From NCBI GenBank assembly GCA_037447655.1, contig JBBHKE010001099.1, positions 213,349-277,348 on the forward strand: a DNA stretch of 64,000 nucleotides, written 5' to 3'. Each line of letters begins with the position of its first letter. Positions within the stretch are counted from its first letter, which is position 1. A program made the translations under genes and the position numbers. The notes beneath the pieces are model-generated. The model worked only from the letters and a program-made list of their open reading frames with translations. It was not told the origin of the DNA and made no database searches. Positions 1-64,000 of the stretch are shown here, one piece after another. This DNA is from Zygnema cylindricum (taxonomy: Eukaryota; Streptophyta; Zygnematophyceae; Zygnematales; Zygnemataceae).

Positions 1-1380
1 ATGTGTTGCACCTGAGTCTATGATCCAGTTGTTAAATTTCCCTTTGCTTTCTTTGTCTCGTGTGGGAAACAGAACGTCATCTTCTTGTGACTCCTCCACA
101 AGTGAAACGAAGAATTCTTTATCCTGTCCCATTGGCCCATCCCCACCAAAATCCCCTCTTCCTGATGAATCACTTCCTCCCCTTCCTCCACCTCTTAATT
201 GTCTCCCTCCACAACTGTTTCCCTTGTTCTGGTAACAACCGCACCTAGTGTGTCCCCGTTTCTGACAGATGTTACACTGTTCACTTTTGTCTGGGCATAA
301 AGTGTGTCCCCATTTCTGACAGATGTTACACTGTTCACTTTTGTCTGGGCATTTAAAGGAACCATGCCCAGTCTCATTACAATTGTAACATGTCATCTGA
401 TAGGTATCACGTTGATATGATCTTCTCCCTGGGACCTATGACCTGCCTACTCGTCCACGAGGTCCACCTCCTCTCCCCCTCGATCCCCTAAAGATGTAAG
501 CTCCACCGTAGTCTTCCTCTTGATAGCTCGGATAAGATGAACCTTTGTTATTCTCTTTCGATCTTGCCTTTTCCTCCTATGTACTCTTCAAGTGGTTAAT
601 GACGAATGCCATTGTTGGTTTCTCTCGCCCCTTGATGACCTCCTTAGCTACCGCAAACTTGCTAGGAAGACTCCTCATAAAAACAAACAACCTTTTTTTT
701 CTGTAGGAAAGTTATTTAGTGAGTTAAGTTGTTCTATGATAATATTGAACCTTTTAACTCCATCATCAATGGACTCATTATACTTCATTCTAAAGCCCAT
801 ATACTCCACAAAGAGATAATTTTCATTTGCCTCAAACCCCTTTTCAAACGCATTTCGCAAGGCATTCCAACAATCAAAGGCCCTATCATGAGTTAGAAGA
901 TATTTATGCATTGAACTAGCACAACTTTGTATTAGTGCAGTGGAGGCCGCCATATCTTTCTTGTCCCACTTCTTTGCTCCGGCTAGATCAATGGAAGGTT
1001 CCGATCGTGTCTCTTTTGTGATCACAATGTCCCAAAGTTTTTTCGGTGTGAATGCTCCTCGAATGTATCGCTTCCAAATTGCATAGTTAGACCTTGTGAA
1101 GACGATGGTCTTATTAAACACTTTAAGATCATCATCTTCGCTCTCCTCCTCTTCCTCATAAAGTTTAGATTTCCCTTTTTTTTCTTTTTTTCTTTGAGTT
1201 TAGAGAATCTCCACTTTCTCCTCCATCACCGTCATCTTCTTGTGTTTTGAGAAAATTTTGAAAGCGTTCAAACATTTCCTCGTCCATCTTTACATTTTTC
1301 TCCCCCCATTCGTCATACTCATCATATTGTGTCCTTGTAACTCCTCCACTAGTTTTTGCCGGGGATTTCCTTTTCTCCAC
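1..1380 (-). mobile_element. Copia-type gag remnant
   Basis: Decayed gag of a Copia-type LTR retrotransposon, running off the left edge. Positions 1121-675 encode about 148 residues with the usual gag opening (NYAIWKRYIRGAF, KLWDIV) and the conserved DRAFDCWNALRNAFE and YNESIDDGVKRFNIIIEQL stretches of the UBN2/DUF4219-type gag domain. Downstream, at about 400-230, the strand encodes a CX2CX4HX4C zinc knuckle (C-YN-C-NETG-H-GSFK-C) followed by two copies of a second, shorter knuckle (C-NI-C..H..C). The acidic stretch at 1378-1165 (Asp/Glu-rich, then Lys-rich) could be the gag N-terminus or leader. Frames are broken between the blocks, so this is a pseudogene. No protease, integrase or RT is visible before the window ends. 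Confidence 0.8.
247..354 (-). repeat. Tandem 54-bp duplication in gag zinc knuckle
   Basis: Two head-to-tail copies of a 54-bp unit (247-300 and 301-354), differing at a few bases. The unit is 18 codons, so the frame is kept. It duplicates the second Cys-His box together with its PDKSEQ linker. Confidence 0.85.
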
Positions 1381-4080
1381 TATATTGGCAATAGGTGCCA
1401 GTCACCTGCTCCGAAACCGATTGAAAGAAACAAAGCAAGCAAAAGAAACAAATACAACACAAAGGATATGTTCCTCCAAAACTCCAATATATTAAAATGT
1501 AACATCAAGTTCAAAAGCTTGTTGTTACTTCTACACCTCCAAAAATAGCTACGCCTCCAATAGATTACTCTACCACTAAGTCACAACAATTATTTATATG
1601 TACACGACTAGAAACAATTAAGAGTCAACGTGTTGAAACAAACAACCGACAAGTGCGAACCGACTTGAACTACACGGTACGACTAGAAAAGTTAATCGCG
1701 AATGGACTTGAACCACGCGGTATGACTAGACTTATCGTGAACCAAAATAACTAAAAAAATTACACGTCACTTCTCTAGTACGACTCAAACTTACGTGAAA
1801 CGAAACGAAACGAACAAACAATTTCCACGTCACTTCAAACATTAGCGACGAAACTACTTCGTCGATGGTCGTCGCTGCTTTAGCTACGAAAATGTCTCGT
1901 CGCTAAATGAGGTCTCAGTACTAAATCCTAACATGATGCTCATTTACTCACGTCTATCTTTCCCCTACAGTTCACTCCACCTACTGCTACGTGTTCGTCA
2001 TAACCTTAGTGCCACTAAATGTGTGTTCCGCTAAGAATATAGCCCCAAATCCCTTTGTCTCATGTATACCTTCTTTCGCTCCATTGACCGTTTTGGCTTT
2101 GTTGATTTCAATTTGGTCAAGGATGAGTTTTCTTGTTTCTCTACCATTAGCTCGTGTTTTTTTAAGAATATAGGTATATGTTGTGGTTGGAGAAAATATC
2201 TTACTACGACTTGTTCTTTTTCTGTGGTCGATTATATGAATGCTTGTCATGGCACCAAATTAGTTGTTTGGCTCTGGGCTCTACTCACCAATCCTAGCTT
2301 CCCTCTTTGGGCATTAGCCCCATCTACTCTAACCCCTTAGGCGCAATCGTCTTGATCGACAAACTCCTTCACCGCAAGCAGACTAAATATATTTAAAATA
2401 TCATTATTTTTCAGAGCGCGTGGAAGGCGGTACCCTTTGCTTTCTCTAAGTCGATTCTATCGATCAAGTGGTCGATTTTCTTACCTAGACTCTCCATCAA
2501 CCTCATTCTTACATCATCGATTCTCTTCATATTTGCGGTGTATTTCTCCTTCTTGTTCTGAAATCCTCCTATGCACATCAAAATCTACGTGATACTGTTA
2601 GCTTGAGGGGGATGTTGAGGGTCATTTATCGTCGATGTCACGTTCTTGTTGTTTCGTTTTTTTCCCACGGTAACTAGGTACGTTTATCACTTCAATTTCT
2701 ACGTCCATCGCTTCCCTCTATTCTGTGTGTAATGCACTTTTATTTCTGTCCATCGATATTTTAAATTTTGTCTCTCATGCACTTCTACCTCATTCATGCG
2801 CCTCACTAATTAGATAATGGGGCACCTAGCTACTATATGAGATTCACTGTTGCTTCGTTGTTTATCCGCGTTTGATTGATTTTTTTTCACTTTGACACTT
2901 TGAATATTAGGCGAAAATCACAAATGTCACCATTAGTTGAGACCATTGCGATAATTTGTTTTAATTAAAGAGTCTGGTTCCCTTTGTTCGTGCTTGTTTT
3001 CAATTGACTCTTCATTGATTACGTAATGTCCACAAGAAATTTCTCTGTCGACCTTTCAACACATAGTGGTTTGCCCCTTGTCATGTTTGGAAGGATTGAA
3101 ATAAAATCCAATGTTCACCAACAAAAAAATATAACAAGAGAAGTAATACATTGATAAATATCGAGAAGACATTTCGGAAAAATTCTCACATTTAAAAAAA
3201 ATCGAAATGACAAATTCTTCTATACTATCTTCTTTTATCTATTTATTCCTCCATGTATTCTTTCAATTGATTTTTGATTGGTAAGAAAAGATCACGGTGT
3301 CCCTTAATTAATACAAGTGCCATGGCGCGGCACGTGTGAGCATAAGCTGCCAAAAAACCTCTAGAGATATGCCATCTGTCCACGGATTAGACTAAACACT
3401 AATTTTCAGTAAGGACTTGAAACATTGCAAAACGACAAGTCAAACGAAAGTCCTAGAAAAATCAGAAAGTAATATCGTACTAAGTTAGACATATGACAAT
3501 TCTAGAAACGAAACGAAAAGACAAATGTGACGCCAAATAAATATAGATGTGTTTTCTCAAAATTGTATGTGAAAGTACTTTCGCAATAGATTATAGAAAG
3601 CAATCATATGAAATCGAGCCGATTCTGGGCGAGTACGATTCTTTCAATGAATCGTAACAGCGTTAGCAGTTGGGTTAGGTGCAAGATGTTACCACAGTCA
3701 CGTATCCGTCAGATCGGCGATTACTTGCAGATGGCGACTTGATTGTCAAAGCCTTCACTCTGTTGGTTTTGTTGGTAATTCGACTCTGCCAACCGTCACA
3801 AGCATACAGTTTTGACGTTTATTTTTGCTGACGAAGTAAATGAACTTATGAAAGATCATTGAACATAAATAAAAGTATCCCCGCCACGTCGGCTATTATA
3901 TATATATGTATATATATGTATATATATATGATGGCAAAGAGCGACGGACAATAACAAGTATTCGAGCAGCAAAAGTTGTCAAATCAAAGGTATAGTCGCT
4001 TTGATCGGCTAGCCGATACCGGTTTACAAATATCACGAGTGTGTTCAAAATCAGTTACCTGATCAATATCTTTACACTAA
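1381..4080. other. Non-coding stretch, leader/LTR-like remnants
   Basis: No recognisable gene. The part nearest the gag remnant (1400-2400) may be its leader and 5' LTR, but I found no matching second LTR. A (TA)n/(TATG)n microsatellite lies at about 3896-3930. Short reading frames such as 2250-1987 (minus) match no family I know. Confidence 0.4.
3896..3930. repeat. TA-rich microsatellite
   Basis: Alternating TA with interspersed TATG units, about 35 bp. Confidence 0.8.
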
Positions 4081-5476
4081 AATAGGTACGATCTCATTCT
4101 GCCTTTTATTCTGAGCGTAGTTTTACGTGCGATTGCGATTATTTTAATCTATATTTCGTACTTTTCTACTTAACAAAGTACCATTTTGTACAAACTGACA
4201 CGCGCGTACACCACACTATTCAATAAAATCATAAATTAGAATTATTAATGTTAATTCACCAGAACCTTTATTAGCTTAAAAAATAATTTAGTGTTATTAA
4301 TTATATTTCAGGTAAAACCCTTAAAAAGTGGGGGCGCTCATATAGCTTTCATAACGCTTATAATGATTCAAGGTGTATTTTACACCGCCAATTGCTAGTA
4401 GAGTAAATAATGCTAATTTTGTTCCCCCCTTTTTTTTCCGAAATACAATCTGTAATTCTATTTTTTCCTTTTACGCCTTTTAGGGTTTTTTTTTAATTAG
4501 CGTCATTAACGGAAATACACCGCGATGTTTATTGTGTGGTGTACGGACACGGTTTGAAATGTATTTTTTGAAATAAAAATGTACAAAAGGTCATTTAATG
4601 TAAATGCGCATGCATGTGAATGTGCACTGAAAAAAAGAGACGCAAACTTCAATATTCAGATTTTGGCGTACCAATTGTCAAACTTTGTATGGAAACAAAT
4701 ATGACGTAAACATCAATACGGCGGGCACTTTTTATTCTAAAAAACCCAAATTAGAGTTAGTGATAAATTAGTATATATGTTGTTTTTGGATTTTTTTTTC
4801 CCAATTAGCGTTAATAACACTATTTTTTATTTTACGATATTTATTCCTTTACTCTAATAGCGATTCACAGTGTACTATTCATTACAGTACACCGCGAATC
4901 GTAATTAAAGTTAATTACTCTAATTCGGTCGCTCGAAATTTCGACTCTATCACATGAAATAGAGTAAATAATTCTAATTTTTTCATTATTCTATTTAAGG
5001 TAAAGTTTAATTAGCGTTTTTAATTATAATATAGGTTCGTTTTAATAAGTGTGGAGTACGGGCGACCTCCGACCGTGAAAAATTGTACTTTATTAAGTAA
5101 AAAAGTACAAATAATGATTTAGTACAGGCCGTTATCATGTAATTGTTTTCTAACAAACCACGTAGTGCAAACGTCATAGTATCGATAAACTGTATTTTTT
5201 GCCAAATTCTGTACAAATACCTTATTTACAGTAGAGGATATTAGTGTGCCAAATTAGAGTACTTAAATAAATTAGAGTAAACTTCATAGTTGAAACAACT
5301 CTATCACATAAATTAGCGTTCATTACTCTATTTTTTTTTTTAGTTTTTGTACTCTAATTTTTTCATTACTCTAATTACGATTCGCGATGTATTGTACACC
5401 GCTAATCCCTATTAGAGGAAATAACGCTAATTCGGTGCCCTTTTTTCAAAAAAAACACCTGAAATACAATTCATAA
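4081..5476. other. AT-rich intergenic DNA with decayed MITE ends
   Basis: No gene. The stretch carries several degenerate copies of a motif reading roughly attacgattcgcgatgta..gtacaccgctaat, for example near 4375-4410, 4860-4905 and 5370-5410, in both orientations. They resemble the terminal inverted repeats of the mariner-like MITE at 6922-7154, so this is probably a graveyard of that family. Confidence 0.45.
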
Positions 5477-6216
5477 GGGTGGCGTTCCATCAGGAAATTC
5501 TGTAATCGTACGAACAACATTATAGAATGCTACACTTTGAACGCTGTTCTCCCGCGCAAAGTTTGTAATCCACGTGCTCAGAAATGATTGGTACCACGTA
5601 AGATAATATCGTATATTGAAAATCGTCAAATATTTTTTACACCGACCAACTTCAACTCGAAATCATCATTAGCATACCATGTACATGCGGACCAAGGCAT
5701 CGTACCACACACATTTTGTACTCTTTGCAAACGCTTGTCACATGCTAGCTCAATATTTTTAGGGTTTTTGCTTTTTTCGCGTGACAAATGAGCGCTTCCA
5801 CAAATAGTGTGAAGAATGGCCGGTAACAAAAATAGCGCGACGAAAGCTCGTTACGAGATCACTTACGTGATTTCCGTTGAATTTTTGAATGCATATATCA
5901 TGTTCGTAATTTTTGGATTTCTGTTGGTTTGCCGTCGTGACACGTACATATATTATCTAACGTGTCGCGGCTCAATTTTTTTTGTAAATGGTGATGTACC
6001 TCCTCGAGGTACATCACCATTTACATAAACTTTCAAAGCGAATGCTTCGGGAAAAAACATCCAACGGTCATTGTTACCTCCAGACTTTTGGAGAATATTG
6101 GCAAGATTCTCTGTACTGTTGTTCGCTTATAAAAACAAAATAAGAGGTACGACATAGTACGGATAGATCCGGATTTCTGTAAACAACCTCACTTTTTGTT
6201 TGATGGAACGCCACCC
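5477..6216. mobile_element. Harbinger-like MITE, 740 bp
   Basis: A perfect 16-bp terminal inverted repeat, gggtggcgttccatca at 5477-5492 and its reverse complement at 6201-6216, is flanked by TAA on both sides (5474-5476 and 6217-6219). A 3-bp TAA/TTA target duplication with GGG-starting ends is the PIF/Harbinger signature; the superfamily assignment rests on that alone. No transposase domain is recognisable inside. The short frames within it (5588-5791 plus, 5829-5626 minus) match nothing I know, so the element is non-autonomous. Confidence 0.75.
5984..6024. repeat. Near-perfect palindrome inside the MITE
   Basis: Arms of 18 bp (5984-6001 and 6007-6024, gtaaatggtgatgtacct) around a 5-base centre. 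It would form a strong hairpin. Confidence 0.9.
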
Positions 6217-6523
6217 TAATTCTATTTTTTCCATTAATCTAATAAGGGTGTTTTTCAGTAGCGTTAATAATGAAGTACACTGCGATGGAAATAGTGTGGC
6301 ATACGGAGAGGGTATCTCCGTATGAAATGGTTCTTTTTGAATTACAAAAGCATAAAAAGACACTTAACATTATTGCGCACACATGTGAATGTGCACTAGA
6401 AGAAAGAGACGCAAACTCGTCGACAAAAATCACGTTCTCATATGTTCGTCCGTCGACCGTGTGAACTGCGGGACGGCGTACGAATTGTCCGATTTTGTAA
6501 GGGTACACATATTAGTGTAGACA

Positions 6524-6819
6524 TACTACCGCTAGATTAAACGGCTAAGGCTACCGGCTATTTCGTGTCTGCCGGCCGGCAGGTACAAGGATCAAATCCT
6601 GCCGCCGGCACATACATTTTAATTAAATAAATAAACCCTAATATAAAATTCTCGTAAACCTCAGGATAGCCAAGGGAGCCATGGCTCTAGCTTCCTCTCC
6701 AATTTCTCAGTGACTGCGACAAGTTTGAGAGTTGGAGAGAGATGTTAGAGATAGACTGCCTCGACTTCTATATTTCTTTTCAGACCTAGAAAATACTAAT
6801 AAAACCATTAGTTTCTACA
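6524..6819 (-). mobile_element. Copia-type LTR fragment with antisense tRNA-like module
   Basis: The end at 6819 matches the 5' end of the Copia-type LTRs seen elsewhere in the window (minus strand starts TGTAGAAACTAATGG). The left part carries a tRNA-like B-box (ggatcaaatcc, 6589-6599) and 3' end on the plus strand, as in the other LTRs of these families. The rest of the LTR and any internal region are missing. Confidence 0.7.
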
Positions 6820-6921
6820 TGTAGCAGGGTAATGTTGGTGTTTCTGTGTAGGTTACGTAATAGAACCAACGGTCCGTGGACGGCAGCATATGGCCGTTGA
6901 AATTTGATGTTAGGTATGGTA

Positions 6922-7154
6922 CAGTACATCGTGAATCGCTATTAGTGTTAAATGTTTTTTCGCCACATAAAACATCATTTCTCTTTACACACTTGTCGTA
7001 TTGTCGATCTGACGGTTGCAATTGAAAGCCAAGATTGTCACCTTCCCATTAGAGGTCTCAATGTGAAAACTCGACAAGTGTGTACGGAGAAAATATGTTT
7101 AACTTTTAAGTGGCGAAAAAAACATTAACACTAATAGCGATACACAGTATACTG
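6922..7154. mobile_element. Mariner-like hairpin MITE, 233 bp
   Basis: The left and right halves are an inverted repeat of about 88 bp with a spacer near 7000-7070. The termini start CAGTA and carry ATCGCTATTAGTGTTA just inside; both ends are flanked by TA. This fits a Tc1/mariner-type MITE. No coding capacity. Related half-copies sit near 4865-4905 and 31866-31900. Confidence 0.7.
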
Positions 7155-7156
7155 TA

Positions 7157-8730
7157 GTGTCTTGCTACAGTTTGTTTTTTAGGGTCCACACCTGATGTGC
7201 TCTCTCATTCGCTCCGTGAACACATGTTCTAAAAAGCATAATGATGGTGTTTTGCCCTTCTTACATCTTGTTTGTGAGTCTTTGGCCATTTCAAGCGACA
7301 AAGATGAATCTAAGCACCACAAACTACGGATACTAGAGCAGGATTACACGAGGGCCCACGAGGGCCCAGAAGACAAATCATCAAGCAGCTTTTATCAAGA
7401 GTTTAGACTAGGTAGAGAAAAACAAACACAAAGTAGATTATGTGTAGTTTCTTATTATAGAATTAGGAAATACATTTGATGTAAAAAAAAAACCGGACAA
7501 ATTGTCTCTATAAATAATGTTGGCTTTCTGTTGCAATGTTTCTGTCTTTTCCATGTTAGGATTATTGGAAGAATCGACGGATGAGATGTGGAGGATCGGT
7601 CGTCCACGGATTTGTTGACGTTTTGGTTCGCGTGGCACGATTCGACTTTGAGTATGGTTTCACGATTTCAATCGGAGTACCTTTAGTTTGTTCAATGTAC
7701 GGCGGTTCAGTACCGCCGGTACATAGGTTATTTATGTGAGTGATGGTTCAGTTTGGTTTCGTTTGTTTTGTATTGTCTAAACGGTGACTATGATATTTAG
7801 TGCGCTATACGTGTCTAGTGCATTTTAGTGCGTGTCACTTTGTTTTGGCGGTTGAATGTCTTTATTAGGCGCACGTCCGCATGTGGACTTCGGCGCCCTC
7901 ATCTGTTTTCAGTTAGTGAAGTAAGTGGTCATTAGTTGTCGGTGTTAAGAAGGTATGTTAGTGAGTGTTTTCCATCAGTTTATTATGCAGTCTGGGGAGA
8001 TGCATCATGCACTCTGTGTAGAGATGCATCATGTGTCTTAAGGAGTGACACATTAAGATGTAGAGAGAGAAGAAGATTTAAGGAGAGAAATACTGTGAAG
8101 AAGAGAGGTGGTTATTAAAAAAGCTGTTAGATTCTTTGTGAAACGGTGTCTCAGTTTGTTGAGCGCCGTAATATGTATTATATAGTTCGCGTGTGATTTT
8201 GTTTGGCGTTGCGTGGCAGTATAATTATAGTTTGGTTTCGGTTTTGGTTTTTGCGTGCGAAGTACATTACTGTAGTACTATAAGGTAGTACGACGTTTCA
8301 TTACATTTGTATAGTACCGCGTGTAGTATATTTGTTCGCGTGTACTTTTGGATGATTGGTTCGCGCGTGTACTTTTGTACGTCGTGCGATCCTTAGTACT
8401 TTGTTTGTTTGAGTTTGGAGTATTTAGGACTTAGTCGTTTTGGAAAATATTTATCTTTGTAAGAGGGGAAAATTTCCGATGATTTTTTTTTTTTTTTTGC
8501 TGGAGTGCTCTCTTCTTACTGCTTCTTGCTTCCGCTTCATATTCTATCTTTCTCCTATCCTTGTGTGTATCGATCCTAACAAAAGCTTCGGCTCTATATA
8601 TTTATATTTGGCCGACATGCTTTCTTGTGAGCTGTGATTGTTTTATGTGGAATATGTTTGTTGAAGCTTTCGCTGTGAGGTTTGATTTGTCATTTGTGAG
8701 CATTTCTGGGAGCACTTGATCGATTCTTAA
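7157..8730. other. Non-coding stretch before isolated PBS
   Basis: No gene recognised. Frames such as 7195-7479 and 7936-8118 (plus) match no known protein. Because a perfect LTR-retrotransposon PBS follows at 8735, the last several hundred bases may be a plus-strand 5' LTR, but no second copy is present in the window. Confidence 0.35.
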
Positions 8731-8734
8731 GAAG

Positions 8735-8746
8735 TGGTATCAGAGC
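8735..8746 (+). promoter_or_regulatory. Primer-binding site (initiator tRNA-Met type)
   Basis: Perfect TGGTATCAGAGC, the canonical Copia/TRIM primer-binding site. It is bracketed by a direct repeat, agcacttgatcgatt at 8711-8725 and 8744-8758. The internal region that should follow on the plus strand is not recognisable as gag. Confidence 0.6.
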
Positions 8747-9076
8747 ACTTGATCGATTTTTAACATTCCAATCTATGAATGATAAGTTTTGACCTCTATG
8801 CACACTGTCTAAATTGCCTAGCTCTAAAACACACTCTAAGTGGCGGTCTAATTACAATGTGCCAAGTGTTTGATGCCCACCGCACAATAAGACGCGGGGG
8901 AGTAAAACATGTCTAACAGAAAGTAGGAAAAATTGAATCCTAACTGAATCCCGCTACGAATCCCCCTCCCAAAATATCGTTAACACCAAGGTCGCCGGAT
9001 TCATCTCACAAATGAAGTACGCGTGAGCGAATCGATGTACCGGAGAATCGCCCAGAATCGCACTATTAACATGAAC

Positions 9077-9540
9077 CAGAGGTCGCAAAAGTCAAAATTT
9101 AAGGTAACTGAAACCGACCGTTTTTTTATTCAAAATCTGAGTATCCGATGCCCGATCGGGTTATGTCATGCTCCAAATTTGTTAACAGTTAACCGAAACG
9201 CGTTTACGAAAATAAAAATTAACCGAAACTCGATTTCTCGCGACTACCCGTACCCGCCCGTACCCGAATAAGTACAAAATTAATGGTACATTTCCATTAT
9301 ACCTTCCACGATACCAAGAGTACAAAGTACAATAATGTTGGATAGTATGGACAGTACAAAACGTTCAATTTTTTTGTTTTTTGCTTACCCGACCGTAACC
9401 GATTTTTTTCTTTTTTTTTGTGAATCAACCGCCTGAATCCGCCCGGCCCCCCGAATTTGGCACCCGAATCCGTTCCTGATCCGACGCGGGCGGTCGGTTA
9501 ACGGTCGGTTACGGTTTTGGTTAACCGTATGCGACCTCTG
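9077..9540. mobile_element. hAT-like MITE, 464 bp, perfect 8-bp TSD
   Basis: Ends CAGAGGTCGCAAA... and its inverted counterpart ...GCGACCTCTG. The flanks carry a perfect 8-bp target-site duplication, acatgaac, at 9069-9076 and 9541-9548. TIRs starting CAGNG plus an 8-bp TSD are the hAT signature. The interior contains cggtcggttacggtcggtt-type repeats and no transposase. It is the same family as the three copies at 16796-19037. Confidence 0.9.
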
Positions 9541-9548
9541 ACATGAAC

Positions 9549-10620
9549 TCCACTGAAAGTGTGCACTGAGTGTGCAGACAGTAAAACTGTACAATGGCTG
9601 ACTTTGAACTTGTACAGACTGTAAGACTGAACTCCTCCACTGTAAGACTAGTGAGCGCACTATACAGACTGTATAGTGACAGCTGTAAAACTGTGCCCTG
9701 GTTATCTCTAAGACTGAAACCCACTTAATACTAGTGAACTCACTGTTCAATCACTCACTCTACAGATTGTAGACACAGATTGTGGAAACAGTAAGACTGT
9801 AGACTGGCTTCACACTGTAAAATAAATTTGAACTCAACAAGGTTTCTTCGCAGCTCAGCCGAACACGCCTTGTTTCTTTGTAAATCTTAACTAAAATATG
9901 AGCTCCACAAAAAAACTTGGGAAAAAATTTCAAAATCTGAACTTAACAGAATATTTCATTGAGAACAATTTTGACAGTAAATGTGAACTTTACAGAACGC
10001 AGACAGAATTACTGAAATTCTCAATTCAACGCACTCAGATTTTGTGTATATTGAACTATCTTAACTCAACAGAACAGAGTTTTGCAGTAAAGCTGAATCA
10101 ACGGAGCACAACAAGAGCCAAATTTCCGCAACGTACTGAAAGTCTGGTCGCAAATTACAACACAAAACATTGAAATTATTCTTAAAACATGTTAATCAGG
10201 TGAGATAAATAGAGATGATGCTGCTTGAGAGCGTGAATTAATCAGAAATCTAAAATCGTTTTTGTTATCTTTGGTTTTCTTCCATTTTGTTCTTTTGCAT
10301 GTTTAGGCGTGAATTATATAATCTGCAGTGTTACATTTTGTTGTTGGACGCTCGATTTATAGGGGGAAGCGATGCACTTCAAGATAAAACAGAATTGAAA
10401 ACATATAAGATATAATAACGTATGGTATACGAAATGGTGTCGTACGCATTTTATTACTTTTGATCTATACTTCACAGCTTGATTTGAGTGCTTCTGCAAT
10501 TGAAATAACCGGGCAGTGTGAACTTAGCGACTGGGATTTTTTGAAGTCATCAAGTTATGGCTGACCGCGATTTACACGTCATTTTCTGAAGCCGAACAGT
10601 CATTCAAATTTAGCTTTTCT
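9549..10620. other. Non-coding stretch with short imperfect repeats
   Basis: No gene. From about 9550 to 9810 there are loosely repeated blocks containing agactgtaagactg. A frame at 9898-10173 (plus) has no recognisable homology. Confidence 0.4.
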
Positions 10621-10622
10621 TT

Positions 10623-11160
10623 CAGAACTTTACAAATTTTGAGTTATTGTGGTGCGCTATTATCAATTTGGGTTGTGGGTAGGAACCCTATGATGTTGTC
10701 ATCATTAGAATTCACACTCCTAATGGTTTACTTTTTCAATCTAGAGCCGCTATAACCAGGTATTGATTTGTAAGAGTGACACAAGGTTTTGTTTGCAAAT
10801 TGTGTAGACCACACTAATTCTAGTAACTGCGACACTCCAGCTTGGCTGCAGCTTCTTTGTTTTTCCCTTTCTTTTAGCTTTTGTATAATGTTTTCTTCAG
10901 AACTTTAGCAATTTGAGCTTCAACTTTGTTATTGTGGTGCGCTATTATCAATTTGGTTTTTGGTTAGGAACCCTATAATGTTGTCATCATTGGAATCCGC
11001 ACTGCTAATGGTATACTTTTTCAATCTAGAGTCGCTATGAGCCAGGAATTTATTTGTATGAATGGCACAAAGTAGACCAAGGTTTTCTTTACAAATTGTG
11101 TAGACCACACTAATTCGAGTAACTGCGACACTCCTGCTTGTCTGCAGCTTTTTTTTTTTT
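10623..11160. repeat. Direct duplication of about 280 bp
   Basis: 10623-10860 and 10900-11155 are diverged direct copies. Both contain gtggtgcgctattatcaatttgg, then a block with taggaaccctat.atgttgtcatcatt, and end near gtgtagaccacactaattc. No coding capacity. Confidence 0.75.
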
Positions 11161-12227
11161 CGTTTGTATGGTGTTTCAGATGTGTCTTAATTGAATAAAA
11201 GATAGCATTGATTAGATGCGGATAATTTTGCATCCCATGAATGAATGTAATCAAAACTCAGGAAAACTTCAAGTTGTGTTTTTGTTTTTTAGCATTTTTA
11301 ATGTGTAAATTATTTGATAGCCAATACTCAAACACACATTTAATGACGTCATTAAGCGAATGAACAAGTTAATTCCATAGTAGATTCATGACCCACATAA
11401 AAATGGAAATCCTGCTCGTTACATTGAAAGAAAGAGATTTTAATAAGCAACCCTACAAAGTTATAAATAATAAGAGAAAACTCTAAGGGTGTACTACTTC
11501 AACTGTACATTGGAAAAGATGATAAATAGTTTTATCTATAAATGCCTCATGAATCTATAATCATGGACAAACTCGCTAGCTGACATTTCATGAATGAGCA
11601 ATAAAACTATTTAGTATGCTTATACATGTCTTTTGTGTTTATTCCTTCTTATATTGAAAGTTACACGCTATTCTGCATGTGTACCAACAAAAATTCCCGC
11701 ACTTTTCTTGTTGGCATATATGCTAAAGGGCATGTATTTTCCCATACAAAAACATTAAGGAAATAAAGGCATCTGAAAAAGGCGTTTGAACTTCTTTTGC
11801 CTTGATTAATAGTATAGGGGATTCTTCAACTATGACATGCCACACCCAAGATGATGAAAGCCCATATTTCCAAATTAATTATCCGGAAACCAAAACCTTG
11901 ATTTTTGTGGCCTCTTCTTTCATCTCATTATCAGAACTTGAGACATCTGAAGTCCGTACAGGTCCTTTAAACCAACGCCTCGCATCCACGGCCCACCAAA
12001 GGAGAGCGAGAGTCATCACTGTCGTAAAAGCTGCAAAAATCCACAAAAAATCCTCTAATATTTCTGTTTTTTTTTTTTTTCCTCGCCATGTAATGATAAA
12101 TTAATTTATGTGATAATTATCATGGTTGTACGAAAATTACTTCAACAGTCAGAGATCACCTATTTTCCTACATCTGTTAAACAGTAATTACTTTCTCATC
12201 CCTATTAGTCGTGGTCCAAACCATGAA
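11161..12227. other. Intergenic DNA downstream of the permease gene
   Basis: AT-rich and without a recognisable gene; it holds the 3' flank (and presumably the 3' UTR) of the minus-strand permease. A plus-strand frame at 11802-12104 has no homology that I recognise. Confidence 0.4.
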
Positions 12228-15200
12228 CTAAGTATGTCTGTTTAAAGTTTTTTTAAAGGAATGAAGTTGATAAGCTTTATGCAAAACATAAGTTAATGTG
12301 GTATGTGATATTCTGACCCTGTCAATAAATCGCATTAAATTGAAAAAAATGATAATAACAAAAATTGAAACAATAGTGGTGAATATTATGCCAAAAACAG
12401 GAAGTTCAAGAAACACATTAGAAACGTATAGATCAGGTTCGTCGGGTACGGATGCCATACCAATGGAACCGTAATTGAAGTTGTCGATGTTAACGGGGTA
12501 CATTGTCGGTACCATGAAAATGATCATTGTGTAAACTACATAAACGATTGAAACGACACATAAAGGCTTGGTAAATCCACCGAGGTGAAATGGACCGCGT
12601 TTAAACTTCGCATCATCCATAAGAAGACGAGCTAGAATGGGCATCAAATAGGTTCCTAAATATCCTACGGCTGCAACAGAAGCAATAGCATTGAAGGCCA
12701 CCATTGATCTGTATGAAAAAGCATATAATTTCATGTTTGTTATATTCTCATCGTAAACAATAAGAAGGTTGAATAAGACCATACAGAAAACACACAATAA
12801 AGCTACTAAGGCATTCTTGGATGTGTAAAATCATCATTGCGAAAGGGAGGAAAATGAAAAAAAACTTTACCCGAAATTGTGAAGAACAATAAAGATTTCG
12901 GCGATGGCAACAAACCACGACGCGCAAACTGGAACTTTAGCTTTTGTCGAAACATAAGAAAAAATAGAAGGAAATGGCATCGCTTTATCTCTTGCTTGGG
13001 CATACACATGTCGTGCAGCTCCCAAAGCTCCACTTTGACCTGAACTCTTCCAGTAAACCCAAAAAAACTCTTTAAACGAAAAAAAGCTTGTTGCTTCACG
13101 ATACTTTACATGGAAAACACCCAGAAAAAGCATTTTTATGGAGGTACTGGGTCAATGTTACTTCTCAAAGCTGAAAATTGTTACACACCATGCATTGAAA
13201 AATGATAATGTAGTGGATATTATACATATACCAAACGAATAACAGGGAAAAAAAATTATACCTGAAGCAAAGAAGGGTATGACCATCAAAATTAGAAGAA
13301 TGTATGCTCCAGTTCCGTTTCCGTATCGTTTATGAAACGCATCATATATAATTTGTGCCACTGGATATCGACCTCCGGTCGCATTTTCTGGCGAAAAGAG
13401 ATCGCCCCAATATCCCTGGCATCCAAAGAAATATATTTTCATGGTTTTCTAAATTTGAATGGTTTTTGGTTAAGCGTTGGGCCCAAAATATTTCACAACG
13501 ACAAAATTCATTTCCATGAATGAGAACCTATGGATCAATATGAGTGAGGATGTGGAATAAGAATCCTAAAATCAATTTCACAAGTCATGAGGAACATTAG
13601 AATATTTGACATTTTATCTCCAAAAATGTCAATTTAAATAATATTGATGGCGATCGCCCCAATTCTAGTTCATATAAATTTCCAATGCGAATTTCAATGT
13701 TAATGTCAATTCGAATGACATACTTCAATATTAATTCGAATGCCAATGTCCATGCCAATTTTTACAGTTAATGTCAGCGACAATTTTATTCCAGTTTTAT
13801 TGTTAATGCCAATGCCAACGGCAGTTATTATTGTTAATGTCAATATCCATGTCAATGCCATTTGTCCCTGTTAATGTCAATATGAATCAATGCAAGTTTT
13901 ACTGATGATGTCAATGTCAATGCCGATGACAATGCCTATGCTACACAAGGATGCCTTAGTGCACCTAATATCTGTAAAGATGACTTTAAATGCTTGTAAA
14001 TATTTGAAATTTAAGAAAATTCAAATCTGGATATTAATTGTTTTGCATATTTTTTGTTTTTGTCGAAGCCTATATTACTGTCAAATTGAACACTGACGCC
14101 AATCAGGTCCAGACATCAACGAGACTCACCTGAATAGAAAATGTGAGTGCGTTTAGTAGGGAATAGCCGAGAACAATCTCCACAAAAATAGAAATCATAA
14201 TAGCTTTTGGTGCTGATCGATCTGCATTTTTTGTCTCTTCTGTTATATAAGCGGCCGCATCGAAGCCAAAGAAACAGAAATGGGGCAAAAGAGATGCAAA
14301 CATCCAGTTAAAACCCGTTCCATGTACCCCCGTTATTGTTGAGCTTGTCTCCCAATGTTTGTACACATAGGATGCTTTCTGGTGAGTTTGTGCGACGGCT
14401 GGAAGTACGATGCACAAAGCAATTACATACAACGGAATGAAATACGCATAGAAATTTAGAAAGATAGAGGTCCAACGGATATTGAGAGAGTTGATACAAG
14501 CCCACGAGAGTACAATAGCACAATATATCGCGAAAAATACTCCTTTACTTGCCCAGTATCCACCGCCATTAGCTCCCCCAGATATGAGAAGGATGATTTG
14601 TTGAATAATTTGAGCGGCTGCATGCAAAAAACACAAAATTAAAACGGTATTATGATCAACGACATAATGAGCTTAAAATAAAGATCCACATTTGTCAAGG
14701 GCGTTTCACACGAACTTCACCTTCGCATGCTCTTGCTATACAACCGCCGATACTCGAGTTTGTTTTAAAAATAAGCACGTGTTTGTTTTCCATAAGGACA
14801 TGAAAGTCACTGAAATTGTCCATTGTACCTGGGAGCCTTTTGTGATCACAAAACGCTAACAGACCTGTTTTCAGTTTTCTTCCCGAACTGAAAACTTGAC
14901 CAGTAGAGCTTAGTTCTTTGCTACTATTATTACATACGATAGCCAAACGGAGGACTCTTAAAAAAAAGACTCTTTGTAACAGTGGCCATCTGAGGACACT
15001 GTTTACCCGGGTATGCCACGCTGGCGTTACCGACAGTAACGGCGACCAGTTGGAGCCAAGCGGTAGTCCAAGCCACCAGTGGGGCCCACTGTGGAGAACT
15101 CATACTCGCCGCCCAAAAGTACAGCGCGCCAGTGGTCTGCAAATGTTCGGAAATTAAATACAAAAACACGAATAGTCTCATCAGCAAATAGTATCTATAT

Positions 15201-15857
15201 GGTGGCTGTACCGTTAACCTGGAAGCGGAGCATCGGTAATTGTGCAAGCATGTACTTCAAAATATTACAAGGGAACAAGCCAATAACCGAGAAGGAGGTA
15301 AATTACTTGGGAAAGTGGTAAGCTGCAGGAAACGAGGTAACACGCAGGAAAGTGGTAAATTACCATAAACTAGGGAAACACTTAAGAAAGAGGTGAATTA
15401 CCGGGAAAGAAGAGGAAATTTCTGCGAGGCAGAGGCCGACGCAGATGACGAATGCGACAACTGGCCACCAGGGCCACATTACGGCCAAAGGACCTCCGTA
15501 ACTGAGAGCTATGGCGTAGAATGGTACCACTGTAATAATGGGATTCATTACGGATACTGACATACTGATGATCTCCACCAAATTCTGGGTAAGAACATGA
15601 AATCGGGACACAGATTTCAGCAGCTAATTCGAGATGGCTGTTGTGTAGTATGTTGAATCTAGAACCGAAAAACTGGAAAGACTGACAAAGAAAAAACCAA
15701 TTTTACATAGAATTGGACTTACCAGTTCTCGTCGGAGCTCTTGTTTGTAACCGAGTTCCATGAGACGTTTTTCGGAAGGATCCATGAAGGAGGAAGCGTA
15801 TTTTTCTGACGAATTCGGCAGGACAAGACCACCCTTCTCGGCTTTGTTTTCTTCCAT
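12228..15857 (-). CDS. APC-superfamily amino-acid permease (BAT1/Uga4-like), 7 exons
   Basis: Predicted membrane transporter for amino acids, GABA or choline-like substrates. Joining exons 15857-15723, 15584-15402, 15136-15007, 14617-14130, 13415-13262, 13039-12871 and 12708-12228 gives 579 codons plus stop, with GT-AG at every intron (138, 265, 389, 714, 222 and 162 bp) and every phase matching. Length is typical of the family, which has 12 membrane helices. Visible hallmarks are the polar N-terminus ending LGYKQELRREL, the first helix with ALSYGGP, AEISSSFPTTGALYFWAA across introns 2/3, and EETKNADRSAPKAI at about residues 276-289, the family signature after helix 6. GQSGALGAARHVYAQARDKAMPF crosses intron 5, and KFKRGPFHLGGF lies in exon 7. 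The start is the first in-frame ATG. A plant-style bidirectional amino-acid transporter or a fungal GABA/choline permease are the closest analogues; substrate cannot be read from sequence. No disabling change is visible. Confidence 0.93.
13650..13935. repeat. Degenerate short repeats in permease intron 4
   Basis: Within the 714-bp intron, many imperfect units of the type aatgtcaatgccaatg. It resembles a decayed simple-sequence array. Similar word composition recurs at 50840-51010 and, inverted, at 51400-51890. Confidence 0.7.
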
Positions 15858-16795
15858 TTAGAAACTATGAAAGGATAAAAAACCAAAGGATGAGTGATAA
15901 GTAAGTTTGTACTATAGGACGACAACTTGCTAAAGAAAATACGATGAATCGAGATGATGAGAAAAGAAAAAGAGGTTCACTATGTTAAGCGGTAAAAGAA
16001 GTAGAATAACTAGATAATGTATGGTGATAATTTTTGAATAAAATGGAAACGAATCGAGAAGAGAGACGAAGATGAGAAAGAAAAAAAACACTCCATATTT
16101 ATGCTTGTACGATGTAAGAGAGTTTCGAGCGGTGCAAAGGATGAATTAGTGTGAATTAAAGCCGTACGGCTGACCAGGACCAAAGTACGAATGGTCGCTT
16201 CAGTACATTACAAAAAGCCGCTTTGATTTGCCGGGAACTGTACGGCAAACGTTTGCTCACATAAAAAACTGGAGAGAATTTCCCGGAGACATTGGCAAGC
16301 CCTGTCGATTGTGACGGCTAGGCCTTTACCGTTTTGTCGTTTCGTGCCGATATCAATTGCAGCGTCAATTTGTCGTGCATTTATTTTCCAGTGTGGTTTT
16401 GCCACGTGTATGCACACGTGAAATCTACCTGGCCGACAAACGTAAAGCATAAGGCGAACGCAAAAAGTACAAAATATTATAAGGGCTTTCGGCAATTTTG
16501 GTCTGACATTGTAAACTCACACGTCGATTGTAAATTCCAATAAGCTTCGATAGTAGTTGCCGTGAAGTTTCCGACGGACAGCCCGTTTTAAAAAAAGCTA
16601 CGGCCGTCCAGTTGGCTATGATTGCATGGTACATCACGGTGGCCGTTTGAAGCCCTTCACAACATGTGTTTAAAGGCGTGCGTTTTACGGTATGGGTTTG
16701 CAGTAGTGTTGGGTTTCGAGGACCACTTGCCGATATTCGATATGTACCGAATTTTAGGTCCCCGATAATCGATATATCGAGAAGCTACCTCCCCT
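15858..16795. other. 5' flank of the permease gene
   Basis: No gene recognised. It includes the presumed promoter and 5' UTR of the minus-strand permease. No convincing TATA box or other element stands out. Confidence 0.4.
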
Positions 16796-17548
16796 CAGAG
16801 GTCGCAAACGGTCAACCGAAACCGTGACCGACCGTTAACCGACCGCCCGCGCCGGATCCGGAACGGATTCGGTTGCCAAATTTTGGGGGTCGGGCGGTTA
16901 CGGTCGGTTGATTCACCATGAAAAAAAAAAACGGTCGGTTACGGTCGGTCAACCAAAAAACCAAAAAAAATGAAAATTTTGTACTGTCCCTATAATCCAA
17001 CATTCTTGTACTTTGTACTCTTTGGCATCGTGGAAGTACGTGACATCATGATTAGCGTCGCAAATCTGACACGGTACTGTAGTAAGCTATTTATTTTGCA
17101 AATCAAAGGGAACGCGACAAAGCGTCGCAAATCTGACACGGTAGTACACTATTCATTTCGAAAATCTTAGGGAACGCGACAAAGCGCCGCATATCTGACA
17201 CGGTAGTATGATATTCATTTGGCAAATCTTAGGCAACGCGACAAAGCGTCGCAAATCTCACACAGTAGTACACTATTCATTTTGCAAATCTTAGGGAACA
17301 CGACAAATCGTAATTGTTGGCTTATTTCGTCGTACATTGATTAATTTTGTACTTTTTCGGTTACGGGCGGGCAAGGTTAGTCGCGAAAAATCAAGATTTT
17401 GCTAATTTATTTTTTTTGTAAACAACGGTCGTTTAACGGTTAACAATTTTGGAGCGTGAAAAAACTCGGTCAGGCGTCGGTTACTCCGATTTGAAAAAAA
17501 AAAACGGTCGGTTTCAGGTATGAAATGTTTTAACTTTTGCGACCTCCG
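16796..17548. mobile_element. hAT-like MITE, copy b
   Basis: Starts CAGAGGTCGCAAAC and ends TTTGCGACCTCCG, the same termini as the 9077 element with one change in the last bases. The flanks (cctcccct left, tcccccct right) are an imperfect 8-bp duplication. The interior has cggtcggttacggtcggt ends and a minisatellite of about 62 bp (tcgcaaatctgacacggtagtac..., about 17055-17310). No transposase. Confidence 0.8.
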
Positions 17549-17564
17549 TCCCCCCTCCGTGAGG

Positions 17565-18321
17565 CAGAGGTCGCAAACCGTCAACCGGAACCGTGACCGA
17601 CCGTTAATCGACCGCCCGCGCCGGATCCGGAACGGATTCCGTTGCCAAATTTTGGGGGTCGGGCGGTTATGGTGGGTTGATTCACCAGGAAAAAAAAAAC
17701 GGTCGGTTACGGTCGGTCAACCAAAAAACAAAAAAAAATGAAAATTTTGTACTGTCCCTATAATCCAACATTCTTGTACTTTGTACTCTTTGGCATCGTG
17801 GAAGTATGTGACATCATGATTAGAGTCGCAAAATCTGACACGGTACTGTAGTAAGCTATTCATTTCCCAAGTCAAAGGGAACGCGACAAAGCGTCGCAAA
17901 TCTAACACGGTAGTACACAATTCATTTCGAAAATCTTAGGGAACGCGACAAAGCGTCGCAAATCTGACACGATAGTACAATATTCATTTCGCAAATCTTA
18001 AGCAACGCGACAAAGCGTCGCAAATCTGACACGGTAATACACAATTCATTTCGCAAATTTTAGGGAACGCGACAAATCGTAATTATTGGTTTATTCATAC
18101 GTCGTACATTAGTTAATTTTGTATTTTTTTCGGTTACGGGGGGGCACGGTTAGTCGCGAGAAATCGAGTTTCGGTTAACTTCTATTTTCGTAAACACCGG
18201 TCGGTTAGCGGTTAACCATTTTGGAGCGTGACATAACCCGGTTGGGTGTCGGTTACTCAGATTTTGAAAAAAAAAAACGGTCGGTTTCCGTTAAGTAAAA
18301 TATTGACTTTTGCGACCTCTG
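17565..18321. mobile_element. hAT-like MITE, copy c
   Basis: CAGAGGTCGCAAAC to TTGCGACCTCTG. The flanks ccgtgagg (17557-17564) and ccgtggag (18322-18329) agree at 6 of 8 positions, a decayed TSD. It lies only 16 bp from copy b, in the same orientation, with the same interior minisatellite (about 17825-18080). Confidence 0.85.
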
Positions 18322-18345
18322 CCGTGGAGCGCGCTTAGTGTGGGG

Positions 18346-19037
18346 CAGAGGTCGCAAACGGTCAACCGAAACCGTGACCGACTGATAACCGACCGCCCGT
18401 GCCGGATCTGGAACGGATTTAGTTGCCAAATTTTGAGGGCCGGGCGGTTGCGGTCGGTTGATTCACCAGGAAAAAAAAAACGGTCGGTTACGGTCAGTAA
18501 ATCAAAAAACCAAAAAACAAATAAAATTGTACTGTCTATACAATCCTACATTATTGTACTTTGTACTCTTTGGTATCGTGGAAGTACGTGACATCATGAT
18601 TAGCGTCACAAATCTGACACGGTAGTAGCACTATTCATTTCGCAAATCTTACGGAACGCGACAATGCGTCGCAAATATCACACGGTAGTACACTATTCAT
18701 TTCGCGAATCTTTAGGGAACGTGACAAAGCATCGCAAATCTGACACGTTAGTAAACACTATTCATTTCGCAAATCTAAAGTAACGTGACATATCGTAATT
18801 TTTGGCTTATTCATACGTCATACATTAGTTAATTTTGTACCTTTTCGGTTATGGGCGGGCACGGTTAGTCGCGAAAAATCGAGTTTCGGTAAACTTTTTT
18901 TTTTCGTAAAAGTCGGTCGGTTAACGGTTAACAATTTTGGAGCGTGACAAAACCCGGTCGGGCGTCAATTACTTAGATTTTGGAAAAAAAAAACGGTCGG
19001 TTTCGGTTATGTAAAATTTTTATTTTTGCGACCTTTG
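18346..19037. mobile_element. hAT-like MITE, copy d
   Basis: CAGAGGTCGCAAAC to TTGCGACCTTTG. The flanks gtgtgggg (18338-18345) and gtgtaggg (19038-19045) match at 7 of 8 positions. It begins 24 bp after copy c, in the same orientation. The interior minisatellite has fewer units (about 18600-18800) than in b and c. Confidence 0.85.
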
Positions 19038-19045
19038 GTGTAGGG

Positions 19046-20162
19046 GGGGGGGGTATTTTTTCTTACTAGGTATGTTGCTAAGTTTTAGAGGAAAACTACA
19101 AAAATAACCCTTGCTTTGGCACATGGAGACATACCCTAAGTCACTTAGCGTAGACAAGCGGCTAGAAATTTTTGTTTGGGCCTTTTTGTAATTTTTGCGA
19201 AGCTTTATGTGTATTTTTTAAAGTCGTGGGTATGCTTTGTTGACGGTAAGTAGGATTGGCGTAATTTGATTTTTGGAAGTTTTGTCTGCAACAACCCACA
19301 CTTTTATAAATAGAGGATTTCCAATCACTGTTTGTTTGGTCTAAGTATTTGACCCACAGTAATGGTGTGTTCCTATGTAATCATAAATTAGTGTTATAAC
19401 TTTGTTTTTTAGGGAAGAATCTACGCACTATTTTTCAAAGTGTTCCTATTTCCGAAGACGAAAATGTTAATTTAAACTGTGACAATCTTAGACGTGAGTG
19501 CAATTTGTGACAATTGTAGACGATTACAAAACTCAGACAAATTTTGACGTTTTTAAAATAACGACGGTCGTTAAGTCTAGTTCTTTGTGACATTGTCGAT
19601 ATCTAGGGTTTTGTGACATTTTGACGTCATGCTCTCTTGTGACGGTAATGACGGTGACGGTATTACTTCACCAATCTTAGAGATTTTTGCCATAGTTTCT
19701 CGATTTTGTTTTTTTTTATTTTCTCACCTTACTTGCCGTAAAACTAAGCCCAAAGATATTAAAAAAAAATTTTTTTTTAAAGCTTTATCATTTCGTATCA
19801 ATATTACCGGGTTTCATTTGAAAAAGTGTGAGAAAAAATGATAGTGTGAGAGGGAGTGGGATAGGGGCGCCTTCACCGACTTTGTTTTTGCGAACTAGCA
19901 TTCGTTGTTGGAGAAACCACCATGGCCACTATACGTAAAAAAGTCCGTACAACCTGGGTAAAGATAATGTGTTTTTTTCCTTTTGTACTCTGCTTTTTGT
20001 AAAGATGTTTTAAAAAATTTACAACATGTGCGAAGACATAGTTATATTAGTTGTTCACCGCTACTTTAAAAAAAATACACTAGCGAGTCGTTTTCAAATA
20101 AATTCTGAAAATGAGTTAGAATTACATGGCGGTGGGTCCAAAAGAGCATGAGAGCAAGTTGT
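19046..20162. other. Non-coding stretch left of the gag-only element
   Basis: No gene recognised. A short G-run at about 19045-19051 follows the MITE cluster. A plus frame at 19629-19841 has no known homology. Confidence 0.4.
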
Positions 20163-20280
20163 TGAAATTCTATGGGCTCCATTGCCACACAGAATTCGCA
20201 GATCAAAAAAAGCTATTCTAGATAGTGCTGACTCTAAGTTTATATAAACCCAAATGATTGACTCATTGACAATCAGAACC

Positions 20281-21133
20281 CCATTAAAGCTTCACCCCTG
20301 TGAAACAAGACTTTCTGTGTGCTCAGTTCAACCACATAATGCAAAGTTAGAATATGTGATTTGGATACATTAACCCACTTTGACTTTCCCTTAGAAATGC
20401 AGCCACCCAGGCAGGCAAAAACTCTGACCGACTACACCCCTGTGTAGCTTGGACTCCCTTGAGTCCGCAGCAACAAAAATTACACTGAAATTGGACAACT
20501 GAGTTGATAGATATGGCTGGCTAAAGTTTGCCTTTTATACAAGATGCTCTCTGGGAGAGGCGGCTACCTACCCGAAATATTCCAAGTCCTATTCCCTCTC
20601 TAAAACCCCTTCTACTGAAGTACAACGCTAATCACAAGTCTGTACCGTACAGAAAAGTACAGGAGCCGGTGTACTTTCTGTACGGCAGCTCTACGACAGG
20701 CCATAACACCATTAAAGCTTCACCCCTGTGAAACAAGACTTTCTGTGTGCTCAGTTCCACCACATAATGCAAAGTTAGAATATGTGATTTGGATACATTA
20801 ACCCACTTTGACTTTCCCTTAGAAATGCAGCCACCCAGGCAGGCAAAAACTCTGATCGACTACACCCCTGTGTAGCTTGGACTCCCTTGAGTCCGCAGCA
20901 ACAAAAATTACACTGAAATCGGACAACTGATTTGATAGATATGGCTGGCTAAAGTTTGCCTTTTATACAAGATGCTCTCTGGGAGAGGCGGCTACCTACC
21001 CAAAATATTCCAAGTCCTATTCCCTCTCTAAAACCCCTTCTACTGAAGTACAACGCTAATCACAAGTCTGTACTGTACAGAAAAGTACAGGAGCCGGTGT
21101 ACTTTCTGTACGGCAGCTCTACGACAGGCCATA
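20281..21133. repeat. Tandem duplication of about 425 bp inside the 3' LTR
   Basis: Two head-to-tail copies beginning ccattaaagcttcacccctg and ending ctctacgacaggccata, differing at a few bases. Absent from the partner LTR at 30523-31669. Confidence 0.9.
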
Positions 21134-21450
21134 CAGGTGACATCTGTCACATCCGAGCTTGTTGTCTTGCACTCCGGAAATTCCGCAACCATGTACGATG
21201 TCGCCACGTGTCATCTGGAGTGGCGGCGCCTGAAAACGCCAAGGCGGCCTTTCCGGAATCTGGGCTTGCACCACGGCCGTCGATTTTACATCGCATTTTT
21301 ATCCGGACCGTCGAAACAAATGTTCGTAACATTTGTTTCGTGCGGCATAAAAGGTACAACGGGTTTATGCCAAAGATTCCGTCCTAGTAGTTAAATGGAA
21401 TCTTTGCTTTGTATTTATTTAAATACCTATTGTACCTTATATTTCCTAGC

Positions 21451-21536
21451 ACTGATCCTAGTCTACAAGATAAAGCTGTCACCTACTGGTTAATCTAACA
21501 GACGTTAGGTATCAGGATCAAATCCTGGAGCCGACA
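21451..21536 (+). other. tRNA-like module in LTR (antisense to element)
   Basis: A-box-like tagtctacaagataaagc (21459-21476) and B-box-like ggatcaaatcc (21515-21525) at tRNA-like spacing. A 5-bp T stem can form (tcagg with cctgg), and the end reads agccgaca. The 5' acceptor strand does not pair with the 3' one, so it is not an intact tRNA gene. Confidence 0.6.
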
Positions 21537-21739
21537 GTCTTTTTGGTACTGACTAAGTAGTAGCCTATTTTCTGTCACCTTAGACTGCATAGGCAGCCAT
21601 GGTTATAGCTCTCTCTCCAGTCTTCAGTGACTACAACAAGAATGGGGACTGGAGAGTGGAGCGAGAAGCAAACTGCCTTTGCTTTATTTTTTTCTTTTAT
21701 TTTTCCTATTAAGACCTAGAAAATACATAACTTTCAACA

Positions 21740-21756
21740 CTCCCCTTATTTTCTAG
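21740..21756 (-). promoter_or_regulatory. Polypurine tract of gag-only element
   Basis: The minus strand reads CTAGAAAATAAGGGGAG immediately before the 3' LTR start. The same tract precedes the 3' LTR of the Copia element at 57789-57805. Confidence 0.75.
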
Positions 21757-21883
21757 TCTACATTTTTGCAAAAAATAATTTCCTTCTTTTCTTTTTCTTC
21801 TTTCTTTTCTCCTTATAAAGCTTTAAGTAAATAACCTTGTATTTAAAGAGGTGTAGTATATGAGTAAAAATAATTATTGCATC

Positions 21884-22500
21884 TTATTGATCACTCATGT
21901 TATTTCGCATGCCAACTTTCATAAATCCGAGCAAAGATATTATCCACCTGATCTCTTTTCCCTCCACACACAAACAGATTTCCCACTCGCAATCCAAACA
22001 GCCAGCCCCATCTCCAATCTGCAACATACACCCAGATGCTAACCCTTTTAGAGGCACACCTTCATAAATACCATCACTTCCTTTTGTGATGTCAAACCCA
22101 TTACCCCCAAAAATTGAACTTTCCTCACTCTCTCTTTCCAAATTTATTCCCAATAAATATTTCTCCTCCCCTAAACCTTTTATTAGATATTCCTCTTCTC
22201 CCCTATCCTTTAAAACCCCTTCTAGTTTCACTTCTCCCCTTTCCTCCGAATCCGTAGAAATCTCCCTTTCCAACCAGTTTTGTGTTTTCAATTTTTTTAT
22301 AAAATTATCCTCATTAATTTTATCTTTTCCATTTTCACTTATGGATTCTAGATCTGACTTTCTTATTTTTAAGTCATCCACTCTACACTCTTCGACATCC
22401 TCAAGTACCTCCTCTCTCTCTACTTCCTTTATACCTCCAAAAGCACACTGTTGCCTTCGTGGAATTTATGTGTGCTTTTCTCTCTTTTCCATTATACCGA
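21884..22500 (-). CDS. Gag-polyprotein C-terminal extension, non-protease
   Basis: Continuation of the gag reading region. RC of about 22465-22380 still resembles the gag-protease junction of the autonomous Copia copies (PRRQQCAFGGIKEVEREE against PRRQKFAFGRVREAREE at 46300). Beyond that the sequence diverges into about 165 Glu/Lys/Gly-rich residues, ending GKEIRWI...NNMSDQ. The DSGAS active-site motif expected next is absent. I do not recognise this extension; it may be a drifted former protease region or a replacement sequence. Confidence 0.5.
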
Positions 22501-22986
22501 TGTGAAGAAGCTCCAAATATTCTTCATCCTCTTTCTCCTCTTCCCCTTCTTCATCCTCATTCACATACCGACTTCTAAGTTCTTCCAAACAAAGACACTC
22601 CTCCATATAGTGACCTGATTTCCTACAAGCAAAGCAAACCCCTTTAAGCTCCCCTTTCTTTTCCTCTCCCTCTCTTTCCACCAAAGTTCCGATAAGGTTT
22701 ACCTTTGTCGTTTTTCCTCTCATCATGCTTCTGCTCGTCACCGCCATTCCTCACATCACGCTTCCGCGAGTCACCACCAGTTGTAAATGCAGTCACCCTC
22801 TCACTTCTCCGACGAAGCTCCAAAGTGCTTTCCCTCACGAGAATTATCCCCATGGTAATGCTCCAAGTCCATGAGGAGCCATCCATTCCCTGCATATGGT
22901 AAATGATATCTTCGTACTCATCTGGAAGCTTCATGATTAGTGTATTAATCTTTCTCTCCTCAGATTCTACATATCCCGCACTAGCA
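22466..22986 (-). CDS. Copia-type gag, C-terminal part with zinc knuckle
   Basis: Encodes ASAGYVESEERKINTLIMKL, then PDEYEDI and an Arg/Lys-rich linker. In a shifted frame comes a CX2CX4HX4C knuckle (C-FA-C-RKSG-H-YMEE-C). It is the same family as the gag of the Copia elements at 46.8 and 61.5 kb (KINTLIMKLPDEYEDI against KMNSLLMKLPDDYENI). Its N-terminal half is at 29941-30131, on the far side of the nested insertion. The frameshift between the linker and knuckle shows decay. Confidence 0.75.
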
Positions 22987-22989
22987 AGC

Positions 22990-23948
22990 TGTCGTGCATG
23001 AGAGGCAAGCAAGCGAACATGCATCACATCCAGCAAAGTCATGCTCAAAAATATATATACAAATGAACATAAATATGGAAACACAAGAAATAAATACACC
23101 ATGAAAGGTATAAAGGTGAAAATGACCCAAAGAGAAAAGGGGAAAGAATACTCCCCTAAAGTGAAGTAAACACAATAATTAAAGATGTTGGACAATAGGC
23201 GGCCAACATCGTCTACCGTACGCCTGACAAAATCCACCATCCAAGGGTAAAAACCCTCCTTAACTACATGTGCGCGAACCTACATGGGTTCGCGACTTAA
23301 ATAAATAAAAGGTATCGAAGCGCCGCCGATACCACCGGGAATCGCGATTCGTCGCCAAACGATACCGCGCGTCGATACTCACAAAATTGCGTGCATACGC
23401 ACGAAACAAAACATGTCGCACGAATTGAAACGTATCGTCTGAAATATTCCCGGAAATCGCGCCGCGTCGATACTTCCAAAATCGTGTACCTTGAAAATAA
23501 ACAAAACAAAACGTGCGCACGAAATTAGTATGCATTTAATCGTACGTGACCGCAAATCGCGTTCACATCATAAACACATGAACTGACGAAAACTCGCACA
23601 TGGGAACGCAAATTATCAACGCGTGCCAAAATCCTGCGTGCATGCATAAAATCGCGCGTGCAAGCATGAAACCTCGCGCGCGTGCTTTAAACTGTGTGTG
23701 CATACAAAATACTGCACGTGCGTGAAAAATACCGCGCGTGCGAGCAAAATACCGCGCGTGCGTAAGAAAAACTGCGCGTGCATGGGAAATACCGCGCATG
23801 CGTGGGAAATACCGCGCGTGTGTAAGAAAAACTGCGCGTGCGTGGCAAATACTGCGCGTACGGCCATTATACCGTGCGCAAGCGCCAAATATCGCGCGTG
23901 CCTGCATGATATCGTGTGCGCAAGCAATCGACACGCTGCGGCATGACA
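22990..23948 (-). repeat. 3' LTR (core plus terminal block) of nested element
   Basis: The core 23183-23948 is nearly identical to 29172-29936, and its minus strand starts TGTCATGCCGCAGCG. The outer part, 22990-23182, is not found at the 5' end; it is repeated just inside, at 23951-24212. Confidence 0.75.
23620..23920. repeat. GC-rich minisatellite in LTR
   Basis: Imperfect tandem units of about 20 bp of the type tgcgtgggaaataccgcgcg, about a dozen units, within the LTR core. Every frame across it is open, which creates spurious Arg/Ala/His-rich reading frames. The same array recurs at 29625-29910. Confidence 0.85.
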
Positions 23949-23950
23949 AC

Positions 23951-24219
23951 TGTCGTGCATGAGAGGCAAGCAAGCGAACATGCATCACATCTAGCAAAGT
24001 CATGCTCACAAACATATATACAAATGAACATAAATATGAAAAGACAAGAAATAAATAAACCATGAAAGGTATAAAGGTGAAAATGACCCAAAGAGAAAAG
24101 GGGTAAGAATACTCCCCTAAAGTGAAGTAAACCCACACCATGAAAGGTATAAAGGTGAAAATGACCCAAAGAGAAAAGGGGAAAGAATACTCCCCTAAAG
24201 TGAAGTAAACCCAATAAAT
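23951..24219 (-). repeat. Extra copy of LTR terminal block next to the PPT
   Basis: Repeats 22990-23182 (starting tgtcgtgcatgagaggcaag). It also contains its own duplication of about 70 bp (atgaaaggtataaaggtgaaaa... at 24061 and 24139). It lies between the polypurine tract and the LTR core. Confidence 0.75.
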
Positions 24220-24238
24220 CCCCCCCCCAGCTCCTTAA
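24220..24238 (-). promoter_or_regulatory. Polypurine tract (poly-G) of nested element
   Basis: The minus strand reads AAGGAGCTGGGGGGGGG directly after the protease stop codon. The related copy at 44302-44310 has the same stop-then-poly-G arrangement. Confidence 0.65.
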
Positions 24239-25176
24239 TCTGTAGAGGAGCTGGTCAAGACAGTTGAGGGTCTGGAACAAAAATCGAGGCAGCAATGGTC
24301 AGCCGGGTTGAAAGAAAATGGAGAAGAGAGGCACTCCATGGGGAACCCTTGATCACCACCTGTACATGCATAAACACTCTCCAAACTCAACATCACATTA
24401 GTATCACTATCCACCACATTGAGAATGTGTGGAAAGACCTCGGTGTCGACGCTATGGATCCTTTCCGAGAAAAAGGAGTCGCCATTGTCTTCCCGAAGTT
24501 CGATACTGGAAAATGCAGGGAGAGCGGAGGCGAAATGTGCCATAGTGGGCAACGGCTTGCGAGCAGAGACAAGAGGGAGGCAGATTTTGCGACCGGGAAA
24601 ATTAGAGGGACGGTAGGAGAAGGTCTGATCATGCATATCTACTCCTCCACCGATTCGGAAGATAACATCCTGTCCCACTAAGCATTGGTAGTCGTTTGAT
24701 TTGGTGACCAATGCTCGGACAGAAACCTCTACGGACTCACTCTTGGTTCCGTTGTGAAACGGAACGACAAGGGGGTCCTTGGTAATTCCAAGCACCGACT
24801 CCGTGGTACCGGCTGAAGTAAGAAGCCGAGTAGACGTGGCTTGGAGCTTGTCTGCTGTCACACCAAGCTTGAGGGCAAATCCGGATCCAAGGATCACGGG
24901 TTTGGCTCCAATGTCCATGAGAGGGAGAGAAGGAGAAACACCATTAACGGAGAAGGACATTCGAGAATTGTCCAGGAAACTGATGTGAGGATCAAGGTCA
25001 CGGCGCTCATCCGCGGTAACCGGCTGAATAACGGTAAGACTACGGTTCAGTTGCAACGCCCTCAAAGCGGCGGCTGCAGCGAACTCATCAACAACAGGAG
25101 AGGCTTTGGGAACCTCATTAGGAAAAGGAGAGGCCCTGGGGGCTTCATCAATCATGGCAGACAGGATGTTTAGCGG
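24235..25176 (-). CDS. Retropepsin-like protease domain, in frame with gag
   Basis: The 306 residues from the Met at 25155 lie in the same frame as gag, separated from it only by one TAA. The core reads SFSVNGVSPSLPLMDIGAKPVILGSG; this is the retropepsin flap-and-active-site layout, with DIGA where the family has DTGA or DSGA. A second hydrophobic block (LVGQDVIFRIGGG) follows, like the ILGxD segment of Ty3 proteases. The C-terminus ends PSTVLTSSSTD, followed at once by the polypurine tract. The Thr/Ser to Ile change in the active-site triplet may make it inactive. Confidence 0.6.
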   Translation of the reverse strand, partial: PLNILSAMIDEAPRASPFPNEVPKASPVVDEFAAAAALRALQLNRSLTVIQPVTADERRDLDPHISFLDNSRMSFSVNGVSPSLPLMDIGAKPVILGSGFALKLGVTADKLQATSTRLLTSAGTTESVLGITKDPLVVPFHNGTKSESVEVSVRALVTKSNDYQCLVGQDVIFRIGGGVDMHDQTFSYRPSNFPGRKICLPLVSARKPLPTMAHFASALPAFSSIELREDNGDSFFSERIHSVDTEVFPHILNVVDSDTNVMLSLESVYACTGGDQGFPMECLSSPFSFNPADHCCLDFCSRPSTVLTSSSTD

Positions 25177-26793
25177 TTATTTGACTCGATGTGCCTCATG
25201 TATAGTACTATCCAGAATGGTGAGAGCTTCAACCACAATAGAGGAAGCTGTGTTTGGTAGAGGAGAGAGAGATTCTTTCTCGAAAGAAAGTGGAATACGA
25301 GAATTCTGTAATTTACCGTCCCGATTATGATCAGGGGATCCCTTATCGAAAGTGGCTGCCCGTTGTTGGACCGTGGAATCCCGGAGGATTCGATCAACCA
25401 ACGATGGCGTGTGGACGACTGTCCTTGCCATCCCCGTGAACTGGGGTTTCATTTCGGCCATGAAAGCAGCGAATTGCTCCTTCATCATGGCGGCCATCAT
25501 GACTTGTAACTCGGCCTTTTCCCTCTCTCTTCGAGAGATCTTAGGCGGAGTCGCCTCTTTCTCTGTCTCGGTAGGAGGAGTGACCGGCTGGGCAGAACGG
25601 GCGGGAATTCCACCGTTCTGAATCTGATTCCGATAGGAAAAATTAGGATCCTTAACGTGGCAACGGTGGACATAATGTCCCTTCTGGTTGCAATGGGTGC
25701 ATGTGGCCGACTTATCCGGGCACATAAGGGCATCGTGCCCCGTGTTTCCACATCGGAAACACAATCGGTTTCCGGAATTAAATGGTGGATTTCCCATGGC
25801 TGGCGTCTTTGGAGGCCTATTAGAAGGCCACGGGTTCCTCGGAGGAGAAAGTTGGGAAGCGACTTCCGAACGATCATGAGCTTCCCACCAACATGATTGC
25901 ATCTCATATTCTACCGCATATTGAGCGGCTTGATCAAATGTAAATTTCAGACCGTAAGTCTGAGTGAGATGACTTTGTATAAAACGTTTCGATTGATCTG
26001 GAAATTGTCCAACAAATTTTTGAACAGCTTCCGCATCGGACATTTGGTCCGGTAAAGCTTCTCGGAAAGTCTTGATGCGAGCACGTAAAGCAGGGGCAAT
26101 TTCTCCTGGTTTACGCGTGAAATTCATCAATTCTTTTACCTGATCGGGGTTTTGCATCCGATACTCGGCTTCTAAGAAATCGAACATTACAGATAGTGGA
26201 TCCCGCAACGGAATTATCATCCCTGGTCGTGCTAGGACAGCAGCACGAGCGGCCACAGCATATTGGCGCGGAATTTCTAGGACAACGGGAATTAGGACAA
26301 CACTTTGAGCATCTAAGACCTCGGGAAAAGCGGCCTGGAATGGAATATCCACTTGACCTATGACCTCGGGTGTACCAGCAAAAGGAGGGGAAAATTCTGT
26401 CATCGCGAGTATAGCATCATACGTGCGAGAATATACTGTAAGGGTCGAACCTCTGAGGTACCGACCAAGAAGAGAAAATGCCACACGAAGATCAAATCGA
26501 TCTTGATATCGAAATGCCAAATCACGCATTTCGGTATCATAAAGCATTCGGAAATGGGATAAAGACATGGTATCCTTCATCCCTGAAAAGCAAAATTGCA
26601 TTTTCCCCATGCCCCCCTCTGAAGAGGAAGCCATGTCGTCAAAGGAAGAATGCACTAGTGGTTCCAAATTTGGACCGACCGAAAACGGAAATGATGTGAT
26701 AGGATGGAAAAAGATTTCCACTGAAAAGTCTCTTTCGGTTCTATCTAGGGATGACCTAGAGGAAACTGAGGATAATGATGAGACTGTGGTCAA
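25177..26793 (-). CDS. Ty3-like gag with two zinc knuckles, 538 aa
   Basis: Long intact frame. The middle (about residues 180-300) has the capsid-like stretch LSVMFDFLEAEYRMQNPDQVKELMNF... and QFPDQSKRFIQSHL. Near residues 345-385 are two Cys-His boxes, C-FR-C-GNTG-H-DALM-C and C-TH-C-NQKG-H-YVHR-C. A Lys/Glu-rich helix follows (RREREKAELQVMMAAMMKEQF). It would package the element RNA into virus-like particles. It ends with TAA followed by CCG, and protease continues in frame. Its intactness contrasts with the other gags in the window and suggests a recent insertion. Ty3 affinity is inferred from the double knuckle and protease order; no RT is present to test it. Confidence 0.8.
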   Translation of the reverse strand: MTTVSSLSSVSSRSSLDRTERDFSVEIFFHPITSFPFSVGPNLEPLVHSSFDDMASSSEGGMGKMQFCFSGMKDTMSLSHFRMLYDTEMRDLAFRYQDRFDLRVAFSLLGRYLRGSTLTVYSRTYDAILAMTEFSPPFAGTPEVIGQVDIPFQAAFPEVLDAQSVVLIPVVLEIPRQYAVAARAAVLARPGMIIPLRDPLSVMFDFLEAEYRMQNPDQVKELMNFTRKPGEIAPALRARIKTFREALPDQMSDAEAVQKFVGQFPDQSKRFIQSHLTQTYGLKFTFDQAAQYAVEYEMQSCWWEAHDRSEVASQLSPPRNPWPSNRPPKTPAMGNPPFNSGNRLCFRCGNTGHDALMCPDKSATCTHCNQKGHYVHRCHVKDPNFSYRNQIQNGGIPARSAQPVTPPTETEKEATPPKISRREREKAELQVMMAAMMKEQFAAFMAEMKPQFTGMARTVVHTPSLVDRILRDSTVQQRAATFDKGSPDHNRDGKLQNSRIPLSFEKESLSPLPNTASSIVVEALTILDSTIHEAHRVK

Positions 26794-29171
26794 TACTGAC
26801 CGAACAGACGGAGATCTAGGGGCCGCAACCGAAACAGGTGCGTCCGTAGACTCGGAGAAACTGGAAAGGTCTAACTGCGGTGGACGGAAAACTGTCCCGC
26901 CGCGGGTAGATCCGGATTGATAACTTAAGTTATCCCAATCCGTGGGCTTAAATGAAGAGAAAACCCTCGATTACGACTAGGAAAGAACGCAACGACCTAA
27001 TCGAGGTGCGTCAAATGGAAGGCCAAACCACACAAGACAAGCTAACACACGATGTCTTTATCAAGACCCGGTGGTCAGATCTAGCAAGAAGCCGGAATAC
27101 CAAAACCTCTACCCTGCAAACAATGGGCAAGGTCGAAAGGCCAGATCTATAAAAACAAACACAGAACTATCCAGGCACCTTTCGGTGCAGATCTACAGCG
27201 GCACAGACAGAAAATTGTCTAAACAGTGCCACCCACGGCAAGATCTATAAAAATAAACACCAATCCAGATAATCACAGGGAAACTCAAGGCCACTCACGG
27301 CCAGATAGCATGCAAAGAAAGCAAGGAGAATGCATATGCTCAAAAAGAAAGGTTCGTAATAGAACCAATCCACACCGATCCCCTACACCAGTGTCGACAC
27401 TATATCGTAACGCTCCTGCACCCAAAAGGCATCGTAATACTTACAAACACCTTTAATACTCTGGTGAGTATTAAAAGTGAACCGGACTTGGTTGAAGCAA
27501 GTCAGATTTTGCAGAGTCCTCAGGAACGTGATCCGCCTCGGTGCCGAATAGTCGTACCCAGGACCACCACTAAACACCCAGGCAATTAGTATCCTGCTAG
27601 GGTATACGTATCAGCGCTATGCCACGCTATACCCAACTATAAAGCAATGATAATTATATGTTATAATTCGTGCAAATTTAATATATATGAATATATATTT
27701 TTATTTTGCTAGGTTTTATGAATGATTAGATTTGGCAAAGGATAAAGAAAGAGAATATAAAATCCACCACAAACCAAACATCAACTAGACAGCAAAGGAA
27801 GTTGCACTAAAGGAAAGAAAGATAATAAATATTCAGAAAAGTTCAAAATAAAACACAAAATAAGGTAAAATTGGGCAAAAAGGTTTCTCAAACCCTAATA
27901 CCACGCTGCAAAAATCAAAAATCTGCGACCAAGGGATGGTAATATGCTGACCTAGGGTTAAGAATTCCAAAAAATAAACCCTAAATCCGCCCAAACCCTA
28001 AATCTGCGGCCCAAACCCTAAATCTGCGGCCAAACCCTAATTCCGCAGATTAACCCTAAAAATCTGACACAAAATCAGACCTAAATCTGCAGACTAGAAA
28101 TAGAGTGGCAACAAGATAGAAAGAAAAGATTGCAAGAAAGAAAGAAAAAGAACAAAACAAAATGTTTTTTTTTTTTTTTTTTTTAATTAAATAAAATTAA
28201 TAAATTTATTTATTTTTATAATATTTTCTTCAAAGGCAAACTGAAAGCAAAAGCAATAATAAAGAGAAAGTAGAATGAAGCTTGTAGAAAAATAAAGCAA
28301 AGTCAAAAGGAAAAAACCAACTAAAAAATAGGTGGAAGAAAATCTAGAAATGAAAAAAAATAGATTTTCTAATGAAAAAAATTTAATTTTTATATTTGAT
28401 TTATTTTATCACACAAAACTGAGAAGTAAAACTGAAAATGAAAGGTACATAGGCAGGAAAATAGAATGCTTAAACAAGAATAAAAACCGGATATGAAAGG
28501 TAATATTTTTTTAATGAAATAAAATTTATATTTTTGATAATTTAATATTAAAACAAATAGACTTTTAGAAAATGTGATTTTCAAAAGTGGAGCTTTTGGA
28601 CAAGAATGCTAAGCCAGTAGGTAGCCAGTAGGCTCTCTGGTCTTTATCACATTCTCTACAAGAGTTATCCCGTTACGACAGCAAAGCAAGAAATATTCCC
28701 ACCGGAACAAGGGAAAATCCAAATCCGATCAAAAATACACTCCTTTCAAGCTAACCGAAATACAAACAAGACACAAACACACAACCAAACCGTCAAGCTG
28801 CCCGAGGAAGGCACAGCAAGGTCCAGATGTGCTCCCCCACGATCTCCAATTCCACACTTCCACCAAAAGACAAACTTTGGAGGGAAACCTTCCGGACGTG
28901 GCCTTAGGCCGTGTGGATTAAAAACGTGGGCAGAAATAAAAGGGGAAATGTTCTTAACCTATCTAGCCTCTAAAGCTAGCAAGCAAGGAGAAGAAAGACA
29001 CGTGGGCAATCGGTGAGAGAGAGAGCAAGAGAAAAGCTCCGCTGCCAAGAGAAAATTCTTGTCCAAAAGCTAAATTCTCTAAGTGTGAGAATTAGGCTAA
29101 GTAAGAGCTACACTAGGCCTAAGCAAAAGTAGCCTACGTCTAGTCTACTTTACATGCATGAAACCACTAAA
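26794..29171 (-). other. Long untranslated leader of nested element
   Basis: About 2.4 kb without a supported gene, upstream of gag. It holds a poly-T run (28167-28184), AT-rich DNA at 28180-28560 and three tandem units of aaaccctaaatctgcggcc type at about 27975-28050. No clear PBS is visible at the LTR edge. Confidence 0.55.
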
Positions 29172-29936
29172 GATGTTGGCCAATAGGCGGCCAACATCGT
29201 CTGCCGTACGCTTGACAAAATCCACCATCCAAGGGTAAAAACCCTCCCTAACTACATGTGCGCGAACCTACATGGGTTCGCGACTTAAATAAATAAAAGG
29301 TATCGAAGCGCCGCCGATACCACCGGGAATCGCGATTCGTCGCCAAACGATACCGCGCGTCGATACTCACAAAATTGTGTGCATACGCACGAAACAAAAC
29401 ATGTCGCACGAATTCAAACGTATCGTCTGAAATATTCCCGGAAATCGCGCCGCGTCGATACTTCCAAAATCGTGTACCTTGAAAATAAACAAAACAAAAC
29501 GTGCGCACGAAATTAGTATGCATTTAATCGTACGTGAACGCAAATCGCGTTCACATCATAAACACATGAACCGACGAAAACTCGCACGTGGGAACGCAAA
29601 TTATGCACGCGTGCCAAAATCGTGCGTGCATGCATAAAATCGCGCGTGCAGGCATGAAACCTCGCGCGCGTGCTTTAAACTGCGCGTGCATACAAAATAC
29701 TGCGCGTGCGTGAAAAATACTGCGCGTGCGAGCAGAATACCGCGCGTGCGTAAGAAAAACTGCGCGTGCATGGGAAATACCGCGCATGCGTGGGAAATAC
29801 CGCGCGTGCGTAAGAAAAACTGCGCGTGCGTGGGAAATACTGCGCGTACGGGCATTATATCGTGCGCAAGCGCCGAATATCGCGCGTGCCTGCATGATAT
29901 CGTGCGCGCAAGCAATCGACACGCTGCGGCATGACA
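29172..29936 (-). repeat. 5' LTR core of nested element
   Basis: About 765 bp nearly identical to 23183-23948, including the minisatellite. The terminal block present at the 3' end is missing here. The minus-strand start TGTCATGCC abuts the AAGC target duplication. Confidence 0.8.
29625..29910. repeat. GC-rich minisatellite in 5' LTR
   Basis: Same array as at 23620-23920, with scattered base differences. It comprises units around cgcgcgtgcgtaagaaaaac and tgcgtgggaaataccgcg. Confidence 0.85.
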
Positions 29937-29940
29937 AAGC

Positions 29941-30522
29941 TCAACATATAACGCAACAATATCATTGCAAAACTCTATTATGCTACCGCCTTTATAAACA
30001 TAATCCTCTATTTCTTGTTTTACTAATTGCTGCCTCTGTATAATCTCACTCTTATAAATCTGAATTAGTGGTTCCCAGATTTTCGAAGACTTGGTTAGAC
30101 TTAAAAAAGTGATAGCTATGGACTTAGACACATATCTAAGTATGAGATGTTTTGCTATAGTGTTTTAATATTCTAATTTTTTTCTATCTTTTTTTTCAGT
30201 TTTAATCCCTAGGAGTGGTACCATAGCTGATAGCCTAACTCCCCTCACTGTAGGTGTCCCTTTATCCTTCTCCCCTAATTCCCCATTCAGGACAAGGTTT
30301 TTCCCTTCACCTTCTGTTGCATCTAAACTCCGGTTGATATTCTAGGCAGCCTCAAATGATTCTCCATAGTAAGCTCCTCCTAAGCCAGGTGGCGGACATC
30401 TCACTTGTCCCGAAACAATTCCCTATAAGTGCTTCTCTAAAAGCAATCCCTCCATCGTGAACTCCCAATAAGTGAAGTCTGTTCCATCGAACATAGGCAC
30501 CCTAGATTGTGGGCCCATAACA
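29941..30522 (-). CDS. Copia-type gag, N-terminal part (gag-only element)
   Basis: The minus strand encodes SKIWEPLIQIYKSEIIQRQQ and DYVYKGGSIIEFCNDIVALYVEL, which join in sense to the ASAGYVESEERK part at 22986 across the nested insertion. The same order (CNDLAELFMELESAGKRETEKEK) is seen uninterrupted in the Copia gag at 46.85 kb. A start codon is not clear. The stretch next to the LTR (about 30480-30522) should hold the PBS; tgggccca is shared there with other copies. Confidence 0.7.
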
Positions 30523-31669
30523 TGAAATTCTATAGGCTCCATTGCCACACAGAATTTGTAGATCAAAAGAAGCTAATCTAAATAGTGCCGACTCCAAGTT
30601 TATATAAACCCAAATGATTGACTCCTTGACAATCAAAACCCCATTAAAGCTTCACCCTTGTGAAACAAGAATTTCTGTGTGCTCAGTTCCACCACATAAT
30701 GCAAAGTTAGAATATATGATTTGGATACATTCACCCACTTTGACTTTCCCTTAGAAATGCAGCCACCCAGGCAGGCAAAAACTCTGACCGACTACACCCT
30801 TGTGTAGCCTGGACACCCTTGAGTCTGCAACAACAAAAATCACTAAAATTGGTCAACTGAGTTGATAGATATGGTTGGCCAAAGTTTGCCTTTTATACAA
30901 GATGCTCTTTGGGAGAGGCGGCTACCTACCCAAAATATTCCAAGTCCTATTCCCTCTCTAAAACCCCTTCTATTGAAGTACGGCGCCAATCACAAGACTG
31001 TACCGTATACAAAATTACAGGCGGCAGTGTACTTTATTTCCGACAACTGTACGACATGCCATACAGGTGACATTTGTGATATTCGAGCTTGTTGTCTTAC
31101 ACTCCGAAAATTCCGCAACCACGTACGATGTCGCACATGTCATCCGGAGTGGCGGTGCCCGAAAACGCCAAGGCGACCTTTCCAGAAACCCGGCTTGCAC
31201 CACGGCCGTCGATTTTACATCGCATTTTTATCTAGACCGTCGAAACAAATGTTCGTAACATTTGTTTCGTGCGGCATAAAAGGTACAGCGGGTTCTATGC
31301 CAAAGATTTCGTCCTAGTAGTTAAATGGAATCTTTGCCCTCTGTTTATTTAAATACCTATTGTACCCTATATGTCTTAGGATTGATCCTAGTCTACTGGA
31401 TAAAGCTGTCACCTATCGGTTAATCTAACAGACGTTAGGTACCAAGATCAAATCCCGGAGCCGGCAGTCTTTTTGATACGGACTAAGTAGTAGCCTATTT
31501 TCTGTCACCTTAGACAGCATAGGCAGCCATGGTTCTAGCTCTCTCTCCAGTCTTCAGTGACTACAACAAGTATGGGGACTAGAGAGTGGAGCGAGAAGTA
31601 GACTACCTTTGCTTTATTTCTTCCTTTTATTTTTCCTATTAAGACCTAGAAAATACAAAACTTTCAACA
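30523..31669 (-). repeat. 5' LTR of gag-only element
   Basis: 1147 bp, TG...CA. It is homologous to 20163-21739 without the 425-bp duplication. The tRNA-like module on the plus strand is at 31382-31466. Confidence 0.88.
31382..31466 (+). other. tRNA-like module in LTR (antisense)
   Basis: A-box-like tagtctactggataaagc and B-box-like agatcaaatcc, followed by cggagccggcag. Same position in the LTR as at 21451-21536. Confidence 0.6.
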
Positions 31670-33300
31670 GTTGCAGTACATTTTAAATTTAAAGATGACG
31701 TATATTGTGATATGGTTTTCACATTTTTTTGAACGTCAGAAGTTTTTCTTGCTGCATTCTTTGTTTATGACGAAAAAGACAACAAAAAACCCTTACTTTA
31801 ACACATGGGAACACACCCTAACTCCTAATTATGTGTTTAGTTATACAACAGTCGTGTGCCGACTAGCTTGGAAGTACACCGTGAATCGCTCATAGTGTTA
31901 AGAAATTATTTGTGTAAAGGAACAAATGGTGATATTCACGTTAAATCGGGTTTTATGACCTGTCAAGCTCGTGTACGATGTCGACACACCTACATCACCT
32001 AGGATTTCCGGGCCATTTTCCATCCGGTACGGTCGCCAAGGTACGAAGGATGGATGTGTATCTCTCCTGACCCAATTCTCGTATTTCCACAACGGAGCAC
32101 AACGCACTTTAGTTCACGCGTAATAGAGGCTGGACGATAAAGTTATCCCGCTTCCAAGTTTGCACTTTAGTTACATGGAGACAGTTTCTAGCCCCCCTAG
32201 CTGAGGTTACATTGTGGCATGAATGTTACATTAGGGATTGTAAGCAAGATCATGCTCTTAGACGTCAGTAAGACTTTTGTTTGGATCTAACCGGCTCCCG
32301 GTTCATTAGTTACATTAGGTCAAAGTTTGGCGTTTCAGCGCCACCTTAGTATTTTAGATTTGATAGTGGATCCAATTTGAACCTTTAGCTGGGGATTTAG
32401 CTAGAGTCCCACGTCAAACATTTTGCCCTGAGTGTGGTGCGGCCTAATTTGTTCTATGTCAGTTCGATAGCATTTGCTCTCCGCTCATTAGCTCTTGGCA
32501 TTGCGTTGACCTATGCACGTGAAACTAGACAAACTGTGTGGGATAAGGCACTTATGGCCGAAGGAGATAGGTTGTTGTTTGAGTACTGTCATCTGAGAAA
32601 ACCCCTCGAAATTCCAACAAACCTTTTTTTGGAGAATTTTTGTCTTGTTTGTGAGTGTGACTATTACCATCCTGGTTTGAATTTGTCTTTTGTGGAGGCC
32701 TAGTTTGGGCGGGTTGTTTGCACTACCCCTCATTTGGGAGATTTAGACTTGTTGCTGTTGAAACCAAGAAGAGTCTTATCGGTTTTGGGCTGCGGAAACT
32801 GAGGAGTGAAGGAGAACTTTACTTGTTTTTGGTGCCATCAGAAAAGATTTCGTCTTCTCTTCGTGTCAACGTTACTTTCCAGAGTATGTTGAGCTTGCTT
32901 TGCTGTCATTTTGAATTTTATCTTTATTTCTATTTTTTTGGGGCAAGGAAATATTGTTAAATTTAAGGCTGCCAATTTTTTTTTATTTTCGTTAATTATT
33001 CTTGGAAATTCCTTTGTGTCCTCTTTGGTAGTCCTTTTTGGGCTTCTGTTGCGGTCAACTAGAGTAGACTGCTAATATATTTTGTACCACAACACTGTGT
33101 TCTGAGTGAGCACTTATCAAACTTCTAACAGATCAATATAGTACTGAAACAACCCTGTCTACTTCCATTAAGAGGGGATGAAGTTTTAGTTTTTAGCACC
33201 CTATTTTCTTGAGAGGAGTTAGAGTTGCAAGTCCGACCCTTTCGAGTTTTCAACCACTTCATGGGAGGTGAGGTTTACAAGAGAAAGGGAATCCGGATAT
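31670..33300. other. Intergenic stretch, no recognised gene
   Basis: Contains a half-copy of the mariner-like end near 31866-31900. A 90-codon plus frame at 32434-32703 (starting MVRPNLFYVS, ending HPGLNLSFVEA) matches nothing I know and has no supporting context. Confidence 0.4.
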
Positions 33301-34380
33301 CAGACCTAGAGAGCAAGGTAGACCGAAGACATTCATAGCGAGGAAAAGGTCTCAGATGTCCGAGGAATTAGTTCCCATGGCGTGTGTCTTTGATTCCCTT
33401 GCCAAGGATCCATTAGGGGAACCCTTGCTTGTACGTCCGCCCAGTTTGACTCCTGAGCAGTTCACACCCTTGGGCGACGCTTCTTGGGCCCAAGCCAAAG
33501 AAAGCAAGAAGTCTTCTCCAACTGCTAGCCGGAAAGGGTTGGCTCACAAGGAACCATTCTCCGGTCACTTCTAGAAGTGGGGTTCCATACTAGGTCTAAA
33601 GTTCCTTGGGCTGAAATCCTGATAGATCCGGAGCTTTTGGCAGATCACCGTCGCCCTGGTCTTAAGAAACTCCTTGCCCTTCACGATCTGCACAAGTTGA
33701 AGGTGAAGAATGTGTCCGTTCAGAGGGTAGCTCGTACAGATCGAGCTCGGGTAGTTCGGCCACTGGGAGGGATAGTGGAGATTTTGAGTAGTTCTTCAGA
33801 AAGTAGGGATAGTGGAGATTTTGAGTAGTTCTTCAGAAGGTAGTTCCTCCCAGTTTGCACCAGAAGGGTACCGGACTCACGCCCTCAGACCACTCAATCT
33901 CAAGATACTACTACAAGTTGGCAGTCCCACGGCTGAACCACTTCTTTCTCCAATTTCTCAGTGACTGCGACAAGTTTGAGAGTTGGAGAGAGAAGTTAGA
34001 GATAGACTGCCTCGACTTCTATATTTCTTTTCAGACCTAGAAAATACTAATAAAACCATTAGTTTCTACAGTTCACACCGATGGTGAAGGAGGAAACGTT
34101 TCCTCCTCCCGCAATAGTCGTACCGGGGAAGACTCCTCAAGTTGCACGAACCGTTTGACCTTCGGAAGGATTATGCCAGACAAGACCTACCGACCAAGAG
34201 GTTCTGGGTATGGGTGGTTCCGGGTATGGGTATAGCGGATTTGACTAGTATCGTCAACATGGCTCAAGAGCTGGTAGATATTGTGAAATCTCAGGGCCAG
34301 ACTACGGCGGGGGCCGGACCCGTTTTTGTAGATTGGGAAGCATTATGTTTTCCATAGCCATTTTCAACCATGGATTTACC
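33300..34380 (+). pseudogene. Decayed plus-strand retroelement gag remnant
   Basis: Several short frames in the same direction, all plus strand. 33577-33828 is Leu/Lys-rich and ends in a 35-bp duplication that repeats a DSGDFE-coding unit. 34142-34357 contains FWVWVVPGMGIADL. Composition and neighbours suggest a retroelement gag, but no domain is diagnostic. Confidence 0.35.
33948..34070 (-). mobile_element. 123-bp Copia LTR-start fragment
   Basis: Almost identical to 6698-6819 and to the inverse of 43834-43956. It corresponds to the first 125 bases of a Copia-type LTR (minus strand starts TGTAGAAACTAATGG). Confidence 0.75.
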
Positions 34381-35520
34381 CTCGAAAGCACCACAGACTA
34401 CCCCAAAAACAACCTACTTTGAATTCACCCAGAATTTTACAGAATGAACAAAACAAGCCGAAAGTACATAAAAGGATATTTTTTAGGTCACTTAGTATTC
34501 CCACAAAATGTCATATAAAATTATCAAATAGAATTATCACATCATCGAGTCAAAGTTGCAGAAAAGCAATTTGCCAGAACTTTGATTGATCAGACCATCT
34601 TCACAACGAAGTAAAACACAAATAAGGCTTATAGTAGGACTGTAAATCTGTGACAATATTAAAATTACAAATAGGAACACACATGCAAAATTTCAGGTAA
34701 TTGTGCCAACAGATTTGAGGGCAAACCTTAGATGAAATTACAAAAAATGACCAAAAATAGATTCTGGTATAGCAAGTTCCTATGTTCAAAATGACTAAGT
34801 CCTACAAATATACTGTAGAGCTCACTACTGAATGTACGGAGGCATACCAGCCGTACGCATTCTATTAGATACCTCTAGTAATGTTAGCATACCCAAATAA
34901 TTCGAGGTATGTCAGAATGAGTAAATCTACAATATTAACTAAAACACCAAAAGGCAACCCATTGTTGTTTCAAATATTTACATGTACAAAAAATCTCACA
35001 AAATCGTATGTTAAGTCATGCTATGTCACTCAACGAGATTCCTTGAATTTCTTCAAAGAATCTGGGGCGTCCAAAAATAAACATTGTGTGATTGACGCGA
35101 TTGCGCGTGGTCACAAAATCGAAACGAAATCCACATGAGTCGTCAAATATCCCACGACGTCGCGAAGAGCATTCATGTCCACTTGCCAAATAAGACGCTC
35201 TGTACCTGCGGCGTCTTTTTTCATAAATGCGCATGTCACATTTTGTTTTGTACGAGCGACATATCTTTATCAACATTTCAAATATTTTGGATCGGATCGT
35301 TTCGCGATCCGCAGTCCATTTCCCACCACATTACGCACCACTCAAATAGTCCCTCACGTCCCTTTAATTTTTAATCATATAACTACTCCCCCAATCCACA
35401 AATCCATGCAAACCTCCATTCTTACCACCACATTACTTTCGGAAATAATTTACCCATGAAACGTCGCATGCGCACAAAATGTCGTGTACGCACGAAACTA
35501 ACTTTTCAAAAACATCACAT
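34380..35520. repeat. LTR-like block, family C, copy 1
   Basis: Shares with 38100-39290 a series of matching stretches, including tgtacggaggcataccagcc, gtcagaatgagtaaatcta and a 3' part with tcgtatg..gtcactcaa. They are diverged direct copies roughly 3.7 kb apart and may be LTRs of the plus-strand gag remnant between them. Confidence 0.55.
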
Positions 35521-36060
35521 TAGAGGTAGACAGACGGAATTTGTGGGAACAGGAATTGAATTTTATTTGGGACGCTCGGCGTAGGTCAAGTGGGCTTCTC
35601 AACTAGCAGATTTCCACTTCTTTAGGGACAGGGCCGCTTCCAAGAGCGCCAACTCAAGAAACAACTCTCACTTCGAGAACCCAACCACGGATTCCTTCCC
35701 TGGAGATTGGCCAATATACTCCTCCTCAGCGCGAAGGGGGGGGGAACCAGAGGACCTAATAGGAAGGGTTTGGGTGCAGATCTCCATCTTGAACTTGTTC
35801 CTTCTTCTCAGGAAGTGTCCACCTTTGTCTCGGTAGCAGTCTCTTTCGCCGCGCAAGCTTTGGTGGAATTACGACCATCTGAAAGGATTCACATTCTATT
35901 GAGATCGCCCACTCCTCTTTCGCCACCGCCCCAAAAATCTTGTGATCCTCCCTCTTCTCTGTTGATTTGAGGCAACCAGTGACCCAGAGGAGGAAGAAGA
36001 AGCACCAGCCGTTGCCATAATATTCAGATTACAAAATAGGAAACTCTCACGGAAACCACA
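35521..36060 (+). other. Unassigned stretch between LTR-like blocks
   Basis: A plus frame at 35707-35970 encodes Ser/Leu/Pro-rich sequence without a recognisable domain. Probably retroelement remnant. Confidence 0.3.
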
Positions 36061-36069
36061 AAAAGACCG

Positions 36070-36560
36070 ACTTCACAATGAAGCCCCACGCAAACCAGAC
36101 ACACACTAGGTCTGTAAATTTTCCACAATATAAATAGTTTAACAAAGAATTTACATGCAGAATTTCACAGGGTTCTGCCAAAAGATCACAATGATCTTGC
36201 AATTCAAAAAGACAAAAAAACTGCTTCGCAGTTTTCCATTCACTGAAATCCTAACTCCAAAATATTATAAGTCCTACATATACAAAGTGAACCTACAGCT
36301 GATCTACACCGTACCACAACAACCGTGGTGTGTCGGTACACTAAACATTAATCAAACTAAACCCCGCCATCTACCGTACAAGTATTTACATCAATCCTTA
36401 ACCCTAGCCACTGCTAAAGTACGCAGTCAAAGTTAGTCTGCTGAAATGACGGCTCGGTCAATATTTCTCTTCCAAAAATGACAGCAAACTCCGTCCGCCG
36501 TCCGCGTATTCATTCATTACCGAAGATGAACCTCCACGTGTAAATCTGGTCCCTCAAGTA
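36070..36560. repeat. LTR-like block, family C, partial copy
   Basis: Resembles part of 34590-34920 (aggtctgtaaat..ccacaatat, tacatgcagaatttcac, ccaaaatatt.taagtcctac). Truncated and diverged. Confidence 0.4.
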
Positions 36561-36570
36561 AATATGTACT

Positions 36571-38100
36571 TTGTCAACCAACTCAACCAAGCTTGACTTC
36601 CCCACGGACCGACACGTGTACATAGAGTGTACCAAATCTGTGAACTCCCTTTGGAGTTACATACCACACGACATCTTGTCTATGTCAATTCATTTTGTAC
36701 ACAAAAACCGACTAAGTCTAGACTCTCTTTCTCACACACGAGATATAGAGAGGACTAAAGGTTTCCAAAACCAACATCCTCCTCCTCCACCTCCTCCTTC
36801 TCATTCCCTGGGACCTAAACGTGACTCCGCGGATATCCCTGCAGTAACACCCGGGTTGGTGGTTGGTCCTCCTGTTACTTCAGCCCTGCCTGAAACCAGA
36901 ATACCTGCCTATTCTCCACCTCACCGTCGTTCTCTATCATCTAGCTCTGAACCCCTATCCTCATCTCGGTTGGAACTTACCGCCTATGGCTTACACTTTT
37001 TCCCAAGTAAATGCCTCCATCTTCTCCTTCATCTCCGTCTTCCCGAGGTACTCCTCCGAATAGACCTCGACTCTTGAGACCCAATCAGGACAAGTCGTCG
37101 CGCTCGGACAATGCTGAAAACAGGGACAAAAACCGCTAGAATCAACGATCCCCTTGCCAGATTTTCAGGAGCACAGTGGGGGGGGAGGCCCTCCTCTTTT
37201 AGGGCTGCAACTTCTATTAGAGAAGGATGCAGTTTTTCAGCAGCACAGTGGGGGGGAGGCCCTCCTCTTTTAGGGCTACACCTTCAACTAGAGAAGGATA
37301 AAGTTCCGGTATGGAAGACAAGGACCAAGGAATCATCTCACGTGCTCAGTTTGTCAGTCCTACTAGGACGTCCTCTCCATAGTTCACCAACCTTGCTGCG
37401 GAGGAGAAAGAAATGGAAGATGTCCAAATCTTTACACGGGACAGCTCATGAATTGCATTATCTGATTTCGAACTCTTGTGGAAACCCTTCACTCAGTTAG
37501 AAATTAACAAATATCGTGGAGGAGCCATTCTCGTGGACTTCGAGACCACTATTTTACCCATGATGGTTAACTACTTTTTTGGCGATGCATTGGCCGACTA
37601 CAAAGAAAGATAGCACCTGCTAATGGCCCTTTGCATCAAAGTTTCAAATCCGGTCCTAGATGCGGCTGTCGTCCAAGTGGGGGCTGGTCGAGCTACAGGG
37701 GCGGCTGACCATGTTACTGCCACTTTCACCAAGGATATGAAAGTGCAAGGACAAGGACTCACAAACATAAACCAATTGCAAGCAATTCAAGCAGCCAAGG
37801 ACGCCACACGCATGATTGCAAATCCCACTCCTTGTAAAATTATTTTGAACACCTGGAGGCTTCTTTACACTGAAAATAATTAATCAGCTATTAAGGAATT
37901 TATAGAATTATGGTGTTTGAAAAATAAAACACCGCTGACTCTTTTTATCCGACTCTCGAGTTATGTCAAAAGACAAAACTTTCCACAATTGATCAGGTGG
38001 CCATAACCACTAAATTGACGGCTATGGCCACTTAATATTTCATCGCAGTCCGTAATTCTTTCGGGCCAACAGGGTAGAGTGTTGTCCATAGCCTATTTTA
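36571..38100 (+). pseudogene. Plus-strand retroelement gag remnant, proline-rich
   Basis: 36571-37077 encodes a Pro/Ser-rich region with a run of prolines. About 37500-37883 encodes RGGAILVDFETTILPMMVNY and FFGDALADYKER, then KDMKVQGQGL. It looks like the body of a gag with stops and shifts. No catalytic motif. Confidence 0.4.
37160..37300. repeat. Tandem duplication of about 71 bp with poly-G
   Basis: Two copies of a unit containing cacagtgggggggaggccct and cctcttttagggct, beginning near 37160 and 37231. Confidence 0.85.
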
Positions 38101-39290
38101 TCCATGGACTACGCTCGGAAGCACCACCAACTACCTCTCAAACAGCTGTGTTTCAAACAGCACAGATTACTCCACAATAAACAAAACCACCTCAAACTGC
38201 CCAATATGCAGTAAACCACATACACTGAAAACTCCCAAAGTTACAGCAAAATCCACCAAGGAATCTAGAAGATATGAGCTCCAGAGTTTCCCAAAAATAG
38301 TTGACAGCTTCACAAACTAACGACTTAGACTGCTCACAGAATCTTAGAGAGATACAGGAATACAATGAAACTTCACACACATATTATTATATATCTTAGA
38401 ATAACTCAAAAAAGTTTCACATGGAAGAACCAAACTGAGTGATCACACCAACAGGTCAAAGATGCAGAAAACAGTCTGCCATTGCTTTGATAAACTTGAC
38501 TGCGATAAATAAGAATAAACTAAGTCCTATGCTTTATACACTCAGGCTCAATACTGGCTGTACGGAGGCATACCAGCCGTACACTAACTATTAGCTACCT
38601 CTATTAATGTTAGTATACAAAAATATTTCTATATATTGTCAGAATGAGTAAATCTACACTAAAAACTAATACACATAAAGACAAACCAATGTTGATACAA
38701 ATATGTACAAGTAGACGCAATCTAACAAAATCGTATGCTGAGTCACTCAATGAACTGATGTCATGTCATCCAAATAAACCGTACCGTAATCACGTCATTT
38801 GAAATAAATCCGGCGTGTCACATAAAAGGTACACGTCATTTGCGATAAATGTCGTCTGTTGCATTAGATTCCGTATGGACGGCGTATTCTTTTAAAACAT
38901 TTCGAATATAAATCGTTCGATCGCTTCGCAATCCGCCGTCCATTTCCTAGCGCATTCCGCGCCACTCAATTAGTCCATTGATTTTATCGGTACACTTAAT
39001 TCCCCCAAATTACGTACGCCTCAAACCGTATTATCAAGGCTATATTAAAATGGGTGTGTACAAATTTAAGTCTTTAAAACAAAATTCCCTCAAAGACTTG
39101 ATTTCTTTCATCCCTGAGTCAACCCTTTTTATATTGCACTACAGTAAATAAACCGCTTTACACTTTCACAAATATCAAATTCAAACTTAACATTGTACTG
39201 AATAAGTACGCATGAATTACAATGTACACGAAACTAAATATTCGAAATACCAACACAGAGAGCATAAGACAATTGGATTCCAAGCTAGGC
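38100..39290. repeat. LTR-like block, family C, copy 2
   Basis: Diverged direct copy of 34380-35520 (tgtacggaggcataccagcc at about 38560; gtcagaatgagtaaatcta at about 38638). Carries no gene. Confidence 0.55.
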
Positions 39291-39349
39291 AATTTAGGAT
39301 ATCAATCCCTCGGCAAAGGAAATCTCGTTGGTTGACATAAAATTATATG

Positions 39350-41480
39350 ACCACTTCAAAAGCAGTAACAGTCCAGCCAGGGGGAAATTTCTTGGGTTTA
39401 CGCGAGAGATGCCTTTGCACAATGATGAACAAGGAGAACTTCAAGCTTTGCGAAAGCTTAAAGAAAAATAGGTGGCTAATGGCAGATCAAAACCCGCCAT
39501 AGCGGCTGATGACAAAGTCTTCCTGTACAATTGCCTAAGTTGTCGACAAAACGGTCATGGGTGGAAATGTTGCCCAAACAAGCTCAAACTTGAACTCGTC
39601 ATCAAACAAAACAAAATTGATAAGGAAAGAGCTGAAAGGACTCGGAAGCAGCAAGAAAGGAAACAAGGAGGGGGGGTGGAAGAACGAACACCAGTGACAA
39701 AGGAGAATTACCTCCCAACTCCGCGGTATGAAACTTCCAAGATGTCTTAGTCACAGTTGAGGCAAATCAAACTTTCAAAGTTTGATGATGGTAGGGTGTC
39801 AAATGAGCTACAGGGGAAATACTTGACCGAATGTTCAAGTGTGTAGCATGCGGCTTCATAGGACACCAGGAGGAACAATGTTTCCACAAAAATGGTGTAC
39901 TTAAAGAAATGATGCAGTTCACTTTGTTTACACGAGAAAGAGAAATCGGAGTGAATCCTCTACCACTACAACTCCTCCACTCATGGGGGCGCCGTATCCA
40001 GACATGAATGAAGAGCCCGAACGATCGTTTTAGTGGAACCGAAGCTAACATCGGCGAGGATCATCTAACAGCAAAGTCAAGAATTGGCCGCAATGGCAGC
40101 AAAATTGGCAGCCTTTTGCATCAGATCCTCCTCTAGAAAACCTCCTCTGATGGCAGCAAAAAAAACTCCAAAAACAAAAACAAGAGTTATTGCAAAAGTT
40201 TGCGAAGCTTGAACAATAGGTCACGGCGGGTGAGGATGATGACGATGTAATGGGTTGGGATCTAGAACCGCCCAAGGCCCATCATGCACGCATTTTTCTG
40301 TCTGGGGCTTGGAATGTGGGCGTCAGGGACAGTCAAATACAACTTCGCAATTCCACCTCGGAGCAAAAGAAATGACAACCAAAGCTGGCTCAAGGGGACC
40401 ATAAACGGAAGTCACGGGACCCTTGTCTTTCACTCCCCAGGCGGTAATTCTAAACAACAACATCATCTTTGGAATATAACTAACCAATCCACCACTCCTC
40501 GCCACCAAAAACTGCCCCCCGGTTTCAAAAATTACCGAATGGATAAACATAGAAAGCTGGAGAAGGAGGCATTGAAGAAAGAGAGAAAGAGCAGCCAAGA
40601 TTAGTTCCAAAGATACGTGGCTGAAATCCCTGAGGACGCCACCCGTGTAACACCTCTGCACCTGATTAAGACACATAAAGTGAGGAAGCAAGGGGGGGAG
40701 CAAGGGAAACCAAAGAAACTGGGTTCCACCATTTCATCGCCTAACACTGAACCTCCTTCCTCCAAACCATTTTTTATGCTTGTAAGGCACCTCATGCCCT
40801 ACGTTTCATTATGTAAAAAATCTGGCCTCGTCCCATAACGTGCCCGATGATATCATCATTCAGGCACTTGGGAAGTGAGAAGGAACTCAGGCAAATTAGC
40901 CCACATCCGTCTTTTTGTTCACGGAACCCAAAACCCCTATGATAGATAAGGATTATAAAAAGTTATCGGTATTACTTATCCTCAACCGAACCGGCAACTT
41001 CAAACTTAACAGATAGGGGGGATACCAAGAGGCAATGGTCGATACGAGAGAACTCCGAAATCTGATTACTAATTTGACTTTACAGCAAATGCCAAAGGAA
41101 CTTTGACCTGAAATCTGCCCAAGTAATATATGCTTGATCACGGGTGGGCAACATATGCGTGAGCTTGGTTAGCACTGGAAACTTACCGGTCTACCTAAGA
41201 ATCAAGGCTATGTTAATTAAATTTTCAGACGACACGGGCCAAAAAGTGGAAACTTACCGGTCTACGTAAGAATCAAGGCTATGTTAATTAAATTTTCAGA
41301 CGACGCGGGCCAACAAGTCTGATTTGAGCTTCCTTTCTTGGTGGTGGAAGGTACGCAGTTTGAAATTTTGCTTCGGATGGCCACCTAAACCAGGCTTAAT
41401 ATGGGGTTAAGTGTTTGGAAAGAGCTGTTTATAGTTCGAGACCTTGAGGAATTGGAAGGGACCAAGGTGGTGGAACCATT
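39350..41480 (+). pseudogene. Plus-strand gag zinc knuckles and protease-like remnant
   Basis: 39472-39750 encodes a Cys-His box (C-LS-C-RQNG-H-GWK-C) followed by a charged helix. At about 39838-39885 is a second box (C-VA-C-GFIG-H-QEEQ-C) in another frame. From 41150 to 41400 fragments such as LTGLPKNQGYVN, then FLVVEGTQFEILL resemble the end of a retroviral-type protease. Frameshifts and stops throughout; no RT or integrase. Confidence 0.5.
41175..41315. repeat. Tandem duplication of about 71 bp in protease-like remnant
   Basis: Two copies of ggaaacttaccggtctac..taagaatcaaggctatgttaatta...cagacgac.cgggcca, starting near 41179 and 41250. Confidence 0.85.
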
Positions 41481-41541
41481 GGACTAATGGAATCGGGGAA
41501 GGACAAATGCTCCGGTTTCCGAGTGTTACCATGTTTACGCG

Positions 41542-42235
41542 CTCAAATTCTATGGGGTCCATTCCCCTATAAAATTTGCAGATCCAAAGAAGCTTATCTA
41601 GTTAGTTCCGACTCCAATTTTATACAAATCCAAATGATTAACCCCTTGACAATCAAAACTCCAATACAACCTCACCCTTGTGAAATAACACTTTTTGTGT
41701 GCTTTGTTCCACCACAGAATACAAAGTTAGAATATGAGTTTTGGACACATTCACCCACTTTGACTTTCCCTGAGAAATGCAGCCACCATGGCAAGCAAAA
41801 ACTCTAATCGACTACACCCTTGTGTAGCTTGGACTCCCTTGAGTCCGCAACAAAAAGAATCAGTGAAAATGGTCAACTGAGTTGATAGTTATGGCTAGCC
41901 AAAGTTAGCCTTTTTATACAAGAGTGCTCTCAAAGAGAGGCGGCTACCTACCCAAAAATGCTAAGTCCTATTCCCTCCCTAAAACCCCTTCGACTGAAGT
42001 ACGGACCAATCATAGGACTATACGATACAAAAAGTACAAGTACCAAAGTTTTTTTTCTGTACGGTAATTGTACTACATGGCCTAAATAGTAACATCTGTC
42101 ACATCCAGATTTGTTCTCTTGCTCTCTGAAGATTTTGTAAACCCGTACGATGCTGCCACGTGTTATCCGGAGTGGCGGCGACCGGAAAACGCCAAAATGC
42201 CTAAGGGTACCCAAAAAACCCAAGGGCAATATTTA
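41542..42235 (-). mobile_element. Truncated LTR of the gag-only family
   Basis: Begins tcaaattctatggggtccatt and follows the 30523-31669 LTR for about 690 bp (cgactacacccttgtgtagc, gggagaggcggctacctacccaaaa equivalents). It stops before the tRNA-like module. Confidence 0.75.
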
Positions 42236-42639
42236 AAATCTTCAGTCACAATCTTCGGAAGTTCTACCCAAAAGTGAGAAATTCAATTGATAGGTGGTGT
42301 CATTAACCATTCCAGATTCAAGAATCCGGATCTTATCCCTTTTCTCTAGAGTCAACTCTGAAATGGAAGCAGTTTTAAAGGCAGGATACAAGGTGGAAAC
42401 CTATGCAACCGTGGAAAAATCACTTGAGGCCTGGGTGTCAGCGAATACCGCTTGCAACAGCTTCACCAACTATATCCCTAGCAACTCCCCGTGTCCATGA
42501 TTTCCATCGCTCACGAAAGTCTTCCACAAATTGTTGTTAACATTATGGAACCTTATTTAGCAGTGTTGGGAAGAGTAAGTCTAATGATAGCGAGATGGCC
42601 TTGTTAAGGATACTCTATGGCAGGACAATGAAAATGTTG

Positions 42640-44600
42640 TGTATTTGTTTGATAACGTAAAGATACATGTAATATTATCAGCTGCGCTCCACTTAAACCC
42701 AAATGTTGAAAAGATATTGTAAATGAAATAAGACATAAAAGTAAAAATGGATAAATACAACAATAGGCAAGGTGGAAGAAAAAGAAAGGTCAACGACTTA
42801 GCTAGTTATGCCGGTGGATGGCCACTAGGCACCAGGGTCTATTTATATTCCTTGCAGAAGTTATCTTTTTGATGAAAATCTGAATTTAGACTTAACAAGA
42901 ATAAATCGAAATAGAAACAACTGAGACGGAAAAAAGCAAAAACTTAAAACGACAATATGCAAAACACTTATCAGGTTTGAGATAACCAAACTCAAAAGAT
43001 GCGTATAAGCCAAATATAAATAATACACAATCACAAGAAATAAAAGCAACAAAACGATATTCTCAACATAAGACTTCCACACTAATTGATGTTCAACCAA
43101 AGTCGGGAAAAAAAGTTTGTGTTATGAAGACGCGATTGAAATCCACTCAAACGGACGAAAATAGGTGAAGGGAAACCGTGTAGGTCTTGGCCGAAGCCGT
43201 ATACATTAATATGTAAGGCTTTACAAGAGATTGATAATGGAATAGAAACTAGACGCTTCACGCTAAGGCAGAAAATTGCCTCTAAGCTGTCCAGACAATT
43301 TTACAAAGAAAAAGATGGCAGCATAAAATCTTTAATACTGAAAATAATATCAATAAATAATTCCTGCACTTGAAAATTGTGACCATGAAATAATCTAAAA
43401 TGAAATAAGTAACAAAAATTATGCCAAGCGAAAACAGGCAAATCAGAGTACAACATGCTATATAAGTATTTGCATCTAGTTTGGATTCAGCCAATAGGAG
43501 GCCGAAATCTTATGGCCTACGTTACAGAATCTATAACCTACGGATTAAAACCCTTCCTATCTACGTGTGAACGCATGAACCTCCTAATGGTTCACGAATT
43601 AAAATGGTCCAATCACGTTGCTTCGTCATAACTAACAGCTAATTTGTTTATCACTCGCGTAAACAGTCCAGATGTTGTAATTCGAACTGAGTATTAATCT
43701 GCACTAACGGTCAAAATGCTTCTCACGCGAAACGATCAAATTTGTCGTCGGCCGGGATTTCGGGAAATGAAAGTGGGTACGGTAGGACTTTTGGTACGGT
43801 CCAATTTGTAGCCGCAAGAATTTTGAACAATGTTGTAGAAACTAATGGTTTTATTAGTATTTTCTAGGTCTGAAAAGAAATATAGAAGTCGAGGCAGTCT
43901 ATCTCTAACTTCTCTCTCCAACTCTCAAACTTGTCGCAGTCACTGAGAAATTGGAGCGGCCACCGTTAGTATGTACGACCGGCCAACGTAAGTATGTACG
44001 ACCCTGCGAAACCCAATTACACCCGAATGCAAATTAGTGTAGCGGTTGCCGATCCTAAAACCTAAATATAAACAATTAAAATGGCCGACGAGATGCGGCA
44101 TTACAGCTGTCGTGCATGTTTATGATAACGTGAAGATGCATGCAATATAATCAGTTGTGCTCCCCTTAAACCCAAATGATGAAAAATATTGTAAATAAAA
44201 TAAGACATAAAAGTAAAAATGGATAAATACAACAACAGGTAAGGTGGAAGAAAAAGAAATATCAACGACTTAGCTGGTTATGGTTAGGTCGGTTTATTCC
44301 CCCCCCCAACTCTTTATTTAGCAGAGGAGCTGGCCAACACGACCGAAAGCTCGCGACATCCGTGGCGAAACCAGTGACCATCCGGAACCGCCAACAATGG
44401 TGGCACCTAACACTCCATGTGAAACCCTTTATTGAAGTGATCACAAAGTAACATGGTAGTCTCCCCGTCCGATCAATGAGAAAAGGTACATGCTATCACC
44501 TTCGTAATCAGCATCCGCATAGGATCCATATCCTGAGACAAAACTGGTAAATAACATGGAGCACAATTCTTGGAGTGCTCCCAAAATCTCAGCGTGTCCG
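42640..44600 (-). mobile_element. 3' end of a second gag-protease (Ty3-like) element
   Basis: From high to low coordinates, minus strand. 44600-44312 encodes the end of the protease frame: GFHMEC and then LAVPDGHWFRHGCREL, ending SSSAK-stop, aligned with GFPMEC...SSSTD-stop of the nested element. A poly-G tract follows. Next comes an LTR-terminal block (44108-44280), an LTR core ending ggcattaca at 44105, and again the terminal block at about 42640-42850. The rest of the element is missing. One in-frame TAG interrupts the short protease piece. Confidence 0.65.
43834..43956 (+). mobile_element. 123-bp Copia LTR-start fragment, plus orientation
   Basis: Starts tgtagaaactaatggtttta and ends gagaaattgga. 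It is the inverse of 33948-34070 and nearly identical to it. It sits inside the LTR of the gag-protease element. Confidence 0.75.
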
Positions 44601-44605
44601 CTCTA

Positions 44606-44713
44606 TAAAAATTGATGGTTATTTTAGTATTTTCTAAGTCTAAAATATAGTGCACAAAAAAGAAGCCGAGGCAGTCTGACTCTAACTTCTCTCTCCAACT
44701 CTCACACTTGTTG
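44606..44713 (+). mobile_element. Copia LTR-start fragment fused to pol
   Basis: Reads aaattgatggttattttagt... to ttgttgcagtcac. It is the first part of a Copia LTR in plus orientation, joined directly to the truncated minus-strand pol of the next element. Confidence 0.65.
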
Positions 44714-45308
44714 CAGTCACAAGTGGGATAGAGGGTAATCTCGGGTTTCTCCGAACAACTTCACCTTCTCCCCTATCCGTGGAGTCCATCTCCGGTCGTT
44801 CATCGTCCATTTCGCGTATTTCCTTGTTTTCTTCCTCGGTTTCAATCGGAAGTTGTGACTCCAAGAGAGGGTCACTCTCAGTCAGATTTTTCTCTTCCTC
44901 TGCACGGTCACGCTGAACCGGATTTCGGTTAGTAGAATCAGCATCTAACTCACTTTCGGATTCAATTCTAATTCTGACCGGTTTAGTGTACTTAAAGGGA
45001 TCTATGGATTTTCCTTCATCCATAACTACCAAGTATTTTACTAGAAGTATGTCTTCTCTTCCGAGATCATAAACTCCATACCCTTTTACGTTATCATCAT
45101 ACCCAAGTAAGTATCCGGGCTTTCCTCTAGCATCTAACTTCCAATCAGATTTTTCTGTGTTTAAACTACACACTTGACTTCCAAACACTTTTAAGTGTGA
45201 TATGTTAGGTTTCCTCCCAGTCCATCTTTCATAAGGTGTTTGACCTTTTACAGCTGAGGTAAGGACTCTATTTTTGAGATAGTTAGCACAATTCAAGCTT
45301 CTGCCCAA
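44682..45308 (-). pseudogene. Copia integrase C-terminus and linker to RT
   Basis: Encodes LNCANYLKNRVLTSAVKGQT and then PYERWTGRKPNISHLKVFGS, the GKGY/GYLLGYDD segment, and an acidic Glu/Asp-rich linker that normally precedes RT. The frame is shifted by one relative to the integrase core at about 45300. The reading stops at 44713, where pol is cut off; the RT and RNase H are lost. Confidence 0.85.
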
Positions 45309-45850
45309 AAACTTTTCCTTATCTTTTTATCCGTCAACATACTACGGGCACTATCACTTAATGTCTGATTTAGTCTCTCGGCTACACCATTTTGTTTTGG
45401 GTTCTTTGGGACAGTCTTTTGGTGTTGAACCCCTTCCTCTTTCAAGTAATCCTCAAACTCATTAGAAGTGAATTCCCCCCCATTATCACTTCTCACTCTC
45501 TTTATAGGTGTCTCATGAAGCTTTTCACTCCATGATTTATATTCCTTAAAATAAGCCGAAGCCTCAGATTTGTTTTTCAAGAAATATACTCTAGAGTATC
45601 TAGACCAATCATCAATGATAGTAAGCATAAATCTTTTTCCTCCAACTGATGGCACTTTGGTCGGTCCCCATGTGTCAGTGTGAACCAAATCTAAAACCTT
45701 TTCACCCTTATATGTTGCGGCTTTTGGAAAAGGCAATCTGTGGGCTTTTCCTTGAGCACACCCACTACAATCATCCAAAGTCTCATTATCTCCAAAATAA
45801 ATGCCCTCAACTACACCCATTTTCTCATTTCCTTTAATCTATCTAGATGC
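45293..45850 (-). pseudogene. Copia integrase catalytic core
   Basis: Zinc-binding half (CSGCAQGKAHRLPFPK) and rve core. The first catalytic Asp is in DLVHTDTWGP, the second in RSDNGGEFTS, and the Glu in NGVAERLNQTL. All three DDE residues are present. Ends FWAEA, followed by a frameshift. The upstream GAG-pre-integrase part (WHKRLGH-type) is in another frame at about 45880-45830. Confidence 0.9.
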
Positions 45851-45995
45851 ACATGTCCCAATCTTTTATGCCACATCATCAAATCACTTACACCAGCATA
45901 GTAAACTCTTGTCTTTCTATTACTCAAATTAGGCCTAAACATTCCTTGGCTTCAGCTGTGAAGTACACTTCATTCTCATATCTAGCAACAAAGAC

Positions 45996-46451
45996 TCATT
46001 TCTTAGTACTAGTCTCAAAACCCTTATCATCTAAGACTGACGTAAAGATAAGATTCTTGTTCAACTCTGGGATAAAAAAAACATTACAGAAAGTGACTAT
46101 GGATGCCTTTCCATCAACTAAGACTCTCAGATCCACATATCCCACTAAATTAGTGGTGACTATTCTCCCATCCCCATACTCTATCTCTACAGTAGGGATC
46201 TTTCTCATTTTGGTAAACAATGGTTTTTCTTTACATTTATGCATAGAGGCTCCTGAATCAATAATCCATCCTTCTTCACGAGCTTCTCTTACTCTACCGA
46301 AAGCAAACTTTTGCCTCCTTGGAATCTTTGGCTCACCTTTCACCTCAAGCTCCTCGTTGAGGAGGAGTTCTCCATTGTCCTCATCGGAGTCCTCTCCGAT
46401 GACTTGTGTTGCCACAAATGCCTTTTTTTTTTGTGACTGGTTTTCCGACAT
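45996..46451 (-). pseudogene. Copia gag-protease segment
   Basis: PRRQKFAFGRVREAREEGWI, then the aspartic-protease active site IDSGASMH and the family-typical KPLFTKMRKIPTVEIEYGDG. It ends LDDKGFETSTKK. The protease cleaves the gag-pol polyprotein. The reading frame is open but detached from gag by a shift near 46450. Confidence 0.88.
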
Positions 46452-46480
46452 GTTCCTCCTTCAATCTCAGCTCTGTCAGT

Positions 46481-47351
46481 TTAGTACACTCCCCAATGTA
46501 ATGTCCCGGCTTCATACAAAAGTGACAAAGCCCCTTCGAAGGCCTCGATCCAGATCCTCCGATTGATTTCCTCTTCCCCCTCCACCAAAGTTTCCATAAG
46601 GTTTATAAGAATCCTTATCTCCCCAATTAGTTCCAGCAGCGAATGCCTGAACACTCTTTCCTCCTCTCCAAATCTCAATTGTGTTTTCCTAAACCAAAAT
46701 CATTCCCACAACGGATTTCCACATCCATCGATGATCTGGCAAGTCCTGAACCCTGTTAACAATGTTTTCATAATCATCTGGGAGTTTCATCAACAAAGAA
46801 TTCATCTTCTCTTTCTCAGTCTCCCTTTTCCCTGCACTCTCCAACTCCATAAATAATTCAGCCAAGTCATTACAAAAATCTAACATTTTTCCCCCTTTAT
46901 ACACATATGCTTATACCTTCTGATCTGTCAGCTTCTGCTGCTGAATCGTACCACTCTTGTAAATGTTGACAAGAGCCTCCCACAACTCGTCCGCCCTATC
47001 CACAAGAAGATGAGGTGTAGCCACTACTTGGGTGAGACGCCCGAGAATAAAATGAGTTGCCACAGTATTGTTGAAATCCCAAATTTCACTATTATTAGCC
47101 TCGGTTTTCTAAACATCTGCTGCCAAAACCGATCCAGTAGGCATCGGTGTCAGTTTCTCTTTCCCTTTGTCCTTCCATATGTCAGACACGATGCTCTCTC
47201 CAACATCCTCTTCCACCTCTGCTCCCACAAATCCTCCAGTGAACCGAGATCCTCCAAACCCTGGTGGAACTCCCAATTTTGCGGATGGCCGACGCACACG
47301 ACCACTCACAATGCCCCCTAGCCGTTTTTCAACTAGTGCACCCCTCATCAT
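46481..47351 (-). pseudogene. Copia gag
   Basis: Starts at the ATG at 47351 (MMRGALVEKRLGGIVSGRVR). The middle encodes YKGGKMLDFCNDLAELFMEL and KMNSLLMKLPDDYENI; the knuckle region at about 46520-46490 retains CHFC..GHYIG. Several frameshifts split it (46904-46689, 46678-46481). The same start block opens the gag at 62093. Confidence 0.8.
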
Positions 47352-47414
47352 GGTTTCCCAATAAATGAAACCAGTTCCATTAAAATGGGCACCCTAGAGG
47401 GTGGGCCCATAGCC

Positions 47415-48377
47415 TGAAATTCTATGACCTCCATTGGTCCACAGAATGTCCAGCTTATATGAAGCTTCTAGGATAATATTTGCACTTTTGACTTTGGCAA
47501 TGAATAAGTGCCACCGTGGCACGCAAAAACTCTGACCGATTACACCCCTGTGTAGCTTGGACTTTCTTGTGTCCTCAGCAAAAAGAATCACTGAATTTGC
47601 TCACGTGAGCATTAAGTTATGGCTCACCAAAGTTGGTCCATAAATACAGGTGCACTTTGGGAGAGAGGCTAAAAAACCAAAAATATTCCAAGTCCTAAGC
47701 TACCTCTCTAAACCTATTATTAAGGTACTCGACCAATCACATGACTGTAAAGTATAAGAAGGTACAAGTATCGTTGTACTTCTTGTACGACCATAGTACG
47801 GCATGGTCGGTCTGTTGACGCGTGTCAATTCCGGAGCCGTAGTTGCTCCTCCCGTAATATCCGCTGTCCAACCATATGTTGCCACGTGTCATCCGCCGAC
47901 ATCTGGTCCGCAAACCGCCAAACTTCTATTCGGCGTTCCGGCTCCACTGTGAGCCGTTCGATCAGACCCGGACATTTTATTTCGTCCGTCGAAATTAAAT
48001 TTCGATTCGTATATTTCTTGCAGTCCGATTTCGTGCAGCCGATATGTTTCCATGCATAAATCGTTGCGTAATTTGTTTAAAGGGAATATCCGGCGCTGTA
48101 AATATTTAAATAAATATCGCGTCATATATGTGTATCAGTACTTGAAGACCTATTGGATAAGGCTGACGGCTAGACCGTGTGGCTGTCACGCGAAGGCTTT
48201 TGGATCAAGTCCCACAACTGGCAGCCTATGTTTTGCAGAAAACTATACTAGTGATTTGCCTGTCTCTTTAGTTACTAGAGGCAGCCATGGCTCCTTACAG
48301 GTCCTCAATGACTACGACAAGTATGAGGGATGCAGTAAGGTCACAAGACAGACTACAAAATACCTCTATTTTCAACA
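47415..48377 (-). repeat. 5' LTR of Copia element
   Basis: Plus strand tgaaattctatgacc ... ttttcaaca. Carries a plus-strand tRNA-like module at 48143-48225. Confidence 0.75.
48143..48225 (+). other. tRNA-like module in LTR (antisense)
   Basis: A-box-like agacctattggataaggc and B-box-like tggatcaagtcc, ending aactggcagc. The acceptor halves do not pair. Confidence 0.55.
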
Positions 48378-50170
48378 TAATCACCACCAGCTATAAATAC
48401 ATTCATTCTGTCACTTCCCCTACGAAGCTCCAAAGTTCTTTCCCTCACAAGAATTATCCCCATGGTGAAGCTCTAAGTTCATGAGGAGCCATCCATTACT
48501 TGCATACGACAAATGATGTTTTTGTACTCATCAAGGAGTTTCATGAGTAGTGTATTAATCTTCCTCTCTTTAGATTCTACATATCGGGCACTAGCAAGCT
48601 CAACATATAGCGCAACAATATCATTTTAAAACTCTATCATGCTACCGCCTTTATAAACATAGGCATCTATTTTTTATTTTACTAATTGCTGCCCCTAAAT
48701 AGTCTCACTCTTATAAATCTGACCTAGTGCTTCCCTTAACTCTAAAGACTTCGTTTAGTTTATAAGAGTGATAGCTATGGAGTTAGACACGTTTCTAAGT
48801 ATAAGATGCTTTGCTATAGTGTTTTTGTATTCCTATATTTTTCCGTCATTTTCTTCAATGTAATCCCTACGAGTGGTACTATAGCTGAGAGCCTAGCTCC
48901 ACTCACCATAAGTGTCCCTTTTTCCTTCTCCCCTATTTCCCCATCCACGGTAAGATTTTTCCCTTCACCTTCCATTCCATCTGAACTCCGGTTGATATTC
49001 TAGGTAGCCTTAGATGATTCTCTATAGTAAGCTCCTCCAAAGCCTGGTGGTGGACATCTCACTTGTCCCGAAATAATTCCCCATAAGTGCTTCTCGAAAA
49101 GCAATCCCTCCATCATAAATCCCCAATAAGTGAAGCATGTTCCATCAAGCATAGGCATCCTAGATGGTAGGCCCTTAACCTAAACCTATGTGTGCTCCAT
49201 TGCCCACAAAAATCGTTGATCCAAAAGAAGTTTATCTAGATAGTGCCACCTCCAAGTTGATATAAACCCAAATGACTGACCCTTGACAATCAGAAACCCA
49301 TAGCTTCACCCTTGTGAAATAAGACTTTCTGTGTGCTCAGTCCCACCACAAAATGCAAAGTTAGAATATGAGATTTGGACACATTCACCCACTTTGACTT
49401 TCCCTTAGAAATGCAGCCACCAAACTCTAACCGACTACACCCTTGTGTAGCCTGGACTCTCCTGAGTCTGGAGCAAAAAGAATCACTGAAAATACAAAAG
49501 TAAATTAATAGTTATGAATGGTCAAAGATGACCTTTGTATAGGAGCTCTCTCGGAGAAAGGGTGCTACCTACTGAATTTTCTAAGTCCTATTCCCTCTCT
49601 AAAACTCTATCTATTGATGTACGGCACCAATCAAATTACTGTGTCGTACAAAAAAGTACAGGTGCCGATGTACTTTTTGTAAGGCCATCGTAAAACATGG
49701 CCAAAATGTTGACACGTGTCAAATCGGGATTTGTTCCCGTAATCTCCGGAGTTGCCGAAATCAAATGTCATCACGCCACGTGTCACCTATCATGGGGATG
49801 TCCCTTAAACGCCAAAAATACCTCTTTCGTGATCTCTATGCCTATCGTGGCCGTCCGATCAAAACCAGCTATAAATCTAGCCGTTGAAATTAGACACGCG
49901 GTATTTGTTTCGCAGTCGAAACAAATGCGCAATATCCGTTTCATAAAATACATTAAAACCGTACTCCGTACTATCTAAAACCGTATCGCTGCACTACATA
50001 ATTATTCCTCGTTAAACGAATTAGTTTACTTGTAACTGTATATATATTTATCAAACCTCATATATCTTAGCACTTGTTCTAGACCTAACTGACAAAGCTA
50101 ACGGCTACATTAACGGACCATAGGTACCAGGATCAATTATTGGGTTCGTCAATAATTTTACTTTTTATGT
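48378..50170 (-). mobile_element. Truncated gag-only element (gag start plus 5' LTR)
   Basis: 48400-49180 matches the gag-only family internal region (compare 22795-22990 and 29941-30500), including the intact site actagcaagctcaacat at 48592-48610 where the 22990 element inserted in the other copy. 49190-50170 is its LTR, ending past a tRNA-like module at 50075-50152. The gag is full of stops. Confidence 0.75.
50075..50152 (+). other. tRNA-like module in LTR (antisense)
   Basis: Tagacctaactgacaaagc and ggatcaattattgggttcgtca. More decayed than the other copies. Confidence 0.45.
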
Positions 50171-50839
50171 ACTAAACCTTCACCACTAAGCGGTACAAAG
50201 CCCTGTTATTGGTCAAAACCCTAACCCTTCGGGTTTTGTATACATTGAAACCATTTGCGCGAATGTTTCGCAATTTTTTTATGTGGCGATGAGTGCTCCA
50301 TTCCGTACATCATCATCTCTCTCCATTCAAAGCTCGCCACGTGGATAGTACAAACAAGAAATACTGATTCCTAGGAATAAGAAAACAATGGGAATAAACG
50401 TTTTTTAAAGCCGATTTAAGCATCGCAATGTTCTTCTGAGTTTCACTCGAGTTTTTTTGACTTGGAAGGAACTCCTGTACTTCATGTTCAGATTACAAAA
50501 AATTACTGCCTACTCATTCAAATTGTTACCTATTGATGATTCAAAAAGCCATCAACGTATGTTGACTTTACGTAGAGTGAAAAGGGAAACTTAAATGAAT
50601 AATTCTACGTTTAAACAATGACAATAATGTGGACGCTAAAAAAATGAATTGAAACGGTATAAATTTGGAGCTAGGAATTCGATGTTTGAAGTGGATACCT
50701 TTTCCCAATTGTTTAAAATTTTGAAATATGCTCATCTTTGATGGCGAGCTTCAAATGCTTTGAAATTCTGAATTTCTGTGAAGAAACCATTGTACAAATT
50801 TGTTGCTAATCACTAATCCAATTTTTCTTATTACTGATC

Positions 50840-51010
50840 CAATTTTCTATGTTTAACATGCAATACTTCATGTCCAATATCCATGTTCAATGTCTTATAT
50901 CCAATTTTATATCTAATTCCGACTTCCAATGCCTATTTGCGATTACCAATGCCCAAATACCAATGTACGATGTTCGATGTCCAATGTTTGTTACCCAGTG
51001 TCCAACCATC
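50840..51010. repeat. caatgtcc-type degenerate array
   Basis: Short imperfect units around ccaatgtccaat and ttcaatgtc. Confidence 0.7.
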
Positions 51011-51369
51011 ATTACCCTTAATTCCACATGGAGCCAAACTAATTATTAATGTGCAATTATTTGTTACTAATTTTTAAATTATAAATATTCATCAATAAAT
51101 ATTAATGTGCAAAATCCTCTCTTTCATCAATGCTTCATCATTATTGCCATTATTCTCCACCAAGAAGTCGAACCTAATGCAATATCCCATGTGCTTCTTC
51201 TTCTCCATCTTCTCCTTCTTCATTTTCTCTTTCTTCTCCTTCTTCTTCTTCTTCTCCTTTTTGGATATTAAACACAAATTGGAAATTAAACATTGAACCT
51301 TGGACTTTCGAAGTGCAAAATTGGACAGAAAATTTGATGTAGGACAAGGAGCATTATACATTGATAATT

Positions 51370-51890
51370 AAAATATTAAATATAAAATCACACATTGAAT
51401 ATTGAACAATAGATATTGCACAGCAAATGAAAATTATTCATAAAAATTCCACATTGGACATTTAATATTGGATAATGAAAAGCTGGTATTGGACGTTGGC
51501 AATTGGATGTAAAATTGGATATAGGAATTGAACATTGGACAGTGAATATTGCATATTGGTAAGTGACAACTGGACAATAAACATTAAACATTGCAAAGTG
51601 GCAGTTGGAAATTGGACATTGAACATCAGACATTCGAAATTGGTCACTGAATTGGAAATTTGATGTTGGACATTGAATAAAAAAAATTGAACATTAGACA
51701 AAAGATATTGGGCATTGACCTTGGAATTGCACACGAGCCATTGAAGATTTCAAATTGGATTATAATATTGCACATTGGATGTTACGTAAGGGACATTGGA
51801 AGATGGACAGTTGACATTGAAGATGAACACCAAACATGGAAACTGGAAATTAGGCATAGACATTAAACATAGACAGAGGACCTTGGCCAT
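51370..51890. repeat. Inverse array of gacattgga-type units
   Basis: Many units around ttggacattgaacattgg, the reverse complement of the array at 50840-51010. A poly-CTT tract lies between them (about 51197-51260). Confidence 0.75.
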
Positions 51891-51899
51891 GAAGAAAGT

Positions 51900-53040
51900 A
51901 TTTTATCTATGATTTGTGGAAAAATGTAGTGAACACGAGAAAGTACAACGCTCACCACAATTGACCGTAGAATTCCCAAAGAAGGTATAAATGTTTGAGG
52001 AATGTAAGGAAAATTGCAATAAAGAATTTGAAATTAAAAACATTCTTTCAATCCCCTCAAAAAAATAAGAAAATAATCGGGTATGTCCTCATTGAAGTTT
52101 ATTTCTTCATCATTTTCAAAGAGCAAAACCCACTATTTTCTTTTTCTAAGTAGAAAACCCTCTCATGTTTTCCCTTTTATTTGTCTTTTTTATTTTATTC
52201 AAAATGGCTTCTCTTTGTTGTTGGCGCTCTTGCTCAGATTCTAACCCAAAATCATGCTCCATGTCTTCCATCCGTTACAGCTCAAATAAACTACATTTTC
52301 AGCGCTTCCACTGCACACAATTTCACTTTGAAAAATTACGATGCTAAAGGTTTTTCAACAAAAAGTGCGAGCTGCTCGGAAGTTTTACAAAACATACGAG
52401 TGCCTGGTACGCTTTTCGTAAAGTGCGGATTTTGTGCAAGAGATTCGTAGATGTTCACACACACGCAAAAATTGTTATAGCAGTATATGGATTTGTACGC
52501 AATGGTTTGTGCCTCTAATTAGCTCTAGTCGTAAACCATTCATCTTTATAAAAAATTTAACGTCGGCCGAAATAAATCGGTATCCTTTCCCCTCGTTTTT
52601 GGTACGTGGTCGCTCGATGATTCTGAAAGCCAAGATTGCTCCCTGACTATATCCTTTCACGGGCAGCGTCGCCAGCTGTCACTTTCCTTATTATGTTTAC
52701 TGGAAACTTCTCCGGTACCGTTCGAGGTGGTTAATATAGTATTGTTTCTTTGTACAATTTCTTGTCTATGTGTAATTGCATTATTCAACAACTATTATAT
52801 TTGCATATTTTGTTTTGGAATTTTCTTCGAAAATTGATCTGTGTACAATATGAAAGTGATGGGATTTGTATGCAATATGAAAGTGAACTAGTGGGGTATT
52901 TTTCTTTTTTTTCAAGTTGATTTTCTCTCGCCGATTCCGTTTCTGTTTGCTTGAAATTTTGCAGTATTTCAACTTGATATCTTTTATAAATGGATTCAAC
53001 TTAAAATAAATAAATCTATATGGTAGAGCCATAACTTTGT
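51900..53040. other. Interior of inverted-repeat element, no recognised gene
   Basis: Plus frames at 52165-52450 overlap and match no family I know. Nothing else is supported. Confidence 0.4.
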
Positions 53041-53374
53041 TTTTTAACATGTAGTACACAAGTTTCTTTACAGAAATTCAAAATTTCAAAGGAATTTTGA
53101 AGCTTGCCGGCAAAGATGTCTGTCGTATATTTGAAAAATTTACACAATTTGAGAAAGATATCCACTTAAAGCATCGAATTTCCAGTTCCAGATTTAAACT
53201 GTTTCAACTTGTTTTTTTTACCGTCCACATTATTGTCATTGTTTAAATGTAAAATTACTTGTTTAAGTTACCCTTTTCACTCTATGTAAAAAAATCAACA
53301 TACGTTAATATCTTTTTGAGTTATTGATGGGTAAGAATTTGGATGAGTAGGCAGTATTTTTTAGTTATATGAAC

Positions 53375-53600
53375 ATGTAGTACAGAGGTTCCTTGACAAA
53401 AATTTAGATAGTTGTGCATATTTCGAATATGTAGACAATTTGAGAAATGTACCCGTTTCAAGCGTCAAATTACCAGCTCTAGATTTAAACCGTTTGCGAA
53501 AAAAAAAAATGGGCTTCCACAATATTGTCATTGATTTAATGTACATGTGGTCGGTTTGGTTTCCCTTTTCACTCAACTAAACATTCCACTTAAAAATGTT
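53375..53600. repeat. Second direct copy of the right arm
   Basis: Repeats 53047-53280 in the same orientation with substitutions (gtagtacagaggttccttgac, acaatattgtcattg). Confidence 0.65.
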
Positions 53601-54080
53601 TACCATGATTTCAATTCATACGTCAAAACTGACAATTTGGACATTTTTTCACTTCGTAAATAAGTTTGTCATAGGAAAAAAAAGCAATTCCAAAATTGTA
53701 TCAAGTACAAGGTAATGATATCTAAAAAAAAAAAAAATCAAAAATAGATCCCAAATAATAGATCCTGATCCCAAATAACTAAGTATCCCAGCCCACTTTT
53801 ACGAACATGAAGGATTATTGATTACAAATCTGAAAAACCCTCCCCCTCTCCCTATACTCTCTCAAACTTCCCTACAAAATCTCATTTCCCTACACTAACA
53901 TGTAGATCTAAATAAAAACCTTCCTCGTACCGTAGATGTAAATACAGTGCAATAATATTCCACCAATTTACACAATGTATATCTTCCCGAAAGTCCTGCG
54001 TAATATGCCGGACAACCGTTAGCAACACCACCAAAAGAAGTACCGAGAATAATTCCTGAAGGGTGTAAAATGGGTCCCCC

Positions 54081-54518
54081 GCTCATCCCTCCTTCTACAG
54101 AAACATTCTCGCAAAGAATGCTAGAAAAAAGTGCAGCTTCTCGCAAAGAATCCTAGAAGAAAGTCCGCTGCAGCCAGTCACTTGAGCTTGATCTGCAACA
54201 TCCAAAGTGAGTGCACTCCCACCGCGCGTTCTTCCGGGATACCCGTAATTTGTTCTCGGAATCATGGATGGAAGAGGACTTGACTTTTGAAGGTTTAGAG
54301 AAGTGAGTGCGCTCCCCCGCTCATCCCTCCTTCTACAGAAACATTCTCGCAAAGAATGCTAGAAGAAAGTCCGTTGGAGCCAGTCACTTGAGCTTGATCT
54401 GCAACATCCAAAGTGAGTGCACTCCTACCGCCTGTTCTTCCGGGATACCCGTAATTTGTTCTCGGGATCATGGATGGAAGAGGACTTGACTTTTGAAGGT
54501 TTAGAGAAGTGAGTGCGC
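54081..54518. repeat. 238-bp duplication inside the protease pseudogene
   Basis: 54081-54318 and 54319-54518 are direct copies starting gctcatccctccttctacag. The first contains an extra short duplication (ctcgcaaagaat twice, 54109 and 54142). The 238-bp period is not a multiple of 3. Confidence 0.85.
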
Positions 54519-55218
54519 TGTCCATAAAAAAAACGCTGACGTCACTCCCTGCTCTGAGAGACTCTTGCCACGTGTTGTGACTATGATAGCCAACGTAAAC
54601 AACGCCGTCACTCGCGTAGACAGAGCGCACACTAGAGTTCCATGCTCCGTTCTGTCAAGCGGAAACTAACAGCGGGTTTCCCGGACCGAAGTACCAGTAG
54701 TTCCCTTCGGTGTCGTACAAACAATGAGCCGACGTCATAACATTTCGTGACAAAAGTAACGCGCCGAAACACAAGGCGACCCAGCCGCCACCATTCCAGA
54801 TTCTCAAAGAGACAACTGCGGAAGAAATGCCAGAATCTTCAAAGGTTGGGACAACTACGGAAGGAGGAGTTCCCCTATTGCATCCGAAAAGTTGACTTGC
54901 TTGATTAATATTCCCCGACTGGTTGTTAATATTCCCCGACTGGTTGGCATTAATCGAAGCTTTACCTGTGTTTGTGAAAACTATTGTGGAGGGGTTTCCG
55001 GGGGAAGGAATGGTCTTTTAACTGATAATAGAGTTGATCTTGGCGCGACTTTGCCACAATGCTGACTTCTGGTAATTGATTTTGGTTTTGGGCTGAGGAA
55101 CACAACTACTCGGAGGAGATTCCAACAACTCTCGAGGATCGAATTCCGTGGCACATATTATTGAGGATTGGCGATATTCAACATATCGCATGGGCGCCAA
55201 AGTGAAAAATTTGGAAAA

Positions 55219-55290
55219 TGGCCAAGCCGGGGATCGAACCCGAGACCTTGGGTTACCCGTACAAAAGCTCTACCAATTAAGCTACCTGGC
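55219..55290 (-). tRNA. tRNA-like gene in TRIM 3' LTR
   Basis: The minus strand folds as a cloverleaf. The acceptor strands GGCCAGG and CTTGGCC pair 7 of 7 (one G-U). TA at positions 8-9 and the D arm GCTT-aattggta-GAGC pair. The T arm TCGGG-TTCGATC-CCCGG pairs 5 of 5 (one U-G). The variable loop is 5 nt. The anticodon stem is weak (TTTGT with ACCCA, 3 of 5), and the loop ACGGGTA lacks the invariant U33; the anticodon position would read GGG. The A-box and B-box are well kept. Probably a tRNA-derived sequence serving the element rather than a translating tRNA. Confidence 0.6.
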
Positions 55291-55434
55291 CGATTAAGAA
55301 TACAAGCGCCTGAAACTGAATTTACGGCAAAGAACAGCGCACTAGCGAAACCAGCATTTACTACGAAGTGGACATTCCTCTAACACGCCCCCTCACGATG
55401 TACTCCATCTCGTGTGGCTTGCCAACGCCACCTT

Positions 55435-55446
55435 GCTCTGATACCA
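55435..55446 (-). promoter_or_regulatory. TRIM primer-binding site
   Basis: Perfect TGGTATCAGAGC on the minus strand, immediately after the 5' LTR; complementary to the 3' end of initiator tRNA-Met in plants. Confidence 0.9.
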
Positions 55447-55509
55447 TATTGAGGATTAGCGATATTCAACATATTGCATGGGCGCCAAAGTGAAAACTTT
55501 GGAAAATGG

Positions 55510-55580
55510 CCAAGCTGGGATCGAACTCGGGACCTTGTGTTAGCCGTACACTAGCTCTACCAACTGAGCTACCTAGCGGA
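55510..55580 (-). tRNA. tRNA-like sequence in TRIM 5' LTR (decayed)
   Basis: Same module as in the 3' LTR. The D arm GCTC-agttggta-GAGC is perfect, and the anticodon stem has a 4-bp GTGT/ACAC core around ACGGCTA (anticodon position GGC). The T arm has GAG-TTCGATC-CC with mismatches and lost a base; acceptor pairing is partial. Together the two LTR copies look like diverged descendants of one intact tRNA gene. Confidence 0.55.
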
Positions 55581-55799
55581 TTGTGCACGCAAGCGCCTGA
55601 AACCGAATTTACGGCAATCAACAACGCACTCACGGAACTATAATTTATTGGGATACATACGTATGGAGTCCGAAGTGGACATTCCTCCAACACATACGAG
55701 CGAGGAGAGAAAACAAATAGTTAAAACCAGTAATAGAATAGATTTGAGATTGGGACATGGTTTCTAAAGGAGAGCCATCGAGAAAGGAATACGAGAGAA

Positions 55800-55875
55800 A
55801 AATTGAGCGGAAGAGCGAGAAAGAGAGAGGAGAGCGGGAGAGGGAGAGAGGGAGAGCTGGAAGGAGCGGGCGACC
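55800..55875. repeat. GA-rich purine tract
   Basis: gagagaggag/gggagaggg-type low-complexity DNA on the plus strand, at the boundary between the protease 5' flank and the Copia remnant. Confidence 0.7.
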
Positions 55876-55884
55876 AAACGAAAG

Positions 55885-56725
55885 TCTTACCCTCCACTAA
55901 CACTTTTAGATCAACTGACCCCACTAGATCTGTAGTAACCACTCTCCCATCCCCATACTTAATCTCTACTGTAGGGATCTTACTTAGCATAGTGAAGAGT
56001 TGCTTATATAGATGCACCAGAGTCGATGATCCATCTTTCGTCTGGAGCCTCTCAAATTGCTCCAAAGGCACACTTCTATGTCCGAGGGATCGCCTTCTCC
56101 TCCAGACTCTCGTCTAGAGGAAGCTCCCGATCCTCGTCATAAGACTCGTCCTCGGTTTCTCCTCTCACTTTTGTGACCACAAGTGTCTTTTTCTTCCCTC
56201 CGGAAGAACCCCCTCCACGATTCTCTTAGAGCCTCAGCTCTGACAGCTTTACACAATCTACGATTAAGTGTCCCAACTTTTTGCAAAAATAGCAAAGGCC
56301 CTTAAGGGGCCTTCGTCCTCCAGGGTGATCTCTCTCTCCTTAGAATGGTTTCTTCATATATGTCCCCTATAGGTTTCCTCTTACAGTTAGAGCATGGATG
56401 CTCTTCCCCCCCTCCTAATCTTAATTCTGTTCTCCTACACAAGTATCAGCCGGACCTCTGTTTTCCACTTCCATGAACTATCACTCATTTCTTGTGCTCT
56501 ATACACTATGTTTTCATACACGTTGAGTAACTTCATGATGAGTGTTAACTTTCATCTAAATTGTACGTATCGATCCGGCACTCTCTATCTTCATATACAA
56601 AAAAGAAAGGTCATTACAATACTCTTACATCTTTCCACTTTTGTAAGTCTAACTCACTAGCTTTTGCTCAGCCAACTAAAGCTCCTTCATAGTATCAACT
56701 CTATAGATCTCCACAAACTCATCGA
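55885..56725 (-). pseudogene. Copia gag-protease remnant
   Basis: Encodes the protease flank SKIPTVEIKYGDGRVVTTDL and VGSVDLKVLVEGK (about 55990-55890). Upstream in gag is a knuckle C-YF-C-KKLG-H-LIVD-C (about 56295-56255). It is cut off at the 3' end by the GA-rich tract. The gag N-terminus is missing, and the remnant joins the LTR directly at about 56725. Confidence 0.75.
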
Positions 56726-57788
56726 AACTCTCAGACCTCCATAGGTCCTTAGAGTAGGCAGCTCACACGAAGCCTTTAGGATAACCCTGACCCTTTGTGT
56801 TTCGGCAAGAATAACTGCCACCCTGGCATACAAAAACTCTGACCACCTTCACACTTGGGAAGGCAAGACTCTCTTGAGTTGATAGCATAAAGAATCTCTG
56901 AATTTGCTCCTTTGAGCATTAAGTTATGGAGGGTCAAAGTTGACCCTTGTATAGAAGCTCTCTAGGAGAGGGGGTCTTATCTACCATTTTTTTCTAAGTC
57001 CTATCTCTCTCTAAAACTTTATCTACTGATGTACGTCACCAATCATATTACACTGCTGTACACAAAAGTACAGCTGCCAGTGTACTTTCTGTATAAATAT
57101 TGTACAACATGGCCTAAATGTAACCACATATCATATCCGGATTAGGTCACGTAATCCCCGGAGATGCCGCGAACAAATGTAATTGTGCCACGTATCATTC
57201 GATGTGGCAAAGACCACAAACCGCCGAGATTCTCTTCCGCGATCTCGGCATTCTTTCTTGCTGTCTGATTGAATGCAGATTTCAATCGTAGCCGTCATAA
57301 ATACTTGCGCAGTATTTGTTTCGTTTTAAATAAACAAAGGCGCAGTACTCGTTTTTTATCTGTACTGTAATCCATACTTTACATTACTAGATCTATGTAT
57401 CCCGAAAAAAGTTGCCGTTAAATGAATTATCTTACGTGGTAACATTTAAATACCTAACAAATCGTATATCACGTTACCTTAGTCATAGACCTAATGGATA
57501 AGACTACCGGCTACCGGCGGCTATATCAGAAGGTAGGTACCCGGATCAAATCCTAGATTCGGCATATCTCTTTTAAGTAAATAAACTACCTATCCGTAAA
57601 TCAACTATTATATTTCTCGTAAATCTCCGGATAGCATAGGCATCCATGGCTCTAACTTCCTCTCCAACTTTCAGTGACTGCAACAAGTTTGGGAGTTGAA
57701 GAGAGGAGTTAGAGGTAGATTGCCTCGGCTTCTTTTCTACATTATATTTTAGACCTATAAAATACTAAAAGAACCATCAATTTCTACA
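56725..57788 (-). repeat. 3' LTR of Copia element (shared with remnant)
   Basis: About 1.06 kb, homologous to 62229-63180. The minus strand starts TGTAGAAATTGATGG at 57788. tRNA-like module on the plus strand at 57479-57565. Confidence 0.75.
57479..57565 (+). other. tRNA-like module in LTR (antisense)
   Basis: Tagacctaatggataagac and ggatcaaatcctagattcggca at tRNA-like spacing. Confidence 0.55.
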
Positions 57789-57805
57789 CTCCCCTTATTT
57801 TCTAG
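57789..57805 (-). promoter_or_regulatory. Polypurine tract of Copia element
   Basis: The minus strand reads CTAGAAAATAAGGGGAG next to the 3' LTR; identical to the tract at 21740-21756. Confidence 0.75.
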
Positions 57806-58068
57806 TCACTCTTTAATTTCACACCACACTTCTCCCTGCAAAAAATTAGCTTAAGGGAAGGGACAGGTTTGGTCATCATATCTGCTACCATCTCGTTATC
57901 TAGTCGGTAATCTAAAGTGATAATTTTGTTTTCTACTTTCTCTCTAACAAAGCTGAGTCTGATGTTTATGTGTTAAGCTTTAAAATGATGTTTTGGTTTG
58001 GAAAAAATAGTGATTGCTGCTTGATTATCACAAAAAAAAAATTGCACACTACTCTTAAGGTAACCAAG

Positions 58069-58602
58069 CTAACCAAGCAAAGACTTGACCCACATCAATT
58101 CTTTTACAGCTGAGCAAGAGGCCATATACTCAGCCTTCATGGTGGACTGAGCAATAACCTTTTGTTGTTTGTTACTCCAACAGCAAGCCCTATCACCCAC
58201 ATATAATACATATCCATCACCCACATATAATACATATCTAGAAGTACATCTCCTCATCGAAGCATCACCATAACTAGCATCACTCCAAGTAGTGATGTCA
58301 GTATTCTCCCCACCCAAATGCAACCATAGATCCCTAGTTCCTATCAAATATATAAGGACTCTGTTAGCTGCCTCCCAATCCTTTTTAGTGGGAGCATTTA
58401 GACTTCTACTCAGCACTCCTAAAGCTGCAAGGAAATCCTGCCGGGTACAATTCATAAAGTAGATTAGGCTTCCCACTACTTGCATGTAAGGATTAGTCTG
58501 CATGAACTTCTGTTCTTCAAGACTTAATTCCTCGTCTAAGACTATAACTCTTTCATCCTCACTCCCCCATATCCCTTTTTTAACTCCATTCGAGTTGTGC
58601 AA
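58069..58602 (-). pseudogene. Copia RNase H domain
   Basis: Contains SLIYFMNCTRQDF, the TRDLWLHLGG block, WSDASYGDAS (first acidic residue region) and VIAQSTMKAEYMASCSAVKE. Normal Copia copies read SSTEAEY; here it is STMKAEY, retaining the Glu. An exact 24-bp in-frame duplication gives YVLYVGDGYVLYVGD at about 58205. Confidence 0.88.
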
Positions 58603-58772
58603 CTATTAGCTTTATCCATTTAAAATTCTTCCAACATATTCCCTATTGCTTCATTTGAGTCAATCTTATAATCTTCCTTTCTCGGTCTCTTTCTACTTGA
58701 ATTCCCAATATATATCTTGCCTTCCCCATATCCTACATTTCAAATCTCCCCTTAAGATCGGTTTTCAGTTTA

Positions 58773-59462
58773 TTAAATTTTTTCCATTGATTTACTTAAA
58801 ACAAGCAAATCATCAACATTAATTGCAATAAATATAACATCTTCCTCATCTTCAAAAACATAGATTGAGTGATCTGAGCTGATCCGGATATATCCTTGAC
58901 CGGTAAGAAACTCATCAAGTTTCTTATTACACTGTCGAGGCACCTGTTTCAAACCATAAAGGGATTTAATCAGCCAGCATACCTTACTCTTCTCTCCTTC
59001 CTCCACAAATCCTTCGGTTTGTCGCATGATGATCTCCTCTTCCGATTCTGGATGCAAAAAGGTTGTCTTGATGTCCATCTGGTGCACCTTAATGTCTTTC
59101 GCTGCAACCACACTAAGAAGTATGCGGACGGAGGGAAATCTGACGACCGGGGCAAAGGTTTCATCGTAGTCGATTCCTTCTTTTTGTGTAAATCCTTTTG
59201 CCACTAATCGGGCTTTTTTACGCTCAATGGTGTTATCTAGGTTAACTTTTATTTTGAAGAACCACTTACAACCGATTGGTTTTGGATTAGGTGGACAATC
59301 CACTAGCTCCCAAGTATTGGCTGCCAAAATTGAGGCCATCTCCTCGTTGATGGTTGTCTTCCACCGGTTCCTTTCTGGACAAATCATCGCCTCTCCATAA
59401 TTCTGAGGTTCATCTTGATGAGATAGTTTTGTTACCTTGTTATTAACCTGTTTTTCTTGCAA
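58773..59462 (-). pseudogene. Copia reverse transcriptase
   Basis: Encodes NTWELVDCPPNPKPIGCKWF, ARLVAKGFTQKEGIDYDETF, APVVRFPSVRILL and MDIKTTFLHPE with the first catalytic Asp. KSLYGLKQVPRQCNKKLDEF follows, then the INVDDLLVL active site (family FVDD/YVDD). Open over 229 residues but shifted relative to RNase H and integrase; the last part of RT (about 58770-58605) is in other frames. Confidence 0.9.
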
Positions 59463-59639
59463 TCTTTTGGTACTTCTCCTTCCCCCCTCAAAATTGTGGC
59501 TGAAATAGATGGTTCTCGTGGGTTCTTTCGAACAATCTCGGCTTCTCTCCTGCCCTTTGATTCCGAATCAATTTCCACTACGTCTTCCGCTTCGGGTAGA
59601 GTAGTCACTGGAGTTGCCGCAGCTGAGTCTTTTTTGGTC

Positions 59640-60120
59640 TGATTTGTACATGCAAGAATGTCATTTTTCTAAAACTTGGATAATTAAGAAGCTCAAAGTC
59701 ATTCGAATTTTCTGACCAAAATCTGATTTTTACTGACTTTGTATACTAGAAGGGATCCACAGACTTTCCTTCATCCATAACAACTAGATGCTTTACTAAG
59801 ATTATATCTTCCCTTTTTAGATCGTAAACTCTATATCCTTTAACATCCTCATCATATCCTAACAAGTATCCTGGTTTTCCTTTAGGATCTAGCTTCCAAT
59901 TAGACCGATCTGTATCTAGATTGAATACTTGACTGCCAAAAACCTTTAAGTGAGATATGTCTAGTTTTCGGCCGGTCCATCTCTCTTAAGGTGTTTTATC
60001 TTTTATAGCTGAGGTAAGAACTCTATTTTTGAGGTAATTAACACAGTGCATTGCTTCTACCCAAACCTTTTTCCTATCTTCTTATCTGACAACATACTTC
60101 TAGCACTCTCACTTAGTGTC
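59640..60120 (-). pseudogene. Copia integrase C-terminus and linker, broken
   Basis: Reverse-strand fragments such as TAIKDKTP-type and LKVFGSQVFNLDTDRSNWKL resemble the 45.2-44.8 kb sequence (LKVFGSQVCSLNTEKSDWKL). Interrupted by stops and shifts. Confidence 0.6.
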
Positions 60121-60633
60121 TTATTTAATCGTTCGGTTACCCCATTCTGTTTGGGTTTTTTGTAACTGTTTTTGGTGTTGCACTCCATCTTCCATCAAAA
60201 AATCCTCAAACTGGTTAGAAGTATTCTCTCCACCATCGTCACTCCTTACTCTCTTGATTGAAGTTTCATGGAGTTTTTCGCTCCATGCTTTATATTGTCT
60301 AAAACAATCCTGAGCTTTTGACTTGTTTTTCGAAAAATACCCCCTGGAATACCGAGACCAATCATGAGTGATAGTTATCATTAATCTCTTCCCCCCCGGT
60401 GAGGGCACTTTGGCTGGTCCCCAAATATATGTGTGTGCTAAATCTAGAATTTTTTCTCCCTTATAGGTGGTTGTTTTGGGAAAGGGTAATCCGTGTGCTT
60501 TCCTTTGAGCACATCCACTACAATCACTTAGATTCTCACTCTCACTGAACTGAATCCCTTCCAATACTCCCATCTTTTTCATCTCTCTTAGCTTATCTAG
60601 ATTCACATGCCCAAGCCTCTTATGCCACATCAT
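60121..60633 (-). pseudogene. Copia integrase core with lost catalytic Asp
   Basis: WHKRLGHVNLDKLREMKKMG and CSGCAQRKAHGLPFPK form the zinc-binding part. The first catalytic position reads AHTYIWGP where the sister copy has VHTDTWGP, a D-to-Y change. The second Asp is kept (RSDDGGENTS). A frameshift destroys the Glu region (EWGNRTIK). Confidence 0.88.
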
Positions 60634-61065
60634 AATATCATGAACACCAGCATAATAAAGTTTCTTCTTTCATTGCTTAAAATATGCCTAAACATCCTTT
60701 GGCTACCTTTTTGAGCAGTAAAATAAACTTCCTCTTCAAAACTAGCACTAAAGACTCCTTTCTTAGTGTTAGTATCAAAACCCTTATCATCTAATACAGA
60801 CGTAGAGATGAGTTTTTTGTTGAGCTCTAAAATAAACAATACATCGAAGAATATAACTATAGATGTCTTTCTTTCTACTAACACTTTTAGATCTACCGAT
60901 CCTACAAGAGTTGTAGTGACTATCCTCCCATTCCTTGTACTCTATCTCTACGGTGGGAATCTTTCTTATCTAAGTGAACAGCTGTTTATCTTTACACATG
61001 TGCATAAATGCACCTGATTTTACAATCCAGCCTGCTTCACCTTTCAATCCACCGAAAGCATATTT
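60630..61065 (-). pseudogene. Copia protease remnant
   Basis: VERKTSIVIFFDVLFILELN and then STSVLDDKGFDTNTKKGVFS match the end of the protease segment at 46.0 kb. Upstream the active-site region (about 61040-60960) is frame-broken; the IDSGA equivalent reads as IVKSGAFMH. Confidence 0.7.
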
Positions 61066-61735
61066 CTAATTTCGTGGAATTTTGACCTCGTTTTTCGCTT
61101 CCAACTCCTCATCCAATAGGAGTTCATCGTCCTCTTCCTCGGATTCCGCCTCATGTACCTGTGTCACAAGGGCCTTTTTTCTTTCCTCTCGGGGGTCCAC
61201 CGGTCTGCCGCTCCTTTGATTGCAACTCGGTAAACTTAGTGCATTCAGCCATATAGTGCCCTGGTTTCTTACAAAAATGGCACAAACCCTTGGGAGTCCT
61301 TGGTCCAAACTCCTCGCTCTAATTTTGTTGCCCTTCCCTTCGATAATTTCCAACTTCGTTTTTGGAATCATTATTCCTCCAATCCGTCCCAGTTGCCAAA
61401 GCTTGCCCACTCATTCCTCCCCTTCGGATCTCAATCATATTCTCCCAAACGAGAATCATCCACACCACTGAATTCCAAATCCACTTTGAGTCCTTCAAGT
61501 TCTGCACACAGTTGACTATGTTCTCGAACTCATCGCGTAACTTCATTAGTAAACAGTTAACCTTTTCCTTTTCACTAAATTCTTTTTCAGCACTCTCTAG
61601 CTCTATGAAAAGTGTAGCAAGCTCATTGCAAAAATCCAACATCTTCCCCCCTTTGTATACATATTGCTTAACTATCTGATCAACCAACTGTTGTTGCTGA
61701 ATCCTACCACTTCGGTGCATCTCTATGAGAGCCAT
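61066..61735 (-). pseudogene. Copia gag, middle and C-terminal part
   Basis: Encodes YKGGKMLDFCNELATLFIEL and KVNCLLMKLRDEFENIVNCV (61735-61319). In the next frame is a knuckle region (C-AIFVRNQGTIW-type, shifted), then the acidic EAESEEEDDELLLDEELEAK before PR. Two frames. Confidence 0.8.
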
Positions 61736-61898
61736 TCAAAGATCAGATGCCTTTTTACCTGCAAATGAAGACATGCAAGCCCTTGAGTAAGATGGTGGAG
61801 AATGAAGTGCTTTGCCGCCATATTGTAGAAGTCCTAGGTATCAGTATCATTCTCCTCGTTCCTGGGAATAGGTGACATGAATGCCGAACCAGTTGCTA

Positions 61899-62093
61899 TT
61901 AGTGTGATCGTCTCCTTCTCCTTTCTTTTGTCCACCACCTCCTTTCTTTTGTCTCCTCCGTTGAAGATGGATCTGCTTTCCTTGTGAATTTGGTTCCTCT
62001 AAACCCTAGAGGGATTCCAAGACTAGATCCACGCCCCACTCGTCCACTCACTATCCCCCAAAACCTTTTCTCGCATAGAGCTCCTGTCATCAT
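61899..62093 (-). pseudogene. Copia gag N-terminus
   Basis: MMTGALCEKRFWGIVSGRVG parallels MMRGALVEKRLGGIVSGRVR at 47351. It runs into a Lys/Arg-rich tail after a shift. Upstream is a 66-bp tandem duplication (62095-62228) that includes the PBS-proximal leader. Confidence 0.75.
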
Positions 62094-62094
62094 A

Positions 62095-62228
62095 CTTTCC
62101 CAATATATGAAGCCAATTCCATTAAAGATGGGTACCCAAGTAGGTGGGCCTATAACTTATACTTCCCCAATATATGAAGCCAATTCCATTAAAGATGGGT
62201 ACCCAAGTAGGTGGGCCTATAACTTCCA
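62095..62228. repeat. Tandem 66-bp duplication of the PBS-proximal leader
   Basis: Two nearly identical copies of ccaatatatgaagccaattc...gtaggtgggcctataactt. Duplicates the candidate PBS region. Confidence 0.85.
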
Positions 62229-63180
62229 ACTCTAAGACCTCCATAGGTCCTCAGAATGGACAGCTTGCAAGAAGCCTCTAGGATAACCGTGACCCTTTTG
62301 TGTTTTAGCAAGAATAACAACCACCTTGGCAGACAAAAACACTAAACACCTCCACTCTTGTAAAGGTAAGACTCACCTGAGTTGATAGAAAAAATAATCT
62401 TTAAATTTGCTCCCCTGAGCAGTTAGTTATGGAGAGTCAAAGTTGACCTTTTTTATACAGAAACTCTTTGGGAGTGAAGGTCCTATCTAACAAATTTTTC
62501 TAAGTCCTATCTCTCTCTAAAAATCTATCAACTGAGTAGAGCACCAATCATAACGCACTTCCGTACACAAAAGTACAGTTGCCGGTGTACTTTATATACG
62601 GATATTGTACGACATGGCCTAAATATTGACACGTGTTATATCCGGATTCGCTTTTTTAATCCTCGGAGATGCCGCAATTTAATGTCATTCTGCCACGTGT
62701 CATCTAATGTGGCGATGACCAAAAACAACTGAAATCCTCTTCTGCGATCTCGACATTCATTCTAGCCGTCCGATAAAATGCAGATTTAATCGTAGCCGTA
62801 ATATATACGTGCGTGGTATTCGTTTCGCTATCGAAACAAATGCGCGATACTTTTTTCTTGTCCGTACCTTAATCCGTCATTTTACATAACCGAACTTATG
62901 TTTCTTGTAAATAGTTTCCGTTAAATGAATTTGTCAGCGTAGAAATGTTTATTCAATAATCAAACACTATTTAATCTAACACTAGTCATAGACTAAATGG
63001 ATAGAGCTATCGGCTACCAGCGACTATAACAGCCGGTAGATACCACGATAAAATCCTGGGTCCGACAACTTTACTTTTCCGGTAGATACCACGATCAAAT
63101 CCTGGGTCCGACAACTTTACATTTAGTAAATCAACTAATTTACTACCGTAAATCAACTAATCTACATCCGCCAATTTGAA
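62229..63180 (-). repeat. 5' LTR of Copia element, outer end truncated
   Basis: Homologous to 56725-57788 through the tRNA-like module. The outermost 250 bp (U3 start) is missing because an inverted LTR begins at about 63182. Confidence 0.7.
62982..63068 (+). other. tRNA-like module in LTR, 3' half duplicated
   Basis: tagactaaatggatagagc and cgataaaatcctgggtccgaca. The 3' half is repeated at about 63078-63113 with the better B-box cgatcaaatcc. Confidence 0.55.
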
Positions 63181-63181
63181 G

Positions 63182-63715
63182 TAGCCGTTAGCTCTGACCG
63201 TTAGGCTAGGACACACATTACGATATATTAGATTTGGTAAATATATAAATCGTTACATGTAGATTAATTCGTTTAACGGCGAATAGATACTTAGTGCATA
63301 GATACAGTTCGAATTAGTGCGTAGTACGGTACGCAGACAGAACGGATATCGCGCATTTGTTTCGATAGCGAAACAAATATCGCGCGTCGAATTTCAACGG
63401 CTAGGATTATAGCCGGTTTTGATCGGACGGCCGCTATAGGCGCCGCGATCACGGAAAAGGTACTTTTGGCGTTTTACGGTATTTGACACGTCAGATGACA
63501 CGTGGCATGATAACATTGGATTACGGGGATTCCGGAGATTACAGGAACTAATCCTGATTTGACACGTGTCGACATTTTGGCCATGTCGTACAATGGCCGT
63601 ACAGAAAGTACACCGGCACCTGTACTTTTCTGTACGACACAGTAATTTGATTGGTGTCGTACTTCAGTAGATAGAGTTTTAGAAGGGGGATAGGACTTAG
63701 AAAATTTTGAGATGA
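63182..63715 (+). mobile_element. Inverted LTR fragment of the gag-only family
   Basis: Reverse complement of the LTR part at 49560-50110 (for example gtacttttctgtacgacacag and gttttagaagggggataggactta). It starts at the 5' half of the tRNA-like module (ttagctctgaccgttaggct). Opposite in orientation to the adjacent 5' LTR. Confidence 0.75.
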
Positions 63716-64000
63716 CTTTTCATGTCCACGGCCACATGAAAGACATGCCGGTAACATGCTGTACCGACTTTACAGCTGTGCACAGTTTAGTGCTAATCAA
63801 GGACATTAGAGGCCTTAGGGGCATTAGGTTACAATAGTACGGTGCACAGTAGACTGCACAGTTTATGGCATTTTGCGGTTTTCATGGAAAAGGCACTAGC
63901 GCCGCGGATATCGCCGGCAGGCTAGTTTTGGCCGATATTAGGATCGGCAACTTTAAGCTGCGCGCTATAAACAAAGCGATAGCTTTGTTTACGCGCTATA
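63716..64000. other. Right edge, no gene recognised
   Basis: A 10-bp hairpin, taaacaaagc-gata-gctttgttta, lies at 63967-63990. Nothing else is supported. Confidence 0.45.

Follow-up and report, generated by a model that had tools for sequence, protein, structure and literature searches.

A probable Helenus-type TRIM with tRNA-derived sequence in both LTRs in a likely zygnematophyte alga

A 534-bp element lies on the minus strand at positions 55159-55692 of the 64-kb window (the whole stretch of DNA that was analysed). We consider it likely that this element, which probably resides in a zygnematophyte alga, is an old insertion of a non-autonomous LTR retrotransposon of the Helenus (TRIMp3) type, and that the tRNA segment of its LTRs is, or was, a Pol III promoter. 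Helenus is the name that Kojima 2024 (PMC10886601) gave to TRIMs with tRNA-derived sequence in their LTRs, which are grouped there with Cassandra and Ajax as TRIMp3. Because TRIMs with a tRNA sequence in both LTRs have been described under that name, the claim of the sequence-only reading that the arrangement was undescribed fails: the element is not a new kind, and what is new is its host group (as far as the literature was searched) and its family. Sequence analysis of the window resolved the following parts:

55693..55697, minus strand: target-site duplication GTATG, on the upstream side of the 5' LTR
55447..55692, minus strand: 5' LTR, 246 bp (first bases TGTTGGAGG, last bases CCTCAATA)
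55507..55578, minus strand: tRNA-like sequence of the 5' LTR, degraded copy (LTR positions 115-186; Rfam RF00005, 28.5 bits)
55517..55571, minus strand: A box (TAGCTCAGTTGG) to B box (AGTTCGATCCC) of the 5' LTR, pattern match
55386..55446, minus strand: interior, 61 bp
55435..55446, minus strand: primer-binding site (PBS) TGGTATCAGAGC, perfect (12/12), the first 12 bases of the interior, at the 5' LTR junction
55388..55394, minus strand: purine tract GAGGGGG, two bases (CG) ahead of the 3' LTR
55159..55385, minus strand: 3' LTR, 227 bp (first bases TGTTAGAGG, last bases CCTCAATA)
55219..55291, minus strand: tRNA-like sequence of the 3' LTR, better preserved copy (LTR positions 95-167; Rfam RF00005, 43.2 bits)
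55230..55284, minus strand: A box (TAGCTTAATTGG) to B box (GGTTCGATCCC) of the 3' LTR, pattern match
55154..55158, minus strand: target-site duplication ATATG (one mismatch), on the downstream side of the 3' LTR

The anatomy read earlier from the letters alone is borne out in its lengths (246 + 61 + 227 bp), in its perfect PBS and purine tract and in its near-perfect 5-bp duplication, the two flanks agreeing at 4 of 5 bases. Both LTRs start with TG, and the 61-bp interior leaves no room for genes of mobility proteins. We take the PBS to be a perfect complement to the 3' end of the plant initiator tRNA-Met. The weight of this site lies in its place at the LTR junction. The 12-mer by itself occurs about as often as chance predicts: allowing up to 2 mismatches, it matches three times in the window (two of the three perfectly), where shuffles predict 3.32. 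The second perfect TGGTATCAGAGC, at 8735-8746 on the plus strand, may belong to a different LTR element as its PBS, and its likeness to the element described here is limited to 13 bases. The two LTRs share the same base in 194 of 226 ungapped columns, with a Jukes-Cantor distance of 0.157 (85% identity over 202 bp in a within-window similarity comparison), and given this divergence the insertion looks old. A search of the 64-kb window found no further sequence with the LTR or the interior of the element.

The tRNA-like sequences of both LTRs lie on the element's own strand, in the sense orientation that had been claimed for them. A covariance-model check, proposed with that claim, was made by searching the Rfam tRNA model RF00005 (gathering score 29) with cmscan: the 3' LTR copy passed well above the gathering score, but the 5' LTR copy fell just under it, with an E-value of 0.0013 in a 1-kb scan, and was not among the matches when the whole window was scanned. 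The 3' LTR copy has fully paired acceptor (7/7), D (4/4) and T (5/5) stems, the acceptor and T counts being those noted before, and keeps 3 of 5 pairs in its anticodon stem; for the 5' LTR copy, which is shorter by one base near the T arm, the counts are 6/7 for the acceptor, 4/4 for the D, 2/5 for the T (by fixed positions) and 4/5 for the anticodon stem. With default settings, ARAGORN found no tRNA in either LTR; at a threshold lowered to 90% it called both copies, as Thr (ggt) and Ala (ggc). Read by fixed positions, the 3' LTR copy has GGG as its anticodon, and both copies have C at position 33. Neither copy takes a cloverleaf shape in its minimum-energy fold; the z value is -2.17 in the 3' LTR and +0.49 in the 5' LTR. 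Between the LTRs, 61 of 72 columns are identical inside the tRNA-like part and 133 of 154 outside it, so that this part shows no greater conservation than its surroundings. Descent of the LTR segments from a tRNA is well supported by the covariance and box matches, whereas a working tRNA is not, because the anticodon arm has decayed, the two LTRs are discordant and the folds are not cloverleaves. Such elements can seed false tRNA predictions.

The A and B boxes are the best kept feature common to both tRNA-like copies. A pattern combining the two boxes matched twice in the window, both times in the LTRs of the element (in agreement with the boxes noted earlier in the 3' LTR), and not once when the window was dinucleotide-shuffled 200 times. 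Box A reads TAGCT...TTGG in both LTRs; box B reads GGTTC in the 3' LTR, whereas the 5' LTR has AGTTC, which differs at one base. The tRNA part most likely is, or was, a Pol III promoter and not a working tRNA: the boxes were kept while the anticodon arm decayed, which a promoter fits better than a tRNA, and the disagreement between the LTRs and the single-strand folds argue in the same direction. The score of the 5' LTR copy below the Rfam gathering score and its broken acceptor, anticodon and T pairs count against the explanation that we prefer, and so do the equal conservation of the tRNA-like part and the remaining LTR and the lack of a further copy in the window.

From these features we infer Pol III use, an R region and a helper element, which may have worked together as follows. 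An internal Pol III promoter of tRNA origin (A + B boxes) would sit in both LTRs; transcription would begin near the 5' end of the tRNA-like part in the 5' LTR, cross the interior and end at T runs of the 3' LTR, within its tRNA-like part or beyond it, and part or all of the tRNA-like segment would then form the repeated R region for strand transfer. Priming at the PBS would fall to a cellular tRNA, reverse transcriptase and integrase would be supplied in trans by an autonomous element, probably of Copia type, and integration would create the 5-bp duplication. Lacking coding capacity, the element must depend on movement in trans; a Copia helper would fit the 5-bp length of the duplication, and Copia fragments are present in the window. 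Candidate terminators are found in both LTRs: the 5' LTR has T4 runs at positions 187 and 197, the first directly behind the tRNA-like part, which ends at 186, and the 3' LTR has a T4 run at 120, inside the tRNA-like part, followed behind it by a T4 run at 168 and a T5 run at 177. Because of the T4 runs standing directly behind the tRNA-like part of the 5' LTR, full-length Pol III transcription would need read-through; a Pol III stop at the 5' LTR run could give a short RNA only.

These T4 runs also bear on the main competing explanation, that the element is an ordinary Pol II-driven TRIM in which a tRNA or a SINE inserted passively and was copied to both LTRs by reverse transcription without taking on any role. 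We regard this as the less probable account, to be held at perhaps one chance among several. It draws on the T4 runs straight behind the tRNA-like part and on the inferential character of Pol III use, as well as on the equal conservation of the tRNA-like part and the rest of the LTRs; a possible poly(A) signal, AATAAA at position 44 of the 5' LTR, also speaks for it, though this motif is missing from the 3' LTR. However, both boxes persist in both LTRs, neither LTR has a match to TATAW, and the available text of Kojima 2024 (PMC10886601) gives an equal arrangement from fungi, animals and a lycophyte. A different role for the tRNA fold, in packaging, or as a tRNA-like RNA that primes reverse transcription, seems improbable to us. 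The fully paired acceptor, D and T stems of the 3' LTR copy would suit it, and with CCA added the 3' end of this copy fits the PBS at 8 of 12 bases; but 4 of those 8 are the terminal ACCA, the encoded 3' end alone fits at 4 of 12, and neither copy folds as a cloverleaf at minimum energy. The LTR's own tRNA part would therefore be a poor primer for this PBS, and the earlier suggestion that it primes is unlikely on these base counts.

Two further explanations concern the identity of the element as a whole. The two copies could be tRNA pseudogenes in a tandem duplication, with no retrotransposon involved: they are diverged and 61 bp apart, and the window has other direct duplications, one of them about 640 bp off. 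A simple tandem duplication is rejected because one junction has a perfect PBS and the other a purine tract, both repeats start with TG and the flanks are duplicated at 4 of 5 bases, which leaves this account very little credence. Membership in the retrozymes or in Cassandra has the least credence of all: a small LTR element with a PBS recalls both groups, which are TRIM-like and known from plants, but neither a hammerhead nor a 5S rRNA match was found up to E 1 by cmscan, in the 1-kb region or in the window, and both identities were discarded on this ground.

The Helenus-type reading, with a putative tRNA-derived promoter, agrees with the published description in layout, length, boxes and duplication, a likeness of described features at a single locus. 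In the available text of Kojima 2024 (PMC10886601), Helenus elements range from 311 to 1263 bp, and the non-coding TRIM described here (534 bp, under about 1 kb) falls inside this range; the Selaginella moellendorffii family Helenus-1_SMo has an LTR of 120 bp and an interior of 85 bp. The A and B boxes of Helenus are conserved while tRNA identity is mostly lost, most members having TRGCY and YGG in box A and GGTTC in box B; in our element the tRNA function is likewise apparently lost, box A agrees in both LTRs, and box B agrees in the 3' LTR and is one base off in the 5' LTR. As in Helenus, tRNA-derived sequence stands in both LTRs (the second match just below the gathering score), a PBS and a purine tract occupy the ends of the interior, and the duplication is 5 bp long (4/5 here), the length that the same source gives for plants and fungi. 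Helenus tRNA segments are said there to have no complementarity to the PBS, a statement to be set beside the fit of 4 of 12 bases, or 8 with CCA, in our element. The difference lies in the host: Helenus is reported from rust and some other basidiomycete fungi, from six animal phyla and from one plant, Selaginella moellendorffii, whereas this element probably lies in a zygnematophyte alga.

The analogy with Cassandra from which the sequence-only reading started was a sound one, since the element is a TRIM with Pol III gene sequence in both LTRs, and the work on Helenus set out from Cassandra as well (Kojima 2024, PMC10886601). Cassandra LTRs (PMC10853983 is a paper on this group) hold 5S rRNA sequence, while those of the element hold tRNA sequence without a 5S match. 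Ajax shares the TRIMp3 layout but carries a 5S rRNA fragment and is known, according to the available text of PMC10886601, from two nemerteans. With tRNA-derived SINEs the element has in common a putative internal Pol III promoter of tRNA origin; unlike them, it has its tRNA part within LTRs, together with a PBS, a purine tract and a flanking duplication. Kojima 2024 was the only paper on Helenus or TRIMp3 found, and neither its Table 1 nor the literature searched, mostly non-subscription papers, lists a zygnematophyte Helenus. TRIMs have been reported from Chlamydomonas, Volvox, Chondrus and Selaginella by Gao 2016 (PMC4717578), the main text of which contains no word starting with tRNA.

The placement of the host draws on a multi-exon, BAT1-like amino-acid permease gene on the minus strand at about 12.2-15.6 kb (12200-15600). 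The best matches of its joined exons are two eukprot proteins, 60% and 57% identical, which from their identifiers we take to be those of Mesotaenium endlicherianum and Spirogloea muscicola; among the matches listed, those labelled as land-plant proteins show 32-41% identity. In a tree that took in 19 of the 74 matches, the window protein fell in a clade of three with a Mesotaenium-type protein (99/97), nested in a clade of six (100/100) that excluded Klebsormidium and the land plants. Mesotaenium is a zygnematophyte, and the permease probably places the host among the zygnematophyte algae. A protein search with a single permease exon returned nothing at E 0.001 (86 candidates).

On this placement, the algal sister group of land plants includes a tRNA-bearing TRIM; Table 1 of the defining paper (PMC10886601) has none from these algae. 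It is tempting to speculate that the zygnematophytes, as that sister group, kept a lineage of TRIMs with a tRNA promoter, in which the tRNA-like segment serves both as promoter and as R region; we offer this as a tentative proposal, more doubtful than the identity of the element itself. If true, together with Selaginella it would mean that Helenus is old in streptophytes or has arisen there repeatedly. The element provides a second streptophyte case for the question whether such elements are ancient or reflect repeated capture of a tRNA or a SINE.

Pattern searches in public collections returned two isolated matches. A B box + PBS pattern (22 fixed bases, 31 gap lengths), for which about one chance match was estimated, had no match in viral contigs and one in genome contigs, in a bacterial contig (L001); an 18-mer from the LTR start had no match in viral contigs, and an LTR 17-mer had a single match (L002). 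We take L001 and L002 to be chance matches because BLAST of the element against both gave no match longer than 20 bases. As the collections cover viruses, bacteria and archaea, the missing matches say little on algae.

Several other repeated or mobile sequences were noted in the window. Copia-type fragments, all on the minus strand, lie at 675-1199 (gag), 44682-45838 (SH3-like and integrase) and 58773-59567 (reverse transcriptase); the last of these matched 3,533 proteins, the best 120 of the 3,533 being 39-53% identical and coming from many organisms. The direct repeat closest to the element, about 640 bp away, consists of two 176-bp copies (54138-54313 and 54344-54519) that are 96% identical and 30 bp apart, with no PBS-like match at up to 2 mismatches. 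Another repeat of about 123 bp occurs in three copies (6696-6819, 33947-34070 and 43834-43956), 98-100% identical and in both orientations. Finally, a fragment like eukaryotic large-subunit rRNA (69.1 bits) lies at 2785-2973 on the minus strand.
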